Source: a virus
IMG/VR virus record: IMGVR_UViG_3300025000_002500
Span: 1-45,107 of that record
Direction: 5' to 3' (one strand)
DNA: 45,107 bases
The position numbers and the translations under genes are program-made. The number at the start of each line of letters is the position of its first letter. Position 1 is the first letter of the stretch. Below are positions 1-45,107 of the stretch, piece after piece. Under the pieces are notes generated by a model, which searched no databases, was not told where the DNA came from, and was given only the letters and a program-made list of their open reading frames with translations.

Positions 1-151
1 ACGAATGGGGAGTGGATCGCGGTAGGTGGTCCGGCTCAGGCGGCTGCTGCTCCTGCTGCTCCTGCTATGCGGAACGTGGTGGGGGCTGATGGGAGCCTGT
101 ATCACAGCTCACTCGCAGGGCGGGAAGCTGATGACCATGCGCATTACCTGA
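1..151. repeat. Terminal direct repeat, left copy
   Basis: This stretch repeats the last 142 bases of the window (44966-45107). The two copies differ only by one extra 9-bp unit here, in the GCT/CCT tract near 43-66. It lies inside the tail-fibre reading frame, which runs through the join without a shift, so it marks where a circular or circularly permuted genome was opened. It is not an inserted repeat. Confidence 0.93.
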
Positions 152-1362
152 ACAATGTGCGGCATGATCTCACTGCGCGGCATGCGCTGGGTACGGTAGT
201 GCCTCACGATGCCCTCGCGAATCTGACGGACGTTGTGATTACGTCTCCTGCCGACTCAGAGGTGTTGACATGGGATGCGGCCACTAGCAGATTTAAGAAC
301 AAGCCTGCTAGTGGTACTCCTGGCGCAGCAGTCAACTATCAAGAATTGATGGAGCAGACGCTTGAAGAGCTACTTACCGGCGTACTGTCTACCGGGGACG
401 CAACGGAGTCCACTGTAACCTATACATTCGGCGATGCATCGACCGACAACAACGGTATAGCGAGTTGGAGTCCATCATGGACAAGCAACGCCGGAAATAG
501 AAGTAATACACTAGCGACGGCGTATGTGGAATTGACCGTCCGCACGATTGGTACACATGACATTGTACTGGGTTGTGGCGTAACAACTGCCGGGCGGCAG
601 TTCTGTGCTGTAACTTTAGATGGCGTGGCGCAGACCACGTGGAACCAAGGCGCTAATCTAACCTATACACTGTCTGGCGTAGGGGCTGGGCCTCATACAA
701 TCCGAGTTACTGCCGGCGGACTGGGGACGTATGTGAGACTAGCGTCGATTGTCATATACCAGTTGCCATATCAGGGCGTTGCAGTGCCAGGAGACGCGCT
801 AGAGGCGGTGTATATCCCGCCGTGGATGTTGGTCACGTCGGTTGGTATAGGTCCGACCGACAACGGAGCAACTATAAACTCCAGCTATTACGGAGAGACG
901 ATTATCACCAAGTTGCCAAGAGGCACGGCATTAGCCGAATCTGTATTCGCTCGAAGCCCTGTTGTAGCTGGCGCGGCGTCTTCCGGAGGCACGGGGATTG
1001 TACGTACACCGATAGTATCATCGAGGCTCACTACCTCACCGCTCGCCAGGGGGTTCCTGAAAACCGGTGTGGTGTTCACTATCCAGAGTACGGCCGGCAC
1101 AAGAGGTTACACGGTGGGCGCGGATTCGGAGTTTGAGGAATACGGCTATACTCTGTCAGCCACTATCTACCGTCTAGCTGTGAGAGTTATGCTCGGGAAG
1201 GTAACTGCGACCGGCACTGGTAGTGTGCTCACGGTCGGGCAATATGTGTTATTTGTCATTGGCGTAGACCTGCTTGCTACATCATCAACTACTGGATCAT
1301 TCGGAGGCGTTCCAGGCACATTTACAGGGGCGTCAGCCGACATCTACGTTATACCGACATAG
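1..1362 (+). CDS. Tail fibre / receptor-binding protein, 3' part (5' part at 44756-45107)
   Basis: The frame is open from base 1, so the gene starts outside this end. Joined to 44756-44965 it encodes about 523 residues, and ATG 67 is an internal Met. After an Ala-Pro linker comes a fibre motif with DDHAHYLN followed by RHDLTARHALGTVVPHDAL, a pattern I associate with trimeric phage fibre shafts. The distal part (about residues 190-520 of the joined protein) is rich in Thr, Gly and Val. It contains a jelly-roll-like stretch (HDIVLGCGV.. VTLDGVAQTTW.. PHTIRVTAGG) that suggests a carbohydrate-binding or C1q-like head. The role in host adsorption is inferred from this architecture and from its place at the end of the tail cluster. 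The exact family was not identified. Confidence 0.72.
   Translation, partial: TNGEWIAVGGPAQAAAAPAAPAMRNVVGADGSLYHSSLAGREADDHAHYLNNVRHDLTARHALGTVVPHDALANLTDVVITSPADSEVLTWDAATSRFKNKPASGTPGAAVNYQELMEQTLEELLTGVLSTGDATESTVTYTFGDASTDNNGIASWSPSWTSNAGNRSNTLATAYVELTVRTIGTHDIVLGCGVTTAGRQFCAVTLDGVAQTTWNQGANLTYTLSGVGAGPHTIRVTAGGLGTYVRLASIVIYQLPYQGVAVPGDALEAVYIPPWMLVTSVGIGPTDNGATINSSYYGETIITKLPRGTALAESVFARSPVVAGAASSGGTGIVRTPIVSSRLTTSPLARGFLKTGVVFTIQSTAGTRGYTVGADSEFEEYGYTLSATIYRLAVRVMLGKVTATGTGSVLTVGQYVLFVIGVDLLATSSTTGSFGGVPGTFTGASADIYVIPT
43..66 (+). repeat. Variable 9-bp tandem repeat (Ala-Pro hinge)
   Basis: The tract of GCT and CCT codons encodes Ala-Ala-Ala-Pro-Ala-Ala-Pro-Ala. The right-end copy of the same locus has one 9-bp unit fewer and so one Ala-Ala-Pro less. 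Both versions stay in frame, so the hinge between the fibre's attachment domain and its distal domain differs in length between the two copies. The difference could be real variation in the phage population or an assembly error in a short repeat. Confidence 0.7.
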
Positions 1363-1371
1363 GAGATGATT

Positions 1372-1629
1372 ATGATATACGTTGCGGTTGAAAGATTTAC
1401 TAACACAATCAGCGTGTTAACGAGCGATGTAGATGAGGCCGACCTACTGGACAGAGATACGCAGACTATCATAGAGATTAATGAGGCAGAGTACGCAGAC
1501 CGGATGGTCGATACTCCAACGGGTCAGATGCGCTATATAAAAGCGCTGCGTACTCTGCCTCAGTCGTTTACACTGTCAGATAGTGGCGAACTCGTCCACG
1601 ATGATTCGTACATCGAAGCCACTTGGTAA
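1372..1629 (+). CDS. Small protein downstream of tail fibre (unknown)
   Basis: It encodes 85 residues beginning MIYVAVERF. An ATG at 1366 also exists, but AGGAG at 1361-1365 touches it with no spacing and sits 6 bp before ATG 1372, so 1372 is preferred. The protein is acidic with no recognisable motif. It directly follows the tail-fibre stop (1360-1362), so co-translation and a fibre-associated role such as a chaperone or accessory subunit are plausible, but only from position. Its stop codon abuts, with no gap, the stop of the convergent glycosyltransferase gene. Confidence 0.6.
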   Translation: MIYVAVERFTNTISVLTSDVDEADLLDRDTQTIIEINEAEYADRMVDTPTGQMRYIKALRTLPQSFTLSDSGELVHDDSYIEATW

Positions 1630-3021
1630 TCACAAATTGCGGGGATTCACCTTGTACACCAGCGAGAATTTGCCGTCTTTGAAAGGTCGGCATAAGATCA
1701 GTTTGTCTACCGGAATCATGGGCTTGTAGTCTAAGTTCGTATTCTCGACTATCAGATATTCACAGTTCATATCTTTTGCAATTGCAGAATAGGTTGTCGA
1801 GCCTTGATGTACTTTGATGATTTCAGGACTGCACAACCCGGCTGAGTCAATGTAAGTGCTATCTGGCATCAGCCAGGCATACGCTCCAGGACTCCAGGTC
1901 ATGACTGTTGCTCCGGGCTTCAAAAGGCCATTACTGCGGATATATGACGCCGTGTCGATGGATGGCCATTGGGACGGAGGCGTGTGGAGACTGGCTTGAA
2001 AAGCAGATGCAACGAGCAGTACGCATATGCCTGCACTTATTACTCTGTTGCATTGCGACATAGCAAACACGGCGGCAAACCACATTATCGGTACCCAGTA
2101 CCACAGGAATGCAGGCACTTTGATTGCCGCATAAAAAACCAGCAGCAAAACGAACGCTGCCGGTGCTATCCAGCCATGTCGTTTGGCAAAGGATGGTATT
2201 CCAATCAGTGCTGATACGAATAGAACTACCAGCAACCAGGGATTTCCGAACGGCGAAAAATGAGCTATGAGCTTATCCCTTGGAGGTAACATACCGTGCA
2301 TATATGCCATTTTCGCAAGGATCGTATTCGGAATGATCGATCCGAACGCCATATGCGCATATATCAACCAAGCTGATACTATTGAGATTCCGAGCAAGAG
2401 CGGATAAATCGCTTTTTGCTTTTGTGTGATCAGCACTCCACACCCGGCAAGGAGCGCGATTAAATAGCCTTCCGGACGCACCAGTGCGCACAGGGCAACC
2501 GAGACGGCCAGCATCCACAGTCTGCCACTCGTCACAGCGTACAACGAGACCGCGACAAGCAGCACGAATAGAGCAGTTTCCATGCCTGCACTTGCAGTCC
2601 ATAGCTGCGGTGCAATGGTGGAAACGAGACCTATTGCAACGGAGCGAGTGATAGGCTGACCAGTTTGTATGCAAATCAACGCAGTTACCAAGGCAAGACC
2701 AGCCCACGAAAACGCCTGAATGAAGGTGCTGGCAGTCGGTATGTATATACCTAGATTGTGAGCCAGTGCTAACAGCATCACATACAGCGGAGTCGTGGAT
2801 CCGTATACTGGATTTGCAGCCGTGGCAGTGAACCGGAAGCCATGACCTTGCGCGAAGGATCGAGCGAAATCATAGGTTATATAGGCGTCGTCATTGTGCC
2901 ACAGGTGAGATAGGTAGTACAGGGATGCGCAGAACACTACACAAAATAGCGTCGATAACATCGCCACGCCTCGCAATCCATCAATGGCGGCGAAGCGGTT
3001 TGCGGGTTTCGGTTTATTCAT
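1630..3021 (-). CDS. GT-C-fold membrane glycosyltransferase (putative conversion gene)
   Basis: This is a 463-residue polytopic membrane protein with roughly ten hydrophobic segments. ATG 3021 is chosen over the longer frame (3081) because GAAAGG lies at 3032-3037 upstream of it. After the first membrane segment it has an Asp pair in HNDDAYITYDFAR (D44, D45), then GMETALF (146-152) and LVRPEG (180-185). That combination is typical of bacterial polyprenyl-phosphate-sugar-dependent GT-C transferases of the arabinofuranosyl/ArnT-like kind, where the first-loop acidic pair is catalytic. Substrate and acceptor cannot be read. It is the only minus-strand gene in the late region, has its own promoter, and looks less G-rich than its neighbours. 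I infer a lysogenic-conversion gene that modifies a host surface glycan, perhaps blocking superinfection. Confidence 0.72.
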   Translation of the reverse strand: MNKPKPANRFAAIDGLRGVAMLSTLFCVVFCASLYYLSHLWHNDDAYITYDFARSFAQGHGFRFTATAANPVYGSTTPLYVMLLALAHNLGIYIPTASTFIQAFSWAGLALVTALICIQTGQPITRSVAIGLVSTIAPQLWTASAGMETALFVLLVAVSLYAVTSGRLWMLAVSVALCALVRPEGYLIALLAGCGVLITQKQKAIYPLLLGISIVSAWLIYAHMAFGSIIPNTILAKMAYMHGMLPPRDKLIAHFSPFGNPWLLVVLFVSALIGIPSFAKRHGWIAPAAFVLLLVFYAAIKVPAFLWYWVPIMWFAAVFAMSQCNRVISAGICVLLVASAFQASLHTPPSQWPSIDTASYIRSNGLLKPGATVMTWSPGAYAWLMPDSTYIDSAGLCSPEIIKVHQGSTTYSAIAKDMNCEYLIVENTNLDYKPMIPVDKLILCRPFKDGKFSLVYKVNPRNL

Positions 3022-3093
3022 GGTTGTGTAACCTTTCGTCTTGTTGAGTACATCAAATATGACCTTGCGCTGTGCTGGCAACTAGTTGACTAC

Positions 3094-3121
3094 ATTATAC
3101 GCGATATTAGTAAACTGTCAA
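3094..3121 (-). promoter_or_regulatory. Near-consensus sigma70 promoter for the glycosyltransferase gene
   Basis: On the minus strand TTGACA (3121-3116) and TATAAT (3099-3094) are separated by 16 bp, with both hexamers matching consensus exactly. The expected start is near 3087, leaving a leader of about 65 nt before ATG 3021. No operator like the one in the immunity region is visible, so expression from the prophage is expected. Confidence 0.75.
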
Positions 3122-3167
3122 TCTTAGGGGTTCCTCGATACCCTAAACTTACAAGGAGGATCACATC

Positions 3168-3914
3168 ATGTTCGATTTGGGTGGCACGTTGTTAAAAGCC
3201 GGGGTTCAGGCATTCGGTGCTTCATCGCAGAAAAAGGCGATGAAGGCGAAGGCAGCCGCCGACGCACGAGCGGCCCGGGAGGGATACGGGCGAGCCGAGA
3301 CTATGACGGAGGGTTCGCGCAAGCTGGGCGGGGAATCGACCAACTATCTCTCTCAGTTACAGAAGATGCTCTTCGGCGGGCTGGGAAAGGAGAGCTCGTT
3401 TCTCTCGGCCGCACACAAGCAGAACCTGACGGGCATCGAGAGGGGTCGATCCCGAGATCTCGCCGGCGCTTCGTTCCTAGCCAGGACCTCACCTTCTGCG
3501 GTGCGGGGGCTGACTCTCCGTGCCAATAGGGCTGCGACCGATGCGACGAACGCGGAGAACATTGGCTACGGCATGAACCAGCAGGGGTTTGCAGACTCGC
3601 GGATGAACCAGTTCGGGCAGGTGCTCGGCATGGGACTGAGTGAGGGGCGGTTCGGAACGGGCATCCTCTCCGGCGCGTCTCAGGGCCTGCTGCAGGGGCA
3701 GCTCGGGACCAACGCGACCAGGGCGCAGGGTGCGATGGGCTTCTGGGACTCCATGGGCGACATCACGGGCGGAATAGCCGGCGACATTAGCGCATACAAG
3801 AGCGGAAAGGCCAATGAGGCTCTGCTTAGCGGGATCTACGACATGACCAAGGGCAAGGGTGGGGTTTGGACGCGGAACCAGCGAGATAAAGATGGAAATT
3901 CGATACCAAGATAG
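3168..3914 (+). CDS. Internal virion / DNA-ejection protein (small)
   Basis: It encodes 248 residues, rich in Gly, Ala, Ser, Gln and Arg, starting MFDLGGTLLKAGVQAFGA. A strong AAGGAGG precedes the ATG by about 8 bp. The early part (KKAMKAKAAADARAAREGYGRAETM) is a likely amphipathic helix. The rest carries Gly-rich segments resembling small podovirus internal core or pilot proteins (P22 gp7/gp20 or T7 gp14 type). No enzyme motif is seen. It opens a run of three genes ending in the giant protein at 5562, the usual place for ejection proteins. Family placement is by composition and synteny. Confidence 0.5.
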   Translation: MFDLGGTLLKAGVQAFGASSQKKAMKAKAAADARAAREGYGRAETMTEGSRKLGGESTNYLSQLQKMLFGGLGKESSFLSAAHKQNLTGIERGRSRDLAGASFLARTSPSAVRGLTLRANRAATDATNAENIGYGMNQQGFADSRMNQFGQVLGMGLSEGRFGTGILSGASQGLLQGQLGTNATRAQGAMGFWDSMGDITGGIAGDISAYKSGKANEALLSGIYDMTKGKGGVWTRNQRDKDGNSIPR

Positions 3915-3928
3915 GACGAGGTATTCAT

Positions 3929-5557
3929 ATGGCTTTTACAGATAGGTTTCAACAGACAGAGAGCGGCAAACTCAACCGGCAGGACCAGGTCAATGCGTCC
4001 CTTCGAAACCTGATGCAGGCGGCACGGGAACGGCAGCAGTACGAGGAGGAGAAGGAACTTCGTCAGAGGGAGATAGACCGGAATCATGCAGTACAAAACC
4101 TTGCCCTGGCGAAAGAGCAAATCTCCACAGTCGACTATGCAAACCAGGCAGAGAAAGACCCTTCCGTAGTCGAACGGGACATGAAGACCATCAACCAGTT
4201 CGAGAGCACGATCGGCGTACCTCTCACTGCTGCGTGGACGAATCCGAAGCCTCGCCATTTCTCTGAGGAATGGCGAAAGGTGGTTCTCGACGCACAAAAC
4301 AATATAGACCCGAACGTGCATATCCCCGGGCTGATCTCGACCTACGGTACGGATTTCCTGAACAAGATGCTAGATGAAGAGGAGGAGCAGGAATCAATGC
4401 TGGCTCAGGCCGGCGCAGTTGCGACCGGGCAACCATCGCCGGGCGGGGATCAGAAGCCTGCCGGGACTCAGCCTCAAGCACAAAGTGCTGGTCAGACTGC
4501 ACAGCCTGCAGCTCCTATCACTGCGGCTCCAAAGAAAAACCTTGAGGAGCGTTTGTATGCCAGGGCTGCGTCCAAGTACGTCCCACCTCCTACCCGCGAG
4601 CAGAAGCAGGCTGCAGTGGAGCGGAAGATCGAATCCCTGCGGACTATGGCGAGCGATCCGAAGGGCGATCCGGCCATGCTGAAGGGGCTAATGGACGATA
4701 TAGTCACGAGCAGTATGGATCTAGATGCAGGGTACACTCCCGGGATGCTCCAGGGGATGGTGCGTTCTGCGCAAATGAGCTACAAGACCAACCAGTTCAA
4801 TAACCTTTTCAAGATCGTGGAAGAGGAGCAAACCGACCCGTCTTACAATCCGAAAACAAACTGGGAGCGCAGGAAGCAGTTGGCGGACCTGGCGAATGAG
4901 ACCGGCATTATGGGTGGCGACAAGGTATGGACTCCGGGTGACTTTACGACTCTGGGCAGTGCGAAACGGGCTGCCATATCCCGTGAACTCGGCTACAAGG
5001 AGCGGGAGTTCACATTGGAGGAGGGGCGGACCAATGCCTCTATTGCAGCACAGAAGATACAGAACGGGCTCGCACTGGCTCAGGAAGGCAGGCTGTCAGC
5101 TCAGGCTGTGGCAGATGTGGCCAAGCAAGCCGTGGCAGTCCATCAGTTCCTTGGGTTTACGAAGCGGACCCTAGCGAAAGGGACTATTGAGGATGTAGTG
5201 ATCGATCCCAAAACCGGCAAGGCTGTCTTGAAGGATGGAAAAGAGCAGAAAACAGTCCGTCCTCTCACGGCAGAGGAAAAGGCTGCTTATGAGCAGGATG
5301 TCAGGGCTTATGACGGCATACTGAAGCAGTATAACAGTGTCATTACCGGGCTCGGCGGGAAGGCGTTGTCGTTGGACAGTAACGGGCTGACTACCACTCT
5401 GGACCCTGCCATGCAGTCCCAGGTGGCCGCGCGGCTTAGGAAGCATCGAAAGAACGGCAAGTTTCCGTCTCGAGAAGACTTCATCAACAACGCGCCCAAG
5501 GATCTCCCGAAGGACGATCTGGGTGCGATTTATGACTACGTGAAGCAGAAGGGATAA
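3929..5557 (+). CDS. Putative ejection / internal virion protein (middle)
   Basis: It encodes 542 residues. The first 70 are strongly charged and helical (RNLMQAARERQQYEEEKELRQREIDR), a probable coiled coil. Residues about 155-210 form a Gln/Ala/Pro/Gly-rich linker, and the C-terminal half is helical (EREFTLEEGRTNASIAAQKIQNGLALAQEGRL). I recognise no catalytic motif. It lies 14 bp after the preceding gene and 4 bp before the giant polyvalent gene. That order matches the three-protein ejection sets of short-tailed phages, so a role in forming a periplasm-spanning conduit is the likeliest reading. Confidence 0.45.
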   Translation: MAFTDRFQQTESGKLNRQDQVNASLRNLMQAARERQQYEEEKELRQREIDRNHAVQNLALAKEQISTVDYANQAEKDPSVVERDMKTINQFESTIGVPLTAAWTNPKPRHFSEEWRKVVLDAQNNIDPNVHIPGLISTYGTDFLNKMLDEEEEQESMLAQAGAVATGQPSPGGDQKPAGTQPQAQSAGQTAQPAAPITAAPKKNLEERLYARAASKYVPPPTREQKQAAVERKIESLRTMASDPKGDPAMLKGLMDDIVTSSMDLDAGYTPGMLQGMVRSAQMSYKTNQFNNLFKIVEEEQTDPSYNPKTNWERRKQLADLANETGIMGGDKVWTPGDFTTLGSAKRAAISRELGYKEREFTLEEGRTNASIAAQKIQNGLALAQEGRLSAQAVADVAKQAVAVHQFLGFTKRTLAKGTIEDVVIDPKTGKAVLKDGKEQKTVRPLTAEEKAAYEQDVRAYDGILKQYNSVITGLGGKALSLDSNGLTTTLDPAMQSQVAARLRKHRKNGKFPSREDFINNAPKDLPKDDLGAIYDYVKQKG

Positions 5558-5561
5558 TCCT

Positions 5562-8500
5562 ATGGGTTTTTGGGATGGATTCGAACTAAATACAGCGACT
5601 ACTGCATCGCCCAAGGCGAAACCCAAAAAACAGGGAACTGGATTCTGGGATGGGTTTGAACCTGAAAGTCCCAGCGAGACTTTTAAGTCTGCCGGCAATA
5701 TCCTGAAGGCGGGTGACAAAGTGGCCGGCATGAGCATACTCGCGGGAGTGTCCACGCATAAGATCCACTTCGGCACGCATGACGGGCCGGGGGTTTACGA
5801 CATCTCCGAGAAGGAAGCCAAACGCAAGTACGGATCCATGGAGAAGGCGGCGGATGCACTGGCTGAGCAGGGGTTCGTGGTCGCCGTCCGGTACAAGGGA
5901 CAGAAGAACATAGGGAGCAATCATCTGCATTTCGCCGATCCGCAAGTGGCAGACCAGAAGGAGGTCACGAGACTTCAGAGGCAGGGCGCTTTGCAGAAGG
6001 AGATGGATCAGGAAGCCAAGAGGCAGAAGGGCATAAGTACTGGTAAGCAGTTTGTTTCCGATCTTGGCGAAGGCGTCACGGATTTCCTGGTAGACAAACC
6101 TATTCGGTATGCCTCTATGTTAATGAACGCAGCAGAGGTCGGCGCAGGCAGGCAGACTATTAATGCCGCTGAGGCGTTCAATGACCCGGGGTATGAGCCG
6201 GGCATGCCGGATCTTCGCAACATAACACTAATCAAGGATAGCACGAAGCCCGAGACCATGGTAACATCCAAGGCCGCCAAGAAGTTGGAGTCATATGCGG
6301 AGAAGCACCCGAACACGATCCTCGGTAATCGCGCTGAGAAGATGGGCGCCAGTTTCAGAAATCCTGCGACCAATGAGGAGATGTTTACTGATGCAGCTTT
6401 CTTCGCCGGTGGTGAAGTGCTAGGCCCGTTGCTAGGCGCGGCGGCGAAGACCAGGGTACTAGGCCCATTGGTCACTCCGATACTGAAGGCTGGGAAGGCT
6501 ATAGACGGACTCTCTGCCCCTGTTAGGATTCCAGCAAAGCTAGTGGAGGGTGGTTTAGGATTCGAGGCCATTAACCTTGGTATAAGCGGAGCGCATGCAG
6601 TGGCTAATGGTCAGTCTTTGGGCGAGTTCGTAGATCAGCAGAAAGAGGCATTGCCGACCAACATGTTCACAGGCATGGCGTTCAGAGTGCCTCACCTCTT
6701 CCGAGGTCTCACGCCTCAGCAGATCAGAGCGACCGAGGAGAACATCCGGAATATCCACGATACTCAAGTGGTGACTCATGGGCAGGCGGATCCGCAGGTA
6801 GTCCGGGCGTTGGATGAGATCCAACAGGCCATCAAGTATACGGAGAAGGGTTCGGCGACTGTGCCGGAAGGTGCGAAGCCGTTTACCGTGCAGCCTGGCG
6901 AGACCATCAATGAAGGACCTTCCAGGGGGAAGATGCGGGCATTCCGGGAGGTCGAGGAGCAAATGCTCAGGGAAGATTTCGAGCGGAATATGCCGGAGGC
7001 CGGGAAAAGCTATGAGCTGCCGATCGGGAAGGTGACCGTCCGGGAGATCCGAGGGGGAGACGCGGCGAAGGGGCGACTGGGCGAGATCCTGGTGGAGACC
7101 GAGAAGGGGATGAAGGTTCGGATCGATGCGGATGAGTTTGCATCGATGCGGGCGGAAGGGCCTGCTAAGCCGGCTGCAGAGTGGAAGCCGATCGCTATGC
7201 CTAAGGCGGTCGAACAGAAGCCTGTTACCGGTCGGAAGCTCTCGGGGGTCGAGGGTCGGGAAGTTTCGGCGACGGGCGCGGATCCTAACCTGGAGTATAA
7301 GTTCCGGACGAAGGTTGTAGAGCTGGATGACCTCGTGCCGTCGCATACCGATGCATTGGGTCTACATCCGGAGTATCCTGCTGACTGGCAGCCTCGAATG
7401 AGGGATCGGGCGGCATCGGAGCTGCAGATCGACAAGATTGCGCGAACGCTCAATCCGGATGCTGTTATCCGGGATACAGGCTCAATAGACAGAGGATCTC
7501 CGATCGTCGGGCCGGATGCGATTGTTGAGTCTGGAAATGGGCGTGTGTTGGCCTTGAGGCGGGCGAGGGAGAAATATCCGGAGAGGTTCGAGGAATACAG
7601 GCAGAAACTAGCAGACCGGGCGGAGGAGCTTGGGGTTTCCGAGGATGCGGTCTTAGGGATGCGGAATCCGGTGCTCGTCCGTGAGCGAGTATCGGATGTC
7701 GACCGTCCGGCGTTCATGCGAGAGGCCAACGAGACGGCATCGATGTCGATGTCGGCGTATGAGGACGCGCTTTCGGACTCGAGCCGTATCCGGGATGAGT
7801 CTGTGGCCACCATGAAGGTTGGGGAAGATCAGAGTGTGGACCAGGCGCTCCGATCTCCGGCAAACAGAGATCTGGTCAGGGAGTTCATCGGTGCTATCCC
7901 GGAGAACGAACGGGCTCGGCTTCTGGATGCAGACGGGCAGCTCAATCAACAGGGGCTGCAGAGGCTGAAGGGTGCGCTGTTTGCGAAGACCTATAAGAAC
8001 GATGCCGGCAGGAGACTGACACAGACCCTATTGGAGAGCCTGGACTCTGACGTTCGGAATATCGAACACGCGATGTTCCAGACTCTGCCGAAGATGGCGA
8101 GGGTCGAGGGGCTCACCAGGCGGGGCGAGCGTCCGGCAGGATTGGGGATCAGTGAGGACCTCTCGAAAGCGGTCGATATGCTGGCACGGCTGCGGGAACG
8201 GGGCACGTCTGTCAAGGAGTTTGTTGGGCAGGCTAGTTTAATGCGGAGGGAACTTTCTCCTCTGCAGGAGAAGATGCTGGTTTACCTGGACGAGATTGGG
8301 AAGTCCAGGAAGAAGGTTAAGACATTCATCGAGGCGTACGCGGAAAGCGTCGAGAAGCAGGCACATCCGGGGCAGGGCGCGCTGCTGATGGATGAGAAGG
8401 CGCCTAGCAAGAAGGAGTTGATATCGAATGCGATCGAACGGCAGCGAAGAGGAGAGGGTTCCGGATCTGTCAAGGAAGGTGCACAACTGGAAAGACCCGA

Positions 8501-11500
8501 GTCCGGAGGATCTCCAAGACGAGGGGGAGAAGGGGCGAGCGGACGCGGAGCGAGACAACCGGAGCTGATCGGGACATCCGGGGCGGCGCGACAGGATATA
8601 GAATCGGCGATTCTGTCAAACAGTTACGTGGATCCAGGCCGGATTGAGGCGTACCCTGATTTGGTCAAGAAGTACCCCGATGCTTTAGATAAAGCTAAGC
8701 AGGCTGATCAGGCCCGGGTGACTATGTCTAAGGTGATTTCAGACCAGGTGGATGTGCTCAACGCTGTTCGCAGAGAAGGACTGGGGGATGTTGGGTTCTA
8801 CTGGGGTGACAAAAAGGGCGGCATTGCTCATCTGATCGAGGCCCGGAATGCGCAGGGGTTTGACGGCCAGGTGATAGCAATGAAGATGCCGGAGGTCATA
8901 GTCTACGGAGAAGTAGGTAAACCGTATGGGCCTCCCGGAGGTGAGCGTATCAATGTTTCTCATGATGGGCATACAGCGGTGCTGTCGCTATTCAAGCACG
9001 GGGATAGAGAAACGTGGCTGCTAACAGGGTGGAATGATCTCCCCGATGGCAGCCGAGGGGTTAACCCTAAGAGCGCCTACGCTCCTGACTCCTCTGGTAT
9101 ACAGAGCCAGGAGGGAGCGGGGACATCACTCAATTCGAATTATACCACATCCGTGCCTGAAGTCAAGCAACAGCGGGGCGTGAGAGAGACGACAATTACA
9201 CCTCAACCCAGAGCGAAAACTCAGGCGTCTACGGTCGGGGCTGTTATGGCAAAACCACGTGGGCGTGCAGCCGGCGCACCAGTCCGTTCTCCTGCCGAGA
9301 TTGTCAAGTCACTCAACGATGCGCTTGTGCCGATCAGAACGGGGCGATATGCTGCAAAACTGGGGAATTCTATCCGGACCGGCATATACAAGGTTCTTCC
9401 GCAGGTGGTCCGGACTCGGATAGCGAACGATCTGCCTACTACCTCTCATGAGGTGGGGCATCACCTGGAAACGCTGTTCTACGGCGGAGATGCGTACAAG
9501 GGTATACCTCAGTCTCATCAAGCAGAGGTAGCGAAATTGGCCTATCCCAATGCTCAGGACAATCTCCGGGAGGGACTCGGTGAGTTTGTCCGCCTGTGGA
9601 TGACAGAGCCGGCAGAGGCCAAGAGGGTGGCGCCCAATTACTTCGGGGAGTTCGAAGGGCAACTGAAGGCTAACCCTACAGTTGAAAAGCTGCTCCGGGA
9701 TACCCAGGCCGACATAGGCAACTGGTACGCTGCTGATGCGCGGACAAGGTTGCATAAGACTACCAGCGTGGGGGAGAATCTCAAGGATAAGACTGTCACC
9801 TGGAGCAACTTTTATAAGCGATGGGTAGATGAGTATGACCCGATTCGCAGAGCACAGGAAACTGTGTTCGGTGAGGATGGATCGAAGAAACTGCCGCTTT
9901 CTCAGGATGCTTTCCGTATCTTGTGGCAGGGGCGCGGAATCGCCGGAAAGGCCTCTCAGTGGCTCAAGAGGGGTGTTATCGATCGAGAAGGAAACGTGAT
10001 AGGTAAATCCTTCGATGAGATCCTAAAACCAGTCAAGCAGGATATAGAAGCCTTCAGAGATTACCTGGTGGCAAAACACGGGCTCGAGGTGATGGATTTC
10101 AAGGGCGAGGATGCTATGCCCCTTAGCAGGGCGGACTATGCATCGATCATCAACCGGGTTTCTCCTGCAGACAGGGCACGGTACAATGCGTCGATCAATG
10201 AGCTGCAGGGGTTCCAGAACAGCCTCTTGGCGGAACTGGTGGACTCCGGACTGCTCTCCCAGGACGCTTACGCGGCGATCAAGTCTCAGTACAAGTACTA
10301 CGTGCCGTTCTACAGGGTAAAGCCTGCGGAGAATGTGAGCGTTCGTCCGGGATTCGGCAAGCGCAGCCTGGGCGATGCGTCGAACCCGGTCAAGAGACAG
10401 CGAGGATCCAAGTTGGACGTTGTGGATCCGCTTGAGTCTATCATCAAGAATACCTATGTTTACCTCAACCTGGCACAGGAGAACCGGGCTCGGCTGGCCT
10501 TCCGGAACTGGACGGACGTTCCCGGCGCTGGTCGGATAGTGGAAAAGATTCCGCCCGAAATGCGCGCGACAGGGGCAACTCTTGATGAGGTCCTGCGCGG
10601 CGTGCTGGATGGGCAGGAGATGAAAGACTTCTTTGCCGGCAGCAGTGCTACTCCGGAGACGATCGTCAATATCTTCCGTCCGTCGTATCAGACCGGGCCG
10701 AACGAACCTATTATGCGCGTGTTTGCAGACGGCAAGCCTGAACTGCTGGAAATGTCGCCGGAACTATACGAAGCAGTCAACAGTGTAAACTCGTCGCAGG
10801 CAGGGATGATAGGTAACGTGCTGAACGGCATATCTTCCGTGCTGCGGGCAGGGGCTACTCTTGATCCGGGATTCGCGGCCAGAAACCCTATGCGCGACTT
10901 CGTGAACGGGTATGTCAACTCCAAGAATCTGACCAAAGTACCGGTAGCAGACCTGGCACAGTGGACATTGTCGTGGTGGCGTGGACTCGGTAACGTGATC
11001 AAGGGACAAGTTGGAAAGTCCGGCACATACGATCAGTTCCAGAATGCCGGGGGCGCTACATCGGGGCTGACATCCGTTGACCGGAACATCCTCCAGGAAG
11101 TGCTTGATGATATGCTGGGCTTCTCCGGGAAGGAGAAGATCGTTCGGGGCGCGAAGAAGCCGCTGCGGACTGTTCTCCTGCCTCTGCAGAAGTTTTCCGA
11201 GGTGATGGAGGAGACCACGCGTGTGGCCGAATTTGGACTCGGCACGAAGTGGGGTAAGGCGCTCGGGGAGGAGAATCTTTCTCGACAGGCGGTAAACGCT
11301 CGGGACTTGACGCTCGACTTCAAGCGCAGTGGAACACAGGGGAAGAAGGCAAACCAGCTTATTGCATTCTTCAATGCTGCTGTGCAGGGGACTGACAAGA
11401 TCGGCCGGCAGTTGAAAGATGCGCCGGCCGCTACCGTGGGCCGTGCGATAACCGCGATTACCGTACCCTCGGTGATGCTCTATATGGTAAACCGACAGCA

Positions 11501-12509
11501 CGACGACTATGACGAGCTGCCGGAGTGGGTGCGCGATACCCACTGGGTGTTTAAGGGTGGTGACACTTGGTACAGGATACCGAAGCCTCAAGGGCTCGGT
11601 ATGGTCTTTGGCTCGCTCCCGGAACGGATACTACGCAAGCTGGATGCAGAAGATCCCTATGCCTTTGATGGGTTTGCTAATGCTATGATCGAGCAGACAG
11701 CTCCGGACTATATACCCACGGCGTTGAAACCCTGGTTTGATGTGGCGCGAAACAGGTCCTTCTCAGGAGGGCCGATAATTCCTGAACGCGAGAAGCGAAT
11801 GCCTGCAGAACTGCAGTTCGGGCCAAACAGCAGCGAACTGGCAAAGATGGCCGGGGATGCGTTGGGTGTATCACCCAGGCAGATCGATTACCTGATGCGC
11901 GGTCACCTGGGCGGCGTAGGGACGCTGGGTATCCAGTTGTTCGATGGATTGGCTGGGCTGGTGGGTGTTGGCGATCAGACTCCTGCTCCTGCGAAGGCGG
12001 CCACAGATCTACCGCTGGCGAAGTCCTTCACGGTCAACCCGATGGGGTCTCCTGTTCAGGTGGATCGAATGTACCGGGAACTGGGCGAACTCCGAAAAGA
12101 GGAGCAGCGCTCAGAAGCAGGCCGGCGCAAAGCGTTTACGCAGGAGGAGACTGACCGGCTGCAGATATTGGAGAGGGCATCTGAGATCCTCTCCGGAGAG
12201 CGCAGAATCATCAGGAACATCAACGAGGCGAAGGACACTGATGCGGTGCAGTCGATTGTCGATCAGCACGGTATCCAGGTGAGTGCCTCTGATGTTCGGC
12301 AGATGAAACGCGAGGCGCTGCTCTGGCTCAAGGAGAATGTCGAGGCTCGTGTAGCAGAGGGAGACCCGGATGCACTGGAGGAGTTTAGCGGGTTCACCAA
12401 GAGAGGCGGACAGAGGAGGTCGGGCGCATCCATCTTCGGGCTTGATCCTATTCAAAAGCTGGAACGCCGGATGGGGCGCGATATGGGCAACTTAGGCAAG
12501 ACGCCGTGA
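5562..12509 (+). CDS. Giant polyvalent ejection protein (ParB-like, BECR-like nuclease, zincin, LPD38)
   Basis: It encodes 2315 residues. In order: two copies of GFWDGFE at 2-8 and 27-33; a small domain at about 66-126 ending in SNHLHF, possibly peptidase-like; a ddrB-type ParB-like domain at about 580-745 (VVELDDLVPSH, ESGNGRVLALRRA, MSMSAYEDA); and a likely Barnase-EndoU-ColicinE5/D-RelE-type nuclease at about 1070-1167 (GFYWGDKKGGIAHL then TWLLTGW). Next is a zincin-like HEVGH at H1296/E1297/H1300 with later acidic residues E1337 and E1341. A region at 1923-2133 resembles LPD38 of polyvalent proteins. Such proteins are known to be injected with phage or conjugative DNA and to protect or process it. 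I infer virion packaging and delivery into the host. Individual domain calls are motif-level only. Confidence 0.72.
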   Translation: MGFWDGFELNTATTASPKAKPKKQGTGFWDGFEPESPSETFKSAGNILKAGDKVAGMSILAGVSTHKIHFGTHDGPGVYDISEKEAKRKYGSMEKAADALAEQGFVVAVRYKGQKNIGSNHLHFADPQVADQKEVTRLQRQGALQKEMDQEAKRQKGISTGKQFVSDLGEGVTDFLVDKPIRYASMLMNAAEVGAGRQTINAAEAFNDPGYEPGMPDLRNITLIKDSTKPETMVTSKAAKKLESYAEKHPNTILGNRAEKMGASFRNPATNEEMFTDAAFFAGGEVLGPLLGAAAKTRVLGPLVTPILKAGKAIDGLSAPVRIPAKLVEGGLGFEAINLGISGAHAVANGQSLGEFVDQQKEALPTNMFTGMAFRVPHLFRGLTPQQIRATEENIRNIHDTQVVTHGQADPQVVRALDEIQQAIKYTEKGSATVPEGAKPFTVQPGETINEGPSRGKMRAFREVEEQMLREDFERNMPEAGKSYELPIGKVTVREIRGGDAAKGRLGEILVETEKGMKVRIDADEFASMRAEGPAKPAAEWKPIAMPKAVEQKPVTGRKLSGVEGREVSATGADPNLEYKFRTKVVELDDLVPSHTDALGLHPEYPADWQPRMRDRAASELQIDKIARTLNPDAVIRDTGSIDRGSPIVGPDAIVESGNGRVLALRRAREKYPERFEEYRQKLADRAEELGVSEDAVLGMRNPVLVRERVSDVDRPAFMREANETASMSMSAYEDALSDSSRIRDESVATMKVGEDQSVDQALRSPANRDLVREFIGAIPENERARLLDADGQLNQQGLQRLKGALFAKTYKNDAGRRLTQTLLESLDSDVRNIEHAMFQTLPKMARVEGLTRRGERPAGLGISEDLSKAVDMLARLRERGTSVKEFVGQASLMRRELSPLQEKMLVYLDEIGKSRKKVKTFIEAYAESVEKQAHPGQGALLMDEKAPSKKELISNAIERQRRGEGSGSVKEGAQLERPESGGSPRRGGEGASGRGARQPELIGTSGAARQDIESAILSNSYVDPGRIEAYPDLVKKYPDALDKAKQADQARVTMSKVISDQVDVLNAVRREGLGDVGFYWGDKKGGIAHLIEARNAQGFDGQVIAMKMPEVIVYGEVGKPYGPPGGERINVSHDGHTAVLSLFKHGDRETWLLTGWNDLPDGSRGVNPKSAYAPDSSGIQSQEGAGTSLNSNYTTSVPEVKQQRGVRETTITPQPRAKTQASTVGAVMAKPRGRAAGAPVRSPAEIVKSLNDALVPIRTGRYAAKLGNSIRTGIYKVLPQVVRTRIANDLPTTSHEVGHHLETLFYGGDAYKGIPQSHQAEVAKLAYPNAQDNLREGLGEFVRLWMTEPAEAKRVAPNYFGEFEGQLKANPTVEKLLRDTQADIGNWYAADARTRLHKTTSVGENLKDKTVTWSNFYKRWVDEYDPIRRAQETVFGEDGSKKLPLSQDAFRILWQGRGIAGKASQWLKRGVIDREGNVIGKSFDEILKPVKQDIEAFRDYLVAKHGLEVMDFKGEDAMPLSRADYASIINRVSPADRARYNASINELQGFQNSLLAELVDSGLLSQDAYAAIKSQYKYYVPFYRVKPAENVSVRPGFGKRSLGDASNPVKRQRGSKLDVVDPLESIIKNTYVYLNLAQENRARLAFRNWTDVPGAGRIVEKIPPEMRATGATLDEVLRGVLDGQEMKDFFAGSSATPETIVNIFRPSYQTGPNEPIMRVFADGKPELLEMSPELYEAVNSVNSSQAGMIGNVLNGISSVLRAGATLDPGFAARNPMRDFVNGYVNSKNLTKVPVADLAQWTLSWWRGLGNVIKGQVGKSGTYDQFQNAGGATSGLTSVDRNILQEVLDDMLGFSGKEKIVRGAKKPLRTVLLPLQKFSEVMEETTRVAEFGLGTKWGKALGEENLSRQAVNARDLTLDFKRSGTQGKKANQLIAFFNAAVQGTDKIGRQLKDAPAATVGRAITAITVPSVMLYMVNRQHDDYDELPEWVRDTHWVFKGGDTWYRIPKPQGLGMVFGSLPERILRKLDAEDPYAFDGFANAMIEQTAPDYIPTALKPWFDVARNRSFSGGPIIPEREKRMPAELQFGPNSSELAKMAGDALGVSPRQIDYLMRGHLGGVGTLGIQLFDGLAGLVGVGDQTPAPAKAATDLPLAKSFTVNPMGSPVQVDRMYRELGELRKEEQRSEAGRRKAFTQEETDRLQILERASEILSGERRIIRNINEAKDTDAVQSIVDQHGIQVSASDVRQMKREALLWLKENVEARVAEGDPDALEEFSGFTKRGGQRRSGASIFGLDPIQKLERRMGRDMGNLGKTP

Positions 12510-12574
12510 ACATCATGAACTACAGCACAGAGGCAGGCAAGAAGCGGTAAGACAATAAAACGTGGGGGTGCAGA

Positions 12575-12886
12575 GTGGCGCTTACTGGTGAGGAACGGAA
12601 TTGGATCCAGGGTCTATTCAAGGAGCTGCGAGGCGACATAGGCAACGCATTTGACAGGATCAATCATGTCTCCGTCGAGCAAGCTGCTCAGGGGCAGCGA
12701 GTCACGACCTTGGAGGACAAAGGGAAAGACTCCGGCGGACTGGGTAGGGCGATCATTGCCAGTAGTGTGGGCGGTCTGATCGTGGGGCTTGTTATGTTAA
12801 TTGTTGGATATGCGGTTTTAGGTATGGGGGCCGGTCCTGTGCAGGGTAGGCTTGCTGTGCCGCTATCAACGAATGCGAGGAGGTGA
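12575..12886 (+). CDS. Holin-like / XhlA-like membrane protein
   Basis: It encodes 103 residues from a GTG start, with GTGGGGG just upstream. Residues 1-50 are hydrophilic and helical. One membrane segment follows near 60-82 (AIIASSVGGLIVGLVMLIVGYAVL), preceded by Lys and Asp. A coiled-coil N-terminus plus one C-terminal membrane helix matches XhlA-type hemolysin/holin accessory proteins. It is the first gene of the lysis cassette, 65 bp after the giant gene. It could also be an anchor for the following small membrane protein. Confidence 0.5.
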   Translation: MALTGEERNWIQGLFKELRGDIGNAFDRINHVSVEQAAQGQRVTTLEDKGKDSGGLGRAIIASSVGGLIVGLVMLIVGYAVLGMGAGPVQGRLAVPLSTNARR

Positions 12887-12890
12887 AACT

Positions 12891-13118
12891 ATGAACAAGG
12901 CATTACTCATCACTCTGGGCGCATTTCTGCGCCGATTTGGGGCACTGGCCGGGACTGCGCTCCTGGCGTTTCTCGCCGAGCATTGGGTCGGTTGGCTTGA
13001 CGGGGCTCTGCAGGGCAATTCTGGGACGGCGAAATGGCTGCCGCTCATCTACCTGGGCATCGAGTTTGTACAGAAGCTTTGGAGAGAGCGAAATAAAGCG
13101 AAGGGGGTTACGTACTGA
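12891..13118 (+). CDS. Small membrane protein, likely holin
   Basis: It encodes 75 residues. ATG 12891 follows a consensus AGGAGGTG, so the longer frame from 12852 is rejected. A hydrophobic helix lies at about 5-30 (ITLGAFLRRFGALAGTALLAFLA), with a second weaker one near 48-60 (WLPLIYLGIEFV) and a basic tail. Two helices and a charged C-terminus fit a small holin. It lies between another membrane protein and the hydrolase gene and overlaps the next start by one base. Confidence 0.5.
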   Translation: MNKALLITLGAFLRRFGALAGTALLAFLAEHWVGWLDGALQGNSGTAKWLPLIYLGIEFVQKLWRERNKAKGVTY

Positions 13119-13381
13119 TGTCAAAAATTTCTGACGCCATCGAAGAGATGGGGCAGTTTTCCCAGGGGCTGGTGAAATGTGCGGCCAAGGGGAATGAGGA
13201 AGAACTGTTGTCGGCGCTCACGCTGTCGGCTGCGTTCGTCAACCTGACCGCCCAATTGCTCAAGGAAATTGCCCGTAACCCGGTCGGGTTCGGCATGAAG
13301 ATTCTGTTGGGCGGGCGGTTTGACCCGTACAAGGAATTGAGACCGCAGGCTCAGGTATTTATCGACAGGTGGGGTTTGTAA
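13118..13381 (+). CDS. Unknown small lysis-region protein
   Basis: It encodes 87 residues (MSKISDAIEEMGQFSQGL...), mainly helical with no membrane segment or recognised motif. Its ATG overlaps the previous TGA, which points to translational coupling. It sits between the holin-like and hydrolase genes, so a lysis-regulatory role is possible but unsupported by any residue pattern. Confidence 0.6.
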   Translation: MSKISDAIEEMGQFSQGLVKCAAKGNEEELLSALTLSAAFVNLTAQLLKEIARNPVGFGMKILLGGRFDPYKELRPQAQVFIDRWGL

Positions 13382-13443
13382 TTGGAGCACGGGCGTCTTC
13401 TTGCCAATCTGGAAGACATGGCGTTCTGCTGAGGAGAAATTGT

Positions 13444-13839
13444 ATGGAAGAATTGAAACGGGCAATCGAGGATCTTAAAAAGCGCAAGAACACTCCAGGG
13501 ACATGCCTGGGCGATATACGCCAGGTGTTGTCGAAATTCGGGCTGAGACTGCCTCCGCCGATGCCTCGACCGCACAACACGGCCATTGCCAACTTTGAGG
13601 AGCTGGTGCAGGATCCGCAGAAGTACGGCTGGAAGGCGGTCCACCATGTGGATGGCAAGCTGCCGGTCCCGTACGCACTGGTTTACTTCAAGAAGTGCGG
13701 AGATCTGGGTGACGGACGGCAGGCCGGGCATATCGCCATCCTGGATGTGGAGAAGATGAAGCACTACGCCAACGCCGATCACGCGATGACTCGCTACTGG
13801 GGCGAGCGGCTGATCGGGGCGTTTGTGCCAGTTGAATAG
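13444..13839 (+). CDS. Putative endolysin (NlpC/P60- or CHAP-like)
   Basis: It encodes 131 residues. ATG 13444 follows GAGGAGA; the longer frame from 13369 lacks a ribosome site. A Cys in NTPGTCLGDIRQVL (C21) at the head of a helix and a His in GHIAILD (H96) after VPYALVYFKKCGD form the Cys-His spacing and order of papain-like peptidoglycan hydrolases. It is compact for an endolysin and has no cell-wall-binding domain. It ends the lysis cassette after two membrane proteins. I do not see spanin genes. The activity is inferred from C/H placement and location. Confidence 0.52.
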   Translation: MEELKRAIEDLKKRKNTPGTCLGDIRQVLSKFGLRLPPPMPRPHNTAIANFEELVQDPQKYGWKAVHHVDGKLPVPYALVYFKKCGDLGDGRQAGHIAILDVEKMKHYANADHAMTRYWGERLIGAFVPVE

Positions 13840-13842
13840 CGC

Positions 13843-13912
13843 GCATTAAACATAGTCTGTTCTAGTCATGGGGGCAGGGAGACCTATTATGCCAGCAGAC
13901 ATCATTTAATGC
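13843..13912. other. Candidate phage attachment site (attP)
   Basis: An imperfect inverted repeat of 17-bp arms (13843-13859 and 13896-13912; 13 of 17 bases symmetric, including GCATTAAA/TTTAATGC) surrounds a 36-bp centre. It lies at the integrase 3' end, between late lysis genes and the lysogeny operon, the place where many temperate phages carry attP. Large serine integrases use roughly 50-bp sites with inverted symmetry. The crossover dinucleotide cannot be chosen from one sequence. Confidence 0.35.
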
Positions 13913-15620
13913 ACTCCCAAGGCGGCAGGTTTAACCATGCCGCCACTTTTTTGTATATGGTTCTTGGATAACTTTGTGAGCGGCCTCGGGTGAAGCCGGT
14001 CTGTCGGTAATATTCGTCGGCCGTTAGGGTGATTCCTGCGCGCTTGGCGCGGAGGAGGACCTGGACGGCTATCATGTGTTTGGGGTTTTGGAATTCGGGC
14101 GGCGGGAGTTGGACGTTTACCGGGATTCGGAGTTTTGCTTCGGCGATATGCAAATGAGACATTTTGCGGGACTTCTCGGAGATGGTGACCTCTTCGAAAA
14201 CGGCTTCGCAGACCTGGCGTTTGGTGTAGGAGTCTAGAAGCTCCCACCAGGCATTGAAATCGGTGGAGTCATGCTGCAGGGCCTTAAGCAGCTCGGGCGA
14301 GGCATACGGGGCACTGAGGGCTGTCCGGAGTGCCGTCTGGCGCTGGGCCAGGAGTTCGACTTCTTTGTTCCATTCGGCGATCTGGCGCTCGAAGACCTGG
14401 CGGGCTTCCTCCAGGAGATCGCAGCTGGTTGTGGCATAGGCGGTGACTAGGTTCTTGAGCTGTGTCTGTTTGCGATCGATGAGGGCGTTGACGTTGTGCA
14501 GCTCTCGGATCTGCTCGGTTTTTGATTTCTCTGCCTGGCTGACTGCAATCTCGCAGTCCTGGCACAGGGCTCGGACTACATTGTGGTCCGAGAAGATCTG
14601 CTCGAGCATGAACAGGATAACTCGATGCGCTCGGTCTTTTCGCATGAAGATGATGTCCGGATTCTTCGGGTCCGATGGGCGGCGGTTGGTGTAGTTCCGG
14701 CGATCGCTGCCGAGCAGGGTCTGACCTTTGTACCTGAGCACGGATCTGGCCCAGGTGTTTGAGCTGGTGATCTCGTGACGGGTGATACGGCGGGCGATGA
14801 TGGCCTGGGCCTCGTGCCACTGTTCGAGAGTGATGGGATGGGGATAGTCGGCTTCCTTTTCGGGCCAGTTCCACTTCGATTGGTCGTCCAGGATGCTTTC
14901 CTTCCATCGGCGGCAGGGATAGCCGGCGTAGAATGGATTTCGGAAGATCCTGGCGAAGTTTGTCCAGGAGATGGGGAGATCTCCGTATTGTTCCTGCATC
15001 AAGCGCCAAACCGTGGCCATGCCGTATTTGGGGATGAGAGACCATATATCCTGGAGGATGGGGTAGGTTATGGGATCCGGCTCATAGCGCTTTTCGCCCG
15101 GAATGTAGGTGTAGCCGAATGGGCTTGTGCCGTTTGTGTAGCGGCCTTCCCTCTGGATCGCATGATCGCGTGCTAGCCCAGTACGTTCCTTGTATGAATC
15201 CAGCTCATAATCTGCAAAGAAAAGGCGCGTCTTGATGTCTCGGAGGTCGCCGATCTTGTTTGGATCGTAAAGGCGGTGCGGTGTAAGGATGTAGACCTCG
15301 TTGCGCTGGAGGCATTTAATGATCCGTCCCATTTCTTCCATGTCCGGACGTGCCAGTCTGTCGATATCCGTAACAATCCAAACCTTGGATTCGCCTCGAT
15401 CGCTCTTGGCCATGACTTCACCGAAGAGCTGACCGGCTTTCATGGTGAGGGCGCCAGATACGACGTCTTCGACGACCGTGTAGTTGAGGCCGTGCAGCTC
15501 CGCGAGTTCCACGAGGCGTGGGCGGTGGACGCGAAAGATTTCGTCTGTGGTTTCGTCGTCGGCACGGGACTTTCTGAGAATCACGTCGGCGGGAAGGTTG
15601 GTTAGGTCGGGATGGTTCAT
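13902..15620 (-). CDS. int: Large serine recombinase (phage integrase)
   Basis: It encodes 572 residues. The N-terminal resolvase domain has a catalytic Ser in VILRKSRADDE (S18) and the DRLAR motif in IVTDIDRLARPDMEEM. A 'recombinase' domain follows (about 150-260: GTSPFGYTY, WRLMQEQYG, IFRNPFYAGYPCRRW), then a coiled coil (about 370-420) and a basic tail. The zinc ribbon expected after YKGQTLLG lacks the usual CxxC/CxxxxC set. Only LCQDC further on has paired Cys, so this region appears degenerate or remodelled. It catalyses attP x attB integration, and excision needs a directionality factor that I cannot name. It overlaps the upstream gene by 4 bp, so it is expressed from the repressor operon. 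Confidence 0.9.
   Translation of the reverse strand: MNHPDLTNLPADVILRKSRADDETTDEIFRVHRPRLVELAELHGLNYTVVEDVVSGALTMKAGQLFGEVMAKSDRGESKVWIVTDIDRLARPDMEEMGRIIKCLQRNEVYILTPHRLYDPNKIGDLRDIKTRLFFADYELDSYKERTGLARDHAIQREGRYTNGTSPFGYTYIPGEKRYEPDPITYPILQDIWSLIPKYGMATVWRLMQEQYGDLPISWTNFARIFRNPFYAGYPCRRWKESILDDQSKWNWPEKEADYPHPITLEQWHEAQAIIARRITRHEITSSNTWARSVLRYKGQTLLGSDRRNYTNRRPSDPKNPDIIFMRKDRAHRVILFMLEQIFSDHNVVRALCQDCEIAVSQAEKSKTEQIRELHNVNALIDRKQTQLKNLVTAYATTSCDLLEEARQVFERQIAEWNKEVELLAQRQTALRTALSAPYASPELLKALQHDSTDFNAWWELLDSYTKRQVCEAVFEEVTISEKSRKMSHLHIAEAKLRIPVNVQLPPPEFQNPKHMIAVQVLLRAKRAGITLTADEYYRQTGFTRGRSQSYPRTIYKKVAAWLNLPPWECIK
13921..13952 (+). terminator. Rho-independent terminator of the late/lysis operon
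   Basis: GGCGGCA (13921-13927) pairs with TGCCGCC (13938-13944) around a 10-nt loop, followed by AC and six T (13947-13952). It reads on the + strand and would end late transcription after the endolysin gene. It is encoded in the antisense of the last integrase codons, so one sequence serves both genes. Confidence 0.75.
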
Positions 15621-15961
15621 GGCTTGGCCAGTTTTTTCAGTGCGGCAAGTCTCTCATCGGGGTTGGGTTTTCGTGATACGGTCCGGTTCGTGGTCTGCGG
15701 GTTCTCCCATCTGCCTGTATCACCATCCTGGACTTGCCTCTGGCCGGTAAGCCTGTCGATTCTGACTAACTGGCTACGGATCTTGGTCACTTCGCGAGTT
15801 GTGAACGGATCAGACATGCCGAGGCTATTGCGAACTGGCACAGTGTCCTGATACGAATAAGTCTCTGTTATGTATTGATACCGCATGAAGCCAGGCCAGA
15901 CGTAGAAAAACGTGAGGAGGAAGCCGATTAGGAAAAATGCTGATAACCAGGTCTTGTTCAC
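15617..15961 (-). CDS. Small membrane-anchored protein in lysogeny operon
   Basis: It encodes 114 residues. An N-terminal hydrophobic segment (WLSAFFLIGFLLTFFYVWPGF, residues 5-25) is followed by a hydrophilic, Arg/Gln-rich domain, probably periplasmic or cytoplasmic depending on orientation. No cleavage site is obvious, so it is likely anchored. It lies between repressor and integrase in one transcription unit and overlaps integrase by ATGA. A membrane protein expressed with the repressor suggests superinfection exclusion, but no sequence motif proves it. Confidence 0.6.
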   Translation of the reverse strand: MNKTWLSAFFLIGFLLTFFYVWPGFMRYQYITETYSYQDTVPVRNSLGMSDPFTTREVTKIRSQLVRIDRLTGQRQVQDGDTGRWENPQTTNRTVSRKPNPDERLAALKKLAKP

Positions 15962-16009
15962 TTCCGGTCCTTTAACCTCGCTCTATCTTGAATCGCCTTA
16001 GACCGAAAC

Positions 16010-16393
16010 CTAGGCGGACTTTCCTTCGTGCCATTCCTCAAGATCTACAGGGTCTTTCTGGAGTTCGGAGAGTACCTTCTTGGCTTCATCGGGCGTGAGC
16101 CGGCCGGTGTTTACGAGATATTCAGCCATCTGCTCTCGAACCATATCAGGTTTGGGATGTTCGTATTCGTAGCCGGCAGATCGCAAGAGAGCTTCTAGAT
16201 CAGGGTGTCGGTCTGCGTAGCCTGCAGCGAATTTTCTGATGATATCTGGTTGTGGTACTTTGCCTCTGCCCATGGCAAGTAGATAGGCTTGGCTGATTCC
16301 TGTCTTAATTTCTGCCTGCCCGAAAGAGTCCTGCCCCTTGATTTCGCGGATCAGTTCTCCAAACTCCTCGCAAACTCGTGATTCTCTACGCAT
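16010..16393 (-). CDS. XRE-like repressor (prophage immunity)
   Basis: It encodes 127 residues, with GGGAGC upstream of the ATG on the minus strand. The first 60 residues resemble a Cro/cI helix-turn-helix (FGQAEIKTGISQAYLLAMGRGKVPQPDIIRKFAAGY). The C-terminal half is charged and helical and lacks a LexA/cI peptidase domain, so induction would not be by self-cleavage. It is divergent from a small HTH gene at 16535 across an operator-bearing gap and heads the operon leading to integrase. The repressor role is inferred from this arrangement. Confidence 0.7.
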   Translation of the reverse strand: MRRESRVCEEFGELIREIKGQDSFGQAEIKTGISQAYLLAMGRGKVPQPDIIRKFAAGYADRHPDLEALLRSAGYEYEHPKPDMVREQMAEYLVNTGRLTPDEAKKVLSELQKDPVDLEEWHEGKSA

Positions 16394-16411
16394 TAATAGC
16401 TCCCTATATCA

Positions 16412-16441
16412 AGTATAGCCTGCATGGCAAGGGCAGAGCAA
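16412..16441 (-). promoter_or_regulatory. Possible promoter of the lysogeny operon
   Basis: On the minus strand a TATACT box (16417-16412) lies about 19 bp upstream of the repressor ATG, and TTGCTC (16441-16436) lies 18 bp further upstream. The match is moderate. It is placed as expected for repressor transcription diverging from the early promoter at 16460-16488. Confidence 0.4.
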
Positions 16442-16459
16442 TAGAGTTAAAAAAAAGTC

Positions 16460-16488
16460 TTGACAACAATAGTGAACAATGCTATGAT
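16460..16488 (+). promoter_or_regulatory. Early rightward promoter
   Basis: TTGACA (16460-16465) and TATGAT (16483-16488) are spaced by exactly 17 bp, a strong sigma70 promoter for the small HTH gene and the early operon. Its spacer holds an operator half-site, TAGTGAAC (16470-16477), and a full palindromic operator starts 11 bp downstream of the -10 box, so repression is readily explained. Confidence 0.82.
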
Positions 16489-16498
16489 CGGTCATCGC

Positions 16499-16540
16499 TA
16501 TTCACTATAGTGAATAACACTGGAGGTAGACCTAGTGAAT
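16499..16540. promoter_or_regulatory. Immunity operators
   Basis: An 18-bp perfect palindrome occupies 16499-16516 (inner half-sites ATTCACTA and TAGTGAAT). A further half-site TAGTGAAT at 16533-16540 overlaps the GTG start codon of the next gene, and TAGTGAAC lies in the promoter spacer at 16470-16477. These are the likely binding sites of the XRE-like repressor and/or the small HTH protein. The perfect dyad suggests a dimeric protein. Confidence 0.75.
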
Positions 16541-16750
16541 CTTAAGCCCGAGCAAATACAACTGATCAGAGAAGTAGCTGATCTATGGGCTCAGGGGCTT
16601 ACCCAGGGGCAGGTTGCCAAGGCTCTTGACAAGAACCCCAATACCCTCCGGGGTAGGCTTCGCTACTATGGGTGCAAGTTTGCCCGTGGCGGGAAACTGG
16701 TTTGGACCACAACGGGCAAGCCGGTGGATCTGAACCTCATTGCTTCCTAA
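16535..16750 (+). CDS. Small HTH protein, Cro-like or excisionase-like
   Basis: It encodes 71 residues from GTG 16535, preceded by GGAGGT. The sequence RELADLWAQGLTQ-type helix, here VADLWAQGLTQGQVAKALD, followed by NPNTLRGRLRYYG, is a helix-turn-helix with the second helix around residues 32-42. It is the first gene transcribed from the strong early promoter and is divergent from the repressor, the position of Cro. A directionality factor for the integrase is an alternative. Confidence 0.65.
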   Translation: MNLKPEQIQLIREVADLWAQGLTQGQVAKALDKNPNTLRGRLRYYGCKFARGGKLVWTTTGKPVDLNLIAS

Positions 16751-16807
16751 TATCCCATCTTACAACATCCAATCCGGCGTTTGACCTGTTAATGTTGCGG
16801 TATTTAT

Positions 16808-16828
16808 ACCAGTAATTTCACTGGTTTT
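16808..16828 (+). terminator. Weak hairpin in early leader
   Basis: ACCAGT (16808-16813) pairs with ACTGGT (16820-16825) around a 6-nt loop, followed by TTT. The stem is short, so this may be a weak attenuator or antitermination site between the first early gene and the rest of the operon. TTGACC upstream with TATACC 18 bp later could also form a weak promoter here. Confidence 0.3.
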
Positions 16829-16845
16829 GACTGAGAGGAGGGGAT

Positions 16846-17100
16846 ATGCAGGGAGAGAGGGCCAGGGATGAGAGTTTGCTTCGAGAAGGTGTCCGGGCGC
16901 AGGTTAGTGAGGCTTCCAGCGTGGCTACGCTTCGGGGGCTGATTAAGCGACTGGACATGTCTAGTGAGCGGATGATCCACGATATGACGCACGAGAGGCC
17001 TTTGGATGTGGTGATGCTGGCTAAGGAGATCCGGGAGAACGCGGTGCTGGCCATGGGAATTGTCGACAAGGTGCGGCGGATACAGAGCGGATTGGAGTAG
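16846..17100 (+). CDS. Unknown early protein
   Basis: It encodes 84 residues, with GAGGAGGGG a few bases upstream of the ATG. It is highly charged and predicted helical throughout (GLIKRLDMSSERMIHDMTHERPLDVVMLAKEIRENAVL). No family is recognised. It is in a run of small early genes where anti-defence or takeover proteins are common, but the sequence alone gives no function. Confidence 0.6.
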   Translation: MQGERARDESLLREGVRAQVSEASSVATLRGLIKRLDMSSERMIHDMTHERPLDVVMLAKEIRENAVLAMGIVDKVRRIQSGLE

Positions 17101-17105
17101 GAGCT

Positions 17106-17267
17106 ATGAGCGAGAAGTGCGACATCAAACCTGAGACGGATGAAGAGCAGATCCCGGAGTGGGCTATGCGCCTGGCGGCATTGATAGTGCCTACCGTAAT
17201 TGAACTGACCAGGCAGAGGCGGCCAGAGCTGTTCGAGGAGGGCCTGAGGGTGGAAGTCGGGAGTTAG
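17106..17267 (+). CDS. Short early protein (53 aa)
   Basis: The frame MSEKCDIKPETDEEQIPEW... runs from ATG 17106 to TAG at 17265-17267, with GGAGTAGGAG upstream. The first half is acidic, the second a helix with basic residues (LAALIVPTVIELTRQRRPELFEEGL). It starts 5 bp after the previous stop, in the same direction, with good codon flow. It is too short for family assignment. Confidence 0.5.
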   Translation: MSEKCDIKPETDEEQIPEWAMRLAALIVPTVIELTRQRRPELFEEGLRVEVGS

Positions 17268-17357
17268 GTCGGCTTGTCTTTTTTTGTGCGTGGGCTTGGT
17301 TGGAGAAGGCCATGGCGGTTGGGGGACAAGCGCAGTCGAGGTTGGAGGAGGAGCAGG

Positions 17358-17528
17358 ATGAACAGGCATGAGTTTGAGGACGAATGGGAGAGGTGTTACC
17401 AGGCTGACAGACGCCTCCGGAGACCGCGTGGTCTGCGCGTGACCTGGACGATTGGCGACCTGGTGTGCGGGATTCTGTTTGCGGGGCTGATCTTTCTCTG
17501 GATGGGGATCGGCTCGCTGTTGAGGTAG
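17358..17528 (+). CDS. Small single-pass membrane protein (56 aa)
   Basis: ATG 17358 follows GGAGGAGGAGCAGG; the frame extends upstream to 17274 but with no ribosome site there. Residues 1-28 are very basic and charged (MNRHEFEDEWERCYQADRRLRR). One membrane helix follows at about 35-52 (IGDLVCGILFAGLIFLWMGI). The orientation is probably N-in. Its stop codon (17526-17528) lies inside the first base positions of the structured repeat A. Confidence 0.5.
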   Translation: MNRHEFEDEWERCYQADRRLRRPRGLRVTWTIGDLVCGILFAGLIFLWMGIGSLLR

Positions 17529-17626
17529 ATTTTCGATTTGCCGGGCGGGGGTCGGCTTTTAAACCGGCCCTGACTCGATTTACATTCCACAGCCCTAAGA
17601 GTCTCACGCCACGGACGCCCGGCATT
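17525..17626 (+). ncRNA. Structured element A (first of a tandem pair)
   Basis: A closing helix of 9 bp joins TGCCGGGCG (17539-17547) to CGCCCGGCA (17616-17624). Inside are hairpin P2, GGGTCGG/CCGGCCC (17549-17555/17564-17570, loop CTTTTAAA), and helix P3, GACTC/GAGTC (17572-17576/17599-17603). GAGTCT at 17599-17604 could instead pair with AGACTC at 17635-17640 downstream. A separate TGTGC-GAAA-GCACA tetraloop hairpin sits at 17643-17656. The outer sequence is shared with element B while the interior differs. No coding frame explains the region. The strand is assumed from the surrounding operon. Confidence 0.5.
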
Positions 17627-17672
17627 CACATTCCAGACTCGTGTGCGAAAGCACATACATTCAGGACATCAA

Positions 17673-17782
17673 GTAGATTTTACGATTTGCCGGGCGGACC
17701 GCACGGTGACCTTTGAAAGCGCCGTCTCCTACTCGCGTTTAACAGGCCGCGAGAAGGGAGAACGCAACGGACGTCCGGCATT
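17673..17782 (+). ncRNA. Structured element B (second of a tandem pair)
   Basis: Element B begins 148 bp after A. The 5' 25 bases match A except for one inserted A, and the last 16 bases match 15 of 16. The closing helix TGCCGGGCG (17688-17696) with CGTCCGGCA (17772-17780) keeps pairing because the single change converts a G-C to a G-U pair. P2 is ACGGTG/CGCCGT (17703-17708/17720-17725), with CTTTGAAA in its loop where A has CTTTTAAA. P3 is CTCC/GGAG (17726-17729/17757-17760) enclosing CTCGCG/CGCGAG (17732-17737/17748-17753). It ends 42 bp before the next gene, so it could act as a leader RNA, a processed small RNA or a binding site. Confidence 0.5.
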
Positions 17783-17824
17783 GATTTCCGCTCGGGTACA
17801 CGGCGGTAGGAAATAGGAGTAGAT

Positions 17825-18304
17825 ATGTATCGAATTGCAATTAGACCAGTGTTGTTGGATGTCTGGGAGATTGTGCCCGGGGAGTTCGACGACTCGATGA
17901 TCGAGGAGCAGCTCAAGCAGCTCATGTTCGTTCACGGCATTGAGAACGTGGAGCTCTACCAGAAAGTGTCGGTACAGGCAGAGCTAGTGATCAATCTACA
18001 AATCGGCATCAAACAGATACTGGAGACCGCCGTGCAGCAGGTTCTTCAGGATGCCGCCCAGGCAGTCGAAGCCCTAGAGAGCACGAAAGACTCAAAGTCG
18101 GATCAGAGTGTAGAGATAGATCCGGCTAACTATATTACCCCGAACGAAGCGGCCGCAGAAAGGGGTTATGTGCCGGGAACAGTCCACACCATGGCCAATA
18201 GAGGCGAGATCCCTTTCGTCAAGGCCCCAAACGGGAGGATCTACATTCCGCGCGCAGCCTGGGAAGAGTGGAAAGCAGTACACCCCGTAGCGGGCAAAAA
18301 GTAA
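17825..18304 (+). CDS. HTH protein with excisionase/MerR-like C-terminus
   Basis: It encodes 159 residues, with AGGAG upstream of the ATG. Residues 1-95 form an unrecognised, acidic, helical domain, perhaps for oligomerisation (DDSMIEEQLKQLMFVHG... IGIKQILETAVQQVLQDAAQAVEALE). Residues about 105-155 read as a DNA-binding fold of the excisionase/MerR type: ITPNEAAAERGYVPGTVHTMANRGEIPFVKAPNGRIYIPRAAWEEW. It could be a transcription factor or the recombination directionality factor for an integrase. It directly follows the structured RNA pair. Confidence 0.62.
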   Translation: MYRIAIRPVLLDVWEIVPGEFDDSMIEEQLKQLMFVHGIENVELYQKVSVQAELVINLQIGIKQILETAVQQVLQDAAQAVEALESTKDSKSDQSVEIDPANYITPNEAAAERGYVPGTVHTMANRGEIPFVKAPNGRIYIPRAAWEEWKAVHPVAGKK

Positions 18305-18486
18305 AGCGGCGACTGAGTGTCTGGGAGAAGTTGAACCCGCATCTCCGGGAGGAATGTATGGGGTGCTGCAACCTGGACGAGGTGAGCAAGTGCACGGTCT
18401 TTGCCGATGCGCGAAAGGCCAGGGTAGACAAGGACGAGATCTGTATTCTCTGGTGTCGGCCGGTGGAGACACGTTATCTGGAATGA
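18268..18486 (+). CDS. Small Cys-rich (putative zinc-binding) protein
   Basis: It encodes 72 residues from GTG 18268, overlapping the previous gene by 37 bp, with GGGAAGA upstream. Six Cys lie in CMGCCNLDEVSKC... EICILWC, a likely metal-binding cluster. It has no known family to my reading. The overlap makes the start uncertain; a TTG near 18331 would give a shorter protein that keeps all Cys. Confidence 0.5.
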   Translation: MESSTPRSGQKVKRRLSVWEKLNPHLREECMGCCNLDEVSKCTVFADARKARVDKDEICILWCRPVETRYLE

Positions 18487-18501
18487 TGGAGGGTTACCGG
18501 A

Positions 18502-18894
18502 ATGGCGATGACGGGGTTTCGGAAACCGGGGGAGCCTACGCGGAAGGCGAAGCCGCCTTCGGTGAGTTTGAATCCTCAGGGCTTAATTGAGTTTAACTCG
18601 GCGCTGCGCAGGGAGATTGGGGAGGACTGGAATTTTGCGGTGCTGGGGTTTGATGATGAGACTCGGGAGATCGGTATCCGGCTGCTCCGGAGTGGGAGTG
18701 TGGAGGATGCGTACCGGATTCATAGGATCAGGCTGAGGGGTGGGCATCGAGGACCTGGGACGATTATGGCGTCGGCGTTCTTCTCATGGGCTGGCATTGA
18801 GGTTTCCGAGAGGATGAGGTTGGCGACTCGATTTGATCCGGCGGAGAGGATGATTTTTGCTTCGCTGGGGGAGAAGGCTTCGCCGAGTGGATGA
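18502..18894 (+). CDS. Unknown early protein (130 aa)
   Basis: The protein begins with a basic, Pro-rich tail (MAMTGFRKPGEPTRKAKPPS) followed by an alpha/beta domain (LIEFNSALRREIGEDWNFAVLGFDDETREIGIRLL...). No motif is recognised. It is followed at once by the next ATG (18895), implying coupled translation. Confidence 0.6.
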   Translation: MAMTGFRKPGEPTRKAKPPSVSLNPQGLIEFNSALRREIGEDWNFAVLGFDDETREIGIRLLRSGSVEDAYRIHRIRLRGGHRGPGTIMASAFFSWAGIEVSERMRLATRFDPAERMIFASLGEKASPSG

Positions 18895-19371
18895 ATGGGG
18901 GAGGATGACAGCGAAGTGATACCGATCAATATTACGATTCTGGAAGAGGTCACGATAGAGCAGATCAAGCAGCGGAAGCAGCCGATGATCTTCTACGGTG
19001 CAAATACCTGCTGGTGGTCTGACGATCCTAACCATCTGGGGCAGACTCCACCGCGAGTACTGGTCATCAACAACAGGGAAGTCCAGGGTGGGGGACTCCC
19101 GTGCGATCCGAGGCAGGGAATGCTTATGGAGACTCGTACTCCAGAAGAGTTTCTGAGACTGTCGGAGGAGAATCCCAGTTACTACGGCAAGCATGGTATC
19201 CGTGCATTTATGGCAGCTTATCATGGCGTGGTGGTTGTTCTCAAAGGAGGCGGACAGCGGCAGCCATGGTGCTTTACATCCTGGGATGAGTACAATGAGC
19301 TGCTCGACCGGATAGATGCTGCAAAGCCGAAGCCGAAACCGAAGCCGAAGAGGCGATCGTGGAAAAGGTAG
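18895..19371 (+). CDS. Unknown early protein with Lys-Pro tail (158 aa)
   Basis: The ATG directly abuts the previous stop. The body is an alpha/beta domain with several aromatic residues (NTCWWSDDPNHLG, FMAAYHGVVVVL, QPWCFTSWDEYNELL). The C-terminus is a short KPKPKPKPKRR repeat ending in basic residues, possibly a nucleic-acid- or wall-contacting tail. The function is unknown, and I see no enzymatic signature. Confidence 0.6.
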   Translation: MGEDDSEVIPINITILEEVTIEQIKQRKQPMIFYGANTCWWSDDPNHLGQTPPRVLVINNREVQGGGLPCDPRQGMLMETRTPEEFLRLSEENPSYYGKHGIRAFMAAYHGVVVVLKGGGQRQPWCFTSWDEYNELLDRIDAAKPKPKPKPKRRSWKR

Positions 19372-19625
19372 CACGGGAACCCCTGATCGTGGACTATGCG
19401 ATTGCTGATAACTGCAGCAATCCGGACGTGGTACACATCTGCCATAAGTGCAATCGTTGCGGGCGGTTTCCTGGCAGGCCGGTGAATATGGATGATATGG
19501 ATACTTCTTGTGTCATGGATCCGGTGACCTGCAATTTGAGTGACCTGGTGGATGGATGGTCTGGAGATCAGTTATACCTGTGTCATTGTACTGGTGGGTA
19601 CTGTTTGCAGCAGGAGACGGATTGA
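19359..19625 (+). CDS. Small Cys-rich (putative zinc-ribbon) protein
   Basis: It encodes 88 residues from GTG 19359, overlapping the previous gene by 13 bp. It has CHKCNRCGRF near residue 28 and CHCTGGYC near the C-terminus, with two more Cys between, so one or two metal sites are likely. The early operon contains several such small Cys-rich proteins, which suggests nucleic-acid- or protein-binding takeover factors, but no homologue is recognised. Confidence 0.55.
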   Translation: MEKVAREPLIVDYAIADNCSNPDVVHICHKCNRCGRFPGRPVNMDDMDTSCVMDPVTCNLSDLVDGWSGDQLYLCHCTGGYCLQQETD

Positions 19626-19684
19626 GAGGGGGTGATATGCATGGTTGAGGAAACAACGGCAGTCCAGGAGGCTGCTGAAGCAGG
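19624..19684 (+). repeat. Duplicated leader, copy 1
   Basis: The first 25 bases, covering the ribosome site and ATG, are identical to 19982-20006. The next 36 bases, coding for the N-terminus, match at roughly 27 positions. This is the parent copy, belonging to a 95-aa gene. Confidence 0.7.
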
Positions 19685-19928
19685 GCCGGTTTTGCGGTGC
19701 AAGATGCGAGTTGACGGAGTCAGTCAAAACATTGGTTCGGATGGTAAACCGACTGAGGAGTATGTGACCTTGAGGGCAGTTTCCGGTGTGGATGGAACTG
19801 CTAATGCTCAGTGGTCGAAGTATACACCATCGGCGCAGTTGATGATGACCATTACCAACACTGCCGCCTTCGGAAAGTTGCTGCCGGGACAGGAGTTCTA
19901 TATGGATTTTGTGCCGGCCGCAGAGTAG
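19641..19928 (+). CDS. Small unknown protein (possible ssDNA-binding-like fold)
   Basis: It encodes 95 residues. ATG 19641 (MVEETTAVQEAAEAG) is preferred because GAGGGGGTG lies just upstream; GTG 19632 would add only three residues. After a short acidic tail comes a beta-rich domain (LRCKMRVDGVSQNI... EYVTLRAVSGVDGTANAQWSKYTPSAQLMMTITNTAAFGKLLPGQEFYMDFVPA). The pattern suggests a small beta-barrel that might be a phage single-stranded-DNA- or capsid-associated protein, but I cannot name a family. Confidence 0.6.
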   Translation: MVEETTAVQEAAEAGPVLRCKMRVDGVSQNIGSDGKPTEEYVTLRAVSGVDGTANAQWSKYTPSAQLMMTITNTAAFGKLLPGQEFYMDFVPAAE

Positions 19929-19981
19929 TGCCGATCGATCGGAGTTATAGATTTGCTGCTCGGTTGTGCCGGCGGCGAGAG

Positions 19982-20042
19982 GAGAGGGGGTGATATGCAT
20001 GGTTGAAGAGACTCAGGATGTCCAGGAAACTGCTGACGCAGG
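19982..20042 (+). repeat. Duplicated leader, copy 2
   Basis: This is a near copy of 19624-19684, with the first 25 bases identical. It provides the ribosome site and first codons for a 30-aa acidic peptide that lacks the rest of the parent protein, so it is a partial gene duplication. Confidence 0.7.
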
Positions 20043-20091
20043 CGAGGAAACAAGCACCCAGGCGGAGACCGGGGGCGATGACGATGACTAG
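19999..20091 (+). CDS. 30-aa acidic peptide, truncated paralogue
   Basis: ATG 19999 follows GAGGGGGTG. The peptide begins MVEETQDVQETADAG, parallel to MVEETTAVQEAAEAG of the gene at 19641, then diverges into an acidic tail ending GGDDDD before TAG. It contains no domain. Conservation of the start region argues for translation. It could be a decoy, a DNA mimic or simply a decaying duplicate. Confidence 0.45.
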   Translation: MVEETQDVQETADAGEETSTQAETGGDDDD

Positions 20092-20120
20092 CGTCTGATA
20101 GTAAAGCATGGACTCTGAAG

Positions 20121-20150
20121 GGGCCCGGGTTGTGCCGGGCCTCGTATTTC
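20121..20150 (+). terminator. Possible terminator
   Basis: GGCCCGG (20122-20128) pairs with CCGGGCC (20135-20141) around GTTGTG, followed by TCGTATTTC. The stem is strong but the T-run is poor. It follows the short acidic peptide gene and could separate this early block from the next gene. Confidence 0.5.
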
Positions 20151-20225
20151 GGGCGGAAAGTTATGGAATTAACACGGATGAACGGGATGGAGAGGATGTC
20201 CTGATTCGAATTTGAGAGGAGAGAG

Positions 20226-20543
20226 ATGTACGCAAAGCAACTAATTACTACTGGCGGCACTGCTGGTCCGGCAAGCATGGTAGCCAAAGAGGCGACTGGA
20301 ATAGATGAACTCGATGAGGTGTTAGAGCGGATAGATAACACGTGTGGGCAGATCGAGATGATGGCGGCCAGGATCTATGAGACGGTATGCGATCCGGCGC
20401 CGGGTGCTGAGTGTCCTCCAGACATGTCGACTGCCACGGGCGGGGAACTGGGCATCCGCTTGCGCCGACTGAAGGCGTATCAGCAGAGATTGCAGGCAGC
20501 GGCTGATACTTTGATGGGTAGTGCGAATCTGCTGAAACGGTGA
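20226..20543 (+). CDS. Unknown small protein (105 aa)
   Basis: GAGAGGAGAGAG precedes the ATG. The protein is mostly helical (IDELDEVLERIDNTCGQIEMMAARIYETV and LGIRLRRLKAYQQRLQAAADTLMGSANLL), so a coiled-coil or helical hairpin is likely. A short central loop carries three of its Cys. No function is recognised. Confidence 0.58.
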   Translation: MYAKQLITTGGTAGPASMVAKEATGIDELDEVLERIDNTCGQIEMMAARIYETVCDPAPGAECPPDMSTATGGELGIRLRRLKAYQQRLQAAADTLMGSANLLKR

Positions 20544-20547
20544 GCGC

Positions 20548-20575
20548 GCAGGCTGAAGCCTGCAGCTACATTGAG
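20548..20575. repeat. GCAGGC..GCCTGC interspersed palindrome, copy 1
   Basis: GCAGGC (20548-20553) and GCCTGC (20558-20563) flank TGAA and are followed by AGCTACATT. A relative of the same element is at 29134-29160. Both begin at or just after a stop codon. From memory this resembles a hairpin repeat scattered in many bacterial chromosomes. Confidence 0.6.
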
Positions 20576-20599
20576 GGTGGTGAGTGGCCGGAGCTGGGT

Positions 20600-20640
20600 C
20601 CCTCACCCTGGCCCTCTCTCTGGGGGAGAGGGGATTCTTT
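20600..20640. repeat. CCCTCTC..GAGAGGG interspersed palindrome
   Basis: A CCCTCACCCTGG lead is followed by CCCTCTC (20612-20618) and GAGAGGG (20626-20632), then GATTCTTTT. This resembles a hairpin repeat common between genes of many bacteria and is unusual in phage. It may also work as a weak terminator before the primase gene. The rest of 20576-20727 shows no gene. Confidence 0.6.
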
Positions 20641-20727
20641 TGGGGTTTGGCTTGGTTGTTGTTGGTATGGAGTAGTGAGGGATAGGGCGCTGACGGACAG
20701 GGCTCAATATGTTGGCAGGATGTGGAC

Positions 20728-23667
20728 GTGAGTCAGAACGTTAGAGATTTTATAGAGAACATTAGGGACAGAGCGTCGATCGAGGAAGTTGTTGGGAAGG
20801 TTGTTCGGTTATCTTCCGGCAGCCGGCCGATCGGGCTCTGTCCTTTTCATAGTGAGGACGGACCTTCGTTTACTGTGTATCCGGAGCAGGGGAGATTCCG
20901 CTGCTTCGGATGCGGGGTTGGGGGGTCCGTTTTTGATTTTGTGATGCTCCAGGAGGGGGTTGACTTCTGGGAGGCGGCAGTGAGGCTGGGGGATCGGTAT
21001 GGGATTCCTCTACCGGAGTACTCCGCTAAGGATCAGGCGGTGGTGGCGAAGGAGAGCGAGGTCCGGGAGATCCTGGGCCGGTTTGTGGTGGCGTCGCACC
21101 AGAAGCTGCTAAAGTGTCCGGAGGCGCTGGAGTATTTGCATTCCCGTGGAATCACGGATGAGTCGATTCGGGAGTATCAGCTCGGGCTTGGAGTTGGGAT
21201 CAGCTCTAAGGCAAAGCATCCGGACGTCCGGAGTAAGGCAGTCGAGGCGGGGCTGATATCTGTCAAGGACGGCCGTGAGTTCGAGTTGATGAAGGGTCGG
21301 TTGATTTGTCCAATCATCCGGAATGGGCGCGTGGTGCAGATCACGGGGCGGCTGATGCCGGACGCCGAGGGGGAGCGCGGGAAGAGGAAATCGCCGAAGT
21401 ATCTTGGCCTGGCGGATAAGGGGTTTACTCCAAAGCAGCCGTTGAACTCACATCGACTGAGGGAAAAGCACGTTGCGCTGGTCGAGGGCTATATAGATTG
21501 CATACTCCTGGAGCAGGAGGGGATTGCGGCTAGTGCGACCACCGGAACGGTGTTTAAGGACGAATGGCTGAGGTATTGCGGGAAGGATACTCGGTTTTCG
21601 CTGTGCTACGACACTGATGCTAATCAGGCTGGTCAGCAGGCGAACGAGAAGATAGGTCAGGTGTTTTTTGATGCCGGGCGTGCTGTGGAGGTGTTGGAGC
21701 TTCCTATGGGGCATGACCCGGCTTCTTATGTTTTGGCGAACGGTGGGGATGCGTTTCGATCGGAGCTGGCGCAGGCAAAACAGTACATTTCCTATTGGAT
21801 CCACCGGCAGCCGGCATCTAGTACGGCTCACGACGTGGAGAGGATCCTACAGTCTGCGTATGGGATGCTGGCCAGGCTGGACAAGGGGATTCGCGGGCGG
21901 TATGTGGCTGAGCTGGCCGCGTACTTTAAGCTGACCAGAGGGGATGTTCGGGATGGGCTGTCGGACTATTTGAAGCGACCGGCGAACATCGAACATTCAA
22001 CATCGAACGTTGAACGGGGGGAGTCGGCGGGTGGAGATGGTCACCAGGTGGGGGAGGTGGCTGATGATGATGGGCGGCCGGTTGTGTACGCGGACAATGA
22101 GGACCTGGACGTGACGACGCTGCAAGTCGTAGAGGCGGTAAAGTCTAAGAATTCGGAGTGTCCGATCTACTTCCGCCAGGGCGGTGTGCCCATACGGCTG
22201 CGTTTGGATGATAACGGGGCTACTACGGCTCAGCGGTGGACGCTGGATATCGCTCGTCATGAGCTGGTGCAGATCATCTCCTGGCGGCGCACGGTCCACA
22301 AGAAGGGTGGGGGCTCGTTTGATGTGGTGGCCACTCCGAAGGATGTGCAGATCCGGAACTTCCTTTCTACGAAAGATATGCCGCTGCCGATTCTCTCCAG
22401 GATAACCGATGTGCCGGTATTTGCTCCGGATGGCAGCCTGCAGACCGAACCTGGATACCACGCGGCGTCCAGGACGTATTATGTGCCGGCTGCCGGGCTG
22501 GAGATTCCGCCTGTTCCTGACTCGCCGACACCTATGGATATGAAAAAGGCTATCGATACCTTTGACGATGTGGTGTGCGATTTCCCGTTTGTGGCAGCGG
22601 CTGATAAGGCGCATGCGTTTTGTTTGTGGCTGCTGGCCTTTGTGCGAGACATGATTCCAGGGTCGACACCGATGCATTTGATCGAAGCGCCTTCTCCGGG
22701 TTCCGGAAAAGGGCTGCTGATGGATGCGCTGGTACTGCCTTCGGTCGGCAGCCATGTCGGATCTGTTACTCAGGCGACCGACGAGGATGAGTGGCGAAAG
22801 AGGCTGACCTCGGTGATCATCAAAGGGCAACAGGTAGTTATGATCGATAACGTAACCAGGATGCTTGACTCGGGGACGCTGGCATCCGCATTGACGCAGC
22901 TCGTCTGGGAGGACCGTATTCTGGGGCGGTCTGAGAGCGTGGATGTGCCGGTGCGCTGTATCTGGGTGTGTACGGCGAATAACCCGGCGATGAGTACGGA
23001 GATCGCCAGGCGGTGTATCCGGGTGCGCATCGATCCGAAGAGGGACCAGCCGTGGAATCGCTCGGGCTTCCGGCATGTGGATCTGCGGACGTACGTGCTG
23101 TCGTGCCGGGCAGAGATGATCTGGGCGGCTTTGACGATCGTCCGCGGGTGGATAGCTGCGGGGATGAAGCCGTATTCGGGGAAGGTGCTGGGGTCGTTTG
23201 AGCAGTGGACTCGGGTGCTCGGGGGGATCTGCGAGCATGTGGGGATAGAGGGCTTCCTGGGGAACTTGTTGGAGCTGTACGAGCAGGCGGATGTGGAGGG
23301 TCAGCAGTGGAGGGCCTTTGTTGAGCAGTGGTGGGAGGCGTTTCGTGATCGGCAGATCGGGGTTTCGGAGCTGTTTGAGATTGCGGAGAAATCCGATCTG
23401 TTCAACTTCGGGAAGGTGTCGGATCATTCGAAGAAGATCTCGTTTGGGCGGAAACTGGGGGCTCAGCGGGATAGGGTGATTGGGGATTTCCAGGTGCTGC
23501 AGAGTCCTCAGAAGAAAGCGCGGGCAGTGCAGTGGATGCTTAAGAGGGTGTCTGGTGATGACGCTGAGGATTCGAAGGCGGGGTCTATGATGACGGAGGA
23601 GCTGCCGATGTATGAGGATGATATCCCGCAGGAGTATCAGGAGTATGAGGAAGGTGAGATAGAATGA
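20728..23667 (+). CDS. Primase-helicase fusion protein
   Basis: It encodes 979 residues. GTG 20728 is chosen because AGGA lies 7 bp upstream; GTG 20722 is too close. The N-terminus is a DnaG-type CHC2 zinc finger with C38-H41-C59-C62. A TOPRIM domain follows, with LVEGYIDCIL (about 250) and CYDTDANQAGQQ (about 290-300). Residues about 418-430 come from a heptamer array. The C-terminal half holds a P-loop ATPase with EAPSPGSGKGLL (about 652-663) and MIDNVTRM (about 703). It resembles a D5/SF3-like replicative helicase or primase-associated ATPase. It should prime and unwind phage DNA at the origin. No separate phage polymerase gene is seen, so host polymerase is probably recruited. Confidence 0.87.
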   Translation: MSQNVRDFIENIRDRASIEEVVGKVVRLSSGSRPIGLCPFHSEDGPSFTVYPEQGRFRCFGCGVGGSVFDFVMLQEGVDFWEAAVRLGDRYGIPLPEYSAKDQAVVAKESEVREILGRFVVASHQKLLKCPEALEYLHSRGITDESIREYQLGLGVGISSKAKHPDVRSKAVEAGLISVKDGREFELMKGRLICPIIRNGRVVQITGRLMPDAEGERGKRKSPKYLGLADKGFTPKQPLNSHRLREKHVALVEGYIDCILLEQEGIAASATTGTVFKDEWLRYCGKDTRFSLCYDTDANQAGQQANEKIGQVFFDAGRAVEVLELPMGHDPASYVLANGGDAFRSELAQAKQYISYWIHRQPASSTAHDVERILQSAYGMLARLDKGIRGRYVAELAAYFKLTRGDVRDGLSDYLKRPANIEHSTSNVERGESAGGDGHQVGEVADDDGRPVVYADNEDLDVTTLQVVEAVKSKNSECPIYFRQGGVPIRLRLDDNGATTAQRWTLDIARHELVQIISWRRTVHKKGGGSFDVVATPKDVQIRNFLSTKDMPLPILSRITDVPVFAPDGSLQTEPGYHAASRTYYVPAAGLEIPPVPDSPTPMDMKKAIDTFDDVVCDFPFVAAADKAHAFCLWLLAFVRDMIPGSTPMHLIEAPSPGSGKGLLMDALVLPSVGSHVGSVTQATDEDEWRKRLTSVIIKGQQVVMIDNVTRMLDSGTLASALTQLVWEDRILGRSESVDVPVRCIWVCTANNPAMSTEIARRCIRVRIDPKRDQPWNRSGFRHVDLRTYVLSCRAEMIWAALTIVRGWIAAGMKPYSGKVLGSFEQWTRVLGGICEHVGIEGFLGNLLELYEQADVEGQQWRAFVEQWWEAFRDRQIGVSELFEIAEKSDLFNFGKVSDHSKKISFGRKLGAQRDRVIGDFQVLQSPQKKARAVQWMLKRVSGDDAEDSKAGSMMTEELPMYEDDIPQEYQEYEEGEIE
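21981..22015 (+). repeat. Heptamer array 1 (in primase-helicase)
   Basis: Five 7-bp units, GGCGAAC-ATCGAAC-ATTCAAC-ATCGAAC-GTTGAAC, are read in frame as ANIEHSTSNVER. They lie between the primase and ATPase parts of the protein, a place that tolerates added linker. Confidence 0.82.
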
Positions 23668-24011
23668 TGCCAGGGTCGGGATCGGCGGCGGAGGAGTTGA
23701 TCAGGATACTGAAGGAGTGCAACGTTGAGTTGTTCGTACTGGATGGGGCGCTCAAGTATCGGGGGCCGAAGGAGATTGTGGCGTCGGCTAGACAGGACCT
23801 GGTGGAGTATAAGGAAGATCTGCTTAGGCTTGTTCCACAGAGGCATAGCAGGGCTCTGGCGTGTGGGAACTGCGGGAAGAATGTGTGGCGGCATGAGCAG
23901 CTTGCGTATGATGGCGCTGGTGGAGATGTGTGCGCTGGGTGTTGTCACGCGGTTAGGTTGGATGTTGTACGTTCGACGGCTAGCGTTCAGCATTCGACAT
24001 TGAACATTTAG
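23664..24011 (+). CDS. TubC-like docking domain plus zinc ribbon (115 aa)
   Basis: Residues about 9-56 (AEELIRILKECNVELFVLDGALKYRGPKEIVASARQDLVEYKEDLLRLV, a long pattern given here by its ends AEELIRIL and DLLRLV) resemble the TubC N-terminal docking fold that mediates protein-protein contact. A four-Cys ribbon follows (CGNCGK ... CAGCC, about 67-93). The C-terminus, VRSTASVQHSTLNI, is translated from heptamer array 2. The ATG overlaps the primase-helicase stop, so it is coupled and may bind that replication protein. Confidence 0.55.
   Translation: MMPGSGSAAEELIRILKECNVELFVLDGALKYRGPKEIVASARQDLVEYKEDLLRLVPQRHSRALACGNCGKNVWRHEQLAYDGAGGDVCAGCCHAVRLDVVRSTASVQHSTLNI
23971..24005 (+). repeat. Heptamer array 2 (in zinc-ribbon protein)
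   Basis: Five 7-bp units, GTTCGAC-GGCTAGC-GTTCAGC-ATTCGAC-ATTGAAC, form the end of the reading frame. The peptide is RSTASVQHSTLN. This is the most diverged of the four arrays. Confidence 0.72.
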
Positions 24012-24033
24012 GAGATTTGGAGAGGAGAGAGGC

Positions 24034-24273
24034 ATGGATGCATTGCGTATGGATGGGTCGCTTGAGAAGGTCGGGCGGCGGTATCGGGCGGTGGCCAGGT
24101 TGTTCGAGGGTGGTCGGTTGATCCGGGTGATCGAGTCGGAGGATACCTGGCGGAGGCCTCGGGAGGCGTTGAGGAAGAGTCGGTGGCTGCAGTCGGAGCT
24201 GCTTGTTGAGGCTGGTCGGATCTTGCTGGAGCATTATCGGCGGATGGCTGTGGAGGAGGGTTCTTATGCCTGA
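24034..24273 (+). CDS. Unknown basic protein (79 aa)
   Basis: GGAGAGGAGAG precedes the ATG. The protein is rich in Arg and helical (RRYRAVARLFEGG, WRRPREALRKSRWLQSELLVEAGRILLEHYRRM). It may bind nucleic acid by charge, but no motif is recognised. Its end overlaps the ParB start by 8 bp, which couples translation. Confidence 0.58.
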   Translation: MDALRMDGSLEKVGRRYRAVARLFEGGRLIRVIESEDTWRRPREALRKSRWLQSELLVEAGRILLEHYRRMAVEEGSYA

Positions 24274-26302
24274 GGTGGGGCAGTATCTGAAGGGGATGCC
24301 GAATACTGATACGGCTAGGATCTATGAGAGTATTGAGTCTCCGGATGGTGACGGCTGGATCATTGCCTGGCGGACTCAATATGGAGACAAGCATCATCCG
24401 GTGAAGAAGCTGGGAACGTGTGATACCGTCGAGCAGGCCGATCAGAAGCTCAGAGAATATGCCTGCACGCAGGGCATGGAGGAGTGGATCCCGTATCCGG
24501 AACCCACAAAGCATGGACAGACTGGGTGTTGGGAGCGAGTGAAGGCGCTTCCGGTAGAGGGTGAGGGAACATCGAACGTTGAACTTTCAGCTTCGAGCGT
24601 CGAATTGGTAGGAGATGCTGCCTGCACTGATTCCGGGCGGAATGCGGGGGAGCTTCGGGTTATTGCGGTGTCATCGATTATAGCCGGGCGCAATCCCAGG
24701 ACGGAATTCGATATGGTAGCGCTGGGGGAGCTGGCGGACAGCATTGCGGCGAATGGGGTGATCGAGCCGATTGTGGTTCGCCCGATCGATGACAACTACG
24801 AGATCATTGCGGGGGAGAGGCGTTGGCGGGCTAGTCAGATGGCTGGGTTGACGGAGATCCCGTGCGTGGTGAGGTTCGATCTGGAGGATCGGGATGCGAT
24901 GGTACTGGCGCTGGAGGAGAATCTAAGGCGCAGGGATCTGAATCCGTTCGAGGTGGCGGAGGGCATCCAGGCGCTGCTCGAGATGGGGGTCACACAGAAG
25001 GAGCTGGAGCAGAAGCTGGGTATGAAGCAGAGCACGATATCTAATAAGACCAGGCTGCTCAATCTGCCGGCTTCCGTGAGAGAGCATGTTTCTGCTGGAC
25101 GGTTTTCGGAGGCTCATGCGAAGGCTCTGCTGCAGTATGTCGACTATCCGGGGATTCTGCAGGCCTACACGGAATTGGCGGTGAAGGGGCTGGGGAGCAA
25201 GGACATCGAGAAGATGCAGAGCTCGCAGATCTGGGACTTTGAGCGTCAGGGGCTGGTGAAACGGTTGGACTGCTATCCACCACCGTTCGCGCACAAGGAA
25301 GTCTGCAATGGATGTAATGACCGTCGAAACTGTGGCTATGCTGTGTGCCTGAAACCGGAGTGCTTTACGGACAAGGTCAAGGAGGCAGCCCAGGAGAAGC
25401 TTCGCATCGAGGCGGAGAAGTCTGAGGCGGTGAGGAAGCAGCTCGAATGTGAGGACCAGTTACCGACTCTCAGGGATTTGGGATATGACAATTACAGGGA
25501 GCTGGGTGGGGGGCAAGGGTTTCCTCCTGGCTGTAAGAAGTTTCAGTGCGATCGGCGGAAGATGGCCAAGGATTCTTCCGGGGCATTGGTGGCGATCTGC
25601 ATCGATATGAAGTGTTATCGGGGGCTCACGATGAAGGGCACTCGGGACAAGAACAAGGTTCGCCGGCAGATGTTGGATGGTTTGCTGGGCAAGGTGGTTG
25701 AGAAGGTCCGCGGTGATACGAGGGTGGATCGATTGGCTTATGTTGCGATGCGCGGGGAGACCGGGAGCATCATGAGCGTGGAGGTTACAGCGCCGGTACT
25801 GGAGGCCATGGGGCTCATGTTCGACAGGGAGCAGCTGAAGGGTCAGGGTAACGGTCGAGACTATTTCTGGGGGCTTGTGCTGAGTTTGGGCGATGCAGAG
25901 GCGATGCTTCGGTGTGTGGCAGAGCTTGCAATCCGGCATGAGATCCGCAATGCCAGAGAGAATGACTATGGCTCACCGTGGTTAACTGAATGGTACCTAG
26001 GCAAAAAGGGGATCAAGACCTCAACCGAGCTTGAGAATCTAGACTCGGCTGGTTCTCCCCCCGCTGACAAGTTGGGGCTGATGGCTGGTTCTCCTGCTGA
26101 CTTGGGGGGCAAAGGCTTAGCTGGCTCGGATTCGCAGGAGGTGGATTCTTCGGGCCAGGATGGCGCTGGGACGGCATCCGGGACGTCGGACGGGCATAGA
26201 CACTGTGATGGGTGTTCTGCGCTGCCGGATGGGTCGCACTGCATCGAGGAGCAGGTTGCGGCTCAGGGATATTGTGTGAATTGGGTAGGCATTCGGACAT
26301 AG
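24266..26302 (+). CDS. ParB-family DNA-binding protein with Cys-rich extension
   Basis: It encodes 678 residues. ATG 24266 follows GGAGGAGGG; the frame opens earlier at 24203 without a ribosome site. An N-terminal domain (1-100) of unknown type is followed by a short linker from heptamer array 3. A ParB/Srx fold then spans about 129-225 (RVIAVSSIIAGRNPR, VRPIDDNYEIIAGERRWRA, ALEENLRRRDLNPFE). The HTH is at about 240-265 (VTQKELEQKLGMKQSTISNKTRLL). Cys clusters occur at about 345-368 and 422-452, and again at the C-terminus. ParB proteins bind parS sites, and no ParA is in the window. A 405-bp non-coding region with inverted iterons follows directly and is the obvious candidate target. Roles in plasmid-like maintenance, replication control or gene regulation remain open. 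Confidence 0.82.
   Translation: MPEVGQYLKGMPNTDTARIYESIESPDGDGWIIAWRTQYGDKHHPVKKLGTCDTVEQADQKLREYACTQGMEEWIPYPEPTKHGQTGCWERVKALPVEGEGTSNVELSASSVELVGDAACTDSGRNAGELRVIAVSSIIAGRNPRTEFDMVALGELADSIAANGVIEPIVVRPIDDNYEIIAGERRWRASQMAGLTEIPCVVRFDLEDRDAMVLALEENLRRRDLNPFEVAEGIQALLEMGVTQKELEQKLGMKQSTISNKTRLLNLPASVREHVSAGRFSEAHAKALLQYVDYPGILQAYTELAVKGLGSKDIEKMQSSQIWDFERQGLVKRLDCYPPPFAHKEVCNGCNDRRNCGYAVCLKPECFTDKVKEAAQEKLRIEAEKSEAVRKQLECEDQLPTLRDLGYDNYRELGGGQGFPPGCKKFQCDRRKMAKDSSGALVAICIDMKCYRGLTMKGTRDKNKVRRQMLDGLLGKVVEKVRGDTRVDRLAYVAMRGETGSIMSVEVTAPVLEAMGLMFDREQLKGQGNGRDYFWGLVLSLGDAEAMLRCVAELAIRHEIRNARENDYGSPWLTEWYLGKKGIKTSTELENLDSAGSPPADKLGLMAGSPADLGGKGLAGSDSQEVDSSGQDGAGTASGTSDGHRHCDGCSALPDGSHCIEEQVAAQGYCVNWVGIRT
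24571..24605 (+). repeat. Heptamer array 3 (in ParB protein)
   Basis: Five 7-bp units, ATCGAAC-GTTGAAC-TTTCAGC-TTCGAGC-GTCGAAT, code for TSNVELSASSVEL in the linker before the ParB fold. The flanks (GGAAC before, TGG after) match array 4. Confidence 0.8.
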
Positions 26303-26377
26303 GGTGTCTGATGGTATTCGGCAGCCGGGCATTTGATCAGATGATCGCCGGGCGGTGGCACGTTGACAATTGGATGG

Positions 26378-26413
26378 GAGTCCAGGGTGTGAAATCTTGG
26401 GCTCCCTGGACTC
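26378..26413. repeat. 10-bp perfect inverted repeat
   Basis: GAGTCCAGGG (26378-26387) and CCCTGGACTC (26404-26413) flank a 16-nt loop. There is no T-run after it, so a transcription terminator is unlikely. TTGACA at 26363 lacks a matching -10 box. Confidence 0.65.
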
Positions 26414-26499
26414 AAATGAGGGGAAATCACGAGGGGATTGAAGGTTTTGGACGGGGTTTGGGCAGGCTTCTCCCCCCTAAAAACACCGATAGAGAAAAA

Positions 26500-26644
26500 A
26501 TGAGTATCGTGAGTAAAAATGAGTGTTACGTACTTATATCTTACGCGCATAATGCGCAAAGAGAGAAAAAAGCGATTGTATATTTTGTATTACATATGTG
26601 TAAGGGGTGGGTGGGTGACACTCACTTTCACTCACTATACTCAC
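26500..26644. repeat. Inverted iteron arms
   Basis: Arm 1 (26500-26526) and the reverse complement of arm 2 (26618-26644) agree at 23 of 27 bases. Each arm carries three GAGT units at 9- to 10-bp spacing, close to one helical turn, so a protein could bind them on one face. The 91-bp spacer is partly AT-rich and includes a 13-bp palindrome. Confidence 0.75.
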
Positions 26645-26707
26645 ATTCGCGCGTTCTGACCTGGAGATGGTGTTAGGATTGTTAAGCTTTCGTGTGGAGG
26701 TGTCGAG

Positions 26708-26926
26708 ATGGGTGTGGTTGCTCGGTGGATTACTGTGCGGAAGGTGGGAGTGTGTAATTGTGGTAAATTGATACGGGTTGGAGAGAAAGGGCTTTGGTAT
26801 GAGGTTGAGAGGGTGCTTCGGTGTGAGGAGTGTGGGGCTGGGGATTGGAAGGCCATCAAAGAGCAGAGAGCACGGTGTTTGGCTGAGCTGGAGCCCCCCG
26901 CCGACAAAGTGAGTAGTTCTAGATAA
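26708..26926 (+). CDS. Small zinc-ribbon-like protein (72 aa)
   Basis: GTGGAGGTG lies upstream of the ATG. Two CxxC-like pairs (VCNCGK at about 15-19 and CEEC at about 40-43) are separated by a basic stretch, a classic small ribbon. No other motif is seen. It lies between the iteron region and a promoter for the recombinase gene. Confidence 0.58.
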   Translation: MGVVARWITVRKVGVCNCGKLIRVGEKGLWYEVERVLRCEECGAGDWKAIKEQRARCLAELEPPADKVSSSR

Positions 26927-27013
26927 AGATAATGGTGGGGTTTGGGTTGTTTTTCGGGGTGGGATTTCGGGCGGAATGGTGCAGATTAACAAGCGATATA
27001 CTTATAAAGAGTA

Positions 27014-27042
27014 TTGCCAGTTTTGCCGAGAATGGGTATAAT
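27014..27042 (+). promoter_or_regulatory. Strong promoter for the tyrosine recombinase
   Basis: TTGCCA (27014-27019) and TATAAT (27037-27042) have 17 bp between them. The start would fall near 27049, about 70 nt before ATG 27122, with AGGAGGG as ribosome site. No immunity-type operator is visible. Confidence 0.7.
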
Positions 27043-27121
27043 TGGAGTGGTGGGTTGAGATTGGGTGGTGAAGTGCTATCTAGTCGAAAACTCGCAAGAT
27101 AATTTTTAGGAGGGCAAAACG

Positions 27122-27988
27122 ATGGGTGTTAATCTGGATGATTTTCGCGCGAAATTGGAGGTTGAGGACCTTAGTGTGTTGACGGTCCGGAACTATTGCT
27201 CGGATGTGGAGATGTTTGTGCGGTGGTTTGAGGAGACGTACGGGCAGGAGTTTGATGCATCGAGGATCGTGCAGAGAGAGGTTTCGGAGTATCGTACCTG
27301 GCTGCAGGGTGGGGAAGTGCCGGCGTCGGCTGAGACGATCAATCGGCGGCTGACTTCGCTCCGGAAGTTCTTTGGCTTTGTGGGTGAGACGAATCCGGCG
27401 AAGGGGGTGAAGGGTATCCGGGTGGTGCAGCCTGGCGTCCAGGCGTTGACGTTGACGCAGCTCCGCCGGCTGTTGCGGGAGGTACATGTTCACAAGGACG
27501 TCCGGGACATCGCGATTCTGGAAGTGCTCTGCGGGACGGGTATCCGGGTTGCGGAACTGGTGGGGTTGAAGGTGGCGGATGTAGAGATCTCCGATCGGCG
27601 TGGATCGTTGACTGTTCGATGCGGCAAGGGTAGGACGTCGAGACAGATACCGCTGAACGTGGACGTTCGGAAGGCGCTGTCGGCCTGGCTGGAAGAGCGT
27701 GGCTCGGATGAGGGTTGGTTGTTTACCGGGCAAAGGGGGCATCTGCAGACCTGCGCGATTTGGCGGATCGTGAAGAAGTATGGGGAGTATGCGGGCATCG
27801 ATGATCTAAGGGTTCATCAGCTCCGGCATACGGTGATCACCAGGATGGTGCAGGAGTTGGGGATGGATTTGCCAACGGTGGCTCGGATCTCGGGACATCG
27901 GTGTTTGGCGAGTGTGCTGAGGTATGCCGCTCCGACGCAGGATCGGATGGAGAAGGCGATGGAGGAGTTGGCGCTGGCGGGGGATTGA
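27122..27988 (+). CDS. Tyrosine recombinase (XerC/D-like)
   Basis: It encodes 288 residues. A SAM-like core-binding domain at 1-100 (LSVLTVRNYCSDVEMFVRWFEE) is followed by the catalytic domain with R142 (GTGIRVAEL), K169 (CGKGRTS), H232 and R235 (HQLRH), H259 (SGHRC) and Y268 (LRYAAP). All conserved residues are present. It is a second recombinase besides the serine integrase. Its size and place in the replication module fit a Xer-type resolvase of phage or plasmid multimers rather than an integrase. The iteron region 0.5 kb upstream is a candidate target. Confidence 0.9.
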   Translation: MGVNLDDFRAKLEVEDLSVLTVRNYCSDVEMFVRWFEETYGQEFDASRIVQREVSEYRTWLQGGEVPASAETINRRLTSLRKFFGFVGETNPAKGVKGIRVVQPGVQALTLTQLRRLLREVHVHKDVRDIAILEVLCGTGIRVAELVGLKVADVEISDRRGSLTVRCGKGRTSRQIPLNVDVRKALSAWLEERGSDEGWLFTGQRGHLQTCAIWRIVKKYGEYAGIDDLRVHQLRHTVITRMVQELGMDLPTVARISGHRCLASVLRYAAPTQDRMEKAMEELALAGD

Positions 27989-27990
27989 TC

Positions 27991-28010
27991 GAATCCAGGA
28001 GGGAGCGGGG
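27991..28010 (+). repeat. Duplicated 20-bp ribosome-site leader, copy 1
   Basis: The 20 bases ending just before ATG 28011 are repeated exactly at 28246-28265 before ATG 28268. They contain CAGGAGGGAG, so the duplication carries a strong ribosome site. Confidence 0.78.
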
Positions 28011-28229
28011 ATGACTGAGAGAATGACGGATGAGGAACGGGATCGGATTGTGGCTGAGGCGAAGGAGTTTGGGTTCGAGCAGGTTTACGAGCATTCGGGA
28101 CTGAAATGCGTGTGGATTCGGGGGCATGGCATCGAGACGGGGATAGCTAACCGGGAGTGCTGGCAGCGATTCAAGCGTCTGTTGGCTGGGGAGGAAGTGC
28201 TACAGGGGTTCATCGACATTAGGATATGA
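28011..28229 (+). CDS. Unknown small protein (72 aa)
   Basis: ATG 28011 follows the duplicated leader. Residues MTERMTDEERDRIVAEAKEFG are helical and acidic. The rest (YEHSGLKCVWIRGHGIETGIANRECWQRFKRLLAGEEV) has an aromatic alpha/beta pattern without a recognised family. It lies between recombinase and XRE regulator genes. Confidence 0.55.
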   Translation: MTERMTDEERDRIVAEAKEFGFEQVYEHSGLKCVWIRGHGIETGIANRECWQRFKRLLAGEEVLQGFIDIRI

Positions 28230-28245
28230 CGGGGGTTAGGAGATT

Positions 28246-28265
28246 GAATCCAGGAGGGAGCGGGG
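28246..28265 (+). repeat. Duplicated 20-bp ribosome-site leader, copy 2
   Basis: This is an exact copy of 27991-28010 upstream of the XRE gene. A GC pair is added before the ATG. It shows local duplication of a translation-start module. Confidence 0.78.
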
Positions 28266-28267
28266 GC

Positions 28268-28471
28268 ATGACGTTTGGGGATCGGTTGCGGGAGGCTCGT
28301 CGATCGGCGGGGTTGAGGCAGGAGGAACTGGCGGATCGGGCGGAGGTTAGTCGGGCGACTCTCTCCAGGCTGGAGAATGATGAGATCCGGCATCCGTGGA
28401 TTTCGACGGTTCTTCGCCTGGCTGGGGTGCTGGGTCGGACGGTGGAAGAGTTGTACGGAAAGAAACTTTAG
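28268..28471 (+). CDS. XRE-family regulator (67 aa)
   Basis: ATG 28268 is chosen because of the duplicated leader; the upstream frame to 28226 is unlikely. The whole protein is one helix-turn-helix of the Cro/cI type: FGDRLREARRSAGLRQEELADRAEV is the classic first part, then SRATLSRLENDEIRHPWISTVLRLAGVL. It has no extra domain. It is a third regulator in the phage and may control replication or late genes. Its target is not visible. Confidence 0.82.
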   Translation: MTFGDRLREARRSAGLRQEELADRAEVSRATLSRLENDEIRHPWISTVLRLAGVLGRTVEELYGKKL

Positions 28472-28808
28472 CGCTTGGTCGAAAATGTACAGACCTTGAT
28501 ATAGACAGGTGGCTTGTAGAGGCTTATGCTGGTAATGCAGTTGCCTCTCTCAAAAGGGCTGGAGTGGGGCTTTAGGGCTTCTGCTCCAGCCTTCTCAATT
28601 TGGGATGGGCCATCGTATACCTCCTTTCGGTGCGGTGGGGGCGTTGACTGGACGCTCCCACCGGGTTCTCTTGGCCTGGGCCAGTGATAGCGGAGTACAC
28701 CGCGGGAAACGGGATTCAAATTCACCAACTACCGCCGATGACCGCTTAGGAACGCCGGGCCAAGCAGAATGGGAAAGGACTTGAGACGATTTGGGGGCTT
28801 AATAGGCG
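28472..28808. other. 337-bp structured non-coding region
   Basis: No + strand gene is seen. Two strong inverted repeats are present: GGCTGGAG/CTCCAGCC (28557-28564/28584-28591) and a 12-bp stem (28633-28644/28652-28663, one G-U pair). A longer-range CTTGGCC/GGCCAAG pair joins 28670-28676 to 28758-28764. On the minus strand, a consensus AAAGGAGGT (28627-28619) precedes a 13-codon frame (28613-28572). The first hairpin followed by CTTTT would end it as a terminator. Whether this is a small RNA, an attenuator or a packaging site cannot be decided. Confidence 0.55.
28572..28613 (-). CDS. Possible 13-aa leader-like peptide
   Basis: The frame reads MAHPKLRRLEQKP then TAA on the minus strand. A consensus ribosome site lies 6 bp upstream, a 12-bp hairpin ends 5 bp before that site, and a hairpin with CTTTT follows. 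The unit resembles a leader peptide with a terminator, but no minus-strand gene follows it and no promoter is clear. Confidence 0.3.
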   Translation of the reverse strand: MAHPKLRRLEQKP

Positions 28809-29144
28809 ATGGATGAACAAATTTTGAAGCGTCAGGCGCTGAAGGAGTGGAATCCGGGGTTGCTTGAACTCATCGATGAGATCATGGATATCCATCTCAA
28901 GAAATCGCATGATTACTCTCACGGCGGAAATCCGTATTCCAACTTCGAGGGGATTGCACAGCGGACCGGGCTTTCGGTCGACATGGTGTTCCAGGTGATG
29001 ATCGCGGTCAAGGAAGAGCGGTTGGTTGCTCTGCTGGGCGAGGGCAAAGAGCCGATGAATGAATCGATCGCGGATACGTATCTGGACCAGGCGCTTTATA
29101 CGTTGCTCCGTGCAGCATATGCTCGGAGAGGGTCGCAGGCATAA
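28809..29144 (+). CDS. DUF1599 / nucleotide-modification-associated-like protein
   Basis: It encodes 111 residues. The helical pattern with KKSHDYSHGGNPYSNFEG (about 38-55), FQVMIAVKEERLVALLG and NESIADTYLDQALYTLLRAAY matches the small phage proteins of the DUF1599 / nucleotide-modification-associated type. Their biochemical role is not settled. The stop codon lies inside the loop of a GCAGGC..GCCTGC palindrome. It is followed by the terminase genes. Confidence 0.65.
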   Translation: MDEQILKRQALKEWNPGLLELIDEIMDIHLKKSHDYSHGGNPYSNFEGIAQRTGLSVDMVFQVMIAVKEERLVALLGEGKEPMNESIADTYLDQALYTLLRAAYARRGSQA

Positions 29145-29160
29145 AGCCTGCGACTACATT
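29134..29160. repeat. GCAGGC..GCCTGC interspersed palindrome, copy 2
   Basis: CGCAGGC (29134-29140) pairs with GCCTGCG (29146-29152) around ATAAA, then ACTACATT. It overlaps the end and stop of the preceding gene. It is related to 20548-20575, including the trailing CTACATT. Confidence 0.6.
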
Positions 29161-29186
29161 GCTTCGATGGGTTTGGTGGTAGTGAG

Positions 29187-29966
29187 ATGGGTTTGGATGA
29201 GAGCGGACAGTTGAATATCGGAGGAACGTCGAACGTTCAACTTCCGACTTCCAACGTCGAATTGGGGGAGTCTGTGGATGCCTCTGGTGTGATGCCGGCT
29301 GGGTGGACTGCGGAGCAGCTTCAGATGTTTCCGGATCTGCAGTTTGAGGCGATGTCCGATGAGCAGTTGGGGTTGGGGTTAGATTTGCCGGAGGGTGATC
29401 CTCTTTCGCTTCAGGAGAGTGTGTTCGTCCAGGCCTATTGCTTTGGGAGTTCCGGTGAGTTTGGCGGGAAGCCGTTCGGGAGCTTCAATGGGACTGCATC
29501 GGCTCGGTTGGCTGGGTATCCTCATCCTCATGTGGCGCAGAACCGGCTTCGGCAACGGCCTAGAATCAAGAAGGCTGTCTCGGCGGCATTGTCTGAGGTG
29601 TTGTCTGACGGTCGGGCATCGCGCGAAGCGTTGGTGCTGAAGTTGGCACGGATCGTTCACGGGGATCTCGGCGAGCTGGCTCGTGCTCTTCCGGATCCAG
29701 AGCATGTCACCCTGGCGGACCTGGCCATGCTTCCCCCCGATGTAGCAGCTTCGCTCCGTAAGATCAAAGTACATACGGTGGAGCGGGTGAAACGGGGCGG
29801 AGTTACGGAGTCTGAGAACTTCGTTGATATCGAGCTGCACGATCCGAAGTCGGCGGCGGAGTTGATCGCGAAGATCGAGGGGATGGTTACGGACAAGGTT
29901 CGGCACGAGGGTGCGGTGTCTGTGACGTTTACCGACGAGGACAAGCTGGAAGATGAAGGAAGTTAG
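29187..29966 (+). CDS. terS: Terminase small subunit (Terminase_2-like) with long N-terminus
   Basis: It encodes 259 residues. The central part (about 75-160) has the order seen in small terminase subunits: SLQESVFVQAYCFGS, then NGTASARLAGY, then QNRLRQRPRIKKAVSAALSEVL. The C-terminus (KSAAELIAKIEGM) matches the oligomer-contact end. The first 70 residues are an extension partly made of heptamer array 4 (TSNVQLPTSNVELGES). It recognises phage DNA and starts packaging with the large subunit, whose ATG overlaps its last 14 bases. Confidence 0.77.
   Translation: MGLDESGQLNIGGTSNVQLPTSNVELGESVDASGVMPAGWTAEQLQMFPDLQFEAMSDEQLGLGLDLPEGDPLSLQESVFVQAYCFGSSGEFGGKPFGSFNGTASARLAGYPHPHVAQNRLRQRPRIKKAVSAALSEVLSDGRASREALVLKLARIVHGDLGELARALPDPEHVTLADLAMLPPDVAASLRKIKVHTVERVKRGGVTESENFVDIELHDPKSAAELIAKIEGMVTDKVRHEGAVSVTFTDEDKLEDEGS
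29228..29262 (+). repeat. Heptamer array 4 (in small terminase)
   Basis: Five 7-bp units, GTCGAAC-GTTCAAC-TTCCGAC-TTCCAAC-GTCGAAT, translate as TSNVQLPTSNVEL in the N-terminal extension. The register and flanks are as in array 3. Confidence 0.85.
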
Positions 29967-31344
29967 CCTGCCGGAGATCATCGGCACGGGGTATGCATCG
30001 TTCTGGAAGAACCGTAACCGCTACAGGGTAGTCAAGGGCGGCCGAGGCAGTAAGAAATCTGCTACCGCGGCGCTGTGGTTCATCTACCATGTGATGAAGC
30101 ATCCGAAGGCCAATGCGCTTGTGGTCAGGAAGACCGCGAACACACACAAGGATTCAACCTTCGCGCAGCTCAAATGGGCAGCTCAGAGGTTAAGCGTATA
30201 CCATCTGTGGGATTTCAAGACAGGGCCGATGGAGTGCGTATACAGGCCTACGGGGCAGAGGATCTTGTTTCGCGGTTACGATGACCCGTTAAAACTGACG
30301 TCCATAACCGTGCCTACCGGCGTGCTGTGCTGGGTGTGGATCGAGGAAGCCTTTGAAATCGATGACGAGGGTGACTTCGACACGCTGGATGAATCTATCA
30401 GAGGCGAGATGCCCGACGGGTTATGGAAGCAACTGACGCTCACCTACAATCCGTGGATCGATTCGCATTGGACGAAGACCAGGTTCTTTGATAACGACTA
30501 TCCGGACGCATATACACTCACCACGACATATAGGTGCAACGAATGGTTGGACGAAGTCGACCGCAGGAAGATCGCGGACCTGGAGTTTACGAACCCTGAG
30601 CGTTTCAAGGTTGTAGGGTTGGGCGAGTATGGTCTGCCGGGCGGTGTGTACTACGAGGAGTTCAGGCGCGATATCCATGTGGTGGAGCCGTTCGAGATTC
30701 CGCAAGAGTGGCGCAAGTTTCGGGCGATGGACTATGGATTCGATATGTTGGCTACAGGGTGGTTTGCTGTAAACCCTGAAGGTGGAGTCCGCCTGTATCG
30801 CGAGTTGTACGAATCAGGGCTGACCCTGACGCAGGCCGCAAAGCGGATACTCGAGTTCACATTGGAAGACGAGACGATAGCCTATACAGCAGCTTCACCT
30901 GACCTATGGAACCGCCACCGTGATACCGGCGTGCCTGAAGTCGAAACGATGATAAATGCCGGACTGAAGGACGTGATCAGAGCGGACAATCGGCGCGTTC
31001 CAGGCTGGCGTCACTTGAGGGAATACCTCAGCGTCTACGAGATACCGACCGATGACGGCGGCGTCGTGAAGACAGCGAACTTCAAGATATTCAACACGTG
31101 CCGGAATGCTATCCGAACACTTGCTTCGATCACGAAGGATGTGCGAAACCCGGAGGATGTATCAGACGAGCCGCACGAGTTGACGCATATGCCCGAGATG
31201 TGCAGATATGGGCTGATGAGTAGACCGAGCCCGACGAAGCAGCCTGGCACGAAGCATGATGTCCGGGATCGCAGCAGAGCGGCCGTCCAGGAGCAGGTTG
31301 CGGCGATCTGGGGAGATGACGGGGAGACGGTAGATGAGTATTGA
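29953..31344 (+). CDS. terL: Terminase large subunit (Terminase_3-like)
   Basis: It encodes 463 residues. The Walker A variant GGRGSKKS is at 29-36, and the Walker B-like VLCWVWIEEA ends at E131-E132. A nuclease domain follows, with MDYGFD (about 255-260) as an expected metal ligand. It belongs to the PBSX/SPP1-type Terminase_3 group in pattern, which usually packages by headful. That fits a circularly permuted genome. It cuts and pumps DNA into procapsids through the portal. Confidence 0.9.
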   Translation: MKEVSLPEIIGTGYASFWKNRNRYRVVKGGRGSKKSATAALWFIYHVMKHPKANALVVRKTANTHKDSTFAQLKWAAQRLSVYHLWDFKTGPMECVYRPTGQRILFRGYDDPLKLTSITVPTGVLCWVWIEEAFEIDDEGDFDTLDESIRGEMPDGLWKQLTLTYNPWIDSHWTKTRFFDNDYPDAYTLTTTYRCNEWLDEVDRRKIADLEFTNPERFKVVGLGEYGLPGGVYYEEFRRDIHVVEPFEIPQEWRKFRAMDYGFDMLATGWFAVNPEGGVRLYRELYESGLTLTQAAKRILEFTLEDETIAYTAASPDLWNRHRDTGVPEVETMINAGLKDVIRADNRRVPGWRHLREYLSVYEIPTDDGGVVKTANFKIFNTCRNAIRTLASITKDVRNPEDVSDEPHELTHMPEMCRYGLMSRPSPTKQPGTKHDVRDRSRAAVQEQVAAIWGDDGETVDEY

Positions 31345-31621
31345 ATATGTCGTGATCATAGTCTTAGGGCTGGCTTTTCTGATCGAGAAGGTCGGTTCTT
31401 TCTTCCTGCAGCGGAATGCTGCCCGGGAGCGAAAAGAACTCTACGACCGCATCCAGTCGGGAACTCTTCTGGATTACGACAGGCACAAGGTCATTGCTCA
31501 ATCCGTGCCGGCGCGGGTCGAGCCTGAACCGGAAGCCAAGGACATGGGCGGATACGTTGAACCTGAAGAAGTCGATCTGGTGGCCCTGCAACAGGGCGTG
31601 GATTTCCTGCGTGGAGTGTAA
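31334..31621 (+). CDS. Small membrane-anchored virion-region protein (95 aa)
   Basis: It overlaps the terL end by 11 bp. A single N-terminal membrane helix (YVVIIVLGLAFLIEKVGSFFL, residues 5-25) is followed by a charged helix and an acidic, Pro-rich tail. It is placed between terminase and portal. No recognised family; it may be a virion-associated or membrane-assembly factor. Confidence 0.58.
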   Translation: MSIEYVVIIVLGLAFLIEKVGSFFLQRNAARERKELYDRIQSGTLLDYDRHKVIAQSVPARVEPEPEAKDMGGYVEPEEVDLVALQQGVDFLRGV

Positions 31622-31624
31622 GCG

Positions 31625-33472
31625 ATGAGAGTACCTTTTTACGGTGGAGAAGTCGAGCGAAACAGCGAAGAAGAAACAGTGAAATGGCTCGATGGGCTGT
31701 TCATGATCGCCGACGCATCCCGGAGAGGTTATGAAGCCGAGTGGATAGCTAATGTGCTGTTCCTGACGGGGCAGCAGTGGGATGATGTAAAGCAGGACAA
31801 GCTTCTGCGATCACGACGATTAGCTACTCAGCCGCCACACGCCAAGGCCAAGATCACCATAAATCATATTTACCCTCTTGTCCGGCAGGCTGTTTCCGCT
31901 ATCAGGCAGAACCTGGCGCAGCAGATAGTCGTTCCCGCAACTCAGGACCCTGAGGACATGGCCGCTGCTGCACTGGCGTCCGACTTCACCCGCTTTAGGT
32001 GGGGAGAGGACAACGAAGAGGAGCTGCGTACCTACGAGATCCTGCAGGCTATGTGCTTCGGGCGAGTGCTCCGCCGTACGGCATGGGATCCAGACAAGGA
32101 TTCTATGGGCGCAAACGGCATGATGCAGGGCGCCGGCGACATCGACACCATGACCCTGGATCCCTTCCGCTACTGGCAGGAGCCTGGGCGGGATAAGTGG
32201 AGTGACACCAACTGGATCATCGAGGCGGATATCCGCTCTATAGATGAGGTCGAATCGCTGTTCGGTAGAGTTGTACCAGAGGAAGCGGTCGACAACATAG
32301 GGCTCATGGACAAGCTCTCCGGATGGCTCACAGGCAAGTCTACGGAGACCACGCAAAAGCGAGAGAAAGCCGTTCACCTGAAGCGAATGTATCTCAGACC
32401 CAGTAGAAAGAATCCCAAGGGTCGGTACTTTTGTTGGGCGAATAAGACCCTTCTTGCCAAGTCAGAGCTGCCGGACGGCGTGTTCCCGTTCATTCCGCTC
32501 GATTGGTTCTGGATACCCGGACGCAGCTATCCCATGGCGTTCATCACGCCGCTTCGAGATCCGCAGCGAGAGGTCAATATCACGTTCTCTCAGTTGATCG
32601 AGTTGAAGAACCGGCAGTTGAGGGGAGATCTTGCAGTCTCCGGACCGGGCGATGTGACGCAGGAGGTAGTCAAGGATTCTGACGGCAGGATAACCGGGCA
32701 GAAGATCATCCGGATACCCTACGGCACAGAGTGGAAGTTCGTTGAGTACAACCTGAACGTGACCGAAGGGGAGATGATCCTCACTCGGCTGTGGAATGAG
32801 TCCATGCAGCTTGCAGGCGTGCACGAGTCATCGATAGGACAGACACCGGGCAAGGCTGTGACGGCCACTCAGATAGCGATGCTCAAGGAATCGGACACCA
32901 CCGGGTTGACACTCTTCCGTGCCGGCTTTGATCTGAAGTACTGCGAGATCGATTCGACCAAGATGATCCTTGCCCGTGAGCATTACCACATACCGCGGCT
33001 CATACGATCGGTCGGCTCTACGAATATGCCGAATACGCAGGCCTTCTACGGGGCTGAACTCCGCAGGACAGAGGATGTACGACCGAAGACCGTGCCGATC
33101 CTCACGGAGACCATGAAGGCCGATATGCGCGAGCAGGCACAAGCACAAGGACTGCTCAACCTGGAGGGGACTCCGGCACAGATATACGGCAAGGTGTTCG
33201 CTCTGCAGAACAATCCTGCGTTCACGGACGAAGAGATAGAAGCCTTGATTGCTCCGTTGAGTATCGAGCAGCTCCGGCAGATGTCCATGGAGTACACCAC
33301 ATTGCAGATGCAGGTTCAAACGCTCGATCTCCAGATGCAGATCCAGGGCATGATGATGCAGGCTCAGAGCAGCGGTATGGGTGGGCCCGCAGAAGAACCG
33401 GCAAGGGATCAGTTAGGGCAGCCGGTTGTACCGCAGGGCGATCCGGCGATGATGGCGGAAGCTGCTCAGTAA
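31625..33472 (+). CDS. Portal protein, P22-like
   Basis: It encodes 615 residues. Segments recalling P22-type portals include LTGQQWDD (about 50), the helical INHIYPLVRQAVSAIRQN, PFRYWQEPG, and the long C-terminal helical, Gln/Met-rich region. Length, acidic charge and position right after terL agree. It forms the dodecameric vertex for DNA entry and exit. The tail of Met/Gln repeats suggests a coiled barrel as in P22. Confidence 0.85.
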   Translation: MRVPFYGGEVERNSEEETVKWLDGLFMIADASRRGYEAEWIANVLFLTGQQWDDVKQDKLLRSRRLATQPPHAKAKITINHIYPLVRQAVSAIRQNLAQQIVVPATQDPEDMAAAALASDFTRFRWGEDNEEELRTYEILQAMCFGRVLRRTAWDPDKDSMGANGMMQGAGDIDTMTLDPFRYWQEPGRDKWSDTNWIIEADIRSIDEVESLFGRVVPEEAVDNIGLMDKLSGWLTGKSTETTQKREKAVHLKRMYLRPSRKNPKGRYFCWANKTLLAKSELPDGVFPFIPLDWFWIPGRSYPMAFITPLRDPQREVNITFSQLIELKNRQLRGDLAVSGPGDVTQEVVKDSDGRITGQKIIRIPYGTEWKFVEYNLNVTEGEMILTRLWNESMQLAGVHESSIGQTPGKAVTATQIAMLKESDTTGLTLFRAGFDLKYCEIDSTKMILAREHYHIPRLIRSVGSTNMPNTQAFYGAELRRTEDVRPKTVPILTETMKADMREQAQAQGLLNLEGTPAQIYGKVFALQNNPAFTDEEIEALIAPLSIEQLRQMSMEYTTLQMQVQTLDLQMQIQGMMMQAQSSGMGGPAEEPARDQLGQPVVPQGDPAMMAEAAQ

Positions 33473-33590
33473 TCGTTGACAGTCATCACACAGGCTTTGA
33501 GGGTGAGTGGTCAAGGACCTTCCCTTTTGCATATTACGGGTTGTCGTATCCGTTAAGCGGCATTCCCTATCCAGGGTTATGGAGAACATG

Positions 33591-34553
33591 ATGGACGAAT
33601 CCACAGTGGTGGACGGAAACGCTCAGGTTGCCTCGGAAATCGTTGGGGATGTTAGTAATCCACCGACTGAGACGCAGGAGGAGGTTGCAGCCTCGCCTGG
33701 CGCAGAGAATGTGGACACCGAGCAGAAGGACGGAGAAGCTGCAGCAGCGCCGGCGATCGATTACCAGAAGGAGTACTTGCGCACGATCAAGGCCCTGAGT
33801 AACTTGCAGGCTGAGAATGCAAAAATAAAGGCTGAGAGAGCGCAGTCTTCCGGAGAAGAGGTCGATGTTTCGGCTTGGGTTCAGCAACCCATTCCGCAGG
33901 TAGATGCAAAGCTAGCCAATCACCCGGCGTTAAAGGGATTGGTAATCACCGAGGATGTAGACGGCACGCAGTGCGTTGAGATCGATGGCAAACTGTACGC
34001 CGCTGAGTCGGTAGCGCGCCAGTGGGATATCAGTTCGAACGCCGCGCGGCATGCCTGGGAGGAACGGGAAGCCGAACGCCAGAAGCAGGAAGTCGAGGCC
34101 AAAGAGAAGGCCGCCTATGACGCCAAGGTGGAAGAAGGCAAAGCTGATCTGGCTGCCGCGGTCATTGGGTCCGTTCAGGCGATGAGGGCAGAGGCGTTCC
34201 CTCAGTTGCAAGGCGAAGATGCAGAGCTCGTAGACGCCGATCTGCAAACCAAAGCCCGCATATTAATCGGGCAGGCGTTACAGGAGAGCGGCGCATCAGA
34301 CATAGTTGACTTCATTGTCAAGAACGGCGAAGAAGCAACCAGCAAGCTGATACACGATGCCACACAGTATGCCTTCGAGCATAACAAACGGCTCTTCAGC
34401 ATCTTCGGAAACAAGCAGTTCGAAGACAATCAGAAATTCAAAGAAGCTGGCATTGTCAAGCCGGAAGGCGCACCAGGTACACCCAAGTCGAAATCCATGT
34501 GGCAAATGACGGGCGACGATTGGAACGAAGTCGCCAAGGGATTACCTACCTAG
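33591..34553 (+). CDS. Scaffold protein
   Basis: It encodes 320 residues. Two adjacent Met codons (33588 and 33591) follow GGAG at 33581-33584, and the second has better spacing. The frame opens at 33507 without a ribosome site. It is acidic with an Ala/Glu-rich, helical sequence, a central coiled coil (AWEEREAERQKQEVEAKEKAAYDAKVEEGKADL, identified by its ends AWEERE and GKADL) and a basic C-terminus. Composition and place between portal and major capsid match scaffolds. Confidence 0.68.
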   Translation: MDESTVVDGNAQVASEIVGDVSNPPTETQEEVAASPGAENVDTEQKDGEAAAAPAIDYQKEYLRTIKALSNLQAENAKIKAERAQSSGEEVDVSAWVQQPIPQVDAKLANHPALKGLVITEDVDGTQCVEIDGKLYAAESVARQWDISSNAARHAWEEREAERQKQEVEAKEKAAYDAKVEEGKADLAAAVIGSVQAMRAEAFPQLQGEDAELVDADLQTKARILIGQALQESGASDIVDFIVKNGEEATSKLIHDATQYAFEHNKRLFSIFGNKQFEDNQKFKEAGIVKPEGAPGTPKSKSMWQMTGDDWNEVAKGLPT

Positions 34554-34591
34554 TAACAGCGCCTTTCTGGTGAGATAGAAAGGATATTCAA

Positions 34592-35992
34592 ATGTGGAAC
34601 ATTACCGCGATTAACAATGCGATGCGCGCTCTTCCCAGCGGGAAGTACACCATCGATGACTGGCTCGACGGCACTCTTTATAAGGTGCTGAAGGCCAGGC
34701 TGAACAAGCATAATTTCAACGGCTCGGAAGTCACCGGCCTCGTGCAGAGCGGACATCCATTTACCGGTAGGCCGTTTGGCGAAGGCATCGCCCTTCCGCA
34801 GGGTGGTACACCCACAATCGGCAAGTGGAGGGCGCCCATCTTCGAGCAGATCGCCACTGCCTGGATCACCAAGCAGGCGATGGACAAAGCCAAGGGCATG
34901 CCGGGTTCCGAGATCAACGCTGTTCGTATGGCGCTAAAGGAACTCAAGAGCGACTGGGATTATCTCAGCGAGCTGGCTACCTTTGGTGACGGCACTGGCA
35001 GGCTCGCAAGAGTCAAGAGCGTGGCGAATTCGAACGGTGTTACCACGGTCACCTGCGATAACACCTACCTCGACTCCGGCATCGAGAACGTTCAATGCCT
35101 GAAGAACGGCCTGCAGGTGGAGATCTACGCGGCGGACGGCACACAGCGAAACCTGAATTCGGTAGCTTACGGCATTGTGACCGGCGTCAGCTTCGGAAAC
35201 CGCCAGAACAGCGCCACTCCGGTCGACGGCACGTTCACCTATGCGTCCTCCGGTACCGACTCGATAGCGGATGGCGATATCGTCTATCTGCGCGGCACTC
35301 ACTCCTCAGGGATCAACGAGTCCACGTTCTATGCGATCGGCCACACAGACAACGTTTGTATGCCGGTCGGTCTCCTGGGTCTTATCCAGGATGCAGACAC
35401 CAATCACCTGGCTGATGGTGGCACAGACTACAGGATGACCACGTTTCAGGCGCTTGTGCGAGCCAGTTATCCGACGATGTACGGACGCGTGGTTGACGGC
35501 AGCAACATCAACTCGGGCACGCCGGGTACTCCCGGAGACTGGGATCTCTCAGTGCTGAGCGATGTGATGACCGACTGCTACAAGGCATCTGGGGCGTATG
35601 TAGATGTGCTGTTCACATCTTCGAGGATGGCGAGCTGCATCAACAGACTGCAGCCTGTCGTGATCAATGCCAACGATCCGGTTGCTGCGGCCAAGATGGC
35701 ATCGAGCGGCGGCATGTACGCTTCGAAGTTCCTGCGGCCTGACGGCAAGCTGATCCCGATAGAGATCAGCCAGATGATTCCTGACAACTGCGTATTCGGC
35801 GTCGCTACCGAGCATCTGTCGTTCGAGCAGCCCGAAGAGCCGGATTTCTTCAAGATGTACGGCGACATCTGGGGGCCGACCAAGGGAGACGGCTACGCGC
35901 AGTTCGAGGCTCCGTTCGGTGGATACATGAACTTCACCGCCGAGAGGTGTGACGGTTGCTTTGTGGTCAAGGACCTGAAGACCAACCTGTAA
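34592..35992 (+). CDS. Major capsid protein (HK97-like fold presumed)
   Basis: It encodes 466 residues. It starts with a helical N-arm (MWNITAINNAMRAL) followed by alpha/beta and Gly-rich segments. It is the largest gene directly after a scaffold, and FLRPDGKLIPIEISQMIP and an acidic/aromatic C-terminus fit a capsid protein. There is a Gly/Thr/Ser-rich middle (about 195-260) that may be an inserted surface domain. No gene nearby competes for the role. Confidence 0.8.
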   Translation: MWNITAINNAMRALPSGKYTIDDWLDGTLYKVLKARLNKHNFNGSEVTGLVQSGHPFTGRPFGEGIALPQGGTPTIGKWRAPIFEQIATAWITKQAMDKAKGMPGSEINAVRMALKELKSDWDYLSELATFGDGTGRLARVKSVANSNGVTTVTCDNTYLDSGIENVQCLKNGLQVEIYAADGTQRNLNSVAYGIVTGVSFGNRQNSATPVDGTFTYASSGTDSIADGDIVYLRGTHSSGINESTFYAIGHTDNVCMPVGLLGLIQDADTNHLADGGTDYRMTTFQALVRASYPTMYGRVVDGSNINSGTPGTPGDWDLSVLSDVMTDCYKASGAYVDVLFTSSRMASCINRLQPVVINANDPVAAAKMASSGGMYASKFLRPDGKLIPIEISQMIPDNCVFGVATEHLSFEQPEEPDFFKMYGDIWGPTKGDGYAQFEAPFGGYMNFTAERCDGCFVVKDLKTNL

Positions 35993-36042
35993 TCGATTCG
36001 GAGGGGAGAGTTTCGGCTCTCCCTTCCAGTTAGGAGATATCC

Positions 36043-36543
36043 ATGGGATACGGACTACCAGCGCGTAAGCCCATCCAGAACACCACCGGAAGCACGATCA
36101 CTCTCCGCGATACTGTTTACGGAGGCTACCAGATAGAACCTGGATGCACAACCATTCCGCGAGATCTCTACCAGCGCAATTGGAGGAAACTTCAGGGCAA
36201 GGTAGTGGATCTCGAATCAGCGCCGGCCGTTGAGACAACGGTGGAGCAGGATACCCCTCCTCCTTTCGGAGTCTGTCCTGAGTGCGGAACAGCACTCGTG
36301 GCGGTAGGGCCGGAGGAGAACCAGGTCATAGGATGTCCTGCAGAGGGCTGTCCTTATGTGATGCCGGTGGAAGCAGCGACAGAAGCAAAGGCAGTAGAGA
36401 CCGAATCTGCTGAGCAAACATCAACAGAGGCCGCAGTCGAAGAGACGAGCGACTCCGAGACGCCTGAACAGTCTGTAAAGACTGAGGCGACAGAGGAAGA
36501 GCAGAAGCCGGCCAGAAAGAGAGTCGAGAAGAATGATGAGTAG
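36043..36543 (+). CDS. Virion-region protein with zinc ribbon and acidic tail
   Basis: It encodes 166 residues. The N-terminus (GYGLPARKPIQNTTGSTI) is followed by a CPECG ... CPAEGCP metal-binding motif at about 78-103. The last 60 residues are acidic with Thr/Glu/Ser repeats ending in basic residues. It could be a head decoration or completion protein; the ribbon and low-complexity tail are direct observations. Confidence 0.58.
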   Translation: MGYGLPARKPIQNTTGSTITLRDTVYGGYQIEPGCTTIPRDLYQRNWRKLQGKVVDLESAPAVETTVEQDTPPPFGVCPECGTALVAVGPEENQVIGCPAEGCPYVMPVEAATEAKAVETESAEQTSTEAAVEETSDSETPEQSVKTEATEEEQKPARKRVEKNDE

Positions 36544-37753
36544 GCGAATATTCACAGTACTTACCGTCTGTCTGCTCGTCTGTGCGGTGCTAGGCACTTC
36601 ATGGGCGCAGTACGGCAGGGCGACTTCTTACAGTACGTTTACCGTGGGGAGCGGCGGGTTGTTCGCTCACGGAGGCAACTTCACTGTAGAGACTTCCGCC
36701 GGTACCGACAAGTTCACGGTAGCGGCATCGAGTGGAAACACCGTATGCTCCGGCACGATGGGCATTACGGGGCTGGCCTCGCTTAACGGTGGGCTGGCGA
36801 TGGATACGAACAAGTTCACCGTCGCTGACACTACCGGGAACGTGCTGACCGCAGGGACATTCTCGCAGACCCTCGTCAATGCGGCTGGTGGGAGCGCGAA
36901 CCCCTACGACTACACAGGTACGCTCGGGATAATGAACGGGTCTGACGACTTCACCCTGTTCGACATCAATATGACCAACGCCAATCACACCGGCTCTAAC
37001 ACTGTGCAGATACTCGATATAGCGAACATCACCGGTGATGCGGAAGCCACAGAGACAGCGGTGCTTATCGGCACAGGATGGGATGCCGGCATCACGAGCA
37101 GCAGCCTGGTCAACTTCAATGCGGGCATAGCCTGTGACACTGACAAGTTCGTAGTGGCCGACAGCACGGGCATTGTCACGTTGAGCGGCGGCGGTACTAT
37201 TGACAACAATACTTCCGCGACCGTAATGAACCTGACAGAGACGACCGTCCGTGTAACAGGCATCCTCGATGTCACCGGTAACTCCACACAAGCCACAGTG
37301 GATGTGGGTGGAGGCTATGGTTCTACCGGAGCCAACATAGCGTCATCCGGGAACATCAGCACAAACGGAAACCTGATAGTCGATGGTACAGGCCAGATCC
37401 GGGCGCAGTTGACAGTCGCAGAGACCACCAACGCCAGGGTGTGCACGAGTGCCGACTTCGGCAAGCTCATCATATGCTCGGTGGCCGATGCCTTAAGCAT
37501 CACTCTCCCGGCGAACGGAGCGACGGCGGGGTCATACATCGACTTCCTGATAGTGAGCGAGAACGGAGGGACTGTTACTATCAGTCCTGCCACTGCGGAT
37601 ACACTCATTACTGCAAGCAGCGCAGACAGTGACGCTGTCACTTTCGCGACAGGGCAAAGGATCGGCGCTTACTGCCGAGTGATCTCAGACGGTACGGCTT
37701 ATGCGGCCATCAACTTGGGTCAAACCACCATGGGGGTGACAGACACCGACTAG
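36533..37753 (+). CDS. Beta-rich fibre-like protein with signal peptide
   Basis: It encodes 406 residues. Two start codons (36533/36536) overlap the preceding gene's end. The N-terminus MMSRRIFTVLTVCLLVCAVLGTSWA with likely cleavage after A25 is a Sec-type signal peptide. The rest is Thr/Gly/Ser-rich with repeats such as TDKFTVAASSGNT, TNKFTVADTTGNV and TDKFVVADSTGIV, resembling phage fibres and head-fibre proteins. A signal peptide in a virion gene is unusual. It could be exported to the cell surface, or be an assembly protein whose signal is not used. Hairpins begin at its last codons. Confidence 0.62.
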   Translation: MMSRRIFTVLTVCLLVCAVLGTSWAQYGRATSYSTFTVGSGGLFAHGGNFTVETSAGTDKFTVAASSGNTVCSGTMGITGLASLNGGLAMDTNKFTVADTTGNVLTAGTFSQTLVNAAGGSANPYDYTGTLGIMNGSDDFTLFDINMTNANHTGSNTVQILDIANITGDAEATETAVLIGTGWDAGITSSSLVNFNAGIACDTDKFVVADSTGIVTLSGGGTIDNNTSATVMNLTETTVRVTGILDVTGNSTQATVDVGGGYGSTGANIASSGNISTNGNLIVDGTGQIRAQLTVAETTNARVCTSADFGKLIICSVADALSITLPANGATAGSYIDFLIVSENGGTVTISPATADTLITASSADSDAVTFATGQRIGAYCRVISDGTAYAAINLGQTTMGVTDTD

Positions 37754-37829
37754 TTTGCCGGTGTCTGTATTCCTCGCGGAATATTCTGCAGAATGACACA
37801 CTGGTCCACCTCGCTGATGAGGTGGACCA
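37739..37829. repeat. Three hairpins after the fibre-like gene
   Basis: ACAGACACCG/CGGTGTCTGT (37739-37748/37759-37768) includes the preceding gene's stop in its loop. ATTCTGCAGAAT (37783-37794) is a 12-bp palindrome. TGGTCCACCTC/GAGGTGGACCA (37802-37812/37819-37829) is an 11-bp perfect stem. None has a clear T-run, so processing or a weak terminator are options. Confidence 0.7.
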
Positions 37830-37891
37830 CACATGCCCGCACTGACGCAACCGGGGTTTGATTCCCTGGGCGGGGACAATGAGGTATCGCA

Positions 37892-38566
37892 ATGCTACAA
37901 ACATGGGCCAACATAGCGCAGTTCGTGTCTGAGGTTCACAAGAAGGAGGGCGGGAGTCCGAATCCATCGTTCTACCGAACTCTGGGTAATAAGGCGCTCG
38001 ATATCATCTCGCAGAGAATGGGCGGGCTGGCTGATTACGAATGGACGAATGCTGCTGATGGGGCGCTTACCATATCAGGGAACAGCGCTTCCCTGCCAGA
38101 GAATTGTCTCCGTGTGGATTCCGTAGAGTGGGACGGAATCCAGCTCGAGCGGAGAACTGCTGCCGAACTCGACGTTGAAATGGAGGGCTGGCGCGATGAT
38201 ACCGGTGATACCCCGAGCTTCTTTGTCACGACGGGGCGTTCGATCGTATTCGATGTAGCTCCTCAAGGATCGGTCGTGGGGAAATTGGTGATGCACGGCA
38301 CTGCCTCTCTACCCAGCTTCTCTGACGAAGAGGATGCGGTCAATCCACTTTCCTATTTGCCTGCAGTCTTGCAGTTGGCTCCGGCTTACTATATCCTCTC
38401 TCGATTGCCGGCCACGAAGAATGTGATTCGGGAAGGTAATCAGATCATAGGTATCGATGATTCCGAGATCCAGCGGAAGATAGAATACACGACCTTGTGG
38501 CAGGAGGAACTGGAGACGGTGAGCAGTGTAGCAAATACTCGGCAGCACGAGAGGTTTAGTTACTGA
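37892..38566 (+). CDS. Head-tail adaptor-like protein
   Basis: It encodes 224 residues. The helical start (FYRTLGNKALDIISQRM) and the end (LPAVLQLAPAYYILSRLPA, then QRKIEYTTLWQEELE) follow the pattern of short-tailed phage head-completion adaptors, which dock under the portal. A beta insertion is in between. It starts after a 138-bp gap with hairpins. Its C-terminal design reappears at the C-terminus of the gene at 39769. Confidence 0.68.
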   Translation: MLQTWANIAQFVSEVHKKEGGSPNPSFYRTLGNKALDIISQRMGGLADYEWTNAADGALTISGNSASLPENCLRVDSVEWDGIQLERRTAAELDVEMEGWRDDTGDTPSFFVTTGRSIVFDVAPQGSVVGKLVMHGTASLPSFSDEEDAVNPLSYLPAVLQLAPAYYILSRLPATKNVIREGNQIIGIDDSEIQRKIEYTTLWQEELETVSSVANTRQHERFSY

Positions 38567-39462
38567 TGAGCGTATGGTTTGATACAGGACAACTCGGAGC
38601 GGATACCGCAGCGCGGATACTCGCGGTGCATGGGGGCAGTCTGTATGCCGCAGGGCAGCCGTCCGGGAACATATACCGATATGACGGGGGGGATACCTGG
38701 ACGTCTATTGGGCAGATAGGCGGGTCTACCACATGTCTGGCTTTGTATAGCTTTGGGGGGTATCTGTGGGCTGGGACTAGCGCGACTACTATGGCTCGGT
38801 GGAATGGCTCGGTCTGGGAGAATATGGGTAACCTGCCCGCTCAGTATGCTGAGGCGATGATGGAGTATAACAGCAACCTCTACATCTGCTCTAACAAGGT
38901 TTACAGGTGGGACGGCGGGGGCGTGTTCACGGACATGGTTCTGCCTGCAGGTACGAACCCTGAGCCGCTCATTGTGTATGACGGCGCTTTGTACACCGTA
39001 CCTTCTCTCGCGCCTACTACCAGGCTGTATAAGTATGACGGAGCGGCATGGGCGAGTGTCGGCAACCTGACCGGCTGCACGTGGGCTGATGCGTTTGCTG
39101 AGTTCAATGGATCTCTGTATGTCGGGGCGGCGGATACAGGGTTGGTATTCAAGTGGGATGGGGCGACCTTTTCGCTGGTGGATACGATAGGTGAGCATGT
39201 GGACGGCATGTCAGTGTTCAACGGGATACTCTATGCCGGCACTTGGGAGAATGGCGGTTTGTATTCCTCCATCGACGGAGCGACGTTCACTAAGTTGGGC
39301 GAGTTCGAGGCAGGATACAGCGCTTACGATATGGCTGTGCTGGATGGGCGTATTTATGTTGCGCTGTCGGATGGGCATGTGCATTTCTATCAGCAAGCAA
39401 GGCCGCTGTGGCAGCCGGGGGCATTTGGGCAGATGGGTCGGCATTTTGGAGTAGGGGTGTGA
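38566..39462 (+). CDS. Beta-propeller virion protein
   Basis: It encodes 298 residues. The ATG overlaps the preceding stop codon. Six clear repeats and a partial seventh share the form 'LY-G-..-Y-WDG--W---G': SLYAAGQPSGNIYRYDG, YLWAGTSATTMARWNG, NLYICSNKVYRWDG, ALYTVPSLAPTTRLYKYDG, SLYVGAADTGLVFKWDG and ILYAGTWENGGLY. This reads as a seven-bladed kelch/WD-like propeller. Between two adaptor-type genes it may be a tail decoration or receptor-contact protein. The phage role is inferred. Confidence 0.73.
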   Translation: MSVWFDTGQLGADTAARILAVHGGSLYAAGQPSGNIYRYDGGDTWTSIGQIGGSTTCLALYSFGGYLWAGTSATTMARWNGSVWENMGNLPAQYAEAMMEYNSNLYICSNKVYRWDGGGVFTDMVLPAGTNPEPLIVYDGALYTVPSLAPTTRLYKYDGAAWASVGNLTGCTWADAFAEFNGSLYVGAADTGLVFKWDGATFSLVDTIGEHVDGMSVFNGILYAGTWENGGLYSSIDGATFTKLGEFEAGYSAYDMAVLDGRIYVALSDGHVHFYQQARPLWQPGAFGQMGRHFGVGV

Positions 39463-39701
39463 ACGCATTGAAGTTATTATTGCCGGAGAACCAGACCAAA
39501 ATTGATCTCACCGAATCCGAGAGGCAGGACGTACTAAAGTCGGCAATATGGGTAACTTGCAGTCCGCACGAATGGCAATGGACGACAGATGAACAGGCTG
39601 CAATGGCTAGATACTGCCTATGGGCTACGCAAAGGCTGGATATGATTCAGCGAATTGCTTTGGGTCAAGAACTGCATCATCCCGATTCAGCGCAGGAGTA
39701 A
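39459..39701 (+). CDS. Small virion-region protein (80 aa)
   Basis: GTG 39459 is chosen: GGAG lies about 7 bp upstream and the codon overlaps the previous stop. The frame open from 39408 has no ribosome site. It is helical (ALKLLLPENQTKIDLTESERQDVLKSAIWV) with Trp residues. No family is recognised. Confidence 0.58.
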   Translation: MNALKLLLPENQTKIDLTESERQDVLKSAIWVTCSPHEWQWTTDEQAAMARYCLWATQRLDMIQRIALGQELHHPDSAQE

Positions 39702-39704
39702 ACC

Positions 39705-39756
39705 ATGATTCAGTTTATATGTGGATGCCTAGTTGGTGGGTTGGGTCACTAGGCAT
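39705..39756 (+). other. Fifteen-codon frame with hairpin
   Basis: AGGAG (39693-39697) precedes ATG 39705, giving MIQFICGCLVGGLGH with TAG at 39750-39752. The stop is inside a stem formed by ATGCCTAGT/ACTAGGCAT (39725-39733/39748-39756). The next ATG is 13 bp after the stem. This could be a small leader-like peptide tuning the following adaptor-fusion gene or simply an intergenic hairpin. Confidence 0.4.
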
Positions 39757-39768
39757 TAGGAGTTTAGC

Positions 39769-40986
39769 ATGATTGAGATACTTGGGAATAATTTGACCTT
39801 CGTCGCCTTCTTTACCATTGCAGCTACTAAGGTGGGGGCGACGGGGCTGACTTTGACAGTGGACGTGCGGCGGGGTAATACTACGCTGCTCTCCGATCAG
39901 GCGGCGACAGAGCTTGGGGGTGGGCTGTATTCCTATACACTCTCATCGGCTCAGACGGGGACGGCGGGGGCGTATTCAGCGGTGTTCAAGGCAACTGCTG
40001 ATACGGTGGACGTGAAGCATGTACCGGCTATGTGGATGCTGGGGACTGACCTGGCGGAGACGATGCAGGATGTCTATGACCTGCTGCGCGGGCCGGGGGC
40101 TACTCAGTATGCGATCAGAGTGAATGACGGCGACGGGAACCCTCTGCCGGACGTTGCTGTGTGGATCACCAACTCCTCGAGTCCTACAGCGGTTATCGGC
40201 GGTTTGTGGACGACCAATGACGGCGGGCTGGTGAACGGCTCTAACGGGGTGTACCTAGACGCCGATGTGACCTATTACATCTGGTGTCTCAAAGCCGGGT
40301 ACAGCTTCGTGAATCCCGATGCCTGGGTGGCCGGCGAAGGGGCGAGTCCGCACGTGATTGCTGGTGCGGTGGCTACTTCGGGATTGACACCGGATTTCGA
40401 TGACTTGCGAACTATGCTTCGTGCCAGGCTGAACGATTACGACGACGGGAACTACTCGGATACCGATATTGACCAGTTCCTGAACCACGCCTACCGGGAG
40501 ACGACGGTGGCGGCGAGGTGCTATAAGATTCGCAAGAGTGTGGCATTACTGACCGGCACCCATACGTATCATTTGGACAACGTTTTCGAGCCGATAGAGG
40601 TGTCGGTGTCGGGGGATATCCTTGATCGGAATGACATAGGGGACTTGGGGGTGTCGCTTGAGACATGGGATTCCACGGCCTCCGGGACTCCTACGAAGTG
40701 GATGCACATGCGGGGAAGTTATATCCGGGTACATCCGACTCCATCGGCGAACGGCACGATGATTGTGTACGGGTATGCGCACGATGCGGACATGACCCTC
40801 GCCACCGACCAGCCGACGGTGCTTCCTGTGGGGTACGCGGTTCCGGTGATACTGGACAGGGCTGAAGCCGAGGCGAGGCGAGCGAGGTCGACGCATGCGA
40901 ACAACGCTCAACTCGTTCCAGCGCTCATGGGTCAGTGGGATGTGTGGGTTAACGCGATCAAGAATAGCTTGAAGGGGAAGGGCTGA
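39769..40986 (+). CDS. Fused Ig-like and adaptor-like tail protein
   Basis: It encodes 405 residues. Residues 1-100 form a beta-sandwich-like domain (LTFVAFFTIAA, LTLTVDVRRGNTTLL, GAYSAVFKA). Residues about 112-200 resemble a carboxypeptidase-regulatory-like domain (YAIRVNDGDGNPLPDVAVWITN). Residues about 212-405 repeat the adaptor pattern (RTMLRARLNDYDDGNYSDTDIDQFLNHAYRET and YKIRKSVALL). I read it as an adaptor that gained decoration domains. It overlaps the next ATG by one base. Confidence 0.62.
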   Translation: MIEILGNNLTFVAFFTIAATKVGATGLTLTVDVRRGNTTLLSDQAATELGGGLYSYTLSSAQTGTAGAYSAVFKATADTVDVKHVPAMWMLGTDLAETMQDVYDLLRGPGATQYAIRVNDGDGNPLPDVAVWITNSSSPTAVIGGLWTTNDGGLVNGSNGVYLDADVTYYIWCLKAGYSFVNPDAWVAGEGASPHVIAGAVATSGLTPDFDDLRTMLRARLNDYDDGNYSDTDIDQFLNHAYRETTVAARCYKIRKSVALLTGTHTYHLDNVFEPIEVSVSGDILDRNDIGDLGVSLETWDSTASGTPTKWMHMRGSYIRVHPTPSANGTMIVYGYAHDADMTLATDQPTVLPVGYAVPVILDRAEAEARRARSTHANNAQLVPALMGQWDVWVNAIKNSLKGKG

Positions 40987-43900
40987 TGTTCACAGGCAAG
41001 CAAAACTTTTCGGGCGGAATAACTACCTTGCGCCGGGTATCGGCAGAGGCGGAAGCTATTCTTGCGAAGTGTGACGGGTTCGACCCTTCTGATGGGTCGC
41101 TCGTGGCGGAGGCACTTCCGGCACAGATCGGCTCGTCGGCGCTTTCGGGGACTACGCCGGAGCAGACGCCGTTTGCGTTCCTGGATGAGTCGGGTGATGT
41201 GATCCTGCTTGCTCGGGATGCGTCGGAGCATATGGCGACGTTCGATGCTGACGGGGCTACTCCCGACTGGTCTACCTCAAGCCTGGATTGTGATGTGATT
41301 GCGGAATCGATTCCATCGAGACTCGGGGGGCAAGTGATTTTCCCGACGGGCGGGGCTGATCCGAAGTTGATGGCGTATGAGCCGGGGAGTGCGTCGACTA
41401 AGCTCAGGCCGCTGTCATTCAAGAGTCCTTCCGATTACGAGTTGGCTGCCAAGCCTGTGATTACACCTTCGGCGGACCCTGCTCGGCAGTTGTTTGACAT
41501 GCCGGGGAACGCATGGACGCCGGCAAGTGGGGAATATACGTATTCCGGTGTTACCGATATAGCGACATTCGGGTTTACAGCCACATCGGATGCGGGAGAG
41601 AAGGCATTCACCAAGGATTTAGGCTCGACCGGCATTGTTCCGGGTAAGTACCTGATTCTGGATGTCTATCTTTCTGAAGATCCGCAAATTTACGAGACGG
41701 CGGGCGTGTTTGCCAATGACCCGTTCCTCGGAGTTTCGGGGTATGAGTTCGTGCTATATTCCGATCAGACGTGCACGACGGTGCTGCAGAGGCTGCCGAT
41801 ACCCAAGATTGACCCTCTCGGGCAGGTGCATAGGATATGCTTCAGGCTGTCGGATAGCCTGGCGTTGAATATCAAAGGTGTGTCCATAGATACGGCATCT
41901 TTCTTTGTTCCGCCGACGACCGGCACTTACACGATGAGACTGTACTCCTATGCCATGTCCACCAACTGGAACGCGCCAGGGAACTGGCTACTGCCTGCGA
42001 TTCAGCCGTCTTCCAAGAGTCCCTGGGCGGATATCCTGAATGCGACTACCACGGCAGGCGGGAGCATAAGCAGGACGGTACCTCGAGGGGCAAACCTCAT
42101 CACCACAGACAACGGGTTTGAGGCCGGCACAGCGTGGACGTTTGCCGGTGGTGCTAGCAGGAAATCGGACCTGGCACGAACCGGGACATACTGCGCCGAA
42201 CTTGATAACACTAACGAGTCCATCGAGTCTACAGCGATGATTTCCGGGATAGCGGCAGGCGGGAGTCACACGCTGGACGTGTGGTATCTGTCTCCGGATG
42301 ACGGCGGCGCTCACGCAGCGGCCTGGCGGGCGCAGATAAACTGGTATACGTCCGGCGATGTATTGATAAGCAGCTCGTATTTCCCTGGGCCGCTCGTGAG
42401 TGATGTGTACTACGAGGACCCGAGCAACCAGTACAGGCTCAAGCAGAACACCGTGACCGCTCCGGCGACGGCGGCCAAGTGCAAGGTGCGCATAGAGGCT
42501 GAGGTAGACAGCGACGGGAACGGGTATCACGAACACTTCAGATTAGACGATATCGAACTGTACCAGACCGATTCCCTGGCAAGCGGATCTGCGTGGGTGC
42601 TGCAGAGGTTTGCAGAGGGCAGCGGTGGGGTTGTGACGGGCAAGACGCCGAGCGATCCCGCCTTCCGGTGGCTGTATTGCTTCTGCGGGAGAGACTTGCT
42701 GCGGTCAGGTGTGAACTATGCGCTGATGGTATCGAACCCGAGCGACCCGGATCATGCTGACGCTGATAATAATAACTGGGTATTTGCTGATCCGTGGAGA
42801 ACCTTCTCTGTGGCCGTTGCGCTTCCTGGAGGTCCGCTGCTGTCGGCGGCTGTCAATGCGGGCGGGACTGGTTATGCTCTTAACGATGTGCTGACCATTG
42901 CCGATGGTACGGCCGGCAAGGTGCGGGTATCGGGTGTCAATGCGGGTGTGGTAACGGCTGTCACCATCCTGGAGGCAGGGACAGGGTACACGACGACGAC
43001 GGGGGCGGCCACCATCGGAGGATCCGGAACCGGGTGCACAATCAATACCACGGCGCTGACTCCTATAACGGAGTACGGAAACTACCTGACACACATACTG
43101 ATCTACCGGCAAGTGTATGATGGGGAGTCAGAGACCTGGTCCTCCTGGAAGTACATCGGGAATGCGGCTATCGGTGCTTCGATGACGTTTACGGATGCCG
43201 GGAACGATGACGAGTTGGGGCTGCTCTCCAATCTGGAAGTTCCCATCGAGGCGGAGATCGGGAACGTATACGCGCCTTCCGCACGGTATGCCATGGTGAG
43301 CGACGGCAGGGTGTACGCCGGGTGTCTGAATTACGACCCGGAGGCGGACACGTGGCTCTCACGGACGGCGATACATGTTTCCTCCTGGGGCAAGCCCTGG
43401 GCGTTTCCGGTGGTGAATGACCAGGACTCACCTCTGGCCGATGGGGCTGAGCTCGACGGGTACGCGGTCACTGGATCAGATATAAGAGGTTTGATTGCTC
43501 GTGGTGATGAGAAGTTCGTCTTCCTCGACAACGAGTTCTTCCTGCTACGTGGAGACAATCCGCAATCCGGATGGCAGTTCATCCGTCTTGATAGTATCGG
43601 TTGTGTCTCGGCTCGGACTATTGCCGATTGTCGTTCAATGCTCATCTGGCATGACGGACACCACTTCTATGGATATTCCGGGGGGCTCGCACAGCCGATA
43701 TCTCGGTTCAAGATCGACTCGGCTCTGATCGATTTCACCAAGGCTCACAATGCGGTGTACTGGCAGGACAAGTATATCCTGTTCTGCGAGTATGACGATG
43801 TGTGGAGTTTGTTGATATACGATATCCCCTCCGGTTCTTGGAGGATTCGGACGGCCTCTGCCATGGCGTTTGTCGGGATCTGCACGGATGGGGCGGCCGG

Positions 43901-44315
43901 TCGGGTGTTTGGGGTATCGGCTACCGGGCAGGCTTACCAGTTGCTCAAATACACCGGGGCGGCCACTGCTGGATATACGCTCCTGGAGGCGAATCCGGCG
44001 CGGGCGGTATGGACTCAGTATGTGCAGGTTGCTCCTCCGGGGGTGATCGCGCATATCTCGGATTTCATCATGGAAGTGGAGGCGGGGACGGCGGTAAATC
44101 TGACGCTGACCTTCCTTACTCACGGGCTGAAGGAAGTTACTGGAACTACTGTGCAGAGGACGGTTGCTGTGGCGACCGACAAGACGCAGTATCTCGTCGG
44201 CTTAAACCTGAACTGTGATGCGGTTCAGGTCAAGGTCGATTATACGGGAGTGACTCCTCCGACGATCTACTATATGGGCTTCAATGTTGACGATGTGTCG
44301 GCGCAGGGGGATTAG
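40986..44315 (+). CDS. Large tail nozzle-like protein with carbohydrate-binding-like insertion
   Basis: It encodes 1109 residues. The first 150 (GKQNFSGGITTLRRVSAEAEAIL) and the last 380 (GRVYAGCLNYDPEA, GRVFGVSATGQAYQLLKY) show the repeated beta pattern of a podovirus nozzle (P22 gp10/T7 gp12-like). An inserted CBM_4_9-like domain (about 385-530: NLITTDNGFEAG, FRLDDIELYQ) and a Gly-rich repeat (about 620-690: GGTGYALNDVLTI, GTGYTTTTG) lie between. It should join the adaptor to the tail fibres, with carbohydrate-binding potential. The Arg/Trp-rich start overlaps the preceding gene by one base. Confidence 0.7.
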   Translation: MFTGKQNFSGGITTLRRVSAEAEAILAKCDGFDPSDGSLVAEALPAQIGSSALSGTTPEQTPFAFLDESGDVILLARDASEHMATFDADGATPDWSTSSLDCDVIAESIPSRLGGQVIFPTGGADPKLMAYEPGSASTKLRPLSFKSPSDYELAAKPVITPSADPARQLFDMPGNAWTPASGEYTYSGVTDIATFGFTATSDAGEKAFTKDLGSTGIVPGKYLILDVYLSEDPQIYETAGVFANDPFLGVSGYEFVLYSDQTCTTVLQRLPIPKIDPLGQVHRICFRLSDSLALNIKGVSIDTASFFVPPTTGTYTMRLYSYAMSTNWNAPGNWLLPAIQPSSKSPWADILNATTTAGGSISRTVPRGANLITTDNGFEAGTAWTFAGGASRKSDLARTGTYCAELDNTNESIESTAMISGIAAGGSHTLDVWYLSPDDGGAHAAAWRAQINWYTSGDVLISSSYFPGPLVSDVYYEDPSNQYRLKQNTVTAPATAAKCKVRIEAEVDSDGNGYHEHFRLDDIELYQTDSLASGSAWVLQRFAEGSGGVVTGKTPSDPAFRWLYCFCGRDLLRSGVNYALMVSNPSDPDHADADNNNWVFADPWRTFSVAVALPGGPLLSAAVNAGGTGYALNDVLTIADGTAGKVRVSGVNAGVVTAVTILEAGTGYTTTTGAATIGGSGTGCTINTTALTPITEYGNYLTHILIYRQVYDGESETWSSWKYIGNAAIGASMTFTDAGNDDELGLLSNLEVPIEAEIGNVYAPSARYAMVSDGRVYAGCLNYDPEADTWLSRTAIHVSSWGKPWAFPVVNDQDSPLADGAELDGYAVTGSDIRGLIARGDEKFVFLDNEFFLLRGDNPQSGWQFIRLDSIGCVSARTIADCRSMLIWHDGHHFYGYSGGLAQPISRFKIDSALIDFTKAHNAVYWQDKYILFCEYDDVWSLLIYDIPSGSWRIRTASAMAFVGICTDGAAGRVFGVSATGQAYQLLKYTGAATAGYTLLEANPARAVWTQYVQVAPPGVIAHISDFIMEVEAGTAVNLTLTFLTHGLKEVTGTTVQRTVAVATDKTQYLVGLNLNCDAVQVKVDYTGVTPPTIYYMGFNVDDVSAQGD

Positions 44316-44344
44316 GCAGCATGCGACAGACAAGGAGGCAATAG

Positions 44345-44752
44345 GTGAAGCAGTTTCCTTTCCGTATGTCTCGTATCAGCGAGATAACCCAAGAGGCGAT
44401 AACAAAGTATGTTCCCGAGGATCTGCAACAGGCAGCCCTCAGATCATGGGTTTATGCTATCCATAAAGCATTGACCGGACCGCACAAGCAGATCCCAGTC
44501 ACCTACACAGATGAGCGCGGGCAGGAACAGAGCGTCATGTACCAGACTGGATCCGTTGAGGATTCAATGAGGACGGCGCACGCAATGATCCGGAGTTATG
44601 TTCCTGAAAGCCTGCAGGAAAAGGCTATAGGAGATTGGGATAGTGCTTTTGGCCGAGTGCTTGACGAATCGGGGCAGGGTATCGATACAGACGAGCAAGC
44701 AGCGGCCAGGCGGATGGTCGAAGGCATGTTCGGGAATACAGAGCAGGAGTAA
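44345..44752 (+). CDS. Unknown virion-region protein (135 aa)
   Basis: The gene begins GTG 44345 with AAGGAGG upstream. It is helical throughout with EITQEAITKYVPEDLQQAALRSWVYAIHKAL and a second related half IRSYVPESLQEKAIGDWDSAFGRVL, so it may be an internal duplication. It lies between the nozzle and the tail fibre. No catalytic residue is seen. Confidence 0.58.
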   Translation: MKQFPFRMSRISEITQEAITKYVPEDLQQAALRSWVYAIHKALTGPHKQIPVTYTDERGQEQSVMYQTGSVEDSMRTAHAMIRSYVPESLQEKAIGDWDSAFGRVLDESGQGIDTDEQAAARRMVEGMFGNTEQE

Positions 44753-44755
44753 CCA

Positions 44756-45107
44756 ATGGCCGACAGCAAGCAGCGCGTATCACCCATGCGGACACGAGCC
44801 AGCCTGCCGAACAATGCAATAGCCAAGGCGGACCCAGAGACCAAGCAGCTTTATGAGATGGTGAATAAGCACCTGGACATTGCCGGGCACATGAGGACCG
44901 TCAATGGCGGAGAGATTCGACACCGTTACAACGTGGAAAAGAACTGCCTTGAGGTTCGGCCGGGCACGAATGGGGAGTGGATCGCGGTAGGTGGTCCGGC
45001 TCAGGCGGCTGCTGCTCCTGCTATGCGGAACGTGGTGGGGGCTGATGGGAGCCTGTATCACAGCTCACTCGCAGGGCGGGAAGCTGATGACCATGCGCAT
45101 TACCTGA
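44756..45107 (+). CDS. Tail fibre, 5' part (continues at 1)
   Basis: ATG 44756 lies 4 bp after the preceding stop codon; the best upstream ribosome site is CAGGAG at 44744-44749. The first 60 residues (MADSKQRVSPMRTRA... DPETKQLYEMVNKHLDIAG) form a likely attachment domain. An Ala/Pro linker shorter by three residues than at the left end follows. It then reads MRNVVGADGSLYHSSLAGREADDHAHYL and stays in frame with base 1. The protein is partial only because the window cuts a circular molecule. Confidence 0.8.
   Translation, partial: MADSKQRVSPMRTRASLPNNAIAKADPETKQLYEMVNKHLDIAGHMRTVNGGEIRHRYNVEKNCLEVRPGTNGEWIAVGGPAQAAAAPAMRNVVGADGSLYHSSLAGREADDHAHYL
44966..45107. repeat. Terminal direct repeat, right copy
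   Basis: The 142 bases equal 1-151 except for a missing 9-bp unit in the Ala-Pro tract. Overlap of this kind is typical of a contig from a circular or circularly permuted genome. It indicates that the phage sequence is complete. Confidence 0.93.

Follow-up and report, generated by a model that had tools for sequence, protein, structure and literature searches.

Gene content and sequence of the tandem units

The window, by which we mean the whole stretch of DNA analysed, is a 45107-bp linear IMG/VR virus record whose gene content fits a temperate phage. Besides the regulatory and recombination genes placed in Table 1, it encodes a DnaG-type primase, a ParB-like protein, a Terminase_3 large subunit, a portal and a major head protein. 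The phage encodes both a serine recombinase (- strand) and a tyrosine integrase (+ strand). Between an 84-aa ORF that ends at 17528 and a helix-turn-helix (HTH) gene lie two tandem copies of a non-coding element, units A and B, offset by 148 bp, and the HTH start codon follows 43 nt downstream of them in the same direction. Small ORFs inside the units were considered and rejected, as no credible ORF is present there.

Table 1. Positions in the window of the two units, their predicted helices and selected genes.
Feature	Position	Strand	Details
Serine recombinase	13902-15620	-	
Repressor-like gene	16010-16393	-	
Best sigma-70-like promoter, probable early rightward	16460-16488	+	TTGACA-17-TATGAT, extended -10; consensus match only
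Unit A	17525-17626	+	5' block, P1, P2 (loop CUUUUAAA), weak P3, 3' block; fold z -3.74
P1 5' strand of A	17539-17547	+	UGCCGGGCG
P2 hairpin of A	17548-17571	+	8 bp, loop 17556-17563 CUUUUAAA
P1 3' strand of A	17616-17624	+	CGCCCGGCA; perfect complement of the P1 5' strand of B too
GAAA-tetraloop hairpin	17641-17656	+	between units; enclosed by alternative A3'-B5' helix
Unit B	17673-17782	+	5' block, P1, P2 (loop CUUUGAAA), P3, 3' block; fold z -2.79
P1 5' strand of B	17688-17696	+	UGCCGGGCG
P2 hairpin of B	17703-17725	+	7 bp and one bulge, loop 17711-17718 CUUUGAAA
P1 3' strand of B	17772-17780	+	CGUCCGGCA; one G-U pair
P2 double-sided change 1	A 17549G-17570C; B 17704C-17724G		
P2 double-sided change 2	A 17553C-17566G; B 17708G-17720C		
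P2 double-sided change 3	A 17555G-17564C; B 17710C-17719G		
HTH / excisionase-like gene (HTH_17)	17825-18304	+	159 aa; directly downstream of units; SD AGGAG 17815-17819
Tyrosine integrase	27122-27988	+	

Gene order and a promoter-like site make it likely that transcripts cross the units on the way to the HTH gene. That site lies ~1 kb upstream of the units and was the only sigma-70-like promoter found, compared to 1.2 expected by chance. No intrinsic terminator (GC hairpin and U run) was found beside the units, whose 3' flanks read AUUCACAUU and AUUGAUUUCC, and no promoter-like or terminator-like site flanks them; the sole nearby terminator-like site on the + strand is at 17254, upstream of the units. 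Predictions gave no clear helix blocking the SD of the HTH gene. With neither an adjoining terminator nor clear SD occlusion, the regulatory output is not visible.

The ends of the units are nearly identical. The 5' block is shared at 24 of 25 nt with one indel, reading GTAGATTTTCGATTTGCCGGGCGG in unit A (17525-17548) and the same with one inserted A in unit B (17673-17697), and the 3' block is identical at 19 of 21 positions (ACGCCACGGACGCCCGGCATT at 17606-17626 and ACGCAACGGACGTCCGGCATT at 17762-17782). A first-pass annotation of this DNA had located the pair and its spacing correctly and had described the interiors between the ends as swapped. The interiors are indeed strongly diverged, yet their global alignment beats 985 of 1000 shuffles (15 reach the score), so the two are probably copies that have diverged, and not inserts that were swapped, as judged from the alignment. 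The similarity is carried mainly by GGU...CUUU[U/G]AAA...GCC. The spacer and the 3' flanks show no clear similarity. Should a single duplication account for the spacing, the ends would have resisted change and the remainder would not. Further copies of the whole blocks were not found elsewhere in the 45107-bp window. The motif ACATTCC occurs twice without mismatch, once inside unit A and once just past it, and its two-mismatch counts are at chance level.

GC skew at the site is -0.035 against an early-region median of 0.30 (G-rich + strand), placing it in the lowest 0.3% of windows; balanced skew is expected of a self-pairing RNA, and also of DNA of different origin. The start region of the HTH gene (17808-17839, AGGAAATAGGAGTAGATATGTATCGAATTGC) weakly resembles the sequence before unit B (17663-17690, AGGACATCAAGTAGATTTTACGATTTGC) at a spacing of 146 bp compared to 148 bp between the units. 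In a comparison chosen after inspection, 5 of 1000 shuffles reached the score of the HTH start against the 5' block of B. This resemblance may hint that the units arose by duplication of the leader, or it may be chance.

Other repeats and stable folds were seen elsewhere in the window. A 61-nt direct repeat of 84% identity (19624-19684 and 19982-20042, the second copy 358 bp on) has its first copy across the beginning of a small ORF and points to duplication of a gene start within the same operon. At 1471-1575, near the junction of two convergent ORFs, and at 37731-37835, both strands have very stable hairpins (z about -5 to -7) that are probably terminators. An unusually stable + strand RNA window (26986-27090, z -5.9) lies just before the tyrosine integrase gene and ends a long stretch without a clear gene. 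Runs of the CGAACATTCAACATCGAACGTTGAACG type, located within and between genes at 21990-22015, ~23975-24010, 24575 and 29210-29260, presumably resemble the 'NVE/NVQ' repeats of Planctomycetota/Verrucomicrobiota-type genomes, a possible clue to the host; Bacillota are considered improbable as hosts.

Predicted folds of the units and of the RNA between them

Compared to shuffled sequences, the units are more stable on the + strand (z in Table 1) than on the - strand, where z is about -1.9. In a scan of the whole phage, + strand windows beginning at 17606, 17676 and 17536 ranked 6th, 15th and 17th lowest in z out of 2572. The lowest value at the site, -5.75 for window 17606, covers the region of the GAAA hairpin, and the 300-nt region taken whole is only moderately stable (z -2.24).

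In the predicted fold the conserved ends pair as a 9-bp closing helix, P1, in each unit, and the sole difference between A and B changes a G-C to a G-U pair. This helix, the second hairpin with its CUUUUAAA or CUUUGAAA loop, and the GAAA hairpin between the units had all been described in the first-pass annotation and were recovered here. The second hairpin, P2, presents an 8-nt loop, CUUU[U/G]AAA (CUUUKAAA), on differing stems in the two units. Aligning A and B on the loop and on GGU/GCC left three of the P2 pairs unchanged; three carried double-sided changes that remain paired, one carried a single-sided change and one was lost to the bulge. Under a strict definition of a shared-loop hairpin (two hairpins of at least 6 bp, similarly placed, whose 8-nt loops agree at 7 or more of 8 bases), 4 of 20000 interior shuffles matched by chance, and under a looser one admitting any loop of 5-10 nt, 49 of 4000 did (~1.2%). 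Kissing between the two P2 loops gave 6 pairs in a duplex model at only about -1 kcal/mol.

The third helix, P3, is predicted as 5 bp with a 22-nt loop in A and ~11 bp in B. Being weak in one unit and long in the other, it is of doubtful homology, and it lends the modeled structure no support. Strand-specific fold energy, G-U pairs that can form only on the + strand, compensated P2 stems and the common loop together support a structured RNA on the + strand, as modeled. These same features bear out the earlier claim of RNA structure under selection in part, and selection as such would be read from two paralogous sequences only, the searches below having found no homologue that could supply independent covariation.

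The first-pass annotation had also noted an alternative pairing of one helix strand in unit A, which is overshadowed by a stronger one. The P1 3' strand of A (CGCCCGGCA) can pair without mismatch over 9 bp with the 5' strand of P1 in B (UGCCGGGCG), and this helix, lengthened by pairing of CGG 17612-17614 with CCG 17699-17701, surrounds the GAAA hairpin. Predicted energies of -105.5 kcal/mol for the separate units, -108.0 for the A3'-B5' fold and -107.9 for the doubly exchanged fold are equal within model error. In growing transcripts, the predicted equilibrium moved from A5'-A3' to A3'-B5' once B5' was included, and both the predicted fold choice and the final balance varied with the amount of flanking RNA included. 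The near-equal energies and the predicted swap as B5' emerges make helix exchange physically plausible in these models.

Searches for related elements

Consistent with the earlier statement that the element belongs to no known family, Rfam 15 gave no family at a curated score within the window, and in the region of the units the only match was Alpha_RBS (E 2.8, 11.5 bits against a cut-off of 38). A tRNA or tRNA-like gene was rejected since ARAGORN reported 0 genes, though the P2 loops look like Lys/Gln anticodon loops.

Pattern scans of IMG/VR and GTDB required near-exact ends or loop. For an exact 14-mer of the 5' block, IMG/VR returned at least 120 matches, and none among the matches listed had a fitting 3' side with this architecture. 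The P1 pair pattern gave 32 IMG/VR matches, none with the P2 loop, which were judged to be chance; a descriptor free of P1 (flanks, loop and ACGGA) gave 17, none with full P1 complementarity; and the 3' block pattern gave two, both within portal-protein-like genes of other phages. The strict pattern matched GTDB genomes once, in Paenibacillus, at two short hairpins of different architecture. Because these scans demanded near-exact ends or loop, the absence of homologues is weak evidence of rarity.

BLAST against phage and plasmid records found no homologue of the units, and IMG/VR held no close relatives of the HTH protein, primase or recombinase. Relatives of TerL were found, but the contigs examined have no early-region gene in common with the window, and the element is absent from them. 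A covariance model of the units found no homologue in five related phage contigs; it held P1 and only two P2 pairs, because automatic alignment places P2 one base out of register. One related phage (L227:2506-2633) carries three hairpin repeats of the GTGCGAAAACGCAC type inside a replication-protein-like gene, resembling an iteron-type origin. Taken together, the tandem pair is a real, unusual orphan feature and probably a structured RNA.

A candidate cis-acting leader and its alternatives

By computation, the units keep their ends and the P2 loop and fold preferentially on the + strand. The explanation that we favor, at somewhat short of an even chance, is that they are tandem paralogous structured RNAs acting in cis, in a non-coding leader that precedes the HTH (excisionase/regulator-like) gene in an early rightward operon. 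Transcription with the early mRNA and action in cis are the inferred parts of this reading. The units would be co-transcribed in the early mRNA, and because the four P1 strands (A5', A3', B5' and B3') are interchangeable, the RNA could adopt one of two states, a pair of closed units or a central helix of A3' with B5' that encloses the GAAA hairpin. Which state prevails may be decided by a protein, the ribosome or the progress of polymerase, and this would in turn determine how strongly the HTH gene and those beyond it are expressed. A more specific version is a two-copy switch, in which the closing-helix strands trade partners between the separate units and the central helix, and the regulatory alternative would arise from the duplication itself; in this form we consider it improbable. 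Of the roles offered in the first-pass annotation, a leader for the HTH gene fits the position and direction of the units, whereas positive evidence for a separate small RNA or decoy was not found.

The least improbable competitor, though still unlikely, is a DNA element in which proteins would bind the blocks as inverted and direct sites (operator, partition or origin), the RNA fold being a by-product of the inverted repeats. The ends, P1 included, are conserved as sequence beyond mere pairing and their arms alternate in direction, the phage encodes ParB-like, repressor-like and adjoining HTH proteins, and 9-bp inverted repeats without mismatch, spaced like these, are not rare (15 in the window). 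The iteron-like hairpin motifs within a gene of a related phage also suit this reading. It leaves unexplained the common loop on compensated stems, the G-U pairs and the strand asymmetry of folding, and the whole blocks have no further copies in the window. Less probable than this is a put- or nut-like site in the RNA, through which RNA polymerase would be modified for antitermination on the early operon. Structured RNA within an early operon recalls the HK022 put RNAs with their two similar copies (PMC9378689), but the put copies occur one per operon, the only nearby + strand terminator-like site (17254) is upstream of the units, no Rfam family matched and an N-like protein was not identified.

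We give little credence to one or two trans-acting phage small RNAs serving as sponge, decoy or RNA antitoxin. Their ends would be closed as in processed small RNAs, and repeated motifs before a protein gene recall type III toxin-antitoxin or AbiF RNA RCd22 (PMC12373285); against this, the downstream protein is an HTH rather than a toxin-like nuclease, and the units lack a flanking promoter-like or terminator-like site. A type III toxin-antitoxin RNA would show short tandem repeats, an intrinsic terminator and an endoribonuclease toxin gene in that order; here no terminator-like site lies between the units and the gene, which is HTH_17. Equally slight is the prospect of a non-functional remnant, a local duplication of the HTH leader or start region with ends kept by recent exchange. 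That the HTH start resembles B's 5' block (a score reached by 5 of 1000 shuffles) at near-equal spacing (148 and 146 bp) is in keeping with such a history, but drift would not leave the two ends paired and 90-96% identical beside a strongly diverged middle, nor would it retain the P2 loop. Our first choice is a leader that acts in cis and may switch by helix exchange, ahead of DNA sites, antitermination, trans RNAs and a non-functional duplication.

At present the pair is a well-defined candidate and not an established class. If confirmed, it would add a new class to the leader RNAs of phages, sited at an early-operon control point, and offer a simple case of tandem RNA-element duplication yielding a helix-exchange switch.

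Tandem riboswitches and other tandem cis-regulatory RNAs place two paralogous folded units in series before a gene, with conserved parts and variable stems. The phage units resemble tandem riboswitches in having serial paralogous folds upstream of a gene; they differ in conserving the sequence of the closing helix where riboswitches conserve a junction core, and neither an Rfam match nor an expression platform was found. AbiF RNA RCd22 carries two motifs (PMC12373285), and like it and the type III antitoxin RNAs, the units repeat an RNA motif ahead of a phage protein gene, with the differences that an HTH regulator lies downstream, an RNA-gene terminator is absent and no family matches. The put RNAs of HK022 are ~70 nt long with two stem-loops each and exist in two similar copies, putR lying ~270 nt after its promoter (PMC9378689). 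putL and putR share with the units the form of a structured RNA of ~70-110 nt, in two similar copies, in the early operon of a temperate phage. We claim no sequence similarity between them. In each unit the closing helix encloses at least one inner hairpin, and whereas the put copies lie one per operon, units A and B are adjacent in a single operon.
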